From Chloroflexota bacterium (lineage in GTDB: Bacteria > Chloroflexota > Anaerolineae > Anaerolineales > Villigracilaceae), in contig JACRLC010000039.1 in NCBI GenBank assembly GCA_016235425.1, positions 1-64,000 on the forward strand: a stretch of 64,000 nt of DNA. The letters are read 5' to 3'. The notes under the pieces are model-generated. The model saw only the letters and a list, made by a program, of their open reading frames with translations. It was not told the DNA's origin and searched no databases. Below are positions 1 through 64,000 of the stretch, in pieces (position 1 is the first letter of the stretch; each line of letters begins with the position of its first letter). The position numbers and the translations under genes were made by a program.

Positions 1-96
1 GAAGCCCCTCCTTTGCCTCACCGGCTCCGTCTACGTTTTGATCAACTGGATATGGCGATGAAAGATTGGATCGCACAGGCCAACTTGACTTCATGA
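1..96 (+). CDS. 3' end of an unidentified reading frame
   Basis: An open frame runs from the window edge to a TGA at 94-96 and gives 31 residues ending MKDWIAQANLTS. Nothing in it is diagnostic, and I cannot name a family. It is followed at once by gene debris, so it may itself be a truncated remnant. Confidence 0.2.
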   Translation, partial: EAPPLPHRLRLRFDQLDMAMKDWIAQANLTS

Positions 97-103
97 AACT
101 TGA

Positions 104-316
104 CTCATTTACATCATCTTTCTTGCCTTAAGCTTACTAATTGATCCGAATGGTTCTTGCGAAATAAAACTGCTTGCTTCAGATTATTTACTTCCTCCCA
201 CATGGTCACCAGATGGAAACTCTCTCGCCTATATTGAACCGAATGCTAATGGAATATTCGCTGCAAATATTCAGGAATTATTAACGAGAAATAATCTAAA
301 CGATCTGTGTCAATAA
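104..316 (+). pseudogene. C-terminal fragment of a beta-propeller (PD40/TolB-like) protein
   Basis: This frame is open from a stop at 101-103 to the TAA at 314-316 and has no credible start. It contains the blade motif WSPDGNSLAYIEP, typical of PD40/TolB and WD40-like propellers, then ends NDLCQ. It looks like the last blade of a larger gene whose 5' part is lost. It sits just before an RHS fragment, as the intact propeller gene at 3298 sits just before the next RHS remnant. The link between the two is inference. Confidence 0.45.
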
Positions 317-323
317 TTCTACA

Positions 324-337
324 ATTTGCATGCAAAT
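324..337. repeat. Perfect 14-bp palindrome at the junction before the RHS fragment
   Basis: The sequence atttgcatgcaaat is a perfect palindrome 7 bp after the propeller fragment stop. The stretch 317-459 between that stop and the RHS homology has no gene I can support. The palindrome may mark a rearrangement junction or an operator; nothing else supports either reading. Confidence 0.3.
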
Positions 338-459
338 ACTACCACTAACCGACTTGCTTGACAGCGAGATTCAGGAGCATTGCAAGGCTTCAAAAGTTCG
401 AGCAATTAAGTCATTGCCGATGCCCGTTACACCTAGCACTGCTCACTTGTCTTAGCGTC

Positions 460-1012
460 GGCTCAACGCGCGTCGCCATGCGAAAGAATGGAGCGTTGTA
501 TTTCCTGCTTTCTGATCATTCGGGTTCTACCAGCCTGACCACCAATGCCAGCGGCAATGTCATTTCGGAATTGAGATATACCGCCTGGGGCGAAGTCCGC
601 TACAATTCGGGGGTGACGCCCACGCAATATCAATTCACCGGGCAGATGAGCTACACCGAATCCTTCGGTCTCATGTACTACGGCGCACGCTGGTATGACC
701 CTTATCTTAACCGCTTTGCCCAGGCGGATTCGATTGTCCCTGACGGGGTGCAGGGATATGACAGGTACGCGTACGTCAACAATTCGCCGATGAAATACAT
801 TGATCCGTCAGGACATAATCCATGCCGTGGGGCGGAGAGTGGGTATAAGTGCCATAGAGACTTAGATAAGGCAACAAAGGGAGCGGCGCAAACAAGCAAC
901 TGCACTCTAACTAGCATACCTGACTATTGTATACTTAACAACGGAGCTGTGATTGACAAAAGTCACTTTAACACAAATAGTGCGGGAGCAGTTTGGGACA
1001 GTATATTAAGAG
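460..1012 (+). pseudogene. RHS core C-terminal fragment with start of variable tail, interrupted by an IS
   Basis: The frame encodes the end of an RHS repeat-associated core: GSTRVAMR, LLSDHSGSTSLTT, YYGARWYDPYLNRF and ending YIDPSGH near 811. This is the usual boundary between conserved core and variable C-terminal tail. Homology begins abruptly at about 460, so the large N-terminal part is missing. After the core the tail is cysteine-bearing and AT-richer (CRGAESGYKCHRD, then VIDKSHFNT) and is not a family I recognise. An insertion sequence enters at 1013 and supplies a premature stop at 1024-1026. The rest of the tail continues in frame at 2796. Orphan core-tail modules of this kind are common in polymorphic toxin loci. 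Confidence 0.75.
1005..1012. repeat. Target site duplication, left copy (attaagag)
   Basis: The 8-bp sequence attaagag directly precedes the left inverted repeat and recurs directly after the right one at 2788-2795. Confidence 0.9.
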
Positions 1013-1032
1013 GCAATACCGCATAACTTGCT
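1013..1032. repeat. Left terminal inverted repeat of the IS
   Basis: Twenty bases that match the reverse complement of 2768-2787 at 19 of 20 positions. Codons of the host RHS frame run into it and stop at 1024-1026. Confidence 0.9.
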
Positions 1033-1093
1033 ATTGATTTGAAGAAAAAGGGGTCTCATGGCAAATTAGACCTTCCACGACGAAGGAGCAGCC

Positions 1094-2764
1094 ATGAGAA
1101 CCCAGCGAGAATTGTACTCGGAAAAGAAAATTGTGTATGAGAGTGAATGGGATGAATGTACCCAGTGTGGACAGCCACTGACGAGTGTCTACACCAGTGG
1201 ATGGAAAACCGTGCAAACCATGAGTGAAGTGATCACAATCGCCCAACGTCCGAAATGTTGTATGAATGCAGAATGTCTTGGGAGGAACAAATTGTTGAGG
1301 TCGGTGCGCTGGCAACAAGTTGCGCCGATATGGTGTACATATGGATACGATGTGATTGCCCAAATTGGATGGCAGCGACAAATACAGCGGCAAACGTTTA
1401 GTGAAACACATCTTGACCTGCAAGGGCGGGTGCGCCTCAGCGAAACCCAAGTGCGGGCGCTTTATAACTATCGTTATTTACCCTTGCTGGCCTGTCATGA
1501 GCGACAACAAATGGAACGGTTGAAAACGATAGCCGTCCAGGGAGGGCTATGGTTATCTCTGGATGGATTAGCGCCTGAAGGAGGCGAAGCCCAATTATGG
1601 TTAGTACGAGAGTTGCAAAGCGAGGTCACGTTGCGCTGTGGCTGGATGAGCCAGCAAGATCAATCGGCTTTTGCGAATTTTCTGCAGCCAATTGCCGAGT
1701 TGGGATTGCCAGTAACGGTGGTGATGAGCGATAAACAGCGCGGCTTGGTGCCAGCGGTCGCCGAGGTCTTTTCGGGTGCGAAGCATTCTTTTTGCCAGAC
1801 GCATTATCTTGGCAATGCAGCGGAACCGATTAGTGAGGCAGACGAAGCCATGAAAATCGAACTGCGTCAAGGAGTGCGCCAAGAGGTTGGAACGCTGATT
1901 CGCCAGGAAAAGATTGAAAAACAAGGCGTTTTGACCGTCACGGGTGGGATTCCTTCGTCCGTGACACACCCAGAGGCGTCTCGTGACCCTGTGGTGCAAG
2001 AACAAGATGCCATTCTGCAGGACCTCTCTCGGCGTATCCGTTACCTGCTGACCTTGAAAGGACGCCCGCCTTTCTGTTTGGCGGGCATCGAAATGTTTGA
2101 GCGGCTGTCCGAAGTCAAAGACTGTCTGGAACGATTGATGGCTCATCACACACACCCTCAATTGGTGCAGTTGCAACAGGGGTTGTGCGCGGCTCTTCAA
2201 CTGGTTCAAACCAATTACATGCTCCTGCGCCAAGCAGCCGATTGGCTGGAACAGATTGCGGACTTGTTGGACCCGGCGGGAAAGTCGGTTCGTTCCGCAG
2301 CGCAGGTTCGGAAATCTTTGTTCGCATTCTTGAAGAAAATCAAAACCATCAGCAACCAACAACCCGGCTTACAACCTTTCGCTCAAACCATCCAGAAAAC
2401 CACCCTCAGCTATGCCCCTGGACTATTTCATTGCTACGACATCCCAGGCTTGCCTCGCACCAACAACGCCCGAGAAAGCGACTTCCGCGATCTCAACCGA
2501 CGCCTCTTGCGTACGACTGGCCAAAAGGGATTGCTCCGTCGCATCATTCAACGCAGCGGCGCCTGGGAATTGCTCCATCGTCCTGCTTCTTTGCAAGACA
2601 CAATTCTGGCTTTCAACCGCGTTGCCCCCCAGGATTTCCATGAAGAGCGACAACGTCTTCGCCAACATCGTGATCGTTTCAGACTGCATACCCGTTCCGC
2701 AAAACAGTCGCACCTTCAACTTGCCAAGTTGGAGCAACGCTGGGCAAATCTCGCGCCTATCTAA
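1094..2764 (+). CDS. Transposase, DDE type (MULE-like), 556 aa
   Basis: This is the transposase of the surrounding IS. The N-terminal part has paired cysteines (CTQCG near residue 22, CCMNAEC near 55), which suggests a zinc-binding DNA-recognition module. A plausible catalytic triad is D157 (LSLDGL), D213 (VMSDKQRG) and E461 (NNARESDFRDLNRR). The second and third motifs resemble the MULE/IS256/ISL3 pattern, with the FCQTHYLGN stretch after the second Asp. Between them lies a long helical, Gln/Arg-rich insertion. The gene is complete and starts ATG with GGAG about 6 bp upstream. Family assignment is uncertain, but the transposase role is well supported by the flanking inverted repeats. Confidence 0.88.
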   Translation: MRTQRELYSEKKIVYESEWDECTQCGQPLTSVYTSGWKTVQTMSEVITIAQRPKCCMNAECLGRNKLLRSVRWQQVAPIWCTYGYDVIAQIGWQRQIQRQTFSETHLDLQGRVRLSETQVRALYNYRYLPLLACHERQQMERLKTIAVQGGLWLSLDGLAPEGGEAQLWLVRELQSEVTLRCGWMSQQDQSAFANFLQPIAELGLPVTVVMSDKQRGLVPAVAEVFSGAKHSFCQTHYLGNAAEPISEADEAMKIELRQGVRQEVGTLIRQEKIEKQGVLTVTGGIPSSVTHPEASRDPVVQEQDAILQDLSRRIRYLLTLKGRPPFCLAGIEMFERLSEVKDCLERLMAHHTHPQLVQLQQGLCAALQLVQTNYMLLRQAADWLEQIADLLDPAGKSVRSAAQVRKSLFAFLKKIKTISNQQPGLQPFAQTIQKTTLSYAPGLFHCYDIPGLPRTNNARESDFRDLNRRLLRTTGQKGLLRRIIQRSGAWELLHRPASLQDTILAFNRVAPQDFHEERQRLRQHRDRFRLHTRSAKQSHLQLAKLEQRWANLAPI

Positions 2765-2767
2765 TCG

Positions 2768-2787
2768 AGCAAGTTATGCGGTACTGC
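2768..2787. repeat. Right terminal inverted repeat of the IS
   Basis: Reverse complement of 1013-1032 with one mismatch. It begins 3 bp after the transposase stop codon. Confidence 0.9.
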
Positions 2788-2795
2788 ATTAAGAG
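2788..2795. repeat. Target site duplication, right copy (attaagag)
   Basis: Identical to 1005-1012 and directly adjoining the right inverted repeat. Confidence 0.9.
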
Positions 2796-3301
2796 CATTC
2801 GAAAAGGGAGGAGCGGTAATACTTTTTCTGGGCCAACCATGGGCAGGCAGTTCCGAGTCTGATGGCAAGTTTATTTTCAAATACACAATTTACGGGGAAA
2901 ACCTTCAGGGAATGACGCCAGAACAACTGGCAGGAGTGGGATTAGGGCTTTGGCTTGACTTTCAGCGTAGATTTGAGGCTTGGCAATATGAGACAAAAGC
3001 TGTCTGGAGTCCATCTTCAGCTTCCAGGGCAGAAGATATTCCCAGCACGTATCTGGCTTATGTCAGTGAAGTGAGCGAAAAGAGTTACGAACAAATCGTA
3101 ACAGGTTTCGGAGGAGGAGGTCATGAATCATTATCCAGTTCCGCTCCAGGTGTTCAAAATGCAATGCAATGGTTTCTTGTGCCCCGCGCTGGCGCAAACT
3201 CAGGCGAAAGCGCTGTTCAGTACCTTGCCTATCCCAACAGTTATTTGAATATTACGCCTATCCTGAATAACGGTTATTGGGCTGATAAAGGTGTGCAATG
3301 A
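2796..3301 (+). pseudogene. Second half of the RHS variable tail, separated by the IS
   Basis: Joining 1012 to 2796 (dropping the IS and one duplication copy) keeps the reading frame: the tail runs AVWDSILR then AFEKGGAVILFLGQPW and on to the TGA at 3299-3301, with no stop between. An internal ATG at 2912 with no ribosome site is probably not a real start. The segment contains LGLWLDFQRRFEAWQYE and the tail ends NNGYWADKGVQ. I do not recognise the domain. By position it is the candidate effector domain of the RHS protein. Its stop overlaps the start of the next gene (ATGA at 3298-3301), as expected of a translationally coupled partner. The IS has disabled it as a continuous product. Confidence 0.7.
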
Positions 3302-4557
3302 ACAAGTCCTCGAAAATATACGCTTACATTTTCGGCGCCCTTTTGCTGGTCATCATGATTTGTCTTGTTTGGGCAGGGATTCGGGCCTTACAGAGAAATT
3401 CATTATTCAAGCCGACCCTGCTGGCTGCACAGATTCACTTTCCCTACGATTTAGGTATTCCGCTTCAGAAAATGACCGTACAAAACATTGAATCTCTTGC
3501 AGAAGTTCGCCAATTTTCCGATAAAGAAAAAAGCGGCATGTTGCGGATATCCTTGCCGCACGATGAACGCTACTTGCAGGCTGTCACTCAAGACGGTTCT
3601 TTAATAACCTGGGACATTGCTAAAGGGGATGAAATTGCGCGGCATGAAGTTGGCGCGGTGCATGTCGCTGCCGTCAGCTTTAGCGCCGATGGCAGAAGGC
3701 TCTCAACCCCTTATAATGTCACAAGTGACGGAAGGATTTCCGGGGTCGTCGTGTGGGACACTAAAACGGGGGTGATCATATTCTGCAACGGCGTAAAAGA
3801 GCGCTGTCCTGAAAAAAACCTGATGGGTAGCGCCATATTAGGCGAAACAATAGATGGCGTCTTCCTGGATGCAACTGGGGAGTGGCTAGTTGAATATTAT
3901 ATTAGGAGATCCACCAACTCAACAGACGCACCTAGATGGCCTTCCTACAGGCCTTCATATTATGAGATATATGGCGTTAGCAAATACTATGATGAAGGTA
4001 CTTTTACGGGCGCTGAAGATCTTAATTACGACCCACCCAAGTATTCCAAAGACCCAAATGCGGAAGTCGTTGCAATAACGACTGACATCGAGGCAAAATA
4101 CATTGCGTTTGCCTATGCCAACGGGGTTGTCCGTTTTCGCTCATTGTATGACATTACGGATTACCAAACGCAGAATTACACATTAGACTATGAACAGGCT
4201 CTGGGAACAGAGAGAATCAGCGTCGTTGAAATGAAAATGGATAATACGCGCACATGGCTTGCGGTCTTGAATAACAAGGAACTATTGGTATGGAATTTGC
4301 AGCGCGGGAAGGTCCTTCCGCTGGCAATACGCAAACCGGCTAGTAATGGAGTAGCATTATCATTTGACCAGACGGGAAACTTGTTAGCGGTTGCCAGACG
4401 AGATGAAATATTGTTCTACGATCTTCGTGCTGGAAAACAAGTCTGGTCAATGAACGCAAAAGGGGTAACATCCCTGATTATTTCCCCTGATAACCGCTTT
4501 TTGGTTTGGGGAGATACAGAAGGAAATCTTCATCTATGGGGCATTTCCGAGAAGTGA
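3298..4557 (+). CDS. Membrane-anchored WD40-like beta-propeller protein, 419 aa
   Basis: One hydrophobic segment at about residues 8-30 (IYAYIFGALLLVIMICLVW) anchors the protein, with the bulk probably outside the membrane. The rest shows repeated propeller blades: GSLITWDIAKG, VVVWDTKTG, ELLVWNLQRG, EILFYDLRAG and a final LHLWGISEK. There is no enzymatic motif. The ATG overlaps the stop of the RHS tail by 4 bp, so the two are probably co-translated. That coupling makes it a candidate immunity or accessory protein for the tail, but propellers are generic binding scaffolds and the role is inference. Base composition is AT-richer than in the sugar cluster that follows. Confidence 0.7.
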   Translation: MNKSSKIYAYIFGALLLVIMICLVWAGIRALQRNSLFKPTLLAAQIHFPYDLGIPLQKMTVQNIESLAEVRQFSDKEKSGMLRISLPHDERYLQAVTQDGSLITWDIAKGDEIARHEVGAVHVAAVSFSADGRRLSTPYNVTSDGRISGVVVWDTKTGVIIFCNGVKERCPEKNLMGSAILGETIDGVFLDATGEWLVEYYIRRSTNSTDAPRWPSYRPSYYEIYGVSKYYDEGTFTGAEDLNYDPPKYSKDPNAEVVAITTDIEAKYIAFAYANGVVRFRSLYDITDYQTQNYTLDYEQALGTERISVVEMKMDNTRTWLAVLNNKELLVWNLQRGKVLPLAIRKPASNGVALSFDQTGNLLAVARRDEILFYDLRAGKQVWSMNAKGVTSLIISPDNRFLVWGDTEGNLHLWGISEK

Positions 4558-4560
4558 ACC

Positions 4561-4809
4561 TTAGTTATTGGCGACGGCAAACGCGTGGCGGCCATCAATA
4601 ATGTCAACAACGTGACCACCTACTTCGTCGGCAACTACTACGAAGTGACCGGAAGCACCGTCACCAAGTATTACTATGCCGGGAGTCAACGCGTCGCCAT
4701 GCGAACTTACGACACTTCTACACCCGGCACTTCGACACTGAATTTCCTGCTCTCCGACCATCTCGGAAGCACAAGCATAACCACCGATTCAAGCGGCAAC
4801 GTCATTCAG
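4561..4809 (+). pseudogene. RHS core remnant
   Basis: The frame, starting 3 bp after the propeller gene stop, encodes GDGKRVAAI, TTYFVGNYYEV, KYYYAGSQRVAMR and LLSDHLGSTSITTDSSGN. This is the RHS stretch just upstream of the hypervariable junction. Homology stops at about 4809, and the frame then runs into a LacI promoter. There is no start, no tail and no RHS N-terminus. A second remnant covering the same RHS stretch lies at 19228-19440, beyond the sugar cluster. Confidence 0.75.
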
Positions 4810-4840
4810 TTTCTTCGATCCTTAAATTTTCCTCAACCCG

Positions 4841-4869
4841 TTGACTCTTGTTCTTTTTTTCGCTATACT
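4841..4869 (+). promoter_or_regulatory. Sigma-70-type promoter of the LacI gene
   Basis: A -35 box TTGACT (4841-4846) and a -10 box TATACT (4864-4869) are spaced by exactly 17 bp. Predicted initiation is near 4876, inside the operator palindrome at 4871-4884 and 26 bp before the gene's ATG. Confidence 0.75.
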
Positions 4870-4870
4870 A

Positions 4871-4884
4871 TGTAAGCGCTTACA
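4871..4884. promoter_or_regulatory. LacI-family operator (tgtaagcgcttaca)
   Basis: A perfect 14-bp palindrome with the central CG typical of LacI/GalR operators lies directly downstream of the -10 box. An imperfect second site follows at 4884-4897 (11 of 14 positions match). Occupancy would block initiation, so autorepression by the LacI protein encoded 18 bp further on is the simplest reading. Confidence 0.75.
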
Positions 4885-4901
4885 GAAAGCGTTTACATAA
4901 A

Positions 4902-5939
4902 ATGGCTAATCTTTCTCCCACAATTGCAGATGTTGCCCGGCACGCTAGGGTATCCATTGCCACGGTAAGCCGGGTGGTAAATGGGACAGGGCCGGTCATT
5001 CCGCAGACGGCGGAGCGCGTGCGGGCGGCGATTGACGAGTTGCATTATGTGCCGCGCACGGCGGCGCGCGTGCTGGCGAGCAGAAAAACAAACACGCTTG
5101 GACTGCTCCTGCCGGAGATTGGCGGCGCGTTTTTCTCGCCGCTCTTGCGAGGCATCGAAGCGGAGGCGCAGGCCGCGGGGTTCGACCTGCTCATCCATGC
5201 CACGAGCCACATCCCTCATGCGTCTTCGCCCGTCCCGCATCGTCCGCTGGGGATGCACAATACCGACGGTTTGATCGTCTTCACGCAGAGCATTGACGAT
5301 GCCGAGATGACGCGGCTCTCTGCCATCAACTTTCCCTTTATCCTGATTTACCAGACCCCTCCCCCTTCGCTGAACGTCCCGTCCATTACGATCGAGAACA
5401 AGTCCGGCGCGCAGAAGATCGTGGAGCATCTCATCGATGCTCACAACTGCCGCCGGATCGTTTTTTTGCGCGGCCCCGAAGGCAACGAGGACTCGGAATG
5501 GCGCGAGCGCGGTTACCGCGCCGCATTGGAGGCGCACGGCATCGCGTACGATCCAACGCTGACTGCCATCGGCGGCTTCAATGAAGAGCAGGCGCATTCC
5601 GCCATCCGTCAAATGCTCGCGGACGGGATCGAGTTCGATGCGGTCTTCGGCGGCGACGATGACACTGCCGTGGGCGTGATCTCCGCGTTGCGCCGCGCCG
5701 GCAGGCGCGTCCCGCAGGATGTGGCGGTGGCGGGCTTCGACGATATCCCAATCGCCCGTTATCTCACACCTGCGCTGACGACCGTGAGCGCTCCGATTGA
5801 GCAGGTGGGGCGCGAAGCTGTCGGGCAGTTGGTCCGATTGATACGCGGCGAGCAGGCCGAGGGTCAGGTTTTGATGCGAACGGAGTTGGTCGTCCGCGAA
5901 TCGTGCGGGTGTCTGTCTTCCTCACAAAGTCCGACATAA
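4902..5939 (+). CDS. LacI family transcriptional regulator, 345 aa
   Basis: A cytoplasmic repressor with an N-terminal LacI helix-turn-helix (TIADVARHARVSIATVSRVVNG, about residues 6-27) and a periplasmic-binding-protein-like sensor domain. The sensor includes LGLLLPEIGGAFFSPLLRGI and the conserved end VAVAGFDDIPIARYLTPALTTV. The ATG at 4902 places the HTH at the terminus as in the family. An upstream in-frame start at 4848 would lie within the promoter and is rejected. The operator at 4871-4884 suggests autoregulation, and the following genes make it the likely regulator of the ABC/GH1/GH4 cluster. The effector is probably a sugar from that pathway. Confidence 0.92.
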   Translation: MANLSPTIADVARHARVSIATVSRVVNGTGPVIPQTAERVRAAIDELHYVPRTAARVLASRKTNTLGLLLPEIGGAFFSPLLRGIEAEAQAAGFDLLIHATSHIPHASSPVPHRPLGMHNTDGLIVFTQSIDDAEMTRLSAINFPFILIYQTPPPSLNVPSITIENKSGAQKIVEHLIDAHNCRRIVFLRGPEGNEDSEWRERGYRAALEAHGIAYDPTLTAIGGFNEEQAHSAIRQMLADGIEFDAVFGGDDDTAVGVISALRRAGRRVPQDVAVAGFDDIPIARYLTPALTTVSAPIEQVGREAVGQLVRLIRGEQAEGQVLMRTELVVRESCGCLSSSQSPT

Positions 5940-6019
5940 ATTAATCGCAAGGAGGTGAACGGAGAGAATTTGTTCAGAGTGTTCGTTTATCCATTCCGAT
6001 ACCATTTCTGGAGGAGAAA

Positions 6020-7318
6020 ATGACAAAGCTTCTGTTCAAACTGTTGACTCTGCTGGCGCTGGCATCCATGGTGCTGGCCGCCTGCGGCGGACAGTCACAG
6101 GCCCCTGAAACGAAAACCCTGCGTGTGTGGATCCAGTGGGGCGACAACCCGCAACAGATCCAGACGCTGTTCGATAAATACACCGCGGAGACCGGCATCA
6201 AAGTGGAAGTGACCGCTCCGCTGGAAACCGACAAAATCCTTCCGGCGCTCACCGGCTCCGAACCGCCCGATGTGCTTGTGTTGAGCGGCGGCGACCTGGT
6301 CAAATCGTATTACAAGGAAGGGTTGGTGGACGAATTGACTGGCGCAATTCAAGCCGGCGGCATTGACTTGAACGATTTCTTTGAAGCCCCGCTGGACCAG
6401 TGCAAGATGGATGGCAAAACCCTGTGCCTGCCCTGGGGAACGGACATGTACGCGCTGTTCTGGAACAGGGATCTGTTCGAAGCCGCGGGCCTCGATCCTG
6501 AAACACCGCCCGCCACCATGGAAGAACTGGCCGAATTCGCTGATAAGCTGACCAAAGTCGCGCCCGATGGAACGATTGAACAAATCGGATTCCTGCCGGA
6601 CCAGGCATGGGGTCACAGCGATTTGTACATCCAGCAATTTGGCGGATTCTGGTACAACGAAGACGGGACCAAGATAACCGTCAATAGCCAGCCCGTGATT
6701 GACGCCATGCTGTGGCAACAGCAGTTCTATACCAAATATGGCGTGGACAATGTGATGGCATTCTCGTCCGGCTGGGCCGATGCTTACATGTCCGCGGATT
6801 ATCCCTTCTACACCGGCAAACTCGCCATGTACGTGGACGGCGAATGGATGACCGGCCCGAACTTCATCAGCGCCTTCAAGCCTGAGGCGAGTTACGGCGT
6901 TGCGCCCTTCCCGCCCCCAGCCGACCACCCGGAACGCGCGAATACCGCCGTCGTTCAAGGCACAGTCGCTGTGATCCCAAGCGGCGCGGCGGATAAAGAG
7001 GCCTCTGCCAAACTACTGGCATGGATGATGTCGCCTGCCATTGTGGCGGAGGAATTCTGCTTCAACGCCAACCTGCCCACCAGCAAGAAGGCCGCCGCAG
7101 ACCCCTGCTTCACTGAAAACCCCAAGTTCAAGGTCTTTACGGATCTCATATCCAGCCCCAATGCAAAAATCATCGTCACTACTCCAATCTCGCTGGAGTT
7201 CAACGATGCCTGGGCATTGGTGGAAGAGCAGGTATTGCACACCGGCGCCGATCCAAAACCTTTGTTGGATCAACTTCAAGCCGATTTCGAACCAAAACTG
7301 GCGGACGCGCTCAAGTAA
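6020..7318 (+). CDS. Carbohydrate ABC transporter substrate-binding lipoprotein (family 1), 432 aa
   Basis: The solute receptor of a CUT1-type sugar importer. It has a lipoprotein signal (KLLFKLLTLLALASMVLAAC, lipobox LAAC) followed by a mature protein with features of family 1 binding proteins: TLRVWIQWGDNP, a hinge near LPWGTDMYALFWNRDLFEAAGLD, and an aromatic-rich binding region (GGFWYNEDGT, VDGEWMTGPN). The ribosome site GGAGGAG is 6 bp before the ATG. The two permeases follow at 7534 and 8486. No ATPase is encoded nearby, so a shared MsmX/UgpC-type ATPase elsewhere must energise the system. Substrate is inferred only from the neighbouring glycosidases. Confidence 0.92.
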   Translation: MTKLLFKLLTLLALASMVLAACGGQSQAPETKTLRVWIQWGDNPQQIQTLFDKYTAETGIKVEVTAPLETDKILPALTGSEPPDVLVLSGGDLVKSYYKEGLVDELTGAIQAGGIDLNDFFEAPLDQCKMDGKTLCLPWGTDMYALFWNRDLFEAAGLDPETPPATMEELAEFADKLTKVAPDGTIEQIGFLPDQAWGHSDLYIQQFGGFWYNEDGTKITVNSQPVIDAMLWQQQFYTKYGVDNVMAFSSGWADAYMSADYPFYTGKLAMYVDGEWMTGPNFISAFKPEASYGVAPFPPPADHPERANTAVVQGTVAVIPSGAADKEASAKLLAWMMSPAIVAEEFCFNANLPTSKKAAADPCFTENPKFKVFTDLISSPNAKIIVTTPISLEFNDAWALVEEQVLHTGADPKPLLDQLQADFEPKLADALK

Positions 7319-7390
7319 AATTATTGAGCCTCTTGCATAGGAAATCTGCGCGAATGCTGTGCCAGTCGGCATCAAGCCGAACACTTCACT

Positions 7391-7449
7391 GAACCGCGGA
7401 GTCACCGGGAAAACCATAAAATCCCCGTGCCTCCGTGTCTCAGCGGTGA
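7391..7449. repeat. Dispersed intergenic inverted repeat (accgcgga... type)
   Basis: Between the binding protein and the permease (7319-7533) there is no gene. This element starts aaccgcggagtcac and ends ctccgtgtctcagcggtg, so its arms pair imperfectly. Similar elements, built on accgcgaag... and ...tttgcggtt arms, lie at 50385-50462 and 59632-59703. A further small hairpin (gagaat-ggca-attctc) lies just downstream. Such a structured spacer could lower permease expression relative to the binding protein; that is inference. Confidence 0.5.
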
Positions 7450-7533
7450 GTGGCGATGAGAATGGCAATTCTCGATAGCGCCTGCTAAATTTGAGAATCC
7501 AGGCCGGCATGAGAATTGCCCTGATGGAGGACG

Positions 7534-8481
7534 ATGATGTTGGAATTGCGACTCGGCAGGTGGAAACTTCCCCTGCCCCAATTTACCAAATGGGGACCAC
7601 GCGACCGCCTCAATTTCCGGACCGGAATGCTGTTCCTGCTTCCGTGGACGATCGGCTTTTTGGCATTTACCCTTTACCCGATGGTCATGTCCCTGATCTA
7701 CAGCTTCAGCATCTATCATTCCAAAGCGCCGCTCGAATGGAATGGAATAAAAAACTACGCCGACCTCCTCACCGACAACCTGTTCTGGACATCCCTCTTC
7801 AACACAGTCTATATGGTTGCAATCGGCGTGCCGCTGACTCTATTTGCATCGTTCTTCTGTGCGGTCCTGCTCAACTTGAAAGTGCGCGGACAGGCCCTCT
7901 ACCGCGTGGTTTACTTCCTGCCGTCCATCGTCCCGACCGTTGCCAGCACCATTCTCTGGTTATGGATCTTGAATCCGCAGGCGGGAATCCTGAACACAGT
8001 GCTTGGATATTTCGGCATTGACGGCCCAAATTGGATGACGAATCCGGCGTGGTCCAAACCGGGTCTTATTTTGCTCGGCATGTGGGGAATGGGGAACACG
8101 ATCATTATTTATCTCTCCGGCCTGCAGGACGTTTCCGTCAGCCTGCTCGAAGCCGCCGAGTTGGACGGAGCCAACTGGTGGCAAAGACTCTGGAACATCA
8201 CGGTCCCAATGGTCTCACCGATCACGCTGTTCAACTTGATCACGGGCGTGATCGCCATGTTCCAATATTTTGCCCAGGCTTATGTATTTCGCGGCTTCCA
8301 AAACCTGGGCTATCCTTTGAATTCGACGCTATTCTATAGTGTGCTTCTTTACCAGAACGCTTTTCAATGGTTGAAGATGGGCTACGCATCCGCGATGGCC
8401 TGGGTGCTTTTCATCATCATCCTCGTCTGCACGCTTCTCCTTCTAAAGGTCAGTGACCGCTTTACCTACTACGCAGGATAA
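7534..8481 (+). CDS. Sugar ABC transporter permease (MalF/UgpA-like), 315 aa
   Basis: The first inner-membrane subunit of the CUT1 importer. It has six or so hydrophobic segments, beginning GMLFLLPWTIGFLAFTLYPM, and the cytoplasmic EAA loop LLEAAELDGANWWQRLWNIT that docks the ATPase. The N-terminus carries a short positively charged cytoplasmic tail. Two adjacent ATGs (7534, 7537) follow GGAGG; either could be used. It overlaps no gene but ends 4 bp before the next start, showing tight coupling with the second permease. Confidence 0.92.
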   Translation: MMLELRLGRWKLPLPQFTKWGPRDRLNFRTGMLFLLPWTIGFLAFTLYPMVMSLIYSFSIYHSKAPLEWNGIKNYADLLTDNLFWTSLFNTVYMVAIGVPLTLFASFFCAVLLNLKVRGQALYRVVYFLPSIVPTVASTILWLWILNPQAGILNTVLGYFGIDGPNWMTNPAWSKPGLILLGMWGMGNTIIIYLSGLQDVSVSLLEAAELDGANWWQRLWNITVPMVSPITLFNLITGVIAMFQYFAQAYVFRGFQNLGYPLNSTLFYSVLLYQNAFQWLKMGYASAMAWVLFIIILVCTLLLLKVSDRFTYYAG

Positions 8482-8485
8482 CGAC

Positions 8486-11948
<3,463 letters not shown>

Positions 11949-11949
11949 T

Positions 11950-12004
11950 GGAGTCGAAAGTCTCCTGACTTTCGATGGTCCAAAATCTGGAGATTTTGGA
12001 CTCC
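11950..12004. repeat. Two hairpins enclosed by an outer stem, upstream of GH4
   Basis: Hairpin 1 pairs tcgaaagt with actttcga (11954-11975). Hairpin 2 pairs tccaaaatct with agattttgga over a 2-base loop (11979-12000). An outer ggagtc/gactcc stem (11950-11955 and 11999-12004) can close both into a cloverleaf-like fold. A related sequence with the same tcgaaagtc arm lies at 20813-20868, again just before a start codon. Confidence 0.6.
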
Positions 12005-12024
12005 GCAAACAAAAAGGAAATAAA

Positions 12025-13314
12025 ATGAAAATTACAGTCATCGGCAGCGGCTCGACCTACACCCCCGAATTGGTCAACGGTTTTCTCGACAGGGTGGATT
12101 CACTTCCGCTCAAAGAACTCTGGCTAATGGACATAGACCGGGAAAGATTGAACGTCGTCGGCGGGTTTGCACAGCGCATGGTCAGGGCCAAAGGTGAGCC
12201 GTTCAAAGTCATCCTGTCTACAAACCAGCGCGAAGCAATCGCAGACGCATCGTACGTCGTTACACAACTGCGCGTCGGCATGATGCCCGCCCGCCGCGGC
12301 GATGAGTATCTTGGCCTGCGCCACGGGCTGATCGGGCAGGAAACCACGGGTGTTGGCGGCATGGCAAAAGCCCTGCGAACGATTCCCGTCATCCTCAACA
12401 TCGCCAGGGACATTCGCGAAGCTGCGCCGGGCGCGTTGCTGGCAAACTTTACCAACCCCGCGGGCCTCGTCACCGAAGCGCTCACGCGTTACGCGCCGGA
12501 CGTCCCTGCGGTGGGTGTCTGCAACGTGGGCATTACAACAAAAATGGAGATACTCGACGAGCTGGAAAAAGCCACCGGCACACACGTCGAGTCTGAGCGC
12601 GCCAACTTGAACACGCTCGGCTTGAATCATCTCACGTGGCATCGCGGCTTCACTGTGGATGGCGAAGAAATGTGGCCGCTGATCTTTCCCGCTTACCTGG
12701 AATCGCTCAGGGATGAGTCAGAACCCGAATGGGATATCCGCACGCTTGAGTCGCTGGGCATGATCCCAAATTATTACCTGCAATATTTTTACTACACCGA
12801 TAAAAAATTTGAAGCACAAAAGAAATGGCCGCCCTCCCGCGCCGAGGAAGTGATGGAGATCGAAAAAGACCTGCTTCGCCAGTATGCCGACCCCAGCCTC
12901 ACCGAACCTCCCGCGGATTTGATGAAGCGCGGCGGCGCGTATTATTCCACGCTTGCAACCCAGCTCATCGACTCGCACCACAACGACCTCGGCCAAATTC
13001 ACGTGGTCAACGTCCGCAACAACGGCGCGGTCAAAGACTGGCCTGCGGACTGGGTGCTGGAACTTCCCGCCAAAGTGGATCGCCGCGGCGTCCACCCGCT
13101 TCAAACGGACCCTCTGCCTGCCGCGTGCTTCGGACTCATTTCCCAAGTCAAGATGTACGAACTGCTCACCGTGGAAGCCGCGGTGCACGGAGACAGGAAC
13201 GCCGCGTACCAGGCATTGCTGACACACCCGCTTGGACCAAAAGCAGACAAGGTACAGGAAGTGCTGGACGATATGCTGGAGACGAACAAGCAGTGGCTGT
13301 CGCAATTCAAGTGA
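12025..13314 (+). CDS. GH4 family glycosidase (6-phospho-glycosidase type), 429 aa
   Basis: A family 4 glycoside hydrolase, which cleaves by an NAD- and Mn-dependent oxidation-elimination route. The dinucleotide-binding start is MKITVIGSGSTYTPELV. Probable metal ligands are C166 (VCNVG) and H202 (GLNHLTW), and the family sequence RVGMMPARRGDEYLGLRHGLIGQETTG is split over residues about 83-110. The ATG at 12025 follows AAAGGA. Most characterised members act on 6-phosphorylated disaccharides delivered by PTS, but no PTS gene is present here. The substrate may instead be phosphorylated by the kinase at 15777, or the enzyme may be of the non-phosphate (AglA-like) type. Confidence 0.92.
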   Translation: MKITVIGSGSTYTPELVNGFLDRVDSLPLKELWLMDIDRERLNVVGGFAQRMVRAKGEPFKVILSTNQREAIADASYVVTQLRVGMMPARRGDEYLGLRHGLIGQETTGVGGMAKALRTIPVILNIARDIREAAPGALLANFTNPAGLVTEALTRYAPDVPAVGVCNVGITTKMEILDELEKATGTHVESERANLNTLGLNHLTWHRGFTVDGEEMWPLIFPAYLESLRDESEPEWDIRTLESLGMIPNYYLQYFYYTDKKFEAQKKWPPSRAEEVMEIEKDLLRQYADPSLTEPPADLMKRGGAYYSTLATQLIDSHHNDLGQIHVVNVRNNGAVKDWPADWVLELPAKVDRRGVHPLQTDPLPAACFGLISQVKMYELLTVEAAVHGDRNAAYQALLTHPLGPKADKVQEVLDDMLETNKQWLSQFK

Positions 13315-13343
13315 TGCCGCACGCCTGCCCCGTAAAGGATATA

Positions 13344-13450
13344 GGTGTGTTTCATTTGAGTTGAAACCGTCCCGAAGGTTGGCGGCTAAAGACCCAAATT
13401 GGCTCAAGTTCAACCTTCGGGACGTTGCCCCAACTTGTTTGAAACACACC
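13344..13450. repeat. Nested inverted repeat between GH4 and the deacetylase gene
   Basis: Outer arms ggtgtgtttca (13344-13354) and tgaaacacacc (13440-13450) and inner arms gtcccgaaggtt (13369-13380) and aaccttcgggac (13412-13423) are exact complements. No coding sequence is evident in 13315-13463. It resembles a miniature inverted-repeat element rather than a simple terminator because there is no T-run. Confidence 0.6.
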
Positions 13451-13463
13451 CAAAGGATATGCA

Positions 13464-14357
13464 ATGCAACCAAATCCACTGCTCAAAAAGTTAGGCTATT
13501 CTTCCACGGATCGCCTCGTCATCATCCACACCGATGACATCGGCATGTGCCACGCGTCCACTACGGCATTCGAACATCTCTGGGAATTCGGGACAATTTC
13601 ATCAGGCGCGGTGATGACTCCTTGCCCCTGGTTCCCTGCCGCGGCGGAGATGTGCAGAAAAAACCCACAGATGGATATGGGCGTCCATGCAACATTCAAC
13701 TCCGAGTGGGAAACGATGCGCTGGAGTCCCGTTTCCACACGCGACCCTGAAAGCGGTCTAATTGACAGGGACGGATATTTCCACCAATGGCAGGACGCCG
13801 TTTATGAAAACGCAAAAGAAGAGGCCGTCGCCGCGGAATTGAATGCCCAGGTCGAGCGCGCCTTGGCCGCGGGGATCGATGTCACACATATTGATTCACA
13901 CATGGGCACGATCATGAATTCAAAGTTTGTGCAGTCGTATCTTCAAGCGGGCATGAGCCGCCTCCTTCCGAACATGTTACCGCGCGCCAGCGCACAGGGT
14001 TTTGCCATGATGGGCGTTGACGAAGAGGCACTCGCCGCCTACACACCGATCCTGGCGCAACTCGAAGCACAGGGAGCCCCCATGCTCGACGGGTTATTCT
14101 CCATGCCGTTGGAACATGACAACGATCACATTGGCATCGCCAAAAAATTACTCAGCGAAGCGCCAGCGGGGATCACACATTTTATTCTGCACCCATCCGC
14201 GGATACTCCCGAATTGCGCGCGATCTGCCCCGATTGGCGGGCGCGTGTTGCAAATTACAATGCGTTCATGAACAACGAGTTAAAGCAGTTTATAAAGGAT
14301 TCAGGAATTCAATTGATTGGATATCACGCAATCAGGGATGCAATGAGAAAAGCGTAA
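13464..14357 (+). CDS. YdjC/ChbG-like carbohydrate deacetylase, 297 aa
   Basis: A metal-dependent deacetylase of the YdjC/ChbG group, whose known members remove an acetyl group from chitin oligosaccharides. The metal-site start is VIIHTDDIGMCHAST (H22, D24, D25, H30), followed by MGVHATFNSEW and THIDSHMGT, all characteristic. No signal peptide is seen, so it acts in the cytoplasm. Start is ATG after AAAGGA. Presence with a NAG-kinase-like protein and an aminotransferase supports an amino-sugar substrate, but the exact compound cannot be read from sequence. Confidence 0.88.
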   Translation: MQPNPLLKKLGYSSTDRLVIIHTDDIGMCHASTTAFEHLWEFGTISSGAVMTPCPWFPAAAEMCRKNPQMDMGVHATFNSEWETMRWSPVSTRDPESGLIDRDGYFHQWQDAVYENAKEEAVAAELNAQVERALAAGIDVTHIDSHMGTIMNSKFVQSYLQAGMSRLLPNMLPRASAQGFAMMGVDEEALAAYTPILAQLEAQGAPMLDGLFSMPLEHDNDHIGIAKKLLSEAPAGITHFILHPSADTPELRAICPDWRARVANYNAFMNNELKQFIKDSGIQLIGYHAIRDAMRKA

Positions 14358-14389
14358 TCCGTTACCCGCCCCCAAAAAAGGAACCAACA

Positions 14390-15739
14390 ATGACCTCAAC
14401 AGCCGCCGAATTTCAAACCAGCAGAAAAACCCGCATCATGTATTCATTGATGAGTCTTGGCATTGCCACGCCCGCCGAAGCTGTGGCTGGCATCATCGCC
14501 TTCTACATCGTTGACGTGAAGAACCTGCCCGCCACTTGGTATGCGACGTTCTGGTTCTTCTACACGATCTACAATGCCCTCAACAACCCCGCGCTCGGAT
14601 ACATGTCCGACCGGACGAAATCGCGTTGGGGCAGGCGCATTCCGTACGTTTTGTTTGGCGGCCTGCCATACGCGGTCGCGTTCGCATTGCTTTTCACCGT
14701 GCCATTCGACGGGAAGAATAATCCCACTGGCTTGTTACTTTATTTTGGCGCGGCGATTATCGTTTGGGAAGGTTTATACACGGCCTTTGCAACAGGTTAC
14801 TACGGACTCCTCCCCGAAATGTTCGGCACCTACCGCGAGCGGACAGACGTGGCCGCAAAGATGAACATCTTTCAAACCATTGCGCTGGTGCTGGGCGCGG
14901 CCCTGCCTCCGCTTCTCGCGGACATTCTGGGCTGGCCTGGAATGGCAACAGCCCTGGCGGTCATTTCGGTTATCGCGATTTATACAGGCTATCCCGCGCT
15001 CTTCGAACGCAAGGACTTGAAAACCGATACAAGTTTCCCTTTCCTGCAAGCCTTGAAATACACCTTTGTAAATCGCAGTTACTTGACGGCCACAGGCGCG
15101 CAAGCCATGCGCTTCTTTGCCACAGGGACCCTGCAAACGGGTATTCTCTTCTATCTCAAATACAGCCTCAAGGTGGACGAAAGTCTCGCCACCGTTATTC
15201 TGGGAATTGCCTTCCTCGTCGCCATGTTCTCGCTCTATCCGTGGCGCAACTGGGTGGCAAATAAACTCGACTCGCGCCGCACGCTCATGCTCGCCAACGC
15301 GGTCATGATCCTCGGCATTGTGCCAATGGGTTTTTCGCCGAATATCAATTTCACTTACGCCGCCGCGGTCATTCTCGGCATCGGGCTGGGCGGACTCGTG
15401 CTGATCGGCGATGTCATCATCACCGAAGTGATTGACGAAGACGAAGTCAAAACCGGCCACCAGCGCGCAGGGATGTATTTCGGCATGAGCGGATTCATCA
15501 TCACCCTGAGCGGTTTGCTTGTTTCCAGCGTATTCGGCATCGTCATGCCCGCCTTCGGCTACGATACCCTCCTCGACGTTCAACCTGCTTCCGTTGACCT
15601 CGGCTTCCGCATTTTCCTGACGGTGCCAACGTCCATTGGTTTCCTGCTTGCCATTACCTTGTTGTGGCTGTATCCACTGCACGGCAAACGCCTGCAAGAC
15701 ATAAAAGACATCCTCACAAAGAAAAAAGAGGCTGCGTAA
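14390..15739 (+). CDS. GPH-family sugar:cation symporter, 449 aa
   Basis: A 12-segment inner-membrane transporter of the glycoside-pentoside-hexuronide group (MelB-like). The diagnostic loop is GYMSDRTKSRWGRRIPYVLFG at about residues 65-85, and a second motif YYGLLPEMFGTYRERTDV occurs in the central region. The C-terminus is short and charged (LTKKKEAA). The ATG at 14390 is preceded by AAAGGAACC; earlier starts within the deacetylase gene are rejected. It gives the cluster a second uptake route besides the ABC system, perhaps for a monosaccharide or a deacetylated derivative. Confidence 0.92.
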   Translation: MTSTAAEFQTSRKTRIMYSLMSLGIATPAEAVAGIIAFYIVDVKNLPATWYATFWFFYTIYNALNNPALGYMSDRTKSRWGRRIPYVLFGGLPYAVAFALLFTVPFDGKNNPTGLLLYFGAAIIVWEGLYTAFATGYYGLLPEMFGTYRERTDVAAKMNIFQTIALVLGAALPPLLADILGWPGMATALAVISVIAIYTGYPALFERKDLKTDTSFPFLQALKYTFVNRSYLTATGAQAMRFFATGTLQTGILFYLKYSLKVDESLATVILGIAFLVAMFSLYPWRNWVANKLDSRRTLMLANAVMILGIVPMGFSPNINFTYAAAVILGIGLGGLVLIGDVIITEVIDEDEVKTGHQRAGMYFGMSGFIITLSGLLVSSVFGIVMPAFGYDTLLDVQPASVDLGFRIFLTVPTSIGFLLAITLLWLYPLHGKRLQDIKDILTKKKEAA

Positions 15740-15776
15740 TACGTCACACATCTGACGCATCCCACACGGAGACTTC

Positions 15777-16760
15777 ATGAAATATTTCCTCGGCGTAGAT
15801 ATTGGCGGAACGAAAACGCACGCGCTCATCGCAGATGAATCCGGCAACGCTTTGGGGTTTGGCGCGAGCGGCCCGGGCAATCACCAGGGTGTTGGCTATG
15901 ATGGATTGCGCGATGCGGTGATCGAATCCGCGGGCATGGCGCTCAAGACAGCCAGTTTGAATATCGAACAGGTCAACGCCGCGGGTTTCGGCATCGGCGG
16001 CTACGATTGGCCTTCGCAATTGCAAGATCACCTCAACGCCATCACGCCGCTGGGATTGACGTGTCCCATCGAAATTGCAAACGATTCAATCGTGGGTTTG
16101 CTCGCCGGCGCATCGCAAGGGTGGGGCATCGTCCTGATCGCCGGAACAGGCAACAACTGCCGCGGCCGCGACAAAACCGGGCGTGAAGCGCGCATCACCG
16201 GCGAAGGGATGCGCTTTGGCGAATTCGGCGGCGGCGGCGAGCTTGTCATGAAAGCCATCCACGCCGTTGCCTACGAATGGACTCGGCGCGGCCCGGCAAC
16301 CCTGTTGAGTAAAATGTTCATGGACATCACGGGCGCAAAAGACCTCGACGACCTGATCGAGGGCATTGACACGAGCCGCTACGTTGCAGATGCGGCGTGG
16401 GCGTTGGCCATCTTTCAATCTGCATACTCCGGCGACCCCGTCGCGCGTGAAGTGGTGCAATGGTCTGCGCGCGAGCTGGGCGAAAGCGCATGCGGGGTCA
16501 TCCGCCAATTGAATTTTCAGGAAGAGGAATTCGAAGCCATCATGGCAGGCAGTATCTTTTCAGGCGGCGATTTATACACCCAGCCCTTGCAGGAAACGAT
16601 TCTCAGCCTTGCGCCAAAGGCAAAGTTCGTCGAACTCGAAGCGCCGCCGGTCGTCGGGGGCGTTGTGCTTGCCATGCAAAAAGCAGGCCTCGACACAAAG
16701 CCCATCCACAAGAACATCATCGAATCAACCCGGCAATTTATCCAGGAAGTCGAGCTATGA
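15777..16760 (+). CDS. BadF/BcrA-type ATPase, N-acetylglucosamine-kinase-like, 327 aa
   Basis: An actin/hexokinase-fold kinase. Phosphate-1 motif LGVDIGGTKTHALIADE, a probable catalytic region GFGIGGYDWPS, phosphate-2 motif LIAGTGNNCRGRDKTG and an adenosine motif VVGGVVLAM are all visible. In a sugar cluster this group usually represents N-acetylglucosamine or related amino-sugar kinases rather than benzoyl-CoA reductase subunits. It has no signal peptide. ATG after GGAGACTTC. Its stop overlaps the next ATG by 4 bp. It could supply the 6-phosphate needed by the GH4 enzyme or phosphorylate a released monosaccharide. Confidence 0.85.
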   Translation: MKYFLGVDIGGTKTHALIADESGNALGFGASGPGNHQGVGYDGLRDAVIESAGMALKTASLNIEQVNAAGFGIGGYDWPSQLQDHLNAITPLGLTCPIEIANDSIVGLLAGASQGWGIVLIAGTGNNCRGRDKTGREARITGEGMRFGEFGGGGELVMKAIHAVAYEWTRRGPATLLSKMFMDITGAKDLDDLIEGIDTSRYVADAAWALAIFQSAYSGDPVAREVVQWSARELGESACGVIRQLNFQEEEFEAIMAGSIFSGGDLYTQPLQETILSLAPKAKFVELEAPPVVGGVVLAMQKAGLDTKPIHKNIIESTRQFIQEVEL

Positions 16761-17935
16761 AAGCCGGATATGCCCAGGAAATCATCACACCATCGCTGGA
16801 TCGTCCCGTCTATCTCGCGGGCTTCGGTCAAAACCGCCGCGCCGAGACAATCCATGATGACCTTTACGTGCGCGCCCTCGCCATGCAAACGGAGCAGGTC
16901 ACGCTCGTGCTCGTCGCGCTCGATCTAATCGGCTTCTTCCGGCATGATGTTTATGATGTGATCAACAGCCTGAAACTCCCCGGCACAAAAATCATCATCG
17001 CTTCCATTCATACTCATCACGCCCCGGATACTCTGGGACTCTGGGGACCGGACACTAAAACATCCGGCGTAGACAGGGATTACATGTCTGCATTAAAAGG
17101 CAAAATCGCATCAACCATTCTCGCTTCCCTTTCGGACCTCAAACCTGCCTCCGTTAAATGGACCTCCGTCCACATCCCTGGCCTTGCCAAAAACGCGCGT
17201 AACCCTGAAATTCTCGACGACGAATTGACCCTTCTGCAACTTGCAGGGCGGACCGGCAATTTGCCCCACGCGACCCTTTGCATTTTTCCCTGTCACCCGG
17301 AAGTATTGTGGGAGCACAACCCGCACATCACGGCAGATTACCCCGGCTGCCTGCGCACTGAAGTGGAAAAGCAAACAGGTGCGCCGTGCATTTTCTTCGC
17401 GGGCGCGTTGGGCGGCATGATGACCCCGGACATGAAAGAGCATTCGTTTGAAGAAGCGGAATTCATGGGGAAGAAGCTGGCTGAGGAAGGTTTAGAAGCA
17501 TTGGCAAAAGTGAGCAGTGATCGGTTATCAGTGATCAGTGTGCAGAAGAAGGAAGTCAAAGTCAAACTTACGAACATCCTTTACAAGCTCGCATTCATGC
17601 GAAAACTCCTGCCAGACATTCGCGGCCCAAAAGGATATATCACCACCGAAGTCAATCTCATCAAGATTGGCCCGCTATGGCTGGCGGCTGTCCCTGGGGA
17701 GATGCTGCCAAAGCTTGGGCTGAGTCTCAAAGCCCGTTTAACGGAAGCAGGTGCGGGCGCCGCGGGAATCGTTGGTCTCGCAAACGATGAGCTGGGTTAC
17801 ATTCTGCCAGTCGAAGATTTCAAGTATCCGCTGAATCCATTTAATCCCGGAAGGCATTACGAAGAGACCAATTCCATCGGCAGGGATATCGCGCCGCAGG
17901 TGATGTCGGCGTTTGAGGAGATGATTTATGTCTGA
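16757..17935 (+). CDS. Neutral/alkaline ceramidase-like metal hydrolase, 392 aa
   Basis: The N-terminal region matches the neutral/alkaline non-lysosomal ceramidase family: AGYAQEIITP, DDLYVRALAM and the metal-binding IASIHTHHAPDTLG, plus CIFPCHPEVLW and FFAGALGGMM. It is shorter than true ceramidases (about 650-750 aa) and lacks a signal peptide, so it is probably a cytoplasmic amidase-type hydrolase acting on an unknown N-acyl or ester substrate. A short in-frame stretch near residues 252-263 (SSDRLSVISV, 17510-17541) is built of cagtgatc repeats and may be a late insertion. ATG overlaps the kinase stop (ATGA). Confidence 0.75.
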   Translation: MKAGYAQEIITPSLDRPVYLAGFGQNRRAETIHDDLYVRALAMQTEQVTLVLVALDLIGFFRHDVYDVINSLKLPGTKIIIASIHTHHAPDTLGLWGPDTKTSGVDRDYMSALKGKIASTILASLSDLKPASVKWTSVHIPGLAKNARNPEILDDELTLLQLAGRTGNLPHATLCIFPCHPEVLWEHNPHITADYPGCLRTEVEKQTGAPCIFFAGALGGMMTPDMKEHSFEEAEFMGKKLAEEGLEALAKVSSDRLSVISVQKKEVKVKLTNILYKLAFMRKLLPDIRGPKGYITTEVNLIKIGPLWLAAVPGEMLPKLGLSLKARLTEAGAGAAGIVGLANDELGYILPVEDFKYPLNPFNPGRHYEETNSIGRDIAPQVMSAFEEMIYV

Positions 17936-19208
17936 ACTTGCAATTTTAGGCGGACCGAAGACTCGCACGGAAAAATATCCCGATTGGCCTGTGTGGGACG
18001 AGCGCGACATTCGGGCCGTGGCCGAAGTCGTTCGTTCGGGACGCTGGGGCGGGTTCCCCTATCCGGGCCCGAAGACCGCCGAACTGGCGAAGAAATTTTC
18101 CGAGTTACAAGGCGGCGGGTATGCAGTGCCGATGATTAACGGAACGGTAACGATGGAAGTGGCGTTGCGCGCGGCCGGGATTGGCTGGGGCAATGAAGTG
18201 ATCGTGCCTGCGTATACCTTCCAGGCAACCGCATCTGCACCGATGGCCGCAGGCGCAATTCCGGTGATCGTGGATGTTGACCCGCATACTTACTGCATAG
18301 ATGTGGAGGCCGCGGCAAAGGCGATAACCGAAAAGACGAAGGCTATCATTCCCGTCCATCTCGGCCACCAGATGGCAGACATGGACGCGGTTATGGGACT
18401 GGCCGAGAAACATAATTTGATCGTGATCGAAGACTGCGCGCATGCCCACGGCGCGAAGTGGCGCGGTCAGGGTGCAGGGACGATAGGTCACTTCGGCTCG
18501 TTCAGTTTGCAGTCATCCAAAACACTGACATCCGGCGAAGGCGGCATCCTGTTATGCCGCACACCCGAACTTGCCGCGAAGGCCGCGTCTGTGATCGATT
18601 GCGGACGCCCGCATGCACTGGGAGGCGGCACCGAAGACGCAAATGGCTTTTCCGTGATGGGCGCGAATTATCGCTTGAGTGAGCTGCAGGCCGCGCTCGC
18701 GTTGGTTGGGATCGAACGCTTCCCCGCGCAGGCAAAACAACGCGAAGAAATGGCCGCTTACATGGATGAAGCCTTGAGCGAAGTCAAGGGTGTGCGCGTG
18801 CTCAAACGCGATCCGCGCCACACCACGCGCTCATTCTATCGATACATCTTTGCAATTGACCCGAAAGAGTTCGGCGTGGAGCACGATGCGCTTTGCGCCG
18901 CGCTCGATGCAGAGGGCATGGGATGCTGGGTTGGTTACGAAGCTATGCACAATTATGAGTTATTCCAACCGCAGAAATCCAGGCTGGCTGTGCCAAACGC
19001 CTTCCCTGAATATTTCGAGTTCGGCAAAATGAAATTTCCCGAAGCCGCACGCGCCTGCGAACACGAAGCAGTCTGGCTGGATGAAGCGATTTTCCGCGCC
19101 GGTACAAAAGGCGTGGATGATGCAGTCAGGGCGATCAAGAAGATAGGGGCCAACGCGCAGGAATTGAACCAGGCCGCGGATGAGTTGAGAAAGAAATACG
19201 GCAATTAG
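17928..19208 (+). CDS. DegT/DnrJ/EryC1 family sugar aminotransferase, 426 aa
   Basis: A PLP-dependent aminotransferase acting on keto sugars or cyclitols. The internal aldimine lysine is K198 in LQSSKTLTSGEGG, and the cofactor aspartate is D169 in VIEDCAHAHGA. The start MSELAILGGPKTR and the P-G-P-K substrate loop near residue 47 fit the family. The ATG overlaps the upstream gene by 8 bp and has GGAGATG ahead of it. In a catabolic cluster it probably removes an amino group from a sugar, paired with the Gfo/Idh dehydrogenase; biosynthetic direction cannot be excluded. Confidence 0.92.
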   Translation: MSELAILGGPKTRTEKYPDWPVWDERDIRAVAEVVRSGRWGGFPYPGPKTAELAKKFSELQGGGYAVPMINGTVTMEVALRAAGIGWGNEVIVPAYTFQATASAPMAAGAIPVIVDVDPHTYCIDVEAAAKAITEKTKAIIPVHLGHQMADMDAVMGLAEKHNLIVIEDCAHAHGAKWRGQGAGTIGHFGSFSLQSSKTLTSGEGGILLCRTPELAAKAASVIDCGRPHALGGGTEDANGFSVMGANYRLSELQAALALVGIERFPAQAKQREEMAAYMDEALSEVKGVRVLKRDPRHTTRSFYRYIFAIDPKEFGVEHDALCAALDAEGMGCWVGYEAMHNYELFQPQKSRLAVPNAFPEYFEFGKMKFPEAARACEHEAVWLDEAIFRAGTKGVDDAVRAIKKIGANAQELNQAADELRKKYGN

Positions 19209-19227
19209 CGCAGTTTTCAAAAAGTAG

Positions 19228-19440
19228 TTGACTCGCGCCGGCGACGGCAGGCGCGTCAAAAGCATCATGGACGGCGAAACCATCCTCTTTGTCGGCGGCC
19301 ACTTTGAAATCAACGCGGCCACCGGCGAAGTGACCAAATACTACTTCGCCGGTTCCACCCACATCGCCATGCGGAAATATACCATCCCACAAAACATGAC
19401 CGTGGAATACCTGCTTGGCAATCATCTATGGCAGGATTAA
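19228..19440 (+). pseudogene. RHS core remnant at the far end of the sugar cluster
   Basis: The frame TRAGDGRRVKSIMDG, ILFVGGHFEI, KYYFAGSTHIAMRKY and EYLLGNHL covers the same RHS stretch as the remnant at 4561-4809, then ends WQD and a stop. There is no upstream RHS body and no tail. Its last 4 bases overlap the end of the convergent TetR gene. Confidence 0.75.
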
Positions 19441-20039
19441 TCCCGTCCTACATTTGAGTCAAGCGCGAAGAGCAGGATATCGCGCAGGGTGAAGCGATCA
19501 AGAACGGTGTGCGAGATTTGGCCTTCGAGCGCGAGCGAGATGATGCCGTGTACTTGCCCCCACACTGAGACGGCCATGAGCTCCGGCGGGGAGGGCCGCA
19601 AGACACCCGCGTCCTGGCAGGCTTTTATGATCTCCACCACCCGCTCGAAGGTTTTGCGGGAAATTTCCACGAAGGCGGGATAATCCTTTTCCTTTTCGAG
19701 CACTCCGGAAAACATGATGTTGAACGTATCTGTGTTGTTCGTAGCGAACTGAGCGTACGCCCACGCCCCCTCGATCAACTGTTGCCTTGGGTCGCTGGAG
19801 TATGGGGAAACCGCCGCGTCCAATTCGGTGTAGAGATGCTTGAAACCCTCGGTGGAGATGGCCGCGATAAGCGCCTGTTTATCCGCGAAATGGGCATAGG
19901 GCGCGGAATGACTGACCCCGGCCTTCTTCGCCACCTTTCGCAAACTTAACCCGCCCACGCCATCTTTCGACAGAATCCCAACCCCGGCCTTGATGAGCGC
20001 GTTCTTCAAATCGCCGTGATGATATTTTTTTGCTGGCAT
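19437..20039 (-). CDS. TetR/AcrR family regulator with WHG-type C-terminus, 200 aa
   Basis: A dimeric repressor. The HTH region is GGLSLRKVAKKAGVSHSAPYAHF (about residues 25-47), and the ligand domain contains VWGQVHGIISLALEG, the W-x-x-HG signature of the TetR_C_33/WHG group. The predicted transcription start coincides with the ATG (-10 box TAAGAT ends 6 bp upstream), so the mRNA is probably leaderless. It is divergent from the aldolase operon, and two palindromes cover both promoters, which indicates control of both directions. Ligand unknown, probably an intermediate of the adjacent pathway. Confidence 0.9.
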   Translation of the reverse strand: MPAKKYHHGDLKNALIKAGVGILSKDGVGGLSLRKVAKKAGVSHSAPYAHFADKQALIAAISTEGFKHLYTELDAAVSPYSSDPRQQLIEGAWAYAQFATNNTDTFNIMFSGVLEKEKDYPAFVEISRKTFERVVEIIKACQDAGVLRPSPPELMAVSVWGQVHGIISLALEGQISHTVLDRFTLRDILLFALDSNVGRD

Positions 20040-20045
20040 GGATAA

Positions 20046-20074
20046 ATCTTAAGTCCAAATCTTGACACAGTCAA
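20046..20074 (-). promoter_or_regulatory. Promoter of the TetR gene
   Basis: On the minus strand a -35 TTGACT (20074-20069), 17-bp spacer and -10 TAAGAT (20051-20046) are present. Initiation would fall at about 20039, the A of the ATG. Confidence 0.6.
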
Positions 20075-20075
20075 G
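20061..20075. promoter_or_regulatory. Candidate TetR operator 1 (cttgac-aca-gtcaag)
   Basis: An interrupted palindrome that contains the -35 boxes of both divergent promoters: TTGACA on plus and TTGACT on minus. Binding here would block both. Confidence 0.6.
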
Positions 20076-20090
20076 ATGTTGTCCTAAAAT
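20062..20090 (+). promoter_or_regulatory. Promoter of the aldolase operon
   Basis: A -35 box TTGACA (20062-20067), a 17-bp spacer and a -10 box TAAAAT (20085-20090). The predicted start at about 20097 lies in operator 2. Confidence 0.7.
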
Positions 20091-20105
20091 CTAGACAGTG
20101 TCTAG
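20091..20105. promoter_or_regulatory. Candidate TetR operator 2 (ctagacagtgtctag)
   Basis: A perfect palindrome (7-bp arms, one central base) directly after the -10 box of the forward promoter. Its arm (ctagaca) resembles that of operator 1 (cttgaca), as expected for two sites of one regulator. Confidence 0.7.
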
Positions 20106-20124
20106 TTTAAAATTGGAGGCTGGC

Positions 20125-20808
20125 TTGGAAACAATTGCGCTCAAAAAACAGATTGTCGAAGCCGCGCAGGAACTCGTCCGCAAAGGATACCTGATGGCAA
20201 CCGGGGGAAATCTGTCCATGCGGATTCCGGGACGGCCCGCCTTCGCGATTACCCCCTCGAATTACGATTACCTCAAAATGACGACGGACAACGTCTCTGT
20301 TCTGGACTTTGAGTTGACTCAGCTCGAAGGGAATCTCAAACCCTCGGTCGAATCTGCCATGCACGGTGTGATCTATCAAATCCGCGGCGATGTGAACGCG
20401 ATCGTCCACACGCACCAGGTCTATGCCAGCGCGCTGACATTGATCAAAGCGCCGATCCCGGCTTTGTTCGACGAGCAGGCGCGCTTCCTAGGCCGCAGTG
20501 TGGAGATCATTCCCTACGCCCCATCAGGGACGGGTTTTCTCAAGAACACAGCAGCAAAGCACGTGAAGAACCGGAACAACGCATTCATGATGCAAAACCA
20601 CGGCGCGCTGGTCTTTGGTCACGATATGGAACGCGCCATCCATAACGTGGAAATTTTGGAGAAGTGCTCGCTGGCTTACCTGCTGGCAATTTGCACGGAA
20701 CGCAAAGTGAGCAGGATCCCGCTGGCAGTGAGGGAAATTGCCTTTGCGAAGTTGAGGAAGGATCAGAAGAAAGTGGAACAGGGGAAGTTTGATTTAGGAG
20801 GGGAATAA
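20125..20808 (+). CDS. Class II aldolase/adducin family protein, 227 aa, TTG start
   Basis: A zinc-dependent aldolase of the FucA/AraD type, cleaving or epimerising a phosphorylated sugar. Seen: KGYLMATGGNLSMRIPG (substrate phosphate loop), the catalytic acid in KPSVESAMH, zinc histidines in IVHTHQVYAS, and a third in MQNHGALVFG. I choose the TTG at 20125 because GGAGG lies 5 bp upstream. A GTG at 20098 is inside the operator and at the transcription start. It heads an operon with an aminotransferase, MFS transporter and FGGY kinase, consistent with kinase-then-aldolase breakdown of an unidentified sugar or sugar acid. Confidence 0.88.
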   Translation: METIALKKQIVEAAQELVRKGYLMATGGNLSMRIPGRPAFAITPSNYDYLKMTTDNVSVLDFELTQLEGNLKPSVESAMHGVIYQIRGDVNAIVHTHQVYASALTLIKAPIPALFDEQARFLGRSVEIIPYAPSGTGFLKNTAAKHVKNRNNAFMMQNHGALVFGHDMERAIHNVEILEKCSLAYLLAICTERKVSRIPLAVREIAFAKLRKDQKKVEQGKFDLGGE

Positions 20809-20812
20809 ATTT

Positions 20813-20868
20813 GGACTCGAAAGTCTCCAGACTCTGGAAGCCTCTCGAAAGTCAAGAGACTTTCGAGA
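20813..20868. repeat. Hairpin repeat upstream of the class III aminotransferase
   Basis: An 11-bp perfect stem, tctcgaaagtc (20843-20853) with gactttcgaga (20858-20868), is preceded by ggactcgaaagtctcc and a small ccag-act-ctgg hairpin. It shares the tcgaaagtc arm and its position before a start codon with 11950-12004. Confidence 0.6.
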
Positions 20869-20883
20869 CCAATGGAGTAAAAC

Positions 20884-22329
20884 ATGACCACACAACAATA
20901 CGCCATCAGCGAATACCCAAACGTGGACGAGGTTTACAGAAAACTCAACGCGCTCGTCAGCCAGCCGTTGCGGCCGGTGAGACGCGAGAAGATGCAGGAA
21001 TATCTCGGTTATTTCGAAAACAAGTGCATCCGCTCAAAGACACTGACCGATGAGGCAAAGAAGGTCATTCCCGGCGGAGTGCAGCATAACCTGGCATTCA
21101 ACTACCCCTTTCCCATCGCGGTCGAAAAAGCGGAGGGCGCGTACATGTGGGATGCAGACGGAAACCGTTACATTGACTTCCTGCAAGCTGGCGGCCCGAC
21201 AATTTTGGGAAGCAACTATGCCCCGGTGCGCGAAAAAGTCTTCGAGATGCTGCGGAGTTGCGGGCCGGTGACAGGACTATTCCATGAGTTTGAATTGAAA
21301 TTGGCGGAATTGGTCACGCGCTTCATGCCAGGCGTGGAGATGTTCCGCATGTTGGGTTCCGGGACAGAAGGCGTAATGGCGGCCATTCGCGCCGCGCGGG
21401 CATACACGAAAAAGAAATATGTCATCAAGGTTGGCGGCGCATATCACGGCTGGAGCGACCAGGTGGTGTACGGACTTCACGTTCCGGGAACGGGCCGGCT
21501 CGAAGCGACAGGTATTCCGCGTGGAGCAAGCGCCGCAACGAGGGAGTTCTTCCCGAACAGCCTCGGGGCGCTGAGACGTCATTTAACGGTCAACAGGTTG
21601 AGGGGCGGAACAGCCGCGGTGATCGTCGAACCGATGGGGCCTGAAAGCGGGACGCGTCCGGTTCCATTCGAGTTCAATCAAAAAGTCCGCGAGATGTGCG
21701 ATGAGTTTGGCGCGCTGTTGATCTTCGATGAAGTCGTCACGGGCTTTCGTTTGGGCATGGGCGGCGCGCAGGGTTACTTCGGCGTGAAGCCCGATCTGAC
21801 GGTGTTCGGCAAGTGCATCACGGGCGGCTACCCGATGGCAGGCGGCGTGGGCGGCCGCGCGGACGTGATGATGCGCTTCGCGGCGGGCATCGGCGGGACG
21901 GGCGAGCGCGCTTACATCGGCGGGACGCTTTCGGCCAATCCTCTTTCGTGCGTTGCGGGTTATTATGCTTTAACAGAGATGGAACGCACCAACGCCGCGG
22001 TGATCGCGGGCCGCGCAGGCGACAGGCTGGCGAAAGGCTTGCAGGCGATCATCGAAAAATATGACCTGCCGTTCGCGGCCTATAACCAGGGTTCGATTGT
22101 CCATCTTGAGACTTCGGGCGTGATGTTGCTCGACTTCCGAAATCCCATCCGGCTGATGAAAGAACTCAAGCCGCGCAAACACATGATCGAGGAGATGGGC
22201 GCGGCGTATATGTCGCAGGGATTGATCACACTGGCGGGCTCGCGCATGTACACTTCCATGGCGGATACGGATAAGGTGATTGATGAGGCGCTGGGCAAAT
22301 TCGAGGCAGTGCTTGCGGCTTGTGTGTGA
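20884..22329 (+). CDS. Class III aminotransferase, glutamate-1-semialdehyde mutase-like, 481 aa
   Basis: A PLP enzyme of aminotransferase class III. The cofactor lysine is K310 in VFGKCITGGYPMAGG, with the cofactor aspartate in LIFDEVVTGFRLG and the family MFRMLGSGTEGVMAAIRAAR. Closest in style to glutamate-1-semialdehyde 2,1-aminomutase. It sits in a TetR-controlled catabolic operon rather than with haem genes, so a role as aminotransferase or aminomutase in sugar/amino-acid breakdown is more likely than porphyrin synthesis. The N-terminal 50 residues before VIPGGVQHN are longer than in HemL. ATG with GGAG upstream. Confidence 0.88.
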   Translation: MTTQQYAISEYPNVDEVYRKLNALVSQPLRPVRREKMQEYLGYFENKCIRSKTLTDEAKKVIPGGVQHNLAFNYPFPIAVEKAEGAYMWDADGNRYIDFLQAGGPTILGSNYAPVREKVFEMLRSCGPVTGLFHEFELKLAELVTRFMPGVEMFRMLGSGTEGVMAAIRAARAYTKKKYVIKVGGAYHGWSDQVVYGLHVPGTGRLEATGIPRGASAATREFFPNSLGALRRHLTVNRLRGGTAAVIVEPMGPESGTRPVPFEFNQKVREMCDEFGALLIFDEVVTGFRLGMGGAQGYFGVKPDLTVFGKCITGGYPMAGGVGGRADVMMRFAAGIGGTGERAYIGGTLSANPLSCVAGYYALTEMERTNAAVIAGRAGDRLAKGLQAIIEKYDLPFAAYNQGSIVHLETSGVMLLDFRNPIRLMKELKPRKHMIEEMGAAYMSQGLITLAGSRMYTSMADTDKVIDEALGKFEAVLAACV

Positions 22330-22348
22330 AAGTCAAAATTCGCCAAAG

Positions 22349-22377
22349 ACACCTGCACTTGCGCCAGGTACAGGTGT
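22349..22377. terminator. Hairpin after the aminotransferase gene
   Basis: Arms acacctg (22349-22355) and caggtgt (22371-22377) can pair. There is no T-run, so it is at most a weak or processing hairpin. Confidence 0.25.
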
Positions 22378-22413
22378 AAATATGTACGGGAAAAACATTC
22401 ACTGAGGAGCATC

Positions 22414-23613
22414 ATGAAAGATAACTACAAACTTTACGGCTATCGCTGGGTGGTGCTGGCTGTTTTCATGTTCATCAATGTCACCATCCAAACCCTGTGG
22501 ATCGCCTATGCGCCAATCACCGGCCCTGCGGCAAAATTCTACGGCGTGACCGACTTGCAGATCGGTTTGCTGTCCATGTCGTTCATGATCGCGTTCATTC
22601 CCTTGTCGATCCCGGTCTCGTGGGTAATTGACACCTATGGTTTCCGCCTGGCGGTCAGCATCGGCGCGGTGATGATGGGCATCTTCGGTCTCTTGAGAGG
22701 GCTGGCAGGGATGAATTACACGCTCGTTTTGTGGAGCACGTTTGGCATCGCCGCCGCCCAGCCTTTCCTGCTCAACGCGTGGACCACGGTCCCGGCAAAA
22801 TGGTTTGCCATCGAGGAGCGCGCGACCGCTGTTGGACTGGTCACATTGGCAAGCCTGGTTGGTACCGCGCTGGGTATGGTGTTGACGCCCATCCTGACCG
22901 AGACGATTTCGATCCCAACTGTGCAATTGATCTATGGCGGCGCGGCGGCTTTTTCCGCGGTGTTATTCGTTATCTTTACCCGTGAAACTCCTCCCACCCC
23001 GCCCTGTCCGCCGGGAGAGGAAGCACGCGCCCTGATGCTCGCCGGGTTGAAGCACGCGTTGACGGTCAAGTCATTCTGGTTGTATCTGTTCATTTCGTTC
23101 ATCGGACTGGGCATATTCAACGGCATTACCACCTGGGTGGAGAACATCATCCGCCCGCGCGGCTTCACTCCAACCGATGCAGGCACGCTCGGCGCGTTGA
23201 TGCTGGTCGGCGGAGTACTGGGTGCGGTGGTTCTTCCACCTTTTTCAGACAAGCAGCATAAACGGAAACCCTATCTCATGCTCGGAATTGTGCTGGCAAT
23301 TCCGGGGTTGATCGGTGTGACGTACGCAACCTCGGCGTGGCTCTTGTTTGTTTCCGCGTTTTGGATGGGTTTTTTCCTGATCAGCGTCAGCCCGATTGGA
23401 ATGCAGTACGCGGCAGAGGTAACCCGGCCTACACCGGAGGGAACATCGAACGGTCTGATCCAACTCTTCGGCCAGGCGGCAGTCGTTTTTGTCTACATCA
23501 TGGAAGCATTGAAGAGCGCCGACGGTTCATTCACACCCGCACTCCTGCTGGCAATTGGATTGCTGGTCATCAGTGCGCTGTTGATCACACAAATGAAAGA
23601 GACGCCGAGATAA
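22414..23613 (+). CDS. MFS transporter, 399 aa
   Basis: A major facilitator with about 12 hydrophobic segments (first: YRWVVLAVFMFINVTIQTLW). The inter-half loop holds a Pro-rich charged stretch (TPPTPPCPPGEEARAL) and the following half has PPFSDKQHKRKPYLMLG, a typical motif-A-like loop. ATG after GAGGAG. It ends 3 bp before the FGGY kinase gene. It probably imports the substrate of this operon or a related carboxylate; specificity cannot be read. Confidence 0.9.
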   Translation: MKDNYKLYGYRWVVLAVFMFINVTIQTLWIAYAPITGPAAKFYGVTDLQIGLLSMSFMIAFIPLSIPVSWVIDTYGFRLAVSIGAVMMGIFGLLRGLAGMNYTLVLWSTFGIAAAQPFLLNAWTTVPAKWFAIEERATAVGLVTLASLVGTALGMVLTPILTETISIPTVQLIYGGAAAFSAVLFVIFTRETPPTPPCPPGEEARALMLAGLKHALTVKSFWLYLFISFIGLGIFNGITTWVENIIRPRGFTPTDAGTLGALMLVGGVLGAVVLPPFSDKQHKRKPYLMLGIVLAIPGLIGVTYATSAWLLFVSAFWMGFFLISVSPIGMQYAAEVTRPTPEGTSNGLIQLFGQAAVVFVYIMEALKSADGSFTPALLLAIGLLVISALLITQMKETPR

Positions 23614-23616
23614 TTC

Positions 23617-25191
23617 ATGACAAACGAAAAACTCATCCTTGCCGTTGACCTCGGCACGTCGGGCATGAAGGTCGCGCTGATCACTGTCAGCGGGAAGGTG
23701 ATCGGTTGGGAGTGCGAACCGGTGCGGCTCATCATCACGCCCGATGGCGGCGCGGAGCAGTCGCCGGACGAGTGGTGGGCGGCGTTTTTGTCGGCGGCGG
23801 GAAGGTTGATTAAACGGGAGCAGGATGCAGGTCCGAATGTGATCGCTGTTTGTTGTTCGACGCAGGGCGAGGGCACGGTGGCGGTTGATAAAGCGGGAAA
23901 GGCCCTCGGCAACACGATCCTATGGATGGACATGCGCGGCGCGGCTCATCTGCGGAGGCAACTCGCTGGATTGATCAACATGGACGGCGCGGACATCTTC
24001 AAGGTTTTGCGCTTCGTGCGCCTGACCGGTGGGATGCCTTCGATGACCGGGAAAGATCCCGCCGCGCACATGCTTTTTATCCGCGATACCCAACCGGAGA
24101 TTTACGCGCGCACGCATAAATTTTTGAACGTCCTGGACTATATGAATTTGCGGCTGACCGGGGAATTTGTCGCGAGCTTCGACTCCATTGTGACCTCATG
24201 GGTAACCGACAACCGCGCCCCCGAAGCTGTTCACTACGACGATGGACTGATCTCCACCCTCGGCATCGAGCGCGCCAAACTGCCGGAGATCGTTTCGTGT
24301 TCCACAGTGATCGGTAATTTGCGACGAGAGGCGGCGGAGGCGCTTGGTCTTTCGAACGAAGTAAAAGTGGTGGCGGGCGCGATTGACAACACCGCCGCGG
24401 CGATTGGCGCGGGTGCGGTGGAAGATTATTTGCCGCATCTTTACATCGGCACGTCATCGTGGATCGCGGCGCACGTGCCGTTCAAAAAGACAGACGTGTT
24501 TTCGAGCATGGCGTCCATCCCCTGCGCGGTGCCGGGGCGTTACCTGCTGACTGCTCTCCAGGCAACCGCAGGAGGCAATCTCACGTACCTGCGCGACAAC
24601 ATCATTTACCACAAAGATGAATTGTTGCAGGAAGCCGATGTGCCCGATATTTTCAAGGTGTTGGATCAGATCGCCGAGCGCGTGCCCGCCGGAGCAAACG
24701 GCGTGCTGTACACACCCTGGATTTGGGGTGAGCGCGCACCTGTGGAGGATCGCACTCTGCGCGCGGGGTTATACAATTTGTCTCTTCACAACACGCGGGA
24801 AGATGTGATTCGCGCATTCCTGGAAGGCATCGCGTTCAACACGCGCTGGTTGCTTGCGCCCGTCCAAAAATTCTTGGGGCGCAAAGTTGACAAAATCAAC
24901 ATCGTCGGCGGCGGGGCGCAGTCGGATGTGTGGTGCCAGATTTTCGCGGATGTGATGGGCGTGGAAATCAAACAGGTACAGGACCCAATCTATGCCAACG
25001 CTCGCGGCGCGGCATGGATCGCGGCTGTGGGTTTGGGTGAGATCAAATTTGAAGATGTGGCTGAACTGGTGCAGTTCAAGCGAAGTTATCAGCCGCAGTT
25101 ACAAAACCGGAATTTGTATGACGGGAAATTTGAGATATTCAAAGGAATCTACAAGCAGATGAAGGGGATTTACAAGCAGTTGAATGTTTAA
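23617..25191 (+). CDS. FGGY family carbohydrate kinase (xylulokinase-like), 524 aa
   Basis: A cytoplasmic sugar kinase with actin-like folds. Phosphate-1 motif LAVDLGTSGMKVALI, catalytic aspartate in AGAIDNTAAAIGAG, FGGY signature-like stretch GLYNLSLHNTREDVIRAFLEGIA (read in two parts) and the adenosine motif NIVGGGAQSDVW. Length matches xylulokinases. The C-terminus contains a short internal duplication (FKGIYKQMKGIYKQLNV). It is the last gene of the operon and probably makes the phosphate ester cleaved by the aldolase at 20125. Confidence 0.92.
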   Translation: MTNEKLILAVDLGTSGMKVALITVSGKVIGWECEPVRLIITPDGGAEQSPDEWWAAFLSAAGRLIKREQDAGPNVIAVCCSTQGEGTVAVDKAGKALGNTILWMDMRGAAHLRRQLAGLINMDGADIFKVLRFVRLTGGMPSMTGKDPAAHMLFIRDTQPEIYARTHKFLNVLDYMNLRLTGEFVASFDSIVTSWVTDNRAPEAVHYDDGLISTLGIERAKLPEIVSCSTVIGNLRREAAEALGLSNEVKVVAGAIDNTAAAIGAGAVEDYLPHLYIGTSSWIAAHVPFKKTDVFSSMASIPCAVPGRYLLTALQATAGGNLTYLRDNIIYHKDELLQEADVPDIFKVLDQIAERVPAGANGVLYTPWIWGERAPVEDRTLRAGLYNLSLHNTREDVIRAFLEGIAFNTRWLLAPVQKFLGRKVDKINIVGGGAQSDVWCQIFADVMGVEIKQVQDPIYANARGAAWIAAVGLGEIKFEDVAELVQFKRSYQPQLQNRNLYDGKFEIFKGIYKQMKGIYKQLNV

Positions 25192-25406
25192 CGGAATGGG
25201 CTTCGGAAATTATGAAAGACTTCCAAAATCCAGCTCTCCTGTTTTAGGCAGGATTAAACAACAAGGAGCAATTCTTTGCCGCGGATTACACGGATTTCCA
25301 CGAATTGGCTTTAAAATCCGCCGGAATTTGCGAAACCCATCCTGCTTTCACCGTGCGCAAGCACAGTGAGCTTGACCACCAACAACGAAACACGCAACAC
25401 GTAACA
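25192..25406. repeat. Intergenic region with dispersed low-complexity repeats
   Basis: No gene is supported between the kinase and the convergent pseudouridine synthase. It holds ccgcggattacacggattt and, near 25380-25410, aacgaaacacgcaacacgtaacatt. The latter type recurs at about 44755 and inside the gene at 46030. It has no clear terminator hairpin. Confidence 0.4.
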
Positions 25407-26120
25407 TTACTTCCCACCCTTCAATGCCTTTACTTCATCCATCGTCAAATGCCGCCATTGACGCGGCTTGAGCGTTCCCAATCTGAGCGTTCCAATCCGC
25501 ACGCGGACAATCCGCACAACCGGCAATCCCAGCAACATACCGATCTCGCGGATTTGGCGTTTGCGTCCCTCGCCCATAACCACGCGCACCCACGCGCCTT
25601 TGCCGGAAGTTGATTCGAAACGCACCTCGGCAGGCGCGGTCTTGTAACCATCTTCCAGCACAACGCCGCGCCTCCACGTGGCAAGCTGGGCGTCATCCGG
25701 GCGGCGGGCAAGTAAAACCCTGTATTCTTTTTCATGGCCGTAGCGCGGGTGAGTTAATTTATTGGCCAGGTCACCGTCGTTGGTCATCAGGATCAGGCCT
25801 TCGCTATCGAAATCGAGGCGGCCAACGGGATAGAGATGTCCTTCCACCGGAATCAAATCGCGGACTGTTTGGCGATCATCCTGTCCCTCGGAGGCGGAAA
25901 GTACATTGCGCGGCTTGTAGAGGGCAATGTAGATCAAGGTCTCGGCTTTGGGCAAAGCCTTGCCATCCAGCGTGACCCTGTCCTTGGAAAGGTCAGCCTT
26001 TTGGCCGAGGGTCGCGATCTGTCCATTTACACGGACGCGGCCTTCGATGATGAATTCTTCGCAGGCGCGGCGCGAGCCGTAGCCTGCCTGGGCAAGTAGT
26101 TTTTGTAAGCGTTCTAGCAT
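25407..26120 (-). CDS. rluB: RluB-type pseudouridine synthase, 237 aa
   Basis: Converts specific uridines of 23S rRNA to pseudouridine (RluB/RsuA group). An N-terminal S4 RNA-binding domain (RLQKLLAQAGYGSRRACEEFI) is followed by the catalytic motif VGRLDFDSEGLILMTNDG, whose first Asp is the nucleophile, and by GRKRQIREIGMLLGLPV. I choose the second ATG at 26120. A -10 box TATAAT at 26134-26129 on the minus strand puts initiation near 26122, so the ATG at 26126 would not be transcribed and the message is nearly leaderless. It is unrelated to the sugar genes around it. Confidence 0.92.
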   Translation of the reverse strand: MLERLQKLLAQAGYGSRRACEEFIIEGRVRVNGQIATLGQKADLSKDRVTLDGKALPKAETLIYIALYKPRNVLSASEGQDDRQTVRDLIPVEGHLYPVGRLDFDSEGLILMTNDGDLANKLTHPRYGHEKEYRVLLARRPDDAQLATWRRGVVLEDGYKTAPAEVRFESTSGKGAWVRVVMGEGRKRQIREIGMLLGLPVVRIVRVRIGTLRLGTLKPRQWRHLTMDEVKALKGGK

Positions 26121-26128
26121 ATCCAAAC

Positions 26129-26134
26129 ATTATA
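26129..26134 (-). promoter_or_regulatory. -10 box of the rluB gene
   Basis: TATAAT on the minus strand, 8 bp before the chosen ATG. A -35 box is weak (TTGCGT with 18-bp spacing). Confidence 0.45.
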
Positions 26135-26201
26135 ACGGAACGGATCAACTTTACGCAAATAAACGCTCAGATAATGGATATTGCCAATCTTCAAGAAGCA
26201 T

Positions 26202-26228
26202 AAACCACCGAATTTAGTTCGGTGGTTT
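26202..26228 (-). terminator. Terminator hairpin after the GH130 gene
   Basis: A perfect 11-bp stem aaaccaccgaa/ttcggtggttt with a 5-base loop, about 36 bp beyond the GH130 stop. The T-run is short (TTT), so efficiency is uncertain. Confidence 0.55.
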
Positions 26229-26264
26229 GGGATGGCGCAAAGAAAACGATGGAAGCTTAAATTC

Positions 26265-27236
26265 TCAGAGTTCCGATGTTGTCTTCACAAAATCAAGCAC
26301 TTCATCAACTCTCGCAAATGCCAGAGCCGTCACTGTATCGGCCCCGCCATAATAAATGGTAATGCGGCCACTGGGCTGATCATATAAAGCCGCACACGGA
26401 AAAGCCACGTTAGGCACATCTCCAACACACTCGTAATAAGTCTGTGGCGAGAGCAGGTATGGCCCGCCACGGTGGATCACTTTCCAGGGCTCGTCCAGAT
26501 CAAGCAGGGCGGCTCCAAAACTATACACAAATCCGTTGCAGGAGGTCAACACGCCATGATAGAACAACAGCCAGCCCTCGCTTGTTTCAATGGGAACCGG
26601 TCCTGAACCAATCTTGGTGCTTTGCCAGCCGCCTTTTACACCCATTACGAATCGATGCCCGCCCCAATGGATCAAGTCCGGGCTTTGGCTCAAGTAAATA
26701 TCGCCGAAAGGTGTATGTCCGTTATCACTGGGGCGGTTGAGCAACACATATTTGTCCTTAATCTTCCGGGGGAAGAGCACCCCATTGCGATTAAACGGCA
26801 ATAATGCATTTTCAAGAAAATGGAACTTCTCAAAATCAAAGGTGTAGCCAATTCCAATAGTCGGGCCGTGGTATCCATTGCACCAGGTCACATAATAGCG
26901 ATCCTCCAACCAGACCACACGAGGGTCGTAGCGATATTGGTATTGACTAATTTCCGGGTTATCACAGGACCATTCAATAGGTTCATTATCCAGATGCCAG
27001 TCAATCCCATTGTCACTAAAACCGCGGTTTAAGTTCATCTCGCGTTTTGTGTTATCGCAACGAAAAACGCCGGCAAACCTTCCCTGAAATGGAACAATAG
27101 CGCTGTTAAAAATGCTGTTCGCTGAAGGGATTAGATTTCGAGGAATGATGGGGTTAGCTCTATACCGCCAGACAACATCCGAACAGCCCTCTGGCCGTTC
27201 TTCCCAGGGAATATTGGGCAAAAGGTAAGTCATCAT
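26265..27236 (-). CDS. GH130 family beta-mannoside phosphorylase/hydrolase-like, 323 aa
   Basis: A five-bladed propeller enzyme of family GH130, whose members phosphorolyse beta-1,4- or 1,2-mannosides, a few hydrolysing them. Seen: [19 protein letters not shown], the probable catalytic Asp in [18 protein letters not shown], and the phosphate/substrate region [19 protein letters not shown]. There is no signal peptide, consistent with an intracellular phosphorylase. The ATG at 27236 follows AAGGAG at 8 bp; a start 30 bp earlier is rejected. It is divergent from a LacI gene and shares its operator, linking it to the ABC/GH94 operon. Confidence 0.9.
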
Positions 27237-27273
27237 TTCGGCATCTCCTTTTGTATCGTTTCTCACAAAGTAG

Positions 27274-27302
27274 TTGACAAGCGGTTTGAAAGTCTATATA
27301 AT
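27274..27302 (+). promoter_or_regulatory. Consensus promoter of the second LacI gene
   Basis: Perfect -35 TTGACA (27274-27279), 17-bp spacer and perfect -10 TATAAT (27297-27302). The start would be near 27309, just before the operator. Confidence 0.8.
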
Positions 27303-27314
27303 GATACTAATTCT

Positions 27315-27328
27315 TGGGAGCGCTCCCA
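27315..27328. promoter_or_regulatory. LacI-family operator O1 (tgggagcgctccca)
   Basis: A perfect 14-bp palindrome with central CG. It lies just downstream of the forward promoter start and adjoins an extended -10 box (TGTTATAAT, minus strand, 27336-27328) that could drive GH130. One site can therefore control both directions. Confidence 0.8.
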
Positions 27329-27336
27329 TTATAACA
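27328..27336 (-). promoter_or_regulatory. Extended -10 promoter for the GH130 gene
   Basis: TGTTATAAT on the minus strand, the TGn extension compensating for a weak -35 region. Initiation would fall inside operator O1. Confidence 0.5.
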
Positions 27337-27387
27337 CAAGGCGAAAACCAGGTTTTATGGCAATTTCGCCATTTTTTAGGGGAAATT

Positions 27388-27401
27388 TGGGAGCGCTACC
27401 A
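27388..27401. promoter_or_regulatory. LacI-family operator O2 (tgggagcgctacca)
   Basis: Same sequence as O1 with one mismatch, 73 bp downstream (centre to centre), which is seven helical turns. It lies in the 5' leader if the GTG at 27417 is the start. Confidence 0.7.
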
Positions 27402-27416
27402 AACCTAGGAGCCACA

Positions 27417-28442
27417 GTGACCGATCTCACCCTCGAGGATGTTGCCAGACTAGCCGGTGTATCTCGTTCAACCGTGTCACGTGTTGTGAACGAACAGCCA
27501 AGCGTCCGGGATGACGTTCGCAAACGGGTGTTGGATGTGATTCAAGCAACAGGCTTCCACCCCAACGTTGCCGCTCGCAACTTGGCATCGCAACGCTCCT
27601 GGACCCTTGGACTGATCCTCCCCCACAGTGTTAGCTTCTTCTTCACCGATCCCTTTTACCCCCACCTGACAAAAGGTATTGCACAGGCGTGCAATCAATA
27701 TGACTACACCTTCGCGCTCTTCCTTGTTGACAGCAAGGAGGATGAGCAAAAAATCTTCCCGCGCGTCTCACGCAAAGGTCTGCTGGACGGGGTGTTGGTA
27801 CAGTCTGGTCATCACGGGGATCAGTGGATCATTGGCCATCTGATTGATGCAAAGATGCCGATTGTGGTGATTGGCCGCCCATTCCGCTCTGATAACGTAA
27901 GCTATATAGACATTGATAACATCAACGCGGCCTACAACGCAGTCAGCCACCTGATTCGGTCGGGCCGCAAGCGCGTTGGGACAATTACCGGTCCCATCAA
28001 CAGCACAGTAGGAATTGACCGAAAAGCAGGGTATCTAAAGGCCCTAAACGAAAGGAACGTCAGCATAGACGAGACCTTGATCGTTGAGAGTGATTTTACA
28101 GAGGCGGGAGGCTATCTTGCAATGAAACAATTATTATCTGCAAAACCTGATGCAGTCTTCGCAGCTTCGGATATTATGGCCATTGGAGCCATGCGTGCCG
28201 CCCGAGAGGCTGGAGTCAGAATCCCTGCTGATATTGCCTTCATTGGTTTTGATGATCTTCCCATCGCCACCCTTTCGGACATTAAATTGACTACGGTTCG
28301 CCAACCTGTTCTTCAATTTGGCTCCAAAGCCGTTGAGGTTCTGATAGATATGATTGAGAACGGCATAGATCCACCGCGGCACATCATCCTGGAAACGGAA
28401 TTGGTTATTCGTGAATCGTGCGGTACGGCACTCGGAAAGTAG
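27417..28442 (+). CDS. LacI family transcriptional regulator, 341 aa, GTG start
   Basis: A repressor with N-terminal HTH LTLEDVARLAGVSRSTVSRVV (about residues 4-24) and a sugar-binding sensor domain with LGLILPHSVSFFFTDPFYPH and IAFIGFDDLPIATLSDIKLTTV. The GTG at 27417 has AGGAG 5 bp upstream and places the HTH at the N-terminus. The ATG at 27357 would add 20 atypical residues and put operator O2 inside the gene. Two operators of identical core around its promoter indicate autoregulation and control of GH130 and probably the Opp-type/GH94 operon. Confidence 0.92.
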   Translation: MTDLTLEDVARLAGVSRSTVSRVVNEQPSVRDDVRKRVLDVIQATGFHPNVAARNLASQRSWTLGLILPHSVSFFFTDPFYPHLTKGIAQACNQYDYTFALFLVDSKEDEQKIFPRVSRKGLLDGVLVQSGHHGDQWIIGHLIDAKMPIVVIGRPFRSDNVSYIDIDNINAAYNAVSHLIRSGRKRVGTITGPINSTVGIDRKAGYLKALNERNVSIDETLIVESDFTEAGGYLAMKQLLSAKPDAVFAASDIMAIGAMRAAREAGVRIPADIAFIGFDDLPIATLSDIKLTTVRQPVLQFGSKAVEVLIDMIENGIDPPRHIILETELVIRESCGTALGK

Positions 28443-28555
28443 AAAAGATTTCGTATGTCTCATATCTTTCCCTACAGAATATTCCAGGAACTAATCCACA
28501 AGGAGGTGGAAGTCAAGATAATTTGAAAATAGCTTTTCGATGTCCTAAAAACAGA

Positions 28556-28629
28556 CGTCCGATATCCTGGTAGATACCGGACGCCCTCGAGACGAAGCCT
28601 GTTATCCATAGCAGGGTTATGCAGGCTTC
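28556..28629. repeat. Two hairpins in the leader of the oligosaccharide-binding protein gene
   Basis: Hairpin A pairs cgtccgatatc (28556-28566) with gataccggacg (28573-28583), one wobble pair. Hairpin B pairs gaagcctg (28594-28601) with caggcttc (28622-28629). They fill the spacer 28443-28669 with no T-run; a promoter for the ABC operon is not obvious here. They could be leader structure or remnants of a mobile element. Confidence 0.4.
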
Positions 28630-28669
28630 TTACTCGGAACTATACCATAATCCAATAAGGAGAATGAAG

Positions 28670-30466
28670 ATGAAACGCTTAAGTTTCGTTTTGGCGATTT
28701 TGATTGGCCTCAGCATGTTGCTAGCTTCATGTCAGCCTGCTGTTACTGAAGCACCAGTCGTGACTGAACCAACAACCGAAGCACCAGCAGTTACCGAGGC
28801 CCCTGTAGCGACGGAGGCTCCTGCTGAAGCACCCCCGGAAGAATTTGTACGTGAGGAAACCCTTTATATGGGTGGCACTCAATGGGGTCCACCGACCGGA
28901 TTCAATCCCTGGAACCTCGGCAACTACGCCGCGGGAACATTCGGACTTTGCTATGAACCGCTCTTCATCTACGACCCACTGGCAGATGAGTTTGTGCCGT
29001 GGCTGGCAGAGAGTGGTGAATGGACAAGCGACACTGTCTATCAGGTGAAGATCCGCCAGGGTGTCACCTGGTCCGATGGCTCACCGTTCACAGCGGCCGA
29101 TGTGAAAGCCACCTTCGATATCGCCAAGGACGCGCCGGTTAGCATCAGCCCAGTATGGAAATTCCTGGGCAGTGTCGAGGCAGTGGATGACTACACAGTG
29201 AATTTCACCTTTACCACCGCCCTTTACCAGGGATGGTCATACTACCTGTATTCAACCCCGATGATTTCCAAGGCGAAATGGGAGGGCAAGCCGGTAGAGG
29301 AAGTTACATCCGGACTCAACCCGGAACCCGAATGCACAGGGCCTTACATTGCAGAGTCGCTCGACCAGACCAAAGTGGTGTGGCTGAAGAGGGACGGCTG
29401 GTGGGCAACAGAAGCACTTGGCCTTGATCCCAAACCCAAGCGGATTGTTGACATCGTCAACAGTGGCAATAACAACGTCGCGCTGGGCATGGTTCTTCAG
29501 GGTCAGTTCGATCTGAATAACAACTTCCTGCCCGGTATTTCCAAACTAGTTGATGGCGGTTACGGAGTTCACACTTACTATCCAGAAGCCCCATACCATC
29601 TCTCCGCCAACACAGCCTGGCTCCTCATGAACCTGACCAAGAAGCCCATGGATGATCCGGCTTTCCGCAGGGCAGTGGCTTTTGCCATTGACGTAAGCCA
29701 GATTGTCAATGTGGTTTATGGCGGCATGGTCCTCCCGGCCAATCCAACCGGTCTGCTACCGAACTGGGACAAGTATATTGATCAGGCCGTAGTGGATGAA
29801 GTCGGCTTTAGCTACGATCCAGAGGAAGCAAAAGTGATTCTCGCGGCCGCCGGTTATAAAGACACCGATGGCGATGGGTTCGTCGAAGCGCCCGATGGCT
29901 CAAAGATCGATCTGAAAATCAATAACCCCAACGGCTGGACCGACTGGATGGAGTCGAACAAGGTTATTGCCAATAGCCTGAAAGCCGTGGGCATCAAGGC
30001 CGAACCCAACTTCCCGGACTACCCGGAGTATGTATCCCAACGCAACGATGGCACATACGACATGATGATCTCCAACGACGCGCAGATCGCCAATACTCCA
30101 TGGAGATACTATCTTTGGATGGGGCGGAATCCTGTCGCAGATGTTGCGACGATGCAGGATGGCAACTATGGCCGTTACGAAAACCAGGAAGTCTTCGATC
30201 TGACAGACCAGCTTGACCAGGTCCCGACCGATGATATCGAGGGCATGAAGACCATCATATCCAAACTCCAGAGAATCTATCTGACCGACATGCCTCTGAT
30301 CCCGTTGTGGTACAACGGTATGTGGTCCCAGACCAGCGATGCCTACTGGACCAATTGGCCGTCCTCCGAAGAAGGCGCTCCTCACTGGACACCTGTAAGC
30401 TGGCGCGGCTACTGGAACATGACCGCCATTCGTATGCTCACCGATCTCGAACCGGCTGGTGAATAG
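28670..30466 (+). CDS. ABC transporter substrate-binding lipoprotein, family 5 (Opp/Dpp-like), 598 aa
   Basis: The receptor of a peptide/oligosaccharide-type importer. It has a lipoprotein signal ending SMLLASCQP, then a linker of repeated TEAPV units (about residues 23-57), then the SBP family 5 body: FNPWNLGNYAAGTFGLCYEPLF (in two parts), VTWSDGSPFTAADVKATFD and FRRAVAFAIDVSQIVNVVYGG. The ATG at 28670 has AAGGAG 7 bp upstream. Although named for peptides, family 5 receptors next to glycoside phosphorylases, as with Thermotoga CbtA, bind beta-glucan oligosaccharides; the GH94 and GH130 genes here argue for the same. Confidence 0.92.
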   Translation: MKRLSFVLAILIGLSMLLASCQPAVTEAPVVTEPTTEAPAVTEAPVATEAPAEAPPEEFVREETLYMGGTQWGPPTGFNPWNLGNYAAGTFGLCYEPLFIYDPLADEFVPWLAESGEWTSDTVYQVKIRQGVTWSDGSPFTAADVKATFDIAKDAPVSISPVWKFLGSVEAVDDYTVNFTFTTALYQGWSYYLYSTPMISKAKWEGKPVEEVTSGLNPEPECTGPYIAESLDQTKVVWLKRDGWWATEALGLDPKPKRIVDIVNSGNNNVALGMVLQGQFDLNNNFLPGISKLVDGGYGVHTYYPEAPYHLSANTAWLLMNLTKKPMDDPAFRRAVAFAIDVSQIVNVVYGGMVLPANPTGLLPNWDKYIDQAVVDEVGFSYDPEEAKVILAAAGYKDTDGDGFVEAPDGSKIDLKINNPNGWTDWMESNKVIANSLKAVGIKAEPNFPDYPEYVSQRNDGTYDMMISNDAQIANTPWRYYLWMGRNPVADVATMQDGNYGRYENQEVFDLTDQLDQVPTDDIEGMKTIISKLQRIYLTDMPLIPLWYNGMWSQTSDAYWTNWPSSEEGAPHWTPVSWRGYWNMTAIRMLTDLEPAGE

Positions 30467-30532
30467 TCTGTCCAACCATCACTTGCTCCAACCGGATTAA
30501 TCTCGGCGGAGTTGCTTAGGTGACAATATGAC

Positions 30533-30584
30533 AAAGAGGGTGTTGGGTGGCACTCATGCGTGCAGCAGCCCAACACCCTCTTTT
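30533..30584 (+). terminator. Rho-independent terminator between receptor and permease genes
   Basis: A perfect 15-bp stem (aaagagggtgttggg at 30533-30547, cccaacaccctcttt at 30569-30583) ends in TTTT. As an internal terminator it would allow high receptor expression with lower read-through into the permeases. Confidence 0.75.
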
Positions 30585-30647
30585 GAACACTAATTTGCGC
30601 CAAGTAACAGATCTCACATAGCTCCAAAACTGCGCGGAGGAACTGAC

Positions 30648-31640
30648 GTGAAACGGTATTTTGGAAGAAAGCTCCTCGTTTACATCCTCACCTTTTTTAT
30701 TGCAGTGACAATTGATTGGATGATTCCGCGCTTTATGCCCGGCAATCCAGTGGATGTATTAATGGCGAGGGCCGGTTCGTTCGCTGGGGCCACCGAACTG
30801 ATGCATGATTATTATACAAAAGTCTTTGGATTGGACGTCCCTCTCTGGCAACAATACATCAATTTCTGGGGCGCACTTCTACACGGCGATCTCGGTATTA
30901 GCGTATATGTTTTTCCCAAACCGGTGGCAGAAGTCATTATGGATGCCGTGCCCTTTGATATCTTCCTGCTGGTCCCTTCGATCTTGCTGAGCTGGTTCGC
31001 TGGGAACTGGTTTGGCGCGTTTGCGGCACGCTCAAAACGGCTAGACAATACCATATTGCCGCTCGGATACATCCTGACTGCAACACCTTATATGTGGCTG
31101 GCAATGTTGCTGGCATGGACATTGGGTATTGTTTTTGAAGTTTTTCCGATTGCTGGGGGATATAGTTTCTCATTGACGCCAACGTTTTCATGGGTTTTCA
31201 TTTCCAGTCTGTTCAAACACTGGTTTCTGCCGTTCATCTCCCTTTTCCTGGTTGGGTTCGGAGGCTGGGCCATCGGGATGAGGAACATGATCATATACGA
31301 ACTGGAGGCCGATTATTCCCACTACCTGGAAGCGCTCGGCGCTCCAAGAAAACTGGTTAGAAAGTACGCCTTCAATAATGCAGTCCTTCCACAGCTCACA
31401 GGCCTGGCGCTTCAGCTTGGTGTCATCGTCGCTGGCGCCCTGGTGACTGAAGTTGTGTTCTCATACCCAGGCATTGGCTATCTCATTCTTCAGGCAATCA
31501 ATACACGGGATTATTTCCTTTTGCAGGGATGCTTTCTCTTTATCATCCTTGGCGTACTGCTCGCCAACTTTGTAATTGACATCGCTTACGTGCTCGTCGA
31601 TCCCAGGACGCGCGCAGGGATGCAAGGTGAATCAGCATGA
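30648..31640 (+). CDS. ABC permease, DppB/OppB-like, 330 aa
   Basis: First membrane subunit of the family 5 importer. N-terminal segment KLLVYILTFFIAVTIDWMIPRFMPGNPVDVL (in parts) is typical of DppB, with the P-G-D/N-P motif. The ATPase-docking loop is SHYLEALGAPRKLVRKYAFNNA and the family end VVFSYPGIGYLILQAI is present. GTG start with GGAGG upstream. It overlaps the next permease by 4 bp. Confidence 0.92.
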   Translation: MKRYFGRKLLVYILTFFIAVTIDWMIPRFMPGNPVDVLMARAGSFAGATELMHDYYTKVFGLDVPLWQQYINFWGALLHGDLGISVYVFPKPVAEVIMDAVPFDIFLLVPSILLSWFAGNWFGAFAARSKRLDNTILPLGYILTATPYMWLAMLLAWTLGIVFEVFPIAGGYSFSLTPTFSWVFISSLFKHWFLPFISLFLVGFGGWAIGMRNMIIYELEADYSHYLEALGAPRKLVRKYAFNNAVLPQLTGLALQLGVIVAGALVTEVVFSYPGIGYLILQAINTRDYFLLQGCFLFIILGVLLANFVIDIAYVLVDPRTRAGMQGESA

Positions 31641-32491
31641 TGAATCTAAAGAAAAACGAACTTCTTTACTTTGCTCTGCGAAACAACAAGCTTAAGGTAG
31701 GCCTTGCCATTCTCCTGTTTTTTGCCGTGCTGACAGTTGTCGGCCCGCTTCTAACAGACTATCCCCCTTTCGATTACATTGGACCTGCCGCCGCTCCCCC
31801 ATCTGCTGAATTCTGGTTTGGCACCACTACATTTGGACAGGATGTTTTTACCCAATTCGTGCATGGTTTAAAAGCATCCTTTCTTGTAGGAATCGTTGGT
31901 GGAGGACTCGGCACACTTCTGGGAATACTGATAGGCTTCATCGCTGGCTATCGCGGAGGGCTCGTTGACGAGATTCTCAACATGTTAACGAACATTGTGC
32001 TTGTCATTCCCACGCTGGCTGTTCTCCTGATCATAGTGGCTTATCTTGAAGTTCGAGGCTTGTTTATCGAGAGCATCTTTATTGGATGTACAGCCTGGCC
32101 CTGGGCGGCAAGGGCCATCCGGGCACAGACCTTTTCCCTGCGTTCCAGGGATTTCGTCGATCTGGCGCGGCTGAGTGGAATGAAATCTTTAAAAGTCATC
32201 TTCACTGAGATCGCGCCCAACATGATGTCCTACCTCTTATTGGTCTTCATTCTGCAATTTGGCGGAGCTGTCCTGATTGCAGCTACCCTGGACTTCATCG
32301 GACTCGGCCCGACCAATGCAATTTCCCTGGGCCTGATGATGAACAACGCGGTGCTCTGGGGGGCCTTGATTCTGGGCATCTGGTGGTGGTTCATTCCTCC
32401 CGGTCTTGCGATTACGGCTATCGTGGGAGCTTTATATGTGACAAACGTTGGATTGGACGAAGTCTTCAACCCCAAGCTCAGGGAGATGTAA
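31637..32491 (+). CDS. ABC permease, DppC/OppC-like, 284 aa
   Basis: Second membrane subunit. It contains the family segment FGTTTFGQDVFTQFVHGLKAS, the docking loop DFVDLARLSGMKSLKVIFTEI and five to six hydrophobic helices. The N-terminal OppC_N-type helix is KVGLAILLFFAVLTVVGPLL. The start overlaps the DppB-like gene (ATGA) and the stop lies 2 bp before the ATPase gene, as expected of a tight operon. Confidence 0.92.
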   Translation: MMNLKKNELLYFALRNNKLKVGLAILLFFAVLTVVGPLLTDYPPFDYIGPAAAPPSAEFWFGTTTFGQDVFTQFVHGLKASFLVGIVGGGLGTLLGILIGFIAGYRGGLVDEILNMLTNIVLVIPTLAVLLIIVAYLEVRGLFIESIFIGCTAWPWAARAIRAQTFSLRSRDFVDLARLSGMKSLKVIFTEIAPNMMSYLLLVFILQFGGAVLIAATLDFIGLGPTNAISLGLMMNNAVLWGALILGIWWWFIPPGLAITAIVGALYVTNVGLDEVFNPKLREM

Positions 32492-32493
32492 AA

Positions 32494-33456
32494 ATGAGTT
32501 TAGAAGTAGAAAACCTCAAGGTCTACTATCAAACCCTGCGCGGGGATGTGAAGGCATTGGATGATGTCACGTTTGGCCTCAATAGCGGGGAAATCATGGG
32601 GTTGGCCGGTGAATCAGGGTGTGGCAAGACGACTCTGGGTCACAGCCTGATTCGCCTTAATCCTCCCATGAAATTCATTGAAGGCAGCGTGAAACTGAAT
32701 CATGAAGAGCTCCCGATCTGGGATATGGAAAAAATGAACGATTTCCGTTTCATGAAGATCTCCATCATTCCCCAATATGCAATGAACGCGATGAATCCGA
32801 CGCGCAAGATCGGGGACATGGTCTCAGATTTACTGAGATCGAGGGGCCTGGATTTTAGCGCCACCCTGCCTGAATTGAAGAGAAGGCTGGAGATGGTAAA
32901 ACTGCCATCCAATGTTTTGAAAATGTATCCCATCGAACTCTCCGGCGGGATGAAGCAGAGAATGGTCATGGTGATTTCGACATTGATGAATCCATCACTG
33001 CTTATCGCCGACGAAATTACCTCGGCGCTCGATGTGGCCAGCCAAAAGGCCGTTGCAGAACTGCTGGTCGAATTTCGGGATCAGGAATGTTGCAATAGCG
33101 CAATCGTCATTACCCACGATATCTCCATACTTTATCAGATCGCTGACAGCATCATGATCATGTACGCCGGGCAATTGGCTGAGAAAGCATCCGCCGAGGC
33201 GATCATCCATGCCCCACGGCATCCGTATACCAAGCTATTGATTTCATCCCTCCCGAAAGTTGGGATAAAACACACCGAGAAAAGACTGCCTGGTATCCCT
33301 GGGAAACCTCCTTTGCTCCTCAACCCTCCAACTGGATGCCGTTTCAGGGAACGATGCCCGCTCGCTTATGGGAAGTGTCTGGAAGCGCCGCCATTCAAGG
33401 AAGTCGAGAAAGGCCACTTTGTTGCTTGCTGGAAGGAGTTCGAACAGAATGCTTAG
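32494..33456 (+). CDS. ABC ATPase, DppD/OppD-like, 320 aa
   Basis: First cytoplasmic ATPase. Walker A GESGCGKTT, signature ELSGGMKQRM, Walker B LLIADEITSALD, switch His in VITHDI. The C-terminal oligopeptide-transporter extension contains PPTGCRFRERCPLAYGKC, with the cysteines that in related proteins form an Fe-S or metal-binding patch. ATG at 32494; a longer version starting in the permease gene is rejected. Confidence 0.92.
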   Translation: MSLEVENLKVYYQTLRGDVKALDDVTFGLNSGEIMGLAGESGCGKTTLGHSLIRLNPPMKFIEGSVKLNHEELPIWDMEKMNDFRFMKISIIPQYAMNAMNPTRKIGDMVSDLLRSRGLDFSATLPELKRRLEMVKLPSNVLKMYPIELSGGMKQRMVMVISTLMNPSLLIADEITSALDVASQKAVAELLVEFRDQECCNSAIVITHDISILYQIADSIMIMYAGQLAEKASAEAIIHAPRHPYTKLLISSLPKVGIKHTEKRLPGIPGKPPLLLNPPTGCRFRERCPLAYGKCLEAPPFKEVEKGHFVACWKEFEQNA

Positions 33457-34402
33457 ACTCGATAGTGCAACGAAAACATATCACATTGGCACCTTTGGGG
33501 GGCAGGAACTCCATGCCGTGAACGATGTCAGTTTCGATGTCGGGGATGGAGAGGCGGTCTCCTTAATTGGCGAGAGCGGGAGCGGAAAAAGCACAATTGG
33601 AAAGATGATTTTGCGTCTTCTCTCCATCAGCAGTGGATCAGTTTTTCTTGACGGAACGGATATATCCACATTCAAGGGTGACGCGTTAAAAGAGTACTAC
33701 CGTAAAGTACAGGGTGTTTTCCAGGATCCGTTTAGTTCCTACAACCCGATCTTCAAAGCCGACCGGATTTTCAAAATCATCCACGATGAGTTTTATCCGC
33801 AGGTCAGGGACGACGAGTGGAACGAAAGAGTGGAAAGATCGTTGAAGGATGTCGGGCTTAATCCTGAGCATGTATTGAACAAGTTTCCTCACCAGCTTAG
33901 CGGCGGACAGCTTCAACGATTCCTCATCGCCCGGGCGCTCCTGTTGGACATAAAGTTTCTCGTGGCGGATGAAATCATCAGCATGCTCGATGCGTCCACG
34001 CGCATTGATGTTCTTAACCTGCTGGCGGATCTTAAATCACACGGTTTATCCATTCTGTTCATAACGCACGATCTCTCGCTTGCCTACTATATTAGCGAAA
34101 GAGCAATAATTCTTTATCGCGGATGCGTGGTGGAGATGGGTTCGTCAGACAAAATATTCAAAACCCCATTGCATCCATACACAAAAATGCTTATGGACTC
34201 CGTTCCACGGCTGGACAAGAAATGGAGCGAGGGGGAGGGGGATGTAATTCTAAAGAAAGAGCAGCCGGAACTTACGAATGGATGTGTCTATTACCACCGA
34301 TGTCCACTCGCATTCGGAAAATGTCTGGAGAAACCTTCCTCCGTTGAAACCGAGAAGGATCACTTCGTTGCATGTTGGAAAGTGATCAATCAAAATCCCT
34401 AA
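33449..34402 (+). CDS. ABC ATPase, DppF/OppF-like, 317 aa
   Basis: Second ATPase, pairing with the upstream one. Walker A GESGSGKST, signature LSGGQLQRF, Walker B FLVADEIISMLD, switch His FITHDLSL and a C-terminal Cys cluster CVYYHRCPLAFGKC. It overlaps the DppD-like gene by 8 bp; the ATG at 33449 has GGAG upstream. About 100 bp of non-coding sequence separate it from the GH94 genes, with no terminator, so transcription may continue. Confidence 0.92.
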   Translation: MLRLDSATKTYHIGTFGGQELHAVNDVSFDVGDGEAVSLIGESGSGKSTIGKMILRLLSISSGSVFLDGTDISTFKGDALKEYYRKVQGVFQDPFSSYNPIFKADRIFKIIHDEFYPQVRDDEWNERVERSLKDVGLNPEHVLNKFPHQLSGGQLQRFLIARALLLDIKFLVADEIISMLDASTRIDVLNLLADLKSHGLSILFITHDLSLAYYISERAIILYRGCVVEMGSSDKIFKTPLHPYTKMLMDSVPRLDKKWSEGEGDVILKKEQPELTNGCVYYHRCPLAFGKCLEKPSSVETEKDHFVACWKVINQNP

Positions 34403-34500
34403 TCAGAAAACTGACCCAAAAGCATTAAAGATAGCATTGGCGAGAAATTCCAGGACAAAGAAGCGAAGCACGCGCCATTGCCAAAAGTAGAGGAGAATTC

Positions 34501-36999
34501 ATGCGTTACGGCTTCTTTGACGATGAACAACGTGAATACGTTATCACTCGACCGGACACCCCCCTTCCATGGATTAATTATCTGGGCTGTGAAAATTATT
34601 TTGGAATCATCTCCAACACCGCAGGCGGATATTCATTTTATAAAGATGCCCGCTTGCGGCGGTTGACCCGCTATCGCTACAACAACGCGCCGTTGGATTC
34701 GGGCGGACGTTACATTTATCTGCGTGATGACAACCCGCCTCCTTCCCGACCCTCGTTCTGGTCGCCGTCATGGATGCCGACTCGCGTCCCTTTGGATGAG
34801 TACGAATGCCGCCATGGCTTGGGATATACAACCATTCGATCCAGACTATCCGGAATTGAATCACAAACCCGATACTTCGTCCCGCTTGGCGAAAGCCTTG
34901 AGATCTGGGAATTGACTCTTACAAATCACCGCGACCAGCCTGCAAATCTCTCCGTTTTTTCGGCCATCGAGTTTTGTTTATGGGATGCCCTGGATGATGC
35001 AACCAATTTCCAGCGGAACTATTCCATAGGCGAGGTTGAAATTGCCGATGATGTGATTTACCACAAAACGGAATACCGCGAACGACGGGATCATTTTGCA
35101 TACTTTGCCTGCTCCGAGCCGCTGGCCGGTTTCGACACGCGGCGCGAGGCATTTCTCGGATCATATCGGGGCTGGGATTCACCCCTTGCTGTAGAAGCAG
35201 GCCAGATGTCTGACTCAACCGCGCATGGCTGGCAACCTATCGGCGCACAGCATGTCAAAATCCAGTTGGAAGCGGGGGAACAGAAAAAGGTCGTTTTCAT
35301 CCTTGGTTACTGGGAAAACCCAAAGAACGAGAAGTTCGATCCACCCGATTCACAGATCATCAACAAATGCTCCGTGAAACCGGTTATCGCCCGCTATTTG
35401 AAGGAAGTTGAGGTGGAGAAAGCATTCCAGGAATTGCGGGTCTACTGGAACGGATTGTTGGATAAGTTTCAGGTAACGACGCCCGATGTTCACACAAATC
35501 GCATGGTCAACATTTGGAACGCGTACCAGGTGATGATCACTTTCAACATGTCGCGCTCGGCCTCATATTTTGAAAGCGGCGTCGGTCGAGGCATGGGGTT
35601 CCGCGATTCAAGCCAGGACCTGCTCGGTTTCATTCACCTAATTCCCGAGTGGGCGCGCGAGAGAATTTTGGATTTAACTGCAACGCAACTCGAAAGCGGT
35701 GGCGCCTATCACCAATATCAACCGCTCACGAAACGCGGCAACAATGATATCGGCTCAGGCTTCAATGATGACCCGCTTTGGCTGGTGTTGGCTGTGACCA
35801 CCTACATCAAAGAGACAGGCGACTGGAGCATCCTCAATGAACCTGCCCCTTACGATAACAAGCCAGGTACGGAAGAGCCGCTATACGAACATTTACAGCG
35901 TTCGATCCGCTACACTTGTGAGCGCCTCGGACCACATGGCCTGCCATTGATTGGCCGCGCCGACTGGAACGACTGCCTCAACCTAAACTGCTTTTCAGAT
36001 ACGCCTGGCCAGTCGTTCCAGACTACAACGAACAGGGACGGCAAAATTGCCGAGAGCGTATTCATCGCAGGTTTATTCGTCCTGGCCGCAAAAGAGATGG
36101 CGGAACTGACAAAACAGGTTGAAGGTCAAAAGCTTGTCCTGAGCGACGCTAAAGGGTCAGCCTTCGAGCTTCAACCTTCGATCTTTTACCTGGATGCGGC
36201 CTTGAAAATGGAGAAAGCCATCTGGGATGCAGGGTGGGATGGCGAATGGTTCCGCCGCGCGTATGATAATTTTGGCCGCGCGCTTGGCTCGAAAGAAAAT
36301 GTCGAGGGCCAGATCTTCATTGAACCACAAGGCATCTGTGTCATGGCTGGATTGGGTATCGAGAATGGCAAAGCTCAAAAAGCACTCGATTCCGTTTCAG
36401 CACGGTTGGCAACGCCGCATGGTATTGTGCTACACCAGCCTGCCTTCACCCAATATTATCTGCACCTGGGAGAGATTTCATCTTATCCACCCGGCTATAA
36501 GGAAAACGCGGGCATTTTTTGCCATACCAACCCGTGGATCATGATCGCCGAAGCAAAGGTCGGGCGCGGCGATTGCGCCCATGATTATTACCTGCGGATC
36601 AATCCGTCGGCGCGGGAGGAGATCAGCGAAGTACATAAATGCGAACCATACGTCTACGCCCAAATGATCGCGGGCCGTGATGCACCGGCTTACGGTGAAG
36701 CAAAAAACTCGTGGCTCACAGGCACCGCGGCCTGGAATTACGTTGCCATCACGCAATGGATTCTCGGCATCCGCCCGACTTTCGATGGCCTCGAGATAAT
36801 GCCGGTTATACCGTCGGGGTGGAGTGGCTTCGAAGCGGTTCGCAGTTATCGGGGAGTCCGATACGTGATCCACGTTGAGAAAAAAGGCGCGGGGAACGAG
36901 GTCCATCTGGAAGTGGATGGAAAACCCATTGATGGAAGGATCATCCACATTCCACCAGCAGGAACGCAAAAAGTGCAGGTTGCGGTGAAGGTGATTTGA
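34501..36999 (+). CDS. GH94 glycoside phosphorylase 1 (cellobiose phosphorylase-like), 832 aa
   Basis: Cytoplasmic inverting phosphorylase splitting a beta-glucoside with phosphate into sugar-1-phosphate and a shorter sugar. An N-terminal beta-sandwich (RYGFFDDEQREYVITRPDTP) leads to an (alpha/alpha)6 barrel. The general-acid region is GRADWNDCLNLNCF, with RDSSQDLLGF and NAGIFCHTNPW as further family motifs. Length fits cellobiose or related phosphorylases (about 800 aa). Energy-saving phosphorolysis matches ABC uptake of intact oligosaccharides. Start ATG with GAGGAG. It overlaps the second GH94 gene by 4 bp. Confidence 0.93.
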   Translation: MRYGFFDDEQREYVITRPDTPLPWINYLGCENYFGIISNTAGGYSFYKDARLRRLTRYRYNNAPLDSGGRYIYLRDDNPPPSRPSFWSPSWMPTRVPLDEYECRHGLGYTTIRSRLSGIESQTRYFVPLGESLEIWELTLTNHRDQPANLSVFSAIEFCLWDALDDATNFQRNYSIGEVEIADDVIYHKTEYRERRDHFAYFACSEPLAGFDTRREAFLGSYRGWDSPLAVEAGQMSDSTAHGWQPIGAQHVKIQLEAGEQKKVVFILGYWENPKNEKFDPPDSQIINKCSVKPVIARYLKEVEVEKAFQELRVYWNGLLDKFQVTTPDVHTNRMVNIWNAYQVMITFNMSRSASYFESGVGRGMGFRDSSQDLLGFIHLIPEWARERILDLTATQLESGGAYHQYQPLTKRGNNDIGSGFNDDPLWLVLAVTTYIKETGDWSILNEPAPYDNKPGTEEPLYEHLQRSIRYTCERLGPHGLPLIGRADWNDCLNLNCFSDTPGQSFQTTTNRDGKIAESVFIAGLFVLAAKEMAELTKQVEGQKLVLSDAKGSAFELQPSIFYLDAALKMEKAIWDAGWDGEWFRRAYDNFGRALGSKENVEGQIFIEPQGICVMAGLGIENGKAQKALDSVSARLATPHGIVLHQPAFTQYYLHLGEISSYPPGYKENAGIFCHTNPWIMIAEAKVGRGDCAHDYYLRINPSAREEISEVHKCEPYVYAQMIAGRDAPAYGEAKNSWLTGTAAWNYVAITQWILGIRPTFDGLEIMPVIPSGWSGFEAVRSYRGVRYVIHVEKKGAGNEVHLEVDGKPIDGRIIHIPPAGTQKVQVAVKVI

Positions 37000-39437
37000 T
37001 GCGATTTGGTTTTTTTGACGAAGCTCGCCGTGAGTACGTTATCAACGACCCGCGCACACCCGTAAAGTGGATCAACTACATTGGCACGCGCGACTTCGGC
37101 GGCTTTGTTGACCATACTGGTGGCGCATTAATCTGTAAAGGCGATCCGACCTACAACCGTATCACCAAATATATCCAACAGATGCCTTCCTCGGATTTCA
37201 AGGGCGAGACACTTTATCTACGGTCTCTCCTCCCCCTTTCAGGGAGAGGAGCCAGGGGTAAGGGCCAATACCACATATTCTCCCCATTCTTCGTCCCGAC
37301 CCTTGATTTTCCCGATCACTTTGAGTGCCGCGTCGGACTTGGCTATACGCGCATCGTCTCTGAATGTTTTGGTCTGCAGGCGGATGTGACCATCTTTGTT
37401 CCCCCTGGCGATCAGTGCGAAATCCGCGACATTCAGATCGCCAATATTTCCAATGCGCCTCTTATCGTAGACGTAATCCCGCTGGTTGAATACACCCACC
37501 CTGATGCGCTCAAGCAATTCACAAACGCCGACTGGGTCCCGCAAACCATGCAAAGCCGCGCAGTGAAAGATGGGGATTTCACAATCCTATTGCAGTTTCC
37601 ATTTATGCACCGGGATAAGCAGATCAATTATTTGACTTCCAACCTGCCCGTTTCATCCTACGAGACGGATCGAAAGAAATTTCTGGGCGACAATGAATAC
37701 GGTACGTTTCGGACTCCCCTCAGCCTGCTTCAGTCCGAATTGGGAAATTCACAAGCCGAACGAGGGGACAACATCGGCGCGCTGCTACACTCCCTGGGAG
37801 CACTACAACCCGGAGAAAGCCGCCGCCTTATCACACAACTGGGGCAGGCCGCCAATCTTGAGGCCGCCCGCGCAAGTATCGTGAAATACCGCCAACCTGA
37901 GGCTGTCGAGAATGCCCTGGCCGGCATCAAAGTTTTTTGGGGTAAATACTTATCTGCGTTTCAAATCGAAACACCCGACACGAGCATGAATACCATGCTC
38001 AACGTTCATAACCCGTATCAGTGTTACGTCACGAAGACCTGGTCGCGGTATCTTTCTTATTACCAGCCTGGCTTGGGATCGCGCGGCATCGGCATTCGCG
38101 ATTCATCACAGGACATGTTATCTGTGCTGGCCTCTATTCCCGAGGAGGGCAAGGAGTTCATCCGCACATTGCTATCGTTTCAAAAGCGTGACGGGACGTC
38201 CATGCACCAGTTTAATCCGCTGACTCTCGAGGGAAACATGGGCGACTCTGCAGAGATGGAAGATCGTCCACACTATTACAGCGACGATCACTTATGGGGG
38301 ATACTGGCAGTCATAATGTATTTGAAGGAAACAGGCGACCTGTCTTTCCTGCAAGAAACTGTCCCCTTTTACGAAAAAGACAAGCAAGGCAAAGTTATCG
38401 AGACTGGCACAGTGCTCGAGCATCTTAGGCGAGGTCTTGCTTTCACCTGTCACGACGTAGGTCGGCATGGTTTACCGTTGCTTGGCTTCGCGGATTGGAA
38501 TGACACGGTTAACCTGCCGGCGGGAGCTGAGTCCCTCTTTACGGCCAATCTTTACGGAAAAGCATTATTGGAAACGATCTCCCTGATGGAATTTTTCGGT
38601 GACTACTCTTCAGCAAAGAAATATCGTGCCGACTATGAAAAGATGAAGTCCGGGGTCGAATCCGTAGGATGGGATGGCGAATGGTACATCCGTTATTTCG
38701 ATGCAGAGGAAAATCGGCTCGGCTCATCGAAAAACCAGTATGGCCGGATTTATCTCAACGCGCAATCGTGGCCGGTCATCTCTGGTTTTGCATCACCGGA
38801 ACGGGGCCGCCAGGCAATGGACTCAGTTTACAGAAAATTGAACACGAGATACGGCATCAAATTGAGCGCGCCCGGCTTCAATGGCTATGATCCAAAGTAT
38901 GGCGGTGTGACCACATTCCCTCCGGGAGCGAAAGAGAACGGCGGCATCTTTTTGCATCCCAACCCCTGGGCGACTATCGCGGAGACTTTACTTGGAAATG
39001 GGGATCGCGCCTATGAGTATTATGCACAGATCAATCCGGCGGCCAAAAACGACTTGATCGAGACCTACGAATGTGAGCCATACGTCTATGCCCAGAATAT
39101 CCTTGGCAATGAACATCCACAGTTCGGGCTCGGACGCAACTCCTGGCTCTCAGGCACTGCCTCGTGGTGTTATCAGGCCGCGACCCAGTGGATTTTAGGC
39201 ATCCGCCCCGAATATGACGGCTTGCGAATCGATCCGTGCATCCCGTCAGTGTGGAGCGGTTTTTCGGCGGCACGCAGGTTTCGGGGGCGCTTGATGCGGA
39301 TCCGCGTCCATAATCCAGAAAACGCCTGCAGGGGTGTTGTCAAAATGGTTCTTGACGGAAGAGACGTCGCGGGGAATCTAATCCCATTGGGTTTGTCAAA
39401 AGATGAGCATCAAATTGACATCTGGCTGGGAGGTTAG
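36996..39437 (+). CDS. GH94 glycoside phosphorylase 2, with a palindromic-repeat insertion, 813 aa
   Basis: A paralogue of the preceding enzyme: RFGFFDEARREYVINDPRTP, general-acid region GFADWNDTVNLPAG, RDSSQDMLSVLASIPEEG and NGGIFLHPNPWATIAE. It differs in the substrate loops, so a different linkage (for example beta-1,3) is possible. Near residues 77-91 it carries the peptide SLLPLSGRGARGKGQ, encoded by a repeat (37225-37265). Paralogue 1 lacks it, having YLRDDNPPPSRPSFWSP at that place. The frame is kept, so the insertion may be tolerated as a surface loop. Its ATG overlaps the first gene by 4 bp, suggesting the two phosphorylases are made in concert. Confidence 0.92.
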   Translation: MMRFGFFDEARREYVINDPRTPVKWINYIGTRDFGGFVDHTGGALICKGDPTYNRITKYIQQMPSSDFKGETLYLRSLLPLSGRGARGKGQYHIFSPFFVPTLDFPDHFECRVGLGYTRIVSECFGLQADVTIFVPPGDQCEIRDIQIANISNAPLIVDVIPLVEYTHPDALKQFTNADWVPQTMQSRAVKDGDFTILLQFPFMHRDKQINYLTSNLPVSSYETDRKKFLGDNEYGTFRTPLSLLQSELGNSQAERGDNIGALLHSLGALQPGESRRLITQLGQAANLEAARASIVKYRQPEAVENALAGIKVFWGKYLSAFQIETPDTSMNTMLNVHNPYQCYVTKTWSRYLSYYQPGLGSRGIGIRDSSQDMLSVLASIPEEGKEFIRTLLSFQKRDGTSMHQFNPLTLEGNMGDSAEMEDRPHYYSDDHLWGILAVIMYLKETGDLSFLQETVPFYEKDKQGKVIETGTVLEHLRRGLAFTCHDVGRHGLPLLGFADWNDTVNLPAGAESLFTANLYGKALLETISLMEFFGDYSSAKKYRADYEKMKSGVESVGWDGEWYIRYFDAEENRLGSSKNQYGRIYLNAQSWPVISGFASPERGRQAMDSVYRKLNTRYGIKLSAPGFNGYDPKYGGVTTFPPGAKENGGIFLHPNPWATIAETLLGNGDRAYEYYAQINPAAKNDLIETYECEPYVYAQNILGNEHPQFGLGRNSWLSGTASWCYQAATQWILGIRPEYDGLRIDPCIPSVWSGFSAARRFRGRLMRIRVHNPENACRGVVKMVLDGRDVAGNLIPLGLSKDEHQIDIWLGG
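37225..37265. repeat. Palindromic element inside the second GH94 gene
   Basis: The run begins ctctcctccccctttca and continues gggagaggagcc and aggggtaaggg. It matches the family also seen at 48003, 56703 and 57669, and is read through in frame. Confidence 0.75.
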
Positions 39438-39447
39438 TGAACACATC

Positions 39448-39870
39448 ATGGACGAGACATTGATCGAGATCAGTGAATATAAGGGCAACGGTTATAAACC
39501 ACTGGTTGACTTTGGCGAATGGCGTGTGGCCATCCTGCGCTACCTGGATGATATCCAGCCCGATCGCATCGACTCGATGGAACGACACACTGAAACCGAT
39601 GAGGTGTTCGTGTTATTGAATGGACGCGGTATTTTGATTATGGGAGGCAATGAAAAAGAGGTAAATAGGCTCCATCCGCAAGTGATGGAAAGCGGAAAAC
39701 TCTATAACGTCAAGCGTTATGCCTGGCATACTATATTATTAAGCCGTGATGCGAGCGTGCTACTGGTCGAAAACCGGGATACAGGCAGGCACAATACGGA
39801 ATACAGCCAGCTTTCGTCAACATATCGGAGTTCGATCATGAAAATTGCAGAGCGCGAGTCCTTTGAATAG
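39448..39870 (+). CDS. Cupin-fold protein of unknown function, 140 aa
   Basis: A small cytoplasmic protein with cupin-like motifs: MERHTETDEVFVLLNGRGIL (first conserved block with H and E) and KLYNVKRYAWHTILLSRDA (second block with H). It follows the GH94 genes by 10 bp and may be the last gene of the oligosaccharide operon. Start could be 39448 or an overlapping upstream ATG at 39403; GGGAGG lies about 14 bp before 39448. A role as sugar isomerase/epimerase or sensor is possible but not shown. Confidence 0.7.
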   Translation: MDETLIEISEYKGNGYKPLVDFGEWRVAILRYLDDIQPDRIDSMERHTETDEVFVLLNGRGILIMGGNEKEVNRLHPQVMESGKLYNVKRYAWHTILLSRDASVLLVENRDTGRHNTEYSQLSSTYRSSIMKIAERESFE

Positions 39871-39878
39871 ATAAACAT

Positions 39879-40439
39879 TTACCCCTTCAACAACACATTG
39901 TGTTCCGGCTCTTCCTCCACCAGCGCGGCCAGCGGGGGCAACTCGGCGATGGAATTCAGCCCAAAGTGTTGCAGGAATTCCGGTGAGGTGGAGTACAAAA
40001 TCGGGCGGCCAGGGCCATCGGTGCGGCCTGCCTCTTGAACGAGTCCTTTGCCCAACAGGCTCTTCATCATGCCGTCGCTGTTCACGCCGCGGATTGCGTC
40101 CACTTGCGGGCGCGTGCAGGGTTGCTGGTAAGCAATGATTGCCAGTGTCTCGAGCGCGGCGCGGCTGAGATGGGTTATCGCTTCGAGACCGAGAAAACGC
40201 TCCACAAGCGAAGCAAGTTCGGCGGCAGTGGTCATTTGGACGCGCCCGGCATGTCGTTGCAGGCGCAGGCCGCGGGTCTGGAGGGAGTCTTCGAGTTCTT
40301 TCAAACCGCGCTCCACCACGGAGGCGGTCACATCCAATGCGGTGGAAAGCTGCGCCACTGGCACAGGTTCGGCTGAAACAAACAACATCGCTTCAATTTT
40401 GGCCGCAAGGGTCAGTTCATTTGGCTGTGATTCGGTCAT
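39879..40439 (-). CDS. scpB: Segregation and condensation protein B, 186 aa
   Basis: A kleisin-interacting subunit of the SMC-ScpAB condensin complex. Tandem winged helices are evident: LAAKIEAMLFVSAEPVPVAQLS at the start and the family motif ETLAIIAYQQPCTRPQVDAIRG followed by LLGKGLVQEAGR. Length is normal. The gene is convergent with the cupin gene; scpA is not in the window. Confidence 0.93.
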   Translation of the reverse strand: MTESQPNELTLAAKIEAMLFVSAEPVPVAQLSTALDVTASVVERGLKELEDSLQTRGLRLQRHAGRVQMTTAAELASLVERFLGLEAITHLSRAALETLAIIAYQQPCTRPQVDAIRGVNSDGMMKSLLGKGLVQEAGRTDGPGRPILYSTSPEFLQHFGLNSIAELPPLAALVEEEPEHNVLLKG

Positions 40440-40458
40440 GCTATAATTGCTCCGCTTA

Positions 40459-40506
40459 ACGATTTTGGATTTACGATTTCAGATTTCAGATTTACGATTT
40501 ACGATT
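40459..40506 (+). repeat. AT-rich direct repeats before a lipoprotein gene
   Basis: Units of the form gatttacgattt and cagatttcagattt occupy the whole leader between the divergent scpB start and the ATG at 40507. In frame they would encode LDLRFQISDLRFTI, which I regard as non-coding since a clean lipoprotein signal starts downstream. Confidence 0.5.
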
Positions 40507-41076
40507 ATGAAACTAAAAATCAATCCCATAACCTTTCTCTTTATTACTCTTGCGCTAACATCCCTGGCCTGCACTATTTTTGTGGGCGGCCCGGAGTATC
40601 CCGCAAACCCACTCCCCTTTTCTGCCGATGCCGTCGAAGGCCTGCGCTTGCAAATCGAACAGGCCATGATCACCGGCGCAGAAACCGGGGTCGTCACATT
40701 ACAGATCGACGAAAACCAGCTCACTTCCTATCTCACGCTCAAATTGCAGGAACAAACCAACCCGCCGTTCACCGATCCGCAAGTCTTCCTGCGCGACGGG
40801 CAGATGCAAATCTACGGCAAGATCCAGCGCGGCATCTTCATGGCAAACATGTTGATCACGCTGAACGTCACAGTTGATGAAACCGGCAAGCCCAAGATCG
40901 AAATCGCATCCGCCGATTTCGGCCCCTTCCCCGCGCCGGAGGGTTTGAACAGCGCCATCAGTTCCGTGATTGACGAAGCCTTCACCGGCTCGCTTGGCCC
41001 GGTCGCCATTGGATTCCGCCTCGAGACGATCACCATCGCAGACGGCATCATGACGTTGACCGGACGGATCAAATAG
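40507..41076 (+). CDS. Putative lipoprotein, unknown function, 189 aa
   Basis: It has a lipoprotein signal (KINPITFLFITLALTSLAC). The mature part has alternating strands, TGVVTLQIDENQLTSYLTLKLQ and MANMLITLNVTVDETGKPKI, suggestive of a lipid- or ligand-binding beta fold. I do not recognise a named family. It is divergent from scpB and followed 20 bp later by a second lipoprotein gene, so the two are probably cotranscribed. Confidence 0.7.
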   Translation: MKLKINPITFLFITLALTSLACTIFVGGPEYPANPLPFSADAVEGLRLQIEQAMITGAETGVVTLQIDENQLTSYLTLKLQEQTNPPFTDPQVFLRDGQMQIYGKIQRGIFMANMLITLNVTVDETGKPKIEIASADFGPFPAPEGLNSAISSVIDEAFTGSLGPVAIGFRLETITIADGIMTLTGRIK

Positions 41077-41096
41077 CGGCTGGATTATACCTCGAC

Positions 41097-42683
41097 ATGC
41101 CTCGCCTCTTTCTCCGCCCGTACCTGCTGGCCGTTTTATTGGCATTTTCCCTGCTGGCAGGTTCCTGCCGCTCCCCTCAACTCGGTGAAAACATCACAGT
41201 GGACATTACAGCGGATGGGACAACGCACCAGGTCAGCGTGCAGAGTGGAAGCACGGTGACTCAGGCATTGCAGGAAGCGGGTATTGCGCCGGGCAACCTG
41301 GACAAGTCAGAGCCTCCTTTCTATACCGTTTTGAGCGACGGCGATTCGATCACGTTGACACGCGTCGAGGAGGTCTTTGAAACAGAGCAGGTTGTCATCC
41401 CATTTGAGAAACAAGTGGTGCGAAATGAAACCCTGCCCGAAGGCCAGACAAGGCTCGTCCAGGCGGGAGTGAACGGCTTGCAGGAAGTCACTTACCGGAG
41501 AATTCTCGAAGATGGGATCGAAGCCAGTAAATCGGCGGTCAAGACCGTGGTCCTGAATGATGCGTTGCCCGAGATTGTAATGGTCGGGGCGCAGGCATCC
41601 TTCACCCCGCTGACCATCCCCGGTTCGTTGGTCTATCTCGCGGCTGGCAATGCGTGGCTCATGGATGGGTCAACCGCGAACCGCAGGATCATTGTCAGCA
41701 CGGGCGATTTGGATGGGCGCATCTTCACACTCTCGCCGAACGGCGAATATTTGATCTTCACGCGCAAATCGAGCAAGCCTGCCAGTGAAGAGATCAACAC
41801 GTTGTGGACTGTGCGGGTAAAGAACACGGAACCCAAACCGATCTGGCTGCAGGCGAAAAATGTGGTTCACTTTGCGGCCTGGATTCCCGGCACGAACTCG
41901 GTGGCCTATTCGACGGTTGAACCGCGCGGCACTGCGCCCGGCTGGCAGGCCAACAACGACTTGTATCGCGTGAGCCTCGCGGGAGGCAGTCCGCGCAAGA
42001 TGCTGGAAGCCAATAGCGGAGGCGTGTATGGCTGGTGGGGAATGTCTTTCGCTTATTCGGCGGATGGCAGGCTGGCTTATGCGCGCCCGGATGGGATCGG
42101 ATTGGTGGATCAGGATGGCGGCTATTTAAAGCCCATGCTTGATATCACGCCGCTCAACACACACAGCGACTGGGCCTGGATCCCGCCGCTGACCTGGGGC
42201 TCCGATGGAAATACGCTGTTCTTCGTCACACACGCGCCGGCGCCCTCGCCTTTCATCGCCGAAGAGTCGCCGTTCTTTGATCTGACTGCCTCCTCGTTCA
42301 GCAATGAAGCGACAGTCTCGATCATCGATTCAGCCGGGATGTTTGCCTACCCATCTGCCTCGCCGGTGCGCGCCAGCGGAAAAGAGAAGGTTTACCAACT
42401 GGCATATTTGCAATCCATTTTTGTGGATCAAAGCGAAACGAGCCGCTATCGTTTGATGGTGATGGATCGCGATGGCTCGAACAGGCGCATCCTCTTTCCA
42501 CCCGCCGATACGAGCGGCATCGAACCGCAGATGCCCGCCTGGGCGCCGGAACCGCTCGCGGGGCAAACCGGCGATTTTATTGCCATCGTGTATCAGGGCA
42601 ATCTCTGGCTGATAGACAGCGGCAATGGCACAGCTTTTCAGGTTACCGGCGACGGCTTGATCAACCGGGTTGATTGGAAGTAG
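41097..42683 (+). CDS. Lipoprotein with DUF348, G5 and beta-propeller regions, 528 aa
   Basis: A signal with lipobox LLAGSC is followed by a DUF348-like module (ITVDITADGTTHQVSVQSG, residues about 31-80) and a G5-like module (TEQVVIPFEKQVVRNETLP, about 97-165). From about 170 on there are TolB/PD40-like propeller blades, for example FTLSPNGEYLIFTRKSS, WGMSFAYSADGRLAYARPD and IYQGNLWLIDSG-type ends. DUF348-G5 normally precedes peptidoglycan-acting domains in other Gram-positives. Here it is joined to a propeller, which suggests a surface binding protein. No catalytic motif is seen. Confidence 0.78.
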   Translation: MPRLFLRPYLLAVLLAFSLLAGSCRSPQLGENITVDITADGTTHQVSVQSGSTVTQALQEAGIAPGNLDKSEPPFYTVLSDGDSITLTRVEEVFETEQVVIPFEKQVVRNETLPEGQTRLVQAGVNGLQEVTYRRILEDGIEASKSAVKTVVLNDALPEIVMVGAQASFTPLTIPGSLVYLAAGNAWLMDGSTANRRIIVSTGDLDGRIFTLSPNGEYLIFTRKSSKPASEEINTLWTVRVKNTEPKPIWLQAKNVVHFAAWIPGTNSVAYSTVEPRGTAPGWQANNDLYRVSLAGGSPRKMLEANSGGVYGWWGMSFAYSADGRLAYARPDGIGLVDQDGGYLKPMLDITPLNTHSDWAWIPPLTWGSDGNTLFFVTHAPAPSPFIAEESPFFDLTASSFSNEATVSIIDSAGMFAYPSASPVRASGKEKVYQLAYLQSIFVDQSETSRYRLMVMDRDGSNRRILFPPADTSGIEPQMPAWAPEPLAGQTGDFIAIVYQGNLWLIDSGNGTAFQVTGDGLINRVDWK

Positions 42684-42717
42684 GCATAAAATTATTGAAA
42701 TCAAACTGACACTATGC

Positions 42718-42750
42718 GCGCGGCAATGACATGATAAAACATTGTCGCGC
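42718..42750. terminator. Hairpin after the G5-propeller gene
   Basis: Arms gcgcggcaatg and cattgtcgcgc pair with one wobble around an 11-base AT-rich loop. No clear T-run follows. Confidence 0.35.
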
Positions 42751-42787
42751 CATTTGATGGCAAAAATTCATTTTCACGGAGTAATCA

Positions 42788-43747
42788 ATGCGAATCTTAA
42801 TTACGGGTGCGGCCGGGTTCCTCGGCTCGCACTTGTGTGACCGGCTGCTGACAGAGGGACACACGATCATCGGAATGGACAATTTCATCACAGGCAGTCC
42901 TGACAACATCGCTCACCTGGCGGGAAATGAAAATTTTTCCTTTTACAAACGGGATGTATCGAATTATTTATTCGTCCCGGGCAAAGTGGATGCGATCCTG
43001 CATTTCGCTTCGCCCGCCAGCCCAAACCCGCAATCGCCGTCCGGTTATTTCAACCTGCCGATCCAAACCATGAAAGCGGGCGCGCTGGGAACACACAATT
43101 GTCTCGGCATTGCGCGCGCCCAGAACGCGCGTTTCCTGCTGGCATCCACAAGCGAAATCTACGGCGACCCGGAAGTACATCCGCAAAAGGAAACCTACGC
43201 CGGTAACGTGGACCCGGTCGGGACGCGTGCAGTCTATGATGAAGCCAAACGATTTGCCGAGTCACTCACGATGGCATATCATCGCGCACACGGCGTCAAC
43301 ACCAGCATCGTCCGCATCTTCAACACCTATGGTCCGCGCATGGACCTGGAAGACGGGCGCGCCCTCCCCAACCTGCTCAAGCAGGCCCTGCTCGATCAAC
43401 CGCTCACGGTCTATGGAACCGGCGGTCAAACGCGCTCCTTCTGCTACGTGGACGATCTCGTTGACGGCATCATCCGCCTGCTTTATTCGGACGAGCACAT
43501 GCCTGTGAACATCGGCAACCCAAACGAGATGACCATCCTGCAATTCGCGCAAGCCATCAACAAGATCGTTGGAAACAAGGCCGGAATCACCTACGTGCCC
43601 GATGCGCGCAGTGAACGCGACCCGCAGCGCCGCCAGCCGGATATCACCCGCGCGCGCGAGATTCTCGGCTGGGAACCGAAAGTCAGTCTCGAGGAAGGTA
43701 TCCGCAGGACGATCCCATTCTTCAAACAAAAACTGGGAGTGGCATGA
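42788..43747 (+). CDS. NAD-dependent nucleotide-sugar epimerase/dehydratase, UDP-glucuronate decarboxylase-like, 319 aa
   Basis: A short-chain extended dehydrogenase. Glycine-rich NAD motif [18 protein letters not shown], active-site Y-x-x-x-K in [13 protein letters not shown], and [15 protein letters not shown] and [18 protein letters not shown], as in UDP-glucuronate decarboxylases (UDP-xylose synthases). A sibling function such as dTDP-glucose dehydratase is less likely. It makes a sugar nucleotide for envelope glycans. ATG follows GGAG, and the gene overlaps GtrA by 4 bp. Confidence 0.88.
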
Positions 43748-44205
43748 TCCTTTCGGATACCAGGGAACGCACGCGCTTCCTGAAATTCGCCGCGGTGGGG
43801 GCATTCGGGGCGGTCGTTGATTTCGGGATAATGAATCTGCTCACCAATCTGGCGCACCTGGACCTGGTCCCGGCGGGAACGATTTCCTTCACCTGCGCGG
43901 TGATAAGCAACTTCATCTGGAACCGTTACTGGACGTATCCTGAATCGCGCACGCGTCCGCTCCTTCACCAACTGGGAATGTTTTCGCTGGTCAACGCCGC
44001 GGGGGTTGCCATCCGCATCCCCATCCTGCATTTCGTCGAGCCGCCGTTATTGCACCTCTTCGAGCGCATGTTCAGCCTCCCGTACGCCAACGCAGAATTC
44101 TTCGCCAAAAACCTGACCCTCGCCGCCGCCGTGGGAATCGTAATGCTGTGGAACTTCTTCGTTAATCGCTATTGGACGTATAATGATATTGACGATAACG
44201 AGTGA
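43744..44205 (+). CDS. GtrA family membrane protein, 153 aa
   Basis: A small protein with four hydrophobic helices: [20 protein letters not shown], then [25 protein letters not shown] (family signature N-F-x-W-x-R-x-W-T), and a repeat of the signature near the C-terminus ([14 protein letters not shown]). GtrA proteins are thought to flip or carry polyprenyl-linked sugars for surface glycosylation. Coupled to the epimerase/decarboxylase by ATGA overlap. Confidence 0.9.
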
Positions 44206-44262
44206 CGGAATAACACCAAGTACAAGTAGGAACAAGGTGGTTCCGATACGAATGAGGTAACC

Positions 44263-44646
44263 ATGGAAAATACCGGGCAACGGAATCTAATCCCCATCTA
44301 TACATCGAAGGGTGATGCAGATGCCTTTTTGGTCTATCCCTATCTCTTCAACCGCAACGGAGACTGGATCGGCTGGGTGACGCCACAGCGGGAGGTCTAT
44401 TCCGTAATTGGATTTTACGTCGGCACGCTCACCAGCGACCCGCGTATCGTCCGCAAGCGCTCCACAAACACGCTCAAAACCAGACTTCGACCGCCCTCGC
44501 CGCCAAAAAGAATTTATCCCCCCGCCACAATCCCTCTCGCCCCTCTTATGCCGGAGTTGACCCAGTCGGTTGTTGATGTCTTAATGGAAGAACCCGAAAA
44601 ACTGCATCCCCTCGATACCGGCGAATTCCGCGAAGACCTCGATTAG
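44263..44646 (+). CDS. Small 4-fold beta-flower-like protein, 127 aa
   Basis: The N-terminal half YPYLFNRNGDWIGWVTPQREVYSVIGFYVG matches the pattern of bacterial 4-fold beta-flower domains as I know them. The C-terminal half is proline- and charge-rich (PPSPPKRIYPPAT) and probably disordered. There is no signal peptide. Function unknown; no neighbour gives a clear link. Confidence 0.6.
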   Translation: MENTGQRNLIPIYTSKGDADAFLVYPYLFNRNGDWIGWVTPQREVYSVIGFYVGTLTSDPRIVRKRSTNTLKTRLRPPSPPKRIYPPATIPLAPLMPELTQSVVDVLMEEPEKLHPLDTGEFREDLD

Positions 44647-44650
44647 TGTA

Positions 44651-44780
44651 TGAGGTGGATACGTACACAAGTACATAGGTAGATAAACGGAACAAGAAAC
44701 ACGAGTATGGTCTCGATACAAGCCAACGAACATGGCTCTACTCGACCACCAATATGACACGTAACATGGAACACTAACTT
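44651..44780 (+). repeat. Low-complexity gta-c/g-aca repeat and cacgtaacatggaaca repeat
   Basis: The spacer before the thioesterase gene contains units such as gtacacaagtacataggtag and, nearer the start codon, acacgtaacatggaacacta. Similar units recur in the next spacer and inside the glycosyltransferase gene. Confidence 0.45.
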
Positions 44781-45254
44781 ATGAGTACACCCCTTCCCGC
44801 AAAACCCATCCGTGCCTCGCGGGTTACTATCGCACAATTGATGCACCCCGAACACGCCAACCTGCTCGGCAACGTCCACGGCGGCTGGATCATGAAACTC
44901 GTTGACGAAGCCGGTGCATTGACCTGCATGCGTCACGCCCAATGCAAAGTCGTGACTGTTGCCATAGACTCCATGGTTTTCCGCAATCCCATCCGCATCG
45001 GGGATTTGGTCATCCTGAACGCGGAGGTCACTTATACAGGCCGCACATCCATGGAAGCCGAAGTGCAGGTGCTGGCGGAAAATCCCATCACCGGCGCGCG
45101 GACCCATACCAACACGGCTTACCTCGTCTACGTGGCATTGGACAATGAAGGAAAACCGTCTTCCGTCCCGCAACTCATCGCCGAAACCGAAGACGAAAAG
45201 CGCCGCATGGAACAGGCTCTTGAAAGACAGAAACATCGCCTGGCGCAGAAATAA
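44781..45254 (+). CDS. Acyl-CoA thioesterase, hotdog fold (YciA-like), 157 aa
   Basis: Hydrolyses acyl-CoA thioesters in the cytoplasm. It has the hotdog motif LMHPEHANLLGNVHGGWIMKLVDEAG (in parts), with the conserved N-x-x-G-x-x-x-G-G-x-x-M helix start, and IDSMVFRNPIRIGDLVILNAEV. Length is normal. The C-terminus is a charged helix, KRRMEQALERQKH. Flanked by low-complexity repeats on both sides. Confidence 0.92.
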   Translation: MSTPLPAKPIRASRVTIAQLMHPEHANLLGNVHGGWIMKLVDEAGALTCMRHAQCKVVTVAIDSMVFRNPIRIGDLVILNAEVTYTGRTSMEAEVQVLAENPITGARTHTNTAYLVYVALDNEGKPSSVPQLIAETEDEKRRMEQALERQKHRLAQK

Positions 45255-45335
45255 GTACACAGGTAAACACGTAGACAGGTAGACACGGAACACACAACAA
45301 ACCCGGCCTCCTCTCTGAACCATCCCCAACTCGCC
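45254..45335 (+). repeat. Low-complexity gtagacaggtagacac repeat
   Basis: Units such as gtacacaggtaaacacgtag and acaggtagacacgg follow the thioesterase stop. They match in-gene repeats at 45975-46020. Confidence 0.5.
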
Positions 45336-47048
45336 TTGCAAACCATCCGCCGCCACCCCATCATCATTTTGCTGGTCGTCAACATTTTGATCGGCCTGTT
45401 TATATTTCGCGATTATGGTTTATCGTGGGATGAACCGCTTTTTTACGACTACGCCGACGCGCTTGGCTACGCTTACTCTCCCGCGGAATGGTTCAGCGGA
45501 AACTTCAATCTCGAAAACGCCTACGGCTCCAGCGGCACGGACCATGCCAACCGCGGCCCGGCCTACATTCTCCTGGCGCGCGAACCGGTATACCTGCTCC
45601 AATCATTCGGCCTCGATAATGCTTCCGCCTGGCACCTGGTCAACTTTCTGACGTTTCAATTGGGTGTTTATTTCCTTTACCGCCTCGCGTTGCGCTGGGC
45701 GAAACCCTGGCCTGCGTTCGCGGCCGCGGCTTTGTTTTCCACGCAACCGCTTTTTTGGGGACACGCCTTCATCAACCCGAAAGATACTCCTTTTCTCGTT
45801 TTCTTTCTTGCATCTGTATGTCTCGGCTTTGAAATGGTCGATCGCTGGGCAGACGCTTCCAAATCAGATAAGCGAAAGATTCTCGCAGGTATATTTCCTG
45901 CCATCCTCCTCGGCATCGCCACATCCATCCGCGTGCTTGGCCCCCTTGCGGGATTGCTCGTTGCGCTTTACACATTCGCGCGTAGACAAGTAGACACGTA
46001 CACAGGTAAACAGGTGGACGTGCACAGCACGCAACACGCATCACGCAACACGGGCAGAAAATCCTTTCAATGGCTCATCGTCTATGCCATCATCACCGCG
46101 ATCATCGCTTTCATTGCCTGGCCCTATCTGTGGACAAACCCAATCCAGCGCTTCATCGAGGCCTTCGGGTTCATGTCTGATAACCCGACACAGCTCAAAG
46201 TGCTGTTCAACGGCGAACTTTATCAAGCAGATGAATTGCCTCGTCGTTATCTTCCCGTTTTGCTCGGCACCACCCTCACCGAACCTGTCTGGATACTTTT
46301 TATCCTTGGCTTCATTCTCGCAATCTGGAAGCAAATCGCATCCATCAGAAACAATCAATCCCCAATTACCAATTACAAATCACTGCTCACTGACCCTTCA
46401 GCCCTTCGACAGGCTCAGGACAATGCTTTGCTCAGGGCGAGTAGCTGGTCACTGATTACTGAATACTCCTTCATCCTCCTCTGGTTCATCATCCCCTTCG
46501 CCTACGTCATCATCCGCAAGCCGCCCATGTATGACGGCTATCGTCATTTTCTTTTCATGCTCCCGCCGGTTTTTCTCATTTCAAGTCTGGTGCTCGATAA
46601 ACTACTCGAAATCATTCAAACCCGCTGGCTGGCAATCGCAGTCACAGCCTTGATCCTTGCGCCCGGTGTCGTCGGCATCGCGCAGCTTCATCCATTCGAA
46701 TATGCATATTACAACTCCTTCGTTGGAGGCACAGGCGGCGCGTCCCGCACCTACGAAACGGATTACTGGCTGACCTGCTATAAACAAGCTGTCGAACAAT
46801 TCAACTCGCAAGCGCCACAGAACGTGCGGTTGTTCGTCAAACGCGAACCATACATCGCCGCGTACTATGCCAGCCCAGGCATTTCCATTCACGATTACCG
46901 CGCCGAATTCAGCGGCATTCAAACGGGCGATTATGTTCTCGTCAACACCCGCGCGAACGAAGATGAAAAAACTTTCAAAGACGCGCCCGTTATCCTGCAA
47001 ATCGGACGCGGCAACGCGCAGTTCTGCGTTATCAAAAGGATTCCATGA
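45336..47048 (+). CDS. GT39-like integral membrane glycosyltransferase, 570 aa
   Basis: A multi-span dolichol/polyprenyl-phosphate-sugar-dependent transferase. The first helix is IIILLVVNILIGLFIF, followed by the family acidic pair in YGLSWDEPLFYDYA; a second is NPKDTPFLVFFLASVCLG. The C-terminal domain lies outside. Two blocks look like in-frame repeat insertions: RRQVDTYTGKQVDVHSTQHA (45975-46054) and the stretch around PSALRQAQDNALLR (46360-46466), both in loops. The start (a TTG at 45336) is uncertain because no ribosome site is visible. It overlaps the next gene by 4 bp. Confidence 0.8.
   Translation: MQTIRRHPIIILLVVNILIGLFIFRDYGLSWDEPLFYDYADALGYAYSPAEWFSGNFNLENAYGSSGTDHANRGPAYILLAREPVYLLQSFGLDNASAWHLVNFLTFQLGVYFLYRLALRWAKPWPAFAAAALFSTQPLFWGHAFINPKDTPFLVFFLASVCLGFEMVDRWADASKSDKRKILAGIFPAILLGIATSIRVLGPLAGLLVALYTFARRQVDTYTGKQVDVHSTQHASRNTGRKSFQWLIVYAIITAIIAFIAWPYLWTNPIQRFIEAFGFMSDNPTQLKVLFNGELYQADELPRRYLPVLLGTTLTEPVWILFILGFILAIWKQIASIRNNQSPITNYKSLLTDPSALRQAQDNALLRASSWSLITEYSFILLWFIIPFAYVIIRKPPMYDGYRHFLFMLPPVFLISSLVLDKLLEIIQTRWLAIAVTALILAPGVVGIAQLHPFEYAYYNSFVGGTGGASRTYETDYWLTCYKQAVEQFNSQAPQNVRLFVKREPYIAAYYASPGISIHDYRAEFSGIQTGDYVLVNTRANEDEKTFKDAPVILQIGRGNAQFCVIKRIP
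45975..46054 (+). repeat. In-gene low-complexity repeat
   Basis: Contains gtagacaagtagacacgta, cacaggtaaacaggtgg and acgcaacacgcatcacgc, units also seen in the spacers at 44651-44780, 45254-45335 and 25380-25410. Read in frame between two membrane segments. Confidence 0.55.
46360..46466 (+). repeat. In-gene repeat with cttcgacaggctcagg core
   Basis: The core cttcgacaggctcaggac and gctcagggcgag flank each other as an imperfect palindrome, surrounded by ccaattacaaatcactg-type units. It encodes about 35 hydrophilic residues between transmembrane helices without a frame break. Confidence 0.55.
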
Positions 47049-48046
47049 CCACACATCGCGAAAGAATTACAGCCTGCCTCAAAGGCGAAAAACCGGATCG
47101 CACGCCCATCGCACTCTGGCGTCATTTTCCCGTGGATGACCAGTCTCCCGAAACGCTTGCCGCGGCAACGCTCCAATTCCAAAAAACCTATGACTTTGAT
47201 ATTGTAAAAGTCACGCCTGCCTCTTCGTTTTGTCTTAAAGATTGGGGCGTGGAAGATGAATGGGGCGGCGACACAGAAGGGACTCGACGCTACACCAAGC
47301 GCGTCATCAGCGACCCGCGCGACTGGGAAAAACTTCCTGCGCTCGACCCAACCTCTCCGCATCTCGCGGGACAGTTGGCCTGCCTCCGTTTAATTCGCAG
47401 TCAACTCACCGAGGAGACTCCCGTTACCCAAACCATCTTTAGCCCATTGGCACAGGCGAAGAACCTGGCGGGCAACGAGACTCTACTCTCGCATATCCGC
47501 CTGCACCCCGACGCAGTCATGGCCGGGCTGGAGACCATTGCAAAAACAACCGCAAAATTTGTGGAAGCCGCAACAGAAACGGGAATAGATGGTGTCTTCT
47601 ACGCCGTTCAACATGCACAAGCCAGCCTGCTTACATTTGAAGAATACAAAAACTTCGGCCTGCCTCATGATTTACAAGTATTGCAGCCTGCCGACTCTTT
47701 ATGGTGCAACATGCTCCACCTGCACGGCAGGGACGTTTATTTCGATCTCGTCATTCAATACAAATTCCACATCGTCAACTGGCACGACCGCGAAACGTAT
47801 CCATCATTGAAAGAGGCGCAAAACATTTTCACAGGGGTAACGTGCGGCGGCCTGAGACAGGATACGCTGGTTTACGGGAATCAGGCTGAGGTCCAGAATG
47901 AAGCGGCGGATGCTCTTAAGCAGACGAAAGGCCAAAGGTTCATCCTCGGTACGGGGTGTGTCGTCCCGGTCATTGCGTCGCATGGAAATTTGATGGCGGC
48001 TCGCTCCCCTCTCCCATCTGGGAGAGGGGCCGGGGGTGAGGGATGA
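47045..48046 (+). CDS. Uroporphyrinogen decarboxylase family protein, 333 aa
   Basis: A TIM-barrel protein of the URO-D superfamily. Seen: GEKPDRTPIALWRHFP near the N-terminus, TIFSPLAQAKNLAGNE, YAVQHA and the C-terminal ILGTGCVVPVIASHGN. True HemE motifs at the start (R-Q-A-G-R) are absent, so a role in methyl transfer or another corrinoid/one-carbon reaction is as likely as porphyrin decarboxylation. The last 14 residues ([13 protein letters not shown] region) come from a palindromic repeat that supplies the stop codon and overlaps the next ATG. The natural C-terminal helix is probably truncated. Confidence 0.85.
   Translation: MTTHRERITACLKGEKPDRTPIALWRHFPVDDQSPETLAAATLQFQKTYDFDIVKVTPASSFCLKDWGVEDEWGGDTEGTRRYTKRVISDPRDWEKLPALDPTSPHLAGQLACLRLIRSQLTEETPVTQTIFSPLAQAKNLAGNETLLSHIRLHPDAVMAGLETIAKTTAKFVEAATETGIDGVFYAVQHAQASLLTFEEYKNFGLPHDLQVLQPADSLWCNMLHLHGRDVYFDLVIQYKFHIVNWHDRETYPSLKEAQNIFTGVTCGGLRQDTLVYGNQAEVQNEAADALKQTKGQRFILGTGCVVPVIASHGNLMAARSPLPSGRGAGGEG
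48003..48042. repeat. Palindromic element at the 3' end of the URO-D family gene
   Basis: The arms cccctctccca and tgggagagggg are exact complements, followed by ccgggggtgaggg. It is the clearest copy of the family found at 37225, 56703 and 57669. Confidence 0.8.
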
Positions 48047-48606
48047 GCCTGCGTGTGATTGCGGGAAAAGCAAAAGGGCGGAAATTGAAATCCGTGCTAG
48101 GCGATATGACACGCCCCGTGATGGACCGCGTGAAAGAGGCGCTGTTCAACATCATCGCGGGCGATGTGATTGACTCAATTTGGTGGGATTTGTTCGGCGG
48201 CACGGGCGCGATTGGTATCGAAGCGTTGAGCCGCGGCGCGGCCTTCGTGCGATTCTCGGACTTGAACCGCGCCCCCATCGAAACCATGAAATTCAACGTC
48301 GAGCATTGCGGGTTCAACTCGCAAGCCGAAATTCGACGCGGGGATGCGTTCGCGTTTTTGTCTGCAAAACCGGACAGGCTATTCGAATATATCTACATCG
48401 CGCCGCCGCAATATCACGAGATGTGGTCGAACGCGCTGAAATTGCTGGACGAAAATTTGGGCTGGCTGACGGACGATGGCTGGGTTATCGCGCAAATTGA
48501 CCCGACGGAATATCGAGAAATCGAGTTGGAGAACTTGGAAGAGTTCGAGCAGAGGAAGTACGGGAGCACACTGCTGGTGTTTTACGGGAGGAAATCTTCG
48601 TCCTGA
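48043..48606 (+). CDS. rsmD: 16S rRNA (guanine966-N2)-methyltransferase RsmD, 187 aa
   Basis: Methylates G966 of 16S rRNA during 30S assembly. Motifs: RVIAGKAKGRKLKS and TRPVMDRVKEALFNIIAG at the N-terminus, SAM motif WWDLFGGTGAIGIEALSRGA, and acidic post-motif FSDLNRAPIE. The catalytic N/D-P-P-Y motif is changed to APPQY (YIAPPQYHEMW), which lacks the usual first acidic or Asn residue; activity is therefore a question. The stop lies in a second repeat (48600 onward). ATGA overlap with the upstream gene. Confidence 0.88.
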   Translation: MSLRVIAGKAKGRKLKSVLGDMTRPVMDRVKEALFNIIAGDVIDSIWWDLFGGTGAIGIEALSRGAAFVRFSDLNRAPIETMKFNVEHCGFNSQAEIRRGDAFAFLSAKPDRLFEYIYIAPPQYHEMWSNALKLLDENLGWLTDDGWVIAQIDPTEYREIELENLEEFEQRKYGSTLLVFYGRKSSS

Positions 48607-48717
48607 GCGGAGCGCAGCGCAGTCAAAGGACGGGATTGCAGGTGAGTTTATATATCCATGTCACCCGCGCTTCGACTTCGGGACAGACAGACACTGTCCC
48701 TCCGCTCAGCGCGGAGG
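48600..48717. repeat. Composite dispersed repeat between rsmD and the phosphoesterase gene
   Basis: It begins cgtcctgagcggagcgcag, has an inner cgcttcgacttcgggacag, and ends cactgtccctccgctcagcg. Nearly the same series occurs at 53180-53288. It supplies the rsmD stop and abuts the convergent gene's stop. Confidence 0.65.
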
Positions 48718-49716
48718 TTATTTCCACGGTGCGGTAATGATGGCGTTCTCCTCGTCTGCCGCGTGGCCGAGGTAGGGTAAGCCCCAGGCCTCGGCGATTG
48801 TTTTTAAGAGCGAGTAGTGGGTGTAAGGCGTGGCATCTTGAAAGGCGATTTTTACCTGCGGTGAGATAAGGATGGTCGCGATGCGTCCGCCAGCAGACTC
48901 GGGAAGGCCGCAACACGAATGATTGCCCTGGCCTTCGTCCCAGGTAAGGATGACGAGGTAGGGTTCGCCGGTTGCATCCAGCGCGGGGATGAGTTTATCC
49001 ATCAGTTCGCGCAGCCAGCCGTCTGTCAATTCGAGCGTGCAATCGTGCGAGGAATAGTAGATATCGGGTGTGACGAAGATGAAATTCGGCAATGAACGTG
49101 AGGCGATGTCCGCATCCATGTCTGTGAGCGGGACGATGTGTTCTCTGCATCGTTCAATATCCAAACGGATGGGGTCAAAGTAGATGAAGGGGTTATGCTT
49201 CTGGTCGTATCGCAGGGTACTCCCGATGAAGCATGGTTCGGGCATGTCATCCTGGTAGGTCTTCCACGTGCGTCCGCTTTCTTCGATGAGGTCCGGCAGG
49301 CTTTGAGAATCAATGAAGCAGTCTTCGCAATTGTCAACGATTCCGAATGTATCCCCGCCGATCATGGACAGATAATTCGGCAGGCTGGGATGCATGATGG
49401 CGTAGTGCTGTGTGAGCAGGGTGTACGAGCTGGCAAGGATATTGAAATACGGCATGTTGCGATTGCCAATCACTGTCCCAAATTCCTTGTTTTCAAAAAC
49501 GATGATGGCAATATGCTTGAAGTTCGGGACAAGCGGAATGGGCGTCGCGGTGGACACAGTCGTCGGTGTGGAAATCGGTGTATCGGTATAAAACGGTTTT
49601 GGAGTGAGGGTGGGTAACGGGGAAACTGGAAGGGAGGAAACTGTCTGGGAGGGCTGGCAGGCTGAGGTCAGGAGGGAAGCGAGCAGTGCCAGGGAAAGAA
49701 GGGGATTGAGTCTCAT
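48718..49716 (-). CDS. Phosphoesterase family lipoprotein (PF04185-like), 332 aa
   Basis: A secreted or surface-bound phosphatase-like enzyme. The signal is a lipoprotein type (LLSLALLASLLTSACQP), with a T/P-rich linker (TPISTPTTVSTATPIP). The body carries FENKEFGTVIGNRNMPYFN, HPSLPNYLSMIGGDTFGI and LTWDEGQGNHSC, which correspond to phosphoesterase/acid phosphatase motifs including the metal-binding D-E. Probably releases phosphate outside the cell. Transcribed against its neighbours. Confidence 0.88.
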   Translation of the reverse strand: MRLNPLLSLALLASLLTSACQPSQTVSSLPVSPLPTLTPKPFYTDTPISTPTTVSTATPIPLVPNFKHIAIIVFENKEFGTVIGNRNMPYFNILASSYTLLTQHYAIMHPSLPNYLSMIGGDTFGIVDNCEDCFIDSQSLPDLIEESGRTWKTYQDDMPEPCFIGSTLRYDQKHNPFIYFDPIRLDIERCREHIVPLTDMDADIASRSLPNFIFVTPDIYYSSHDCTLELTDGWLRELMDKLIPALDATGEPYLVILTWDEGQGNHSCCGLPESAGGRIATILISPQVKIAFQDATPYTHYSLLKTIAEAWGLPYLGHAADEENAIITAPWK

Positions 49717-49856
49717 GTGTTCATCGATCCAGCGTCAGATATTTTGTTTGTATCACAGATTTGAGAATCCACAAAATGTATTGAATCCGTAATAAAATGT
49801 TGTAGCGATGGAATTTCATTTTTGCTAAAATCATAACGCGGACGGAGGAACATGTC

Positions 49857-50348
49857 ATGGAAATCAAAACCATCAAAATCGAAAAACCGGAAGCGGTCAA
49901 TTTCATCCTGGGGCAGTCGCACTTCATCAAGACCGTGGAGGATATTCACGAAATGCTCGTCGCCAGCGTGCCGGGGATTAAGTTTGGACTGGCCTTCTGC
50001 GAGGCTTCGGGGAAATGCCTCGTGCGCTGGAGCGGCACAGACGACGCCATGCTCGAACTTGCGAAGGAAAACGCGCTCGCCATCGGCGCGGGACACTCGT
50101 TCATCCTGTTCTTGGGAGAGGGCTTTTTCCCGATCAACGTGCTGAACGCGGTGAAGAACGCGCCCGAAGTTGCGCGCATCTTTTGCGCCACCGCCAACCC
50201 CACGGAAGTGCTCGTGGCAGAAACCGAACAGGGACGCGGTATCCTGGGCGTGGTGGACGGGTTCTCACCCAAAGGTGTGGAGGATGAAGAAGGCATTCAG
50301 TGGCGCAAGGATTTCCTGAGAATGATCGGGTATAAAGCTAAATCATAA
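49857..50348 (+). CDS. Adenosine-specific kinase family protein (DUF355), 163 aa
   Basis: Matches the small archaeal/bacterial adenosine-specific kinase family (PF04008): MEIKTIKIEKPEAVNFILGQ, SVPGIKFGLAFCEASGKCLVR, GAGHSFILFLGEGFFPINVL and EVARIFCATANPTEVLVAET, with the Gly-rich end GRGILGVVDGFSPKG. Length fits. Ribosome site GGAGG 7 bp before ATG. It stands alone, with no linked genes. Confidence 0.88.
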   Translation: MEIKTIKIEKPEAVNFILGQSHFIKTVEDIHEMLVASVPGIKFGLAFCEASGKCLVRWSGTDDAMLELAKENALAIGAGHSFILFLGEGFFPINVLNAVKNAPEVARIFCATANPTEVLVAETEQGRGILGVVDGFSPKGVEDEEGIQWRKDFLRMIGYKAKS

Positions 50349-50384
50349 AACCCTAGCAGTTTGTCGGAGAACCCCAGCGATGGG

Positions 50385-50462
50385 CATTTTTTACCGCGAA
50401 GCCCGCTAAGAACGCCAAGAAAACCTTTAAAACTTTGCGTTCTTTGCGCCCTTTGCGGTTCA
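50385..50462. repeat. Dispersed inverted repeat (accgcgaag.../...tttgcggtt)
   Basis: Starts ttaccgcgaagcccgctaag and ends ctttgcgccctttgcggttc. The arms pair imperfectly. The same family is seen at 59632-59703 and, more distantly, at 7391-7449. Confidence 0.6.
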
Positions 50463-50572
50463 AACTGGCTTTTTTCTGGCGATGCACTGCTCTCCGACAG
50501 CCTGCTAGCCCAAATGGGTGAACCCTCCCGCTAATTCGGCATGTTAGAATTTGCAAACTCGAGGAAATTAGA

Positions 50573-51739
50573 ATGACCACCATACGCACCCCTGCAAAGA
50601 TCATCCCGCGCGCATTTCCCGGCATCAAACCCGAAGAAGTGCAGGAAATCATTTTCAACAGCCGCATCAAAAACTACCCGCCCGATACGGTGTTATGCCG
50701 TGAAGACGCGGTGGAGAATATCTTTTACATGATCCTTGAAGGTGATTTTGAAGTCACCAAGATGATCAACAAATCCGAGAAACGGTTGTTAAAAACGCTC
50801 ACCGCGGGAGATTTCTTCGGGGAAATGGCGCTCATTCACAACGCGCCGCGCGCCGCCAGCGTCGCGTCCAAGACCGATGTGATTGTGCTCGAGCTCGACA
50901 AAGAGGGGTTCAACAAGGTGCTCAAGCACAGTCCCAGCGTTTCGATGGCAATGGTCAGGGAGATCAGCAACCGCCTCAGACAAAACGACGAAATGGCAAT
51001 CGAAGACCTGCGCGTCCGCGCCGCGGAACTGGCGGAGGCCTACCAAAAACTGGCCGAGCAGGAAATGGCGCGCCGCGAATTCCTCACCAACGTGGCGCAC
51101 GAACTCCGCACCCCGCTGATGGCCGCAAGCGGATACTTGAGCCATTTGCAAAGAGGCGTCCTTTCGGGTGACCAGCTCAACACCGCAGTGGACACGGTCG
51201 CGCGCAACGTGGGGCAGATCGTTTCGCTGGTCAATGACATTCTCTTTTTGCAGGAAATCGAACTGGTACTCCCCGATTTTCAGCCAGTTGACATGCCCGG
51301 CATCGCCGACGCTGTCCTTGAAAATTACAGAAAAAAAGCCGAAGCGCGCGGCATCAAGTTCAAAGTCCAGGGTGAACGGAATTTGCCCCAGGTATGGGGA
51401 GACGCCCGTTCGCTGGAACGCGCCATGACCGCGCTCGTGGACAACGCCGTCAAATTCAGTCACAACGATGGTGATATTGAAATTCGAATGACCACACGCA
51501 ACGATCGTGTGGAAATTGCGGTGGAGGATCACGGCATCGGCATCAAACCAGAAGACCGTCCTCACATCTTTGACAGGTTCTACCACGCGGAAAACAACGG
51601 GGACGAATTGTACGGCGGGCTCGGGCTTGGACTCGCCATCACCCGTCAGGTCATTCAACAACATAAGGGTTCGCTCGACGTTGAAAGCAAGCATGGCAAA
51701 GGAAGCACATTTACCATGTCACTGCCGAAGGTGAAATAG
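50573..51739 (+). CDS. Sensor histidine kinase with cyclic-nucleotide-binding domain, 388 aa
   Basis: Soluble kinase (no membrane segment). Residues about 25-140 form a cNMP-binding fold with GDFFGEMALIHNAPRAASV, the phosphate-binding cassette. A helical linker leads to HisKA with H176 in NVAHELRTPL, and HATPase motifs DNAVKF (N box), EDHGIGI (G1) and GGLGLGLAI (G2). It has no receiver and no response regulator beside it, so its partner lies elsewhere. The input may be a cyclic nucleotide or, as in Crp-like proteins, a redox or other signal. Confidence 0.92.
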   Translation: MTTIRTPAKIIPRAFPGIKPEEVQEIIFNSRIKNYPPDTVLCREDAVENIFYMILEGDFEVTKMINKSEKRLLKTLTAGDFFGEMALIHNAPRAASVASKTDVIVLELDKEGFNKVLKHSPSVSMAMVREISNRLRQNDEMAIEDLRVRAAELAEAYQKLAEQEMARREFLTNVAHELRTPLMAASGYLSHLQRGVLSGDQLNTAVDTVARNVGQIVSLVNDILFLQEIELVLPDFQPVDMPGIADAVLENYRKKAEARGIKFKVQGERNLPQVWGDARSLERAMTALVDNAVKFSHNDGDIEIRMTTRNDRVEIAVEDHGIGIKPEDRPHIFDRFYHAENNGDELYGGLGLGLAITRQVIQQHKGSLDVESKHGKGSTFTMSLPKVK

Positions 51740-51772
51740 AAAATTGGGCTCATGTGTAGATGTGTGCGGGTA

Positions 51773-51805
51773 AGGTGGCAGTCACTTGTGAAGTGACTGC
51801 CACCT
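51773..51805. terminator. Perfect hairpin after the histidine kinase gene
   Basis: A 15-bp stem, aggtggcagtcactt with aagtgactgccacct, on a 3-base loop. The lack of a T-run suggests either a factor-assisted terminator or a dispersed repeat; it precedes the next gene by 45 bp. Confidence 0.5.
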
Positions 51806-51849
51806 GCACTCTCTTTTACAGAATAGCCGAAAAATTTAGGAGACATTGA

Positions 51850-52641
51850 ATGCAATTGAAAAACAAATTGGCCGCGCTGACAGCTTTAATCATTTCGGTT
51901 TCGCTGGCGTCATGCAACATCGGCGTTGCCGCTCCTGCCACCCCGCCAGCCGTTACAGCTCCCACGCCCAATCAAGTGATCCCAAACACAGGCGCTCCAT
52001 GCGATAACCCGCTTTACCCTGTAAGACAAAATGCAGCGTGGACATACTCCAATACGGGTGGACAATCTGGGCCTTTCACATATACCGACACGATCACAAA
52101 TGTCCGCGCCGACGGCTTCACGCTCACGTCCCAATTCAGCAACCTGACCCGCACGCAGGAATGGCTTTGCAAACCAGAGGGACTTCAATCATTACAACTT
52201 GGCGGCGGCACTGCCGCCGTCATCGCCACGCAGGGTCTCACTGCCAATTTCACAACCTCCGATGTCACAGGCATCACCCTGCCGGCAAACATCACCCCCG
52301 GGTTGCAATGGACTTACGGCCTGAATATGCAAGGCACAATGGCAACGCCCAGCGACCAAAATGCGGAAGCAAATGGTTCGGTTTCAGTCGTCATGCAGGA
52401 AATGGGCACGGAAAGTATCACCGTTCCGGCGGGCACATTCAACGCCGCCAAAATACAGGCAACATCCACATTTGATATCATGGCTTCATTCCAGGGTGTG
52501 GGTATCCCCGTCAAATTCACCGGCATGAGCATCCTCTGGTACGCGCCCGGAGTCGGCCTGGTCAAATCGGTGGATAACGGCGATTTCGGCGGCTCGACCT
52601 TTTCGGCCACAACGGAACTGCAAAGTTACAACATCCCCTAA
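51850..52641 (+). CDS. Putative lipoprotein, unknown function, 263 aa
   Basis: A lipoprotein signal (ALTALIISVSLASCNIG) followed by a T/P-rich linker and an all-beta domain. Repeated phrases include WTYSNTGGQSGPFTYTDTI and VPAGTFNAAKIQATSTFDI, then SILWYAPGVGLVKSVDNGDF. This resembles surface proteins of the DUF3108/TapB type, but I cannot name the family with confidence. Ribosome site AGGAG before the ATG; a hairpin terminator follows. Confidence 0.72.
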   Translation: MQLKNKLAALTALIISVSLASCNIGVAAPATPPAVTAPTPNQVIPNTGAPCDNPLYPVRQNAAWTYSNTGGQSGPFTYTDTITNVRADGFTLTSQFSNLTRTQEWLCKPEGLQSLQLGGGTAAVIATQGLTANFTTSDVTGITLPANITPGLQWTYGLNMQGTMATPSDQNAEANGSVSVVMQEMGTESITVPAGTFNAAKIQATSTFDIMASFQGVGIPVKFTGMSILWYAPGVGLVKSVDNGDFGGSTFSATTELQSYNIP

Positions 52642-52646
52642 CCAAT

Positions 52647-52675
52647 CGGGCGGCTTGCAGGCCGCCCGGTTTCAT
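52647..52675. terminator. Bidirectional terminator between convergent genes
   Basis: The stem cgggcggc/gccgcccg with a 6-base loop is flanked by aacc and ggttt, which extend the pairing. It lies between the lipoprotein stop (52641) and the convergent Nudix stop. Short T-runs. Confidence 0.6.
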
Positions 52676-53169
52676 TCTGCAAAAACAACCTTCAACTTTT
52701 CATCTTCATCGTAAAACGACCTCGCCGCAAAAAGCGGATCACCGCGTTTCATTTGATGGATGCGCTCAAGCAGGGCGGGCAAATCCTCAACCACAGGCAG
52801 ATGAAGAACCGCCTCTTTTCGGACCCATTCAACTGCTCCCTCTTCAGAGGCCTTGATCTCCCCTGCTGCATTTTCCCCGCAAAACACAAACAGACAGATT
52901 CCCGTTTCCCCGGCATTCACAACGACCGTGCCGCACAGCCATAAATCCGCGCTGAGACCGGTCTCCTCGAGCAACTCGCGCCGCGCGGCAGACAGCACAT
53001 CCTCCCCGCGCTCCACGTGGCCGCCGAGTCCGTTATATTTCCCCGCCCACAGACGTTTCGTCGGCGCGCCCTTGATTAACAAATACTCATCCCCGCGCCG
53101 GATAAATATCGCGGTGCGAGGGATGAGCATGTAACGGTAGTGAGTAATGCCTTGATCAGATTGAGGCAT
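52672..53169 (-). CDS. Nudix hydrolase, 165 aa
   Basis: Hydrolyses a nucleoside diphosphate linked to another moiety, MutT-like. The Nudix box is complete: GHVERGEDVLSAARRELLEETGL fits G-x5-E-x7-R-E-x2-E-E-x-G. The N-terminal strand YRYMLIPRTAIFIRRGDEYL precedes it. The substrate cannot be read from sequence. Its 3' end overlaps the bidirectional terminator. Upstream lies a dispersed repeat (53180-53288) in the gap to the aldolase gene, which reads in the same direction. Confidence 0.92.
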   Translation of the reverse strand: MPQSDQGITHYRYMLIPRTAIFIRRGDEYLLIKGAPTKRLWAGKYNGLGGHVERGEDVLSAARRELLEETGLSADLWLCGTVVVNAGETGICLFVFCGENAAGEIKASEEGAVEWVRKEAVLHLPVVEDLPALLERIHQMKRGDPLFAARSFYDEDEKLKVVFAE

Positions 53170-53179
53170 GGAAATTTTC

Positions 53180-53288
53180 GTCCCGAGCGGAGCGCAGTCG
53201 AAGGACAGGTTCCGGGCAAACGCTCATAACCAAGTCACCTGCGCTTCGACTGCGGGACAAACGAACACTGTCCCTCCGCTCAGCGCGG
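53180..53288. repeat. Composite dispersed repeat, second copy
   Basis: Begins cgtcccgagcggagcgcag, contains gcgcttcgactgcgggac and ends cactgtccctccgctcagcg. It matches 48600-48717 segment by segment and lies between two minus-strand genes. Confidence 0.65.
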
Positions 53289-53293
53289 ATAGA

Positions 53294-54712
53294 TCAATCC
53301 GCCAAATCGCTCACATCTTCCGCAACGACTTCGGCCTTCACGTAATCCGCGATATTCGGGGCGACCTTCACCGGCTTGACAAATTTATCCACGTACTGCT
53401 TCGTGTCTTTCATCCCAAGAAGCCGGAACAATTTATCGAATTGTTCTTCCCAGGCCGCGCTGAGTTTGGCCTTCGCATCCTCAGGCAGGGCATAAGCCTT
53501 TGCTTTGAACGGCCCAACTGCATTCTTGCGCGCCTTGTAATAGAACTGTTCGTCGGTCATTCCGGGCTTGCGCTCGGAAGCCGAATTGACATCGAGCCAC
53601 GCGTACATCTCCTTGCGTAAATCGGCGGGGATATTATCGTAGAACATGGTCATGAAGTTCGTAGCGAGATGCACTTCAATCGCTTCGTTCTGCACGAACT
53701 GATTGAAGTTCCCCTCCTCAACCGTGGACGCGCCATGTTGCACCGTACCGCCCATGCCATAATCCTTGCGCGCCACGCGGCTCAATTCTCGCAGGGTGTC
53801 GAAGTCAATGCTGACCTTGGCAAGAGAACCATCTGCCAAAACCGTTCCGCCATGTGATGTGCCGGTTTGGATGCTGATCTTGCTCAAGCCTGACTTGCCA
53901 GAAGCAAGTTTCTTCAACTCGGCGCTGTAACCGTCCATGTAAGCGCGCAGTTCAGCTTCGGTGGAGTTGTGCCCGCCCACTTCGCCGATCTCGCCGCCAA
54001 CGGAAATAGCCACGCCTTCAGGTTCGTGTTCGCGAATGAACGCGGACATTTGCGCGGAAAGCTGATAATTCAGCGTCTGTTGCTCGGGGATGGTGGGCTT
54101 ATTAATATCCACAAGCGTGGATGTGTCCACGTCAATGTTGAAGAAGCCCGCGCCGATCGCTTCGACTGTCAGATCGCGAACGGCCTTGAGTTCACCTTCG
54201 GCGTCGGCGGTATATTTCTTGGCAGAGACCTGGAAGTGGTCGCCCTGAATAAAGACGGGGCCGGTGTATCCTTCCGCGATCGCGGCGGCGAGGATATTTG
54301 TCGCGTATTCCGCGGGGCGCTGACCGGTGTAGCCGATCTCGGAACGCGCGATCTCGAAGATAAACGCGCCCGCGTTCATCTTCAGCGCAGAGCGGAACAT
54401 GGCACGCGCGGCATGATAGGACAACGCCCGCAGGTTGAACGCGGGGGTGGTAAAAGTCATTGGAGCATCGCCGCGGCCGCGCGCCATGTAGAGATCGTGA
54501 ATCGAAGAGGGGACGACGCCCAATTCCAAAGCCGCCGAGCGGACGAGATAACGGGACCAGCCAACGGCGTCGCCGGAGCCGAGCGCCGATGTTTCGACCA
54601 GCTTTCCAACGAGAGTCTTGAATTTCGCCGCGTCCGTCACTTTGACGGAAGTTCCATCCACATGCAGGCTGTTTTCGACAAGCCCAAGTAAATCCTTCAG
54701 TGTGTTCGACAT
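53294..54712 (-). CDS. Class II (zinc) fructose-bisphosphate-type aldolase, 472 aa
   Basis: A metal-dependent aldolase. Zinc/substrate motifs: FIQGDHFQVS (first His), EVGGHNSTEAE, QTGTSHGGTV (second His) and GTVQHGASTVE (third His). It is longer than standard FbaA (about 340 aa), with a C-terminal extension of about 100 residues (after FYYKARKNAVGPFK). The N-terminal 60 residues are also atypical. It may act on a bisphosphate or a related sugar; exact substrate uncertain. The ATG at 54712 has AGGAGAG upstream; an earlier in-frame ATG at 54766 is rejected. Confidence 0.85.
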   Translation of the reverse strand: MSNTLKDLLGLVENSLHVDGTSVKVTDAAKFKTLVGKLVETSALGSGDAVGWSRYLVRSAALELGVVPSSIHDLYMARGRGDAPMTFTTPAFNLRALSYHAARAMFRSALKMNAGAFIFEIARSEIGYTGQRPAEYATNILAAAIAEGYTGPVFIQGDHFQVSAKKYTADAEGELKAVRDLTVEAIGAGFFNIDVDTSTLVDINKPTIPEQQTLNYQLSAQMSAFIREHEPEGVAISVGGEIGEVGGHNSTEAELRAYMDGYSAELKKLASGKSGLSKISIQTGTSHGGTVLADGSLAKVSIDFDTLRELSRVARKDYGMGGTVQHGASTVEEGNFNQFVQNEAIEVHLATNFMTMFYDNIPADLRKEMYAWLDVNSASERKPGMTDEQFYYKARKNAVGPFKAKAYALPEDAKAKLSAAWEEQFDKLFRLLGMKDTKQYVDKFVKPVKVAPNIADYVKAEVVAEDVSDLAD

Positions 54713-54858
54713 ACTTGCTCTCCTGATTAAAATGATGATTTGATTATAACTGGATTTGAATGGCATGAGAGATTTTCAAAATTTTTGAACGGGCAGTATA
54801 ATGGAACAGCCGCGAGGCTTTTTGATATAACTCTCGTATATTACGGCAGGAGGCACAA

Positions 54859-55383
54859 ATGACCGATTTCTTTCAGAAAGTGACCAGCCAGGTGGACCCG
54901 TTCAAAAAGTTGATTGGGTTCATCCCCGGGTTCAGCGGATACGTTGAACGCCAGAACCGCCGCGATGCAGATAAACTCGTCCGCGATACTGTTGCGCTCC
55001 GCTTCGAGGAACAATGGAAGCGCGTTTCACAATTGCAAACCGATCTCGTCAGCAATGGCATGATCCAGTATGTGGACGATTTGGAGAAAGCCGCCATCCA
55101 ACTGCGAACATTTATTGACCGCATCACCATGGCCGCGCGCGGCTATTCCGGTCTCTTCGATGCGGTAAAGATCAACGAGAATGAACTTCAGGCGTTGTAC
55201 CAATATGACCTCGCGTTCTTCGATCTTGCAGAACAAGTGAAGGGCGCAGTGGATAACGTGGAAGCAAGCCTCGCGGATGAAACCGCCCTGCCCGCCGCGA
55301 TCCGCAACCTCACGGGCCTTGCGCGTCTCGCGACCGAAACCTTCGACCGCCGCTCCGAAGCATTCACCGGAAGCGGAAAGTAA
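54859..55383 (+). CDS. Conserved helical protein of unknown function, 174 aa
   Basis: Almost entirely alpha-helical, with heptad-like spacing in the middle (FEEQWKRVSQLQTDLVSNG and DLEKAAIQLRTFIDRI), and without signal peptide or transmembrane segment. A G-F-x-P-G-F-S-G-Y motif near residue 22 precedes the helices. GGAGG is 6 bp before the ATG. I do not recognise a family. It is divergent from the aldolase gene and followed by a dispersed repeat. Confidence 0.65.
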   Translation: MTDFFQKVTSQVDPFKKLIGFIPGFSGYVERQNRRDADKLVRDTVALRFEEQWKRVSQLQTDLVSNGMIQYVDDLEKAAIQLRTFIDRITMAARGYSGLFDAVKINENELQALYQYDLAFFDLAEQVKGAVDNVEASLADETALPAAIRNLTGLARLATETFDRRSEAFTGSGK

Positions 55384-55387
55384 AAAC

Positions 55388-55512
55388 GACACGTCATTGC
55401 GAGCCGTTCGCTGGCGAAGCAATCCCCAATTAAACGGTAAAAAATCCAGCGAGTAGATTCCACCGATAAACTGGAGATTGCTTCGTCGCTCCGCTTCTCG
55501 CAATGACATGAC
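55388..55512. repeat. Dispersed inverted repeat (gtcattgcgag...ctcgcaatgac)
   Basis: The outer arms cgtcattgcgag and ctcgcaatgac are complementary, with a second pair gaagcaatc/gattgcttc inside. It fills the spacer between the helical protein and the hydroxylase genes. Repeats of this type occur in many unrelated bacteria. Confidence 0.65.
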
Positions 55513-55518
55513 AACCTT

Positions 55519-56961
55519 ATGTGGCACAATTACATAAACGCATCATCCACTGATGAAGTCGTAAAAATACTCGCAGAAAAAGGGGCAGGCGCGCGTGTTG
55601 TAGCAGGGGCCACCGACCTCATCCTCGAACTCGAACGCGGCATCCGCAAGGGCATTGAAACCCTCATTGACGTGACGCGCATTCCCAACCTCGATCAGAT
55701 CATCCTCGACGAAGACGACACCATTCACCTCGGCCCGCTCGTCACACACAATCACTGTGCCGCGTCCAAGTTGATCCGCGAACGCGCCTACCCGCTGGCT
55801 CGCGCCGCGTGGGAAGTGGGCGCGCCGCAAATCCGCAACCGCGGCACCATCGCGGGCAACCTCATCACCGCCTCGCCCGCCAACGACACCATCACGCCGC
55901 TCATGGCCCTTCGTGCCAGCGTCACACTTCTCTCGGCGCGCGGCGAACGAACCGTTCCCCTTCAAGAGTTTTATACGGGCGTCCGCAAAACCGTCATGCA
56001 AGCGGACGAGATGCTCGTGGATATTTCTTTTCCTGCTTTGACTTCCACACAACGCGGCACTTTCGTTAAACTGGCATTACGCCGCGCCCAGGCCATTTCC
56101 GTTGTAAACACAGCGGTCATTCTGGATATCAAAGAGGATACCGTTAAATCAGCAGTCATCACCCTCGGCTCCGTCGCCCCTACGATCATCCACGCGGCAG
56201 AAGCAGAGACATTCCTCGCGAAGAAAAAACTTAGCAACAAGAACATCGCCAAAGCCGCCGAATTGACCCGCGACGAGTCCCGTCCAATTGACGACATCCG
56301 CGGCTCCGCGGCTTATCGCAGAGAAATGGTTCGCGTCTGCACCCAGCGCGCGTTGCGGGCAATCCGCGATGAGAGCGAACAGGAAGGGATGCCGAAAGAA
56401 CCGATTCTATTGCGGGGTAAAGAATTAAAGGCTGAAGACGGGAGAATGAAGAATGAATTCTTCCCTGACCAGCCGATTGAAACGATCATTAACGGGAAGA
56501 AATATTCTTTCAAAACCGGACACAACAAAACCCTGCTTCGTCTCTTGCGCGAAGAAGGCGCGTTGACCGGCACAAAAGAAGGTTGCGCGGAAGGCGAATG
56601 CGGCGCGTGTACCGTTTTTCTGGATGGCAACGCCGTGATGGCGTGCCTGGTCCCTGCGCCGCGCGCACACGGCGCGGAAATTATCACCGTGGAAGGCCTC
56701 GCTTCTCCTCTCCCTTCGGGAGAGGGGCCGGGGGTGAGGGAAAAATTACACGCCGTTCAGGAAGCGTTCATTCAAGACGGCGCGGTGCAATGCGGATACT
56801 GCACACCCGGGTTCATCATGTCCGCCGCGAAACTGTTGGAGGAGAAGGCCAACCCAACACGGAATGAAATCGAGCAGGCCATTACAGGTAACCTTTGCCG
56901 CTGTACCGGTTATTACAAGATCGTGCAGGCAATTGAAGACGCATCGAAAATAAAAGTCTGA
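55519..56961 (+). CDS. Molybdenum hydroxylase FAD-binding and 2Fe-2S subunit fusion, 480 aa
   Basis: The two electron-transfer modules of a xanthine-dehydrogenase-type enzyme in one chain. The N-terminal FAD domain (residues 1 to about 270) has [16 protein letters not shown] and [20 protein letters not shown]. The C-terminal part (about 310-480) has two 2Fe-2S clusters, [21 protein letters not shown] and [10 protein letters not shown] with [10 protein letters not shown]. In most relatives these are separate subunits. A palindromic repeat (56703-56740) adds [13 protein letters not shown] between the two cluster domains, in frame. It pairs with the Mo subunit at 57400. Confidence 0.93.
56703..56740. 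repeat. Palindromic element inside the FAD/2Fe-2S gene
   Basis: Core tctcctctcccttcgggaga followed by ggggccgggggtgaggg. It is the same family as 48003-48042, read in the frame giving [13 protein letters not shown]. Confidence 0.8.
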
Positions 56962-56971
56962 GAGGTGCCCA

Positions 56972-57394
56972 ATGACAAAATACACGTCGGTTCAAAAGCG
57001 TGAACAGCCGGTAAAAACCAGGCAGGTTCACCCCGTTTGGCGCGGGATCGGATGCCTGTTCACGATTCTGATCCCCATCATTTCATTTGCCGCATCCATG
57101 CTGATCGTGGAATATGGAGTGGAGAACAAGTGGTTGATCCCATACCAGCTTCTCGGCAACCCACAGCTTCCGACCTTTATTTATAAATCAGCCGTGCTGG
57201 TCCAGATCGTTGGCCCCATCGCAGGCTGGACCAATTTCTATGCCATTCTTGTAATTGCCATTTTTCTAATGATCGCATTGGGCGGCCTGTTAGCCATTGT
57301 AAACGCCATCGTTTATCAGGTCGCAGGTCCGCCGCGCTGGGGGCCGCAGGATGTGCCCCCGCCAAAAATCAAAGCCAAACGATATAAAAGATAG
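56972..57394 (+). CDS. Small membrane protein within the hydroxylase operon, 140 aa
   Basis: Two hydrophobic segments are clear (IGCLFTILIPIISFAASML and FYAILVIAIFLMIALGGLL), with a basic, Pro-rich C-terminus (PPPKIKAKRYKR). It has no recognised domain. It lies between the FAD/2Fe-2S and Mo subunits, 10 and 5 bp from them, so it is surely cotranscribed. A membrane anchor or quinone-side partner for the complex is conceivable but unproved. Confidence 0.7.
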   Translation: MTKYTSVQKREQPVKTRQVHPVWRGIGCLFTILIPIISFAASMLIVEYGVENKWLIPYQLLGNPQLPTFIYKSAVLVQIVGPIAGWTNFYAILVIAIFLMIALGGLLAIVNAIVYQVAGPPRWGPQDVPPPKIKAKRYKR

Positions 57395-57399
57395 GAACC

Positions 57400-59628
57400 A
57401 TGGCTTCACAAAATATCGGCCAGTCCATTCCTCGTATTGACGCCCGAAGCAAGGTCACAGGCCAGGCGCCCTATCCTGGCGATCTCGCCATGAAGGGCAT
57501 GTTACACATGAAAGTCCTCTTCGCCGAGCGCCCGCACGCACGCGTGAAGAGCGTTGACACCAGCCAGGCCGAAGCCGCGCCCGGTGTCGTTGCGGTGTAC
57601 ACCGCGAAAGATGTGCCGGTCAACGAATACGGTCTGCAAATCCCCGACCAACCCGTATTATGCGGGCCCACCCTCACCTCTCCCTCAGGGAGAGGGGATG
57701 GGGTGAGGGCAGACATTGTCCGCTTCGTGGGAGATCAAATCGCAGTCGTGGCAGCCCAGACCGAGGTCCAGGCAGACGCGGCGGTGAAGTTGATCCGCGT
57801 GGAATATGAGGACTTGCCGATCTTATCGGACCCGGTCACTGCCATGAAAGCCGATGCGCCGATCCTCCACCCGGACAGAGGCGATTCGAACGTTTGTGTC
57901 CACTACAAGATCCGCAAAGGGGACGTGGAAGACGCCTTCGCAAAAGCGGACGTGATCGTCGAGAGCGAATATCACACGCCCGTCCAGGAACATGCCTATC
58001 TCCAGCCTGAAGCTGGCTTATCCTACATTGATGAGGATGGACGCGTCACCATCGCTTCCGGCGGCCAGTGGACTCACGCAGACCGCGCCGGGATCGCGCA
58101 CGCACTTGGCCTGCCCGAAGAAATGGTTCGCGTTGTATACCCGGCCATCGGCGGTGCGTTCGGCGGACGCGAAGACCTTTCGGTTCAGATCGTGCTTGCA
58201 CTGGCAACATGGAAATTACAGCGCCCCGTCAAGATCATCTGGTCGCGCCGCGAATCAATTATCGGTCATGGCAAGCGGCATCCCGTCACTCTCAAGGCGA
58301 AATGGGGCGCAACCAAAGACGGCAAATTGATCGCCGCAGAAAACGAGATCATTGGCGACGGCGGCGCTTACATGTACACATCCAACAAGGTGTTGGGAAA
58401 TTCGGCCATCACATCAACAGGCCCGTATTTCATCCCGAACGTAAAAACCGATGTGTACGGCGTCTACACCAACAACGTCCCTGGCGCGGCCTTCCGCGGA
58501 TTCGGCGCACCGCAAGCCTTGTACATGGCTGAATTACAGGTGAACAAACTGGCCGAAAAACTTGGCATGGACCCGGTCGAGTTCCGCCTGAAAAATGCCC
58601 TGCGCGACGGTGACACGATGGGCGTTGGCACACCAGCTCCAAATCCATGCAGTGTTGTGGAAGTCGTTGAGGCCGCGCGCGATAAATTTGGATGGAAGAA
58701 AAAACGCAGACCGAAGGCCGCAGGCCGAGGAGGCGCGAAAAACGGCCTGCCGCCCATTGTCCGCGGTCGAGGGTTTGCCGCAGGCTTTAAAAACGTCGGC
58801 TTCTCCTTTGGCTATCAGGAAAACTGCTGGGCAAAGGTTGAAATCCACGGAAATGGAAAAATCGAACACGTGGTGCTTCATCACGCAAGTGCAGAAGTGG
58901 GACAGGGCACGCATACTGTGATGATCCAGATGGCCGCGCAGGCGCTCGATGTACCGACGAATATCGTCGAGCTAAAAACATCGGATTCTGCGACCCAGGG
59001 AAATCCCGGCTCCGTTTCCGCTTCACGCATGACCTTCATGGCGGGCAACGCCATCAAAGGCGCGGCAGAGGCGGCGCTGGCAAAATGGGAGGCAGAGGAA
59101 CGTCCCGCCATTGCCGAGTTCAAATATCTTGCGCCGCGCACCACCCACATGGATGAAGAGACCGGCTTTTCCACGCCTAATTTCGCTTATGCATATTCCG
59201 CACAGGCTGTAGAAGTGGAAGTGGATACCGAGACTGGACACGTACGCGTCCTGCGGGTGGTCGCCGCGGATGATGTGGGCAAGGCGATCAACCCCGATCT
59301 GGTCATCGGCCAGGTGGAGGGCGGCGTGGTACAGGCGCATGGATACGCCGTCACCGAAAACTTCATCACCAAAGATGGCCGCGTGCTGACCGATCAATTC
59401 AGCAACTACCTGCTTCCCACCATTTTGGATATTCCCGAAAAAGTGGAAACGGTCCTCGTCGAAGTGCCTGATCCCAACGGGCCGTGGGGTGCGCGCGGCG
59501 TGGGCGAGTTACCCTTCCTGCCCTACGCGCCCGCCGTCGCCGCCGCAATCCACGATGCGACGGGTGTGTGGATCAACGAGTTCCCATTCACCCCGGAACG
59601 CGTCCTGCGCGCGCTGGGAAAAATATAA
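57400..59628 (+). CDS. Molybdenum hydroxylase large (Mo-binding) subunit, 742 aa
   Basis: The catalytic chain of a xanthine-dehydrogenase/CoxL-type enzyme that oxidises a heterocycle or aldehyde. The aldehyde-oxidase hammerhead start is IPRIDARSKVTGQAPYPGD. Cofactor motifs are AIGGAFGGREDLSVQ and FRGFGAPQALYMAE, with LHHASAEVGQGTHTV further on; the active-site Glu lies in GARGVGELPFLPYAP. There is no AYxCSFR-type CO dehydrogenase loop. Near residues 90-104 a repeat (57669-57709) inserts TSPSGRGDGV in frame. With YqeB downstream, a selenium-dependent form is suggested. Confidence 0.92.
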   Translation: MASQNIGQSIPRIDARSKVTGQAPYPGDLAMKGMLHMKVLFAERPHARVKSVDTSQAEAAPGVVAVYTAKDVPVNEYGLQIPDQPVLCGPTLTSPSGRGDGVRADIVRFVGDQIAVVAAQTEVQADAAVKLIRVEYEDLPILSDPVTAMKADAPILHPDRGDSNVCVHYKIRKGDVEDAFAKADVIVESEYHTPVQEHAYLQPEAGLSYIDEDGRVTIASGGQWTHADRAGIAHALGLPEEMVRVVYPAIGGAFGGREDLSVQIVLALATWKLQRPVKIIWSRRESIIGHGKRHPVTLKAKWGATKDGKLIAAENEIIGDGGAYMYTSNKVLGNSAITSTGPYFIPNVKTDVYGVYTNNVPGAAFRGFGAPQALYMAELQVNKLAEKLGMDPVEFRLKNALRDGDTMGVGTPAPNPCSVVEVVEAARDKFGWKKKRRPKAAGRGGAKNGLPPIVRGRGFAAGFKNVGFSFGYQENCWAKVEIHGNGKIEHVVLHHASAEVGQGTHTVMIQMAAQALDVPTNIVELKTSDSATQGNPGSVSASRMTFMAGNAIKGAAEAALAKWEAEERPAIAEFKYLAPRTTHMDEETGFSTPNFAYAYSAQAVEVEVDTETGHVRVLRVVAADDVGKAINPDLVIGQVEGGVVQAHGYAVTENFITKDGRVLTDQFSNYLLPTILDIPEKVETVLVEVPDPNGPWGARGVGELPFLPYAPAVAAAIHDATGVWINEFPFTPERVLRALGKI
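57669..57709. repeat. Palindromic element inside the Mo-subunit gene
   Basis: Arms ccctcacctctccct and agggagaggggatgggg with a trailing tgagggc. It is the same family as 37225, 48003 and 56703, here in its longer symmetric form. Confidence 0.78.
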
Positions 59629-59631
59629 CCG

Positions 59632-59703
59632 GTTAACCGCGAAGACCGCGAAGGCGCTGAAAAAAGCAGTTTCGCTTTGCGGTCTTCACGTGCTTCGCGG
59701 TTC
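59632..59703. repeat. Dispersed inverted repeat after the Mo-subunit gene
   Basis: Starts aaccgcgaagaccgcgaagg and ends cacgtgcttcgcggttc. It is related to 50385-50462. Confidence 0.6.
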
Positions 59704-59706
59704 AAA

Positions 59707-60615
59707 ATGACTTTTCCATATCTCGGCGAAACCAAAGATTTAAACGAAACCGCGCGCAGGGATGCAAGCTCCGGCGCGTTCATTTCGCTTCCCAGTGGCG
59801 TGACACATTACGAACTCTGCGATCATCCGCGCGCTGAACCTGCCGAAGCGGTAAGGGACATTGTTCTCATCCACGGATTCTCCGTTCCGTACTTCATCTT
59901 CGATCCCTCATTTGAATTTCTCACGCAAGCAGGCTTTCGCGTCTTGCGTTATGATTTGTTCGGGCGCGGCTGGTCAGACAGGCCGCGCGTGAAATACGAT
60001 ATTCACTTGTTCGTTAAACAGCTTGCAGACCTGCTCGATGCCTTGCAAATGGATAAGGTCAATTTGGTTGGACTATCCATGGGCGGCGCGATATCCGTCG
60101 CATTCGTTGACCGATACCCGGAGCGCGTCGAAAAGCACGTGCTGATCGATCCTGCGGGAGCAAGAGCAATCAAACTTCCGCTCGTTCTCAAAGCGGCGAA
60201 ACTGCCTTTAATCGGCGAACTGGCCCTCGGTCTGTTTGGAAGCGAGGGGCTGGTTAAAGGGATTGCATCTGATTTGTTCGATCCTGCCCTGGTGGCGGAG
60301 TTCCAGTCAAGGTACAGAATCCAGATGCAATTTAAGGGTTTCAAGCGGGCAATTTTGTCCACGATGAGGAACGGCATGTTGGAGCCGTTTTATGAAACTT
60401 ACCGGCGCGTCGGCAGGCTCGGAAAACAGACGCTGTTGATCTTTGGGCAAAACGACACCACCGTGCCATTCGAGCACAGCAGGGATATTCTGGCAGCCAT
60501 CCCGCACGCCGAATTTCATGCCATCGAAAACTGCGGACACATCCCGCATTACGAAAAGCCGGAGATCGTCAATCCGATTTTGAAAAGATTCCTGGAAGCA
60601 AATGCAGGAAATTGA
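59707..60615 (+). CDS. Alpha/beta hydrolase, 302 aa
   Basis: A serine hydrolase fold with nucleophile Ser in VGLSMGGAIS, oxyanion region VLIHGFSVPYFIFD, acid in LLIFGQNDTTVP and His in IENCGHIPHYEKP. There is no signal peptide. Possible activities are lyase or esterase of the epoxide/MhpC type; the substrate is unknown. The ATG at 59707 is the first start after the repeat; an upstream in-frame start at 59677 lies in the repeat. Confidence 0.9.
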   Translation: MTFPYLGETKDLNETARRDASSGAFISLPSGVTHYELCDHPRAEPAEAVRDIVLIHGFSVPYFIFDPSFEFLTQAGFRVLRYDLFGRGWSDRPRVKYDIHLFVKQLADLLDALQMDKVNLVGLSMGGAISVAFVDRYPERVEKHVLIDPAGARAIKLPLVLKAAKLPLIGELALGLFGSEGLVKGIASDLFDPALVAEFQSRYRIQMQFKGFKRAILSTMRNGMLEPFYETYRRVGRLGKQTLLIFGQNDTTVPFEHSRDILAAIPHAEFHAIENCGHIPHYEKPEIVNPILKRFLEANAGN

Positions 60616-60657
60616 GATACTTTGCCAGCCCGCGTGTGACAAAATTCAAGCAATCCC

Positions 60658-61377
60658 ATGGTTCAAAAATTACTCATCCGTTTTGCAAGCAACAAATACC
60701 GCATCACCATCTTTGTGCTGTTGGCAGGCGCATCCATCCTTTCGCTTGGGACGCTGCGTTTGCGCTACGCGTTCACTGAAGAATTGAAGTATGCTTTCCT
60801 GATCTGGAATTTATTCCTGGCATGGATTCCATTTGGCATCGCATATTTCACATACACACTGACCATCAAACGCACGTGGCTGTATTTCCTGATTCCGTTT
60901 GCGGCTTTTATCTGGCTGATTTTCTTTCCGAACGCGCCATATATTTTGACAGACTTCCAGCATTTGAAAGGCGCGGGAAAAGACATTCCCGTTTGGTACG
61001 ATGTACTGGTGTTCATCTGGTTTTCATGGACAGGGCTTTTACTTGGGATCGTCTCGCTCTTTTTGATGCAGGAGATCGTCCGGCGCGAGTTTGGACGCTG
61101 GGTGGGTTGGGGATTCGTGGTGCTGGTGACAGGGTTGAGCAGTGTGGGCATTTACATGGGCAGGTTTCTGCGCTGGAATTCGTGGGATATTTTGCGTGAC
61201 CCGAAAGGCATCGCACTTTTCACCATCCAGCGCGCACAGGCGCCGAGTATGCAATCCATTATTTTTACGGTATTATTCGCGGCCTTCTTTCTTTTCCTGT
61301 ACATCACAATGTATGCCTTTGGGCATCTTTTGCTGGAAAGACAGGCGAATGAGAAGAAGATGGAGCCTTCCAAATGA
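60658..61377 (+). CDS. DUF1361 membrane protein, copy 1, 239 aa
   Basis: About six hydrophobic segments, with the DUF1361 signature IWNLFLAWIPFGIAYFTY and FAAFIWLIFFPNAPYILTD, then GRFLRWNSWDI. Function unknown. A paralogue lies at 61866 with the DinB gene between. Its stop overlaps the DinB start by 4 bp. Confidence 0.9.
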   Translation: MVQKLLIRFASNKYRITIFVLLAGASILSLGTLRLRYAFTEELKYAFLIWNLFLAWIPFGIAYFTYTLTIKRTWLYFLIPFAAFIWLIFFPNAPYILTDFQHLKGAGKDIPVWYDVLVFIWFSWTGLLLGIVSLFLMQEIVRREFGRWVGWGFVVLVTGLSSVGIYMGRFLRWNSWDILRDPKGIALFTIQRAQAPSMQSIIFTVLFAAFFLFLYITMYAFGHLLLERQANEKKMEPSK

Positions 61378-61865
61378 ACAAAAACGACATTCAACTTCTT
61401 TACAAGTACAACGCTTGGGCAAATGCCCGCATTCTCAATGCCGCGTCAAACGTGACCAGGGAACAGTTCCTCGCGCCCGCGGCATTTCCGCACGGTGGAT
61501 TGCGCGGCACACTGACCCATGCCCTGTTCGCCGAATGGCTCTGGCGCAAACGCTGGGAAGGTGATTCGCCCACCCAGTTCATCAAGCCGGAAGAGTTTCC
61601 AACCTTCGAATCCCTGTGTGTCCGCTGGCAGGAGGAAGAGCGGAAACTATCGGCCTTCATCGAGAATCTTGCAGACGAAAAATTGAACAGCGTTATCGAA
61701 TACAAAACGACCTCCGGCAAACCAATGCACGAAATTCTGTGGAAAATGATGGCACACGTTGTCAATCACGGCACGCAACATCGCAGTGAAGCCGCGGCCC
61801 TGCTCACAGATTTCGGCCGCTCGCCCGGCGATATTGACTTGATCGTTTTTCTGCGAGAGATGTAA
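61374..61865 (+). CDS. DinB family protein, 163 aa
   Basis: A four-helix DinB/YfiT-type metal-binding protein: LYKYNAWANARIL at the start, GTLTHALFAEWLW with the first metal His, and VNHGTQHRSEAAALLTD with the H-x-x-x-H pair. Such proteins often act as thiol-dependent S-transferases. It is sandwiched without gaps between two DUF1361 genes, so the three are probably one transcript. Confidence 0.9.
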   Translation: MNKNDIQLLYKYNAWANARILNAASNVTREQFLAPAAFPHGGLRGTLTHALFAEWLWRKRWEGDSPTQFIKPEEFPTFESLCVRWQEEERKLSAFIENLADEKLNSVIEYKTTSGKPMHEILWKMMAHVVNHGTQHRSEAAALLTDFGRSPGDIDLIVFLREM

Positions 61866-62615
61866 ATGATCAACAAACTAAAAAACTTTTTTCACCGCAA
61901 CAGACACAGCATCGCTGTTTTTGTCCTGCTCAACGCCGCGTGCGCGGTGTGCATCATGCTCGTCGCGGCACGCGTGGCATACAGCGACTCGCGCCGTCAC
62001 ACCGGGTTGATCTGGAACCTGTTCCTTGCGTGGATTCCTTTCATGCTGGCTTACTTCGCGCACGCTTTTTCGTGGAGACGGGTTTTGCTGTACCTGATCA
62101 TCCCCATCGTTGCCTTCCTGTGGCTGATCTTCTTTCCCAACGCGCCGTACATGCTCACCGACCTGCAAGACCTCACCCGCGGCACGAGCGGTGCGCCGCT
62201 ATGGTATGACGTGCTCATCGTCGTGTGGTGCTCATGGACGGGGATGCTGCTCGGCGTGATCTCGCTCTATCTGATGCAGGATATTGTCTTCCGCTCCTTT
62301 GGCCGCGCCGCAGGCTGGATCTTCGTCTTCGCCATCTCGGGCTTGAGCAGTTTCGGGATTTACATTGGCCGCTTTGTCCGCCTCAATTCGTGGGACATTT
62401 TGCAGGATCCCGCGGAGACCGCCATGGAAATCCTTGGACTCGTGATCGATCCAAGCATGCGTCTCGCGGCATTCACTTTGCTTTACACATTCTTCTTCCT
62501 GTTCGTTTTCCTCCTGCTCTACTCGTTCAGCCACATGCTGCGCGAACACAATTCCAACGCGCAGGAATCCCGCGAACAGGTCGTCTCCATTCAGCCATCC
62601 AATGCTAGAAAATAA
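61866..62615 (+). CDS. DUF1361 membrane protein, copy 2, 249 aa
   Basis: Paralogue of copy 1, with RHTGLIWNLFLAWIPFMLAY, IVAFLWLIFFPNAPYMLTDL, FGIYIGRFVRLNSWDILQDP and about six hydrophobic segments. It starts directly after the DinB stop and overlaps the YqeB-like gene by 14 bp. Divergence at both ends suggests an old duplication rather than a recent copy. Confidence 0.9.
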   Translation: MINKLKNFFHRNRHSIAVFVLLNAACAVCIMLVAARVAYSDSRRHTGLIWNLFLAWIPFMLAYFAHAFSWRRVLLYLIIPIVAFLWLIFFPNAPYMLTDLQDLTRGTSGAPLWYDVLIVVWCSWTGMLLGVISLYLMQDIVFRSFGRAAGWIFVFAISGLSSFGIYIGRFVRLNSWDILQDPAETAMEILGLVIDPSMRLAAFTLLYTFFFLFVFLLLYSFSHMLREHNSNAQESREQVVSIQPSNARK

Positions 62616-63414
62616 CAAGGCGCTTGTCCTCATTCGCGGCGGCGGCGACCTGGCTTCCGGCGTCGCGTTGAGATTGCATCGCGCCGGGATCAAGGTTGTG
62701 ATCGCCGAGCTTCCGCAGCCATTGGCCGTCCGCCGCGCCGTCTCGTTTTCGGATGCAGTGTACGAGGGCGCGCACAAAGTTGAAGAGGTGACCGCGCGCC
62801 TCGTTAAACGGGAGCAGGTTCAGGTCACGCATGAGGCGGGCGAAATCCCGGTGCTGATCGATCCCGAAGCGGATGTCCTCCGCCACCTCCAGTTTTTGGC
62901 GGTCGTGGACGCGCGCCTGATCAAAAAGATTCCCCAGCCCCTTCCGGCAGACGTCCCGCTTCATATCGGACTTGGGCCTGGATTCCACGCCGGCGAGAAT
63001 TGCCACGCTGTGATAGAAACCCGCCGCAGTCACACCCTGGGCCGCGTCTATTGGAACGGGACAACGCAAGCCGACACCGGCCACCCCGAAGGCGACCCGC
63101 GCCGCGTCCTGCGCGCGCCGTATGATGGTGTGCTTGCTGCAAAAGCAAGTATCGGCGATCATGTCGAAGAAGGGGAAATGATTGCAGTCATCAGTAACCA
63201 GCATGAAGTGATCAGCCCATTTATGGGAGTATTGCGCGGAATCATTCACGATGGCCTGACTGTAACAAAAGGCATGAAGATCGGCGACGTGGACCCGCGG
63301 AACGATGCCAGCGCGTGTTTTCTCGTTTCCGACAAGGCGCTTGCAATTGGCGGCGGCGCGCTCGAAGCAATCCTGTCAAAAGGCGAAATTCGCACAAGGC
63401 TTTGGGAAAAATAA
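62602..63414 (+). CDS. yqeB: YqeB-like selenium-dependent molybdenum hydroxylase maturation protein, 270 aa
   Basis: Matches the EF2563/YqeB family associated with selenium-dependent molybdenum hydroxylases: LVLIRGGGDLASGVALRLHRAG, IAELPQPLAVRRAVSFSDAV, LGPGFHAGENCHAVIETRRSH and IGGGALEAILS. Cytoplasmic. It is separated from the Mo subunit by four genes but in the same direction. Its presence suggests the hydroxylase at 55519-59628 carries the labile selenium ligand described for this group. Confidence 0.9.
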   Translation: MLENNKALVLIRGGGDLASGVALRLHRAGIKVVIAELPQPLAVRRAVSFSDAVYEGAHKVEEVTARLVKREQVQVTHEAGEIPVLIDPEADVLRHLQFLAVVDARLIKKIPQPLPADVPLHIGLGPGFHAGENCHAVIETRRSHTLGRVYWNGTTQADTGHPEGDPRRVLRAPYDGVLAAKASIGDHVEEGEMIAVISNQHEVISPFMGVLRGIIHDGLTVTKGMKIGDVDPRNDASACFLVSDKALAIGGGALEAILSKGEIRTRLWEK

Positions 63415-63530
63415 AACCTGTTTCTTTGCAATCACACGTATAATAGGGAGGAAAAATTTATCATTACCGGCCTGGGAAATCCGGCAATACAATTTTAGAA
63501 TTACATCGGACAACAGAAAGGGTCAGCATC

Positions 63531-64000
63531 ATGAAAATTAGAACTTTTATTATTCTGCTTGCATCAATGTTGTTATTCGCCTGCGCTCCCCTGCAACCCC
63601 GTTCTCCCGAAATCAATCGTTCCATCCTAACCAACCAGCCCACGGAAACGCCGATCCCATCGGCGACCCTCCCGCCAACCCCATCGCCCCTGCCAACTGC
63701 CCATCTCAGTTTCTTCCGCGATGAATTCAACGAGTACCTGGGCTTGGGATGGCAATGGCTCAATGAATATCCAGCCAAATGGAGCCTTACCGCGGTCCCC
63801 GGCTCATTGCAGATCGACCTCTCTACGGGTTATCTCTTTGCGGGAAACATACAGAACGTGTTATTACGCGCCGCACCCGCGGGAAATTTTCAGATTGAAA
63901 CGGCCATGCTGTTTCGCCCGGTTGAGAACTTCCAGTTTGCGGGGATCATCGTGTACGAATCCCCGTTAAATTATCTTCAGGTCGGCAGGGGATACTGCCA
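63531..64000 (+). CDS. Putative lipoprotein, 3' end beyond the window
   Basis: It has a lipoprotein signal (FIILLASMLLFACAP), a T/P-rich linker (TETPIPSATLPPTPSPLP) and the start of a beta-sandwich (FFRDEFNEYLGLGWQWLNE) of a concanavalin-like, DUF1349-type pattern. Such domains bind or process glycans. The frame is open to the window edge. The stretch 63415-63530 holds a possible -10 box (TATAAT near 63436). Confidence 0.75.
   Translation, partial: MKIRTFIILLASMLLFACAPLQPRSPEINRSILTNQPTETPIPSATLPPTPSPLPTAHLSFFRDEFNEYLGLGWQWLNEYPAKWSLTAVPGSLQIDLSTGYLFAGNIQNVLLRAAPAGNFQIETAMLFRPVENFQFAGIIVYESPLNYLQVGRGYC

What the first reader, a model, noticed from the sequence alone, without database searches (positions are those of the whole stretch)
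460..3301. Removing a complete IS restores an intact RHS tail
The 1,775-bp element has 20-bp inverted repeats and a perfect 8-bp duplication. Joining 1012 to 2796 gives an open frame from the RHS core to the TGA at 3299-3301. So an intact RHS-tail gene existed shortly before insertion, and its variable domain can be reconstructed.
Basis: seen in the sequence. Interest (0 to 1): 0.72.

Follow-up and report, generated by a model that had tools for sequence, protein, structure and literature searches.

The report
Jumping gene in spare toxin-tail cassette
A mobile element has landed in a spare Rhs tail cassette, a detached toxin-type gene end kept behind a main gene, and the cut tail belongs to an unnamed protein family that often travels with a propeller-shaped partner, perhaps its antidote.

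Summary
In detail: a 1,775-bp IS at 1013-2787, ends paired at 19 of 20 bases, a perfect 8-bp duplication and an intact IS256/Mutator-like transposase. The coding pieces beside it are in register by arithmetic; they were not joined. Two relatives carry the tail uninterrupted. What was hit is not an intact Rhs gene but an orphan cassette: about 119 residues of core, a tail and a partner gene. It probably lies fourth in an array behind a 2,346-aa Rhs gene on contig C35, since C35's right end and window 137-313 look like successive parts of one partner gene. The tail matched no family in the libraries scanned. Its profile hits 15 of 396 class genomes, 7 as Rhs tails and 8 as standalone proteins with a hydrophobic N-terminus. 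In 5 of 8 Rhs-borne copies, one more weakly, the next gene is an anchored beta-propeller; here it is the intact 3298-4557. Best reading: a disrupted orphan toxin cassette with a surviving candidate immunity gene acting outside the membrane. Toxicity and immunity are inferred, not tested. The IS is ordinary; the tail/propeller pair is the new part.

The parts
137..313 (+). C-terminal end of a TolB/PD40-type propeller protein, probably the partner gene of the preceding cassette, whose first part lies at the right end of contig C35
   Evidence: aligns to the last ~59 residues of homologues in G135, G058, G028 and G074 (4 of 5 loci), which align to the C35 gene with their earlier residues
460..816 (+). 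Rhs core stub, 119 residues, without the 5' part of an Rhs gene
   Evidence: TIGR03696 67.7 bits, cut-off 32.5; DNA 83% identical to the core of the full-length gene at 529-817
817..1012 (+). first part of the tail, with the ID..HF motif
   Evidence: translation; aligns to uninterrupted tails of G146 and G029
1005..1012 (.). target duplication, left copy
   Evidence: identical to 2788-2795
1013..1032 (+). left terminal inverted repeat of the IS
1094..2764 (+). transposase, 556 aa, IS256/Mutator-like
   Evidence: PF00872 28.9 bits against a cut-off of 21
2768..2787 (-). right terminal inverted repeat of the IS
2788..2795 (.). target duplication, right copy
2796..3301 (+). second part of the tail with its stop; holds the D.....E and EDIPS motifs
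   Evidence: translation; hhalign 98.8%, E 5.6e-17 against a profile of 12 homologues without window rows
3298..4557 (+). intact partner gene, 419 aa: N-terminal hydrophobic stretch, then WD40-type beta-propeller; candidate immunity protein
   Evidence: Pfam WD40 and related propeller models; homologues directly behind the tails of G146 and G029
4564..4806 (+). second Rhs core stub, without a tail; probable end of the array
   Evidence: DNA at 4570-4806 is 75% identical to the full-length gene's core

Best explanation
A complete IS256/Mutator-like element transposed into the tail of an orphan Rhs cassette (core stub + tail + partner gene) that probably lies fourth in an array behind a full-length Rhs gene of an Anaerolineae-type Chloroflexota genome. 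The insertion cuts an unnamed tail domain between its first conserved motif (ID..HF) and its other two, so this copy no longer encodes the whole domain, while the partner gene stays intact. Tail and partner most likely form a toxin/immunity-type pair: the tail would act at the cell envelope, and the anchored propeller would protect the producer outside the cytoplasmic membrane. Shown: the IS, the split, the missing 5' part, the tail family, the recurrent pairing. Strongly indicated: the place in the array. Inferred: toxicity, immunity, site of action.
For: Complete IS with perfect duplication. Uninterrupted relatives with the pieces aligning in order. Core stub only, with a full-length gene and further orphan cassettes on C35 and two parts of one partner gene at the two contig ends. 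In 5 of 8 Rhs-borne tails the next gene matches the propeller profile, in one more weakly; propeller and tail profiles share 5 genomes where 0.3 would be expected, p 2e-6 without correction for relatedness. Partners begin with a membrane anchor or a lipoprotein-like start, by eye. The order tail then partner is that of polymorphic toxin cassettes (PMC3482391, passages).
Against: No toxin family, solved sequence or fold matches the tail. G018 has a different next gene and G247 shows no propeller; three propeller-positive genomes (G408, G422, G460) show no tail in the stretch read; one of the 5 shared genomes (G251) has its strong propeller match on another contig. Eight standalone tail homologues have no propeller match in their flanks, so the domain need not be a toxin. 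The left 136 bases of the window are not the repeat found at C35's end, so the contig adjacency rests on the shared partner gene alone.
Confidence: 0.6

Rival explanations
1. The pair is not a toxin and its antidote: the tail is a surface or matrix module (for instance an envelope enzyme or binding domain) and the propeller a co-exported partner of it.
For: Eight of 15 tail-positive class genomes hold it as a standalone protein with a hydrophobic N-terminus and no propeller match nearby; no toxin family matches.
Against: Rhs-borne copies lie as short cassettes in arrays with a partner directly behind, the organisation of toxin/immunity pairs (PMC3482391); a neighbouring cassette on C94 is followed by a DUF4279 gene and one on C35 has a Stv-domain tail.
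Confidence: 0.27
2. One reading: a complete, working Rhs gene was inactivated recently by the IS.
For: Perfect duplication, intact transposase and undegraded flanks.
Against: Only 119 core residues precede the tail and the upstream sequence is not Rhs; the full-length Rhs gene of this genome is on C35 with its own tail.
Confidence: 0.06
3. The arrangement is an assembly artefact.
For: Draft of 109 contigs; a repeat with four places in the assembly lies at C35's right end.
Against: Perfect 8-bp duplication at complete ends, and one copy of the IS in the assembly, so no near-identical copy to misplace.
Confidence: 0.03

Closest known systems
Orphan Rhs toxin/immunity fragment of Salmonella Typhimurium LT2 (Koskiniemi et al. 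2014, PMC3967940; abstract and section list seen)
   Same: a gene fragment with core and toxin end behind a main rhs gene, lacking start and export signals, linked to a partner gene
   Different: another phylum, a tail of an unnamed family, a propeller as partner, and the tail is cut by an IS; activity untested here
Toxin/immunity cassettes of polymorphic toxin systems (Zhang et al. 2012, PMC3482391; passages seen)
   Same: tail first, partner second, cassettes near a full-length gene with SpvB and RHS repeats
   Different: the word WD40 does not occur in the held text, and the propeller passages shown name propellers as repeats of the secreted toxin or its export route, not as immunity proteins; not all passages were shown
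IS256 / Mutator-type insertion sequences
   Same: Transposase_mut domain above the Pfam cut-off, terminal repeats, 8-bp duplication (the duplication size usual for the family is recalled, not from a call)
   Different: 27.8 bits against an NCBIfam IS256 cut-off of 150, so a divergent group

Membership tests
Complete insertion sequence | terminal inverted repeats, target duplication, one intact transposase | tested here: met
IS256 family, NCBIfam equivalog NF033543 | score above the curated cut-off | tested here: not met
   27.8 bits against 150; Pfam PF00872 is met with 28.9 against 21
Orphan Rhs cassette | Rhs core stub joined to a tail | tested here: met
   TIGR03696 67.7 bits; tail shown by relatives
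Orphan Rhs cassette | 5' part of the Rhs gene missing | tested here: met
   no core match upstream of 460; the own-genome search lists 7 matches, none there
Orphan Rhs cassette | lies behind a full-length Rhs gene | tested here: inconclusive
   C35 and C23 each hold part of one partner gene, but the gap between the contigs is not sequenced and the window's left end is not C35's end repeat
Polymorphic toxin/immunity pair | tail followed directly by a conserved partner gene | tested here: met
   5 of 8 Rhs-borne copies by profile, one more weakly; exceptions G018 and G247
Polymorphic toxin/immunity pair | the tail is toxic and the partner neutralises it | not testable with these tools
   needs an experiment
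A curated family in Pfam, NCBIfam, PHROGs or PADLOC (tail) | match of the tail above cut-off | tested here: not met
   window right piece and homologues: Pfam; NCBIfam; PHROGs; PADLOC
A known solved fold (tail) | structural match of a predicted model | tested here: inconclusive
   standalone homologue, mean pLDDT 72.9; best Foldseek E 0.86; best VIA-align Z 4.1

The most novel reading that the evidence does not exclude
Anaerolineae-type Chloroflexota use surface-anchored beta-propellers as a general class of Rhs immunity protein that acts outside the cytoplasmic membrane, with at least two unrelated tail types: the ID..HF / D.....E / EDIPS domain described here, and an HExxH metallopeptidase-like tail. 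The first would be a new envelope-acting toxin family that also exists as standalone secreted proteins.
Probability: 0.4. Interest if true: 0.65.

Novelty: new member of a known kind. Interest (0 to 1): 0.42.

Why it matters
The IS insertion is routine. Following it exposed an Rhs locus with a row of spare cassettes in an uncultured environmental lineage, and an unnamed tail family linked to propeller genes in several bacterial families. If the pair is a toxin and its antidote, the anchored propeller points to an envelope target and to a class of immunity protein that I did not meet in the searches made (two of the papers listed were looked into). The window copy is a natural case in which the tail is disrupted and the partner kept.

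Tried and rejected
Tail against family libraries and PDB sequences: nothing above a curated cut-off; best PDB sequence E 0.99. Predicted model of a standalone homologue against PDB structures: no convincing match; this does not show that the fold is new. Close relatives of the right piece in genome contigs: 46 stretches matched a pattern, none confirmed. Phylum sample with A3: 4 of 400 genomes (G000, G018, G029, G247), no new ones. Dating the IS by comparing copies: not possible, one DNA copy in the assembly (the protein search adds only a distant relative, 29-31% identical, at C72). Terminal repeats of related elements: similar ends (1-5 mismatches of 20) in all 6 loci examined from other genomes and none in the distant own-genome locus L062; the two loci with both ends in view (L054, L056) showed no duplicated target by eye. 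Idea that the stub at 4564-4806 is the other half of the same core: rejected, because its part of the core overlaps that of the first stub. Assembly artefact: unlikely (rivals). Literature searches with no paper holding all terms; one search lists 15 of 17 papers, of which I looked at passages of two (PMC3482391, PMC13018210).

Full report
What is there. The window is the left end of contig C23 in a 5.0-Mb draft genome of 109 contigs. At 1013-2787 lies a complete insertion sequence: 1,775 bp, terminal repeats 1013-1032 / 2768-2787 with 19 of 20 bases paired, and an identical 8-bp duplication at 1005-1012 and 2788-2795. It carries one intact 556-aa transposase (1094-2764) that passes the Pfam Transposase_mut cut-off (28.9 bits against 21) but not the NCBIfam IS256 cut-off (27.8 against 150). 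A DNA search finds one copy in the assembly. Related transposases occur in 6 other genomes of the 101 searched, with a distant one (29-31%) at C72 of this genome; the 6 loci examined from other genomes have similar terminal repeats.

The broken coding region. Left of the element, 460-816 encodes the last 119 residues of an Rhs core (TIGR03696, 67.7 bits) and 817-1012 the beginning of a tail; right of it, 2796-3301 encodes the rest with its stop. The right piece stays open in its frame in 1 of 20,000 base shuffles, and the two frames are in register by arithmetic. That this was one continuous domain is shown by relatives: G146 (287-aa ORF) and G029 (544-aa ORF), in other genera of the same family, carry the tail uninterrupted, with the left piece aligning to the first part of their tails and the right piece to the later part. 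Against A3, a profile of 12 homologues without window rows, the right piece gives 98.8% probability and E 5.6e-17, and its second residue already aligns.

Not an intact gene. Upstream of 460 no Rhs core match is found. Window 137-313 encodes the C-terminal end of a TolB/PD40-type propeller protein: in 4 of 5 loci of homologues (G135, G058, G028, G074) it aligns to their last ~59 residues, while their earlier residues (up to 255-290) align to a gene cut off at the right end of contig C35. C35 ends in a repeat that has four places in the assembly. So C35 and C23 are probably neighbours with an element between them; against this, the first bases of the window are not that repeat, so the link rests on the shared gene. 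C35 carries a 2,346-aa Rhs gene (C35:35868-42908) with SpvB, RHS repeats and SLH, then an orphan cassette with a Stv-domain tail (PF21527, 79.8 bits), then an orphan with an HExxH tail and the cut-off propeller partner. The window's tail would be the fourth, counting the main gene's own, and a tail-less core stub at 4564-4806 would end the array before a LacI-type regulator and a sugar-binding protein. The window core is 83% identical in DNA to the main core (529-817) and 92% to the HExxH cassette (702-863), the latter running 47 bases past the core boundary. Another orphan-like cassette sits on C94, followed by a DUF4279 gene.

The tail family. Profile A1 (two relatives plus the two window pieces as separate rows) finds 15 of 396 class genomes at E <= 0.001. 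Reading the ORFs: 7 are Rhs-borne (G000, G018, G029, G220, G247, G251, G377) and 8 are standalone proteins with an N-terminal hydrophobic segment by eye (G314, G373, G393, G424, G490, G495, G507, G515). G146, from the family search (3 of 152 genomes), is an eighth Rhs-borne copy. A phylum sample with A3 gave 4 of 400, no new ones. Thirteen named Chloroflexota contigs, titled Anaerolineae, Anaerolinea, Anaerolineaceae, Caldilineales, Caldilineaceae or simply Chloroflexi/Chloroflexota, hold the standalone form; one matches the query row from G507 at 100%, from which I infer the window's class. In A3 the invariant columns are H13, Y54, D75, E81, D102 and P104, with D10 and E101 in at least 90%. 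The window keeps D and H (IDKSHF) in its left piece and Y, D, E, E, D, P in its right piece. No library matches the tail above cut-off. A model of a standalone member (13-row alignment, mean pLDDT 72.9, with segments under 50) has no convincing PDB neighbour.

The partner. The gene at 3298-4557 overlaps the tail's stop and is intact: an N-terminal hydrophobic stretch and a WD40-type propeller. G146 and G029 have its homologue 3 and 33 nt behind their tails. Among 8 Rhs-borne copies the next gene matches the propeller profile A2 in 5: G000, G146 and G029, from which A2 was built, and G220 and G377, which are independent of it. In G251 the next gene is only weakly similar (hhalign 57.6%, E 1e-4, no Pfam hit). 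In G018 it is another open frame of 151 residues without a Pfam match, and in G247 no propeller match was found. None of the 8 standalone copies had a propeller match in the flanks held. Searched on its own, A2 finds 8 of 392 class genomes at E <= 1e-10; 5 of them (G000, G029, G220, G251, G377) are also tail-positive, hypergeometric p 2e-6, which ignores relatedness, includes two genomes the profiles were built from, treats two nearly equal samples as one and counts G251, whose strong match is on another contig. G422, G460 and G408 showed no tail in the stretch read. By eye the partners of G220, G377 and G251 begin like lipoproteins and those of G000, G146 and G029 like membrane-anchored proteins (the lipoprotein rule is recalled). 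A second tail type behaves alike: of the 5 loci of relatives of the C35 propeller, 3 (G058, G074, G135) lie behind an ORF with an Rhs-core motif and HExxH, and 2 (G053, G028) do not.

Reading. Orphan tails with a linked partner behind a main rhs gene are known from Salmonella, where the fragment lacks start and export signals (PMC3967940, abstract), and cassettes in toxin-immunity order are described for polymorphic toxin systems (PMC3482391, passages). The window fits that organisation. The IS therefore probably hit a silent spare part rather than a working gene, and the partner is kept. I infer that the tail acts at the envelope, because the standalone forms and the partners both carry export or anchor signals. 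Neither toxicity nor immunity was tested.

Novelty. In the searches made I met no description of propeller immunity proteins for Rhs tails or of Rhs cassettes in Anaerolineae; the library holds only openly licensed papers, and of the 17 papers I looked at passages of two. The insertion is ordinary; the tail/propeller pair is a new candidate member of the polymorphic-toxin kind.

Noticed in passing
L012 1869-8909 (C35:35868-42908): The full-length Rhs gene carries S-layer homology (SLH) sequence inside the protein, between the RHS repeats and the core (Pfam SLH, best stretch 1767-1809), with DNA similar to the SLH part of the ORF just upstream (67.8% over 391 bases).
   Followed up: no
L012 12508-13407 and 13427-14086; L067, L069, L070: A second pair: an Rhs tail with an HExxH motif followed by a PD40-type propeller with a lipoprotein-like start, seen on C35 and in 3 of 5 loci of relatives.
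   Followed up: partly
L014 (G146) and L015 (G029): Both relatives hold rows of short Rhs-core-plus-tail ORFs, each followed by another small gene, so arrays of cassettes are not peculiar to this genome.
   Followed up: partly
L012 14250-14391; C106, C76, C21: A repeat at the right end of C35, cutting the propeller gene, has four places in the assembly, each at or near a stretch end; its element was not identified.
   Followed up: partly
L013 5240-6736 (C94): Another orphan-like Rhs cassette without a Pfam match in its tail, followed by a DUF4279 gene (78.8 bits).
   Followed up: no
window 4848-8481: A LacI-type regulator and a sugar-binding protein, followed by an ORF that looks by eye like an ABC permease, begin directly after the last core stub.
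   Followed up: no
L074 and L080 (G422 C23): Two related propeller genes in tandem without a tail in the stretch read, perhaps partners left behind.
   Followed up: no
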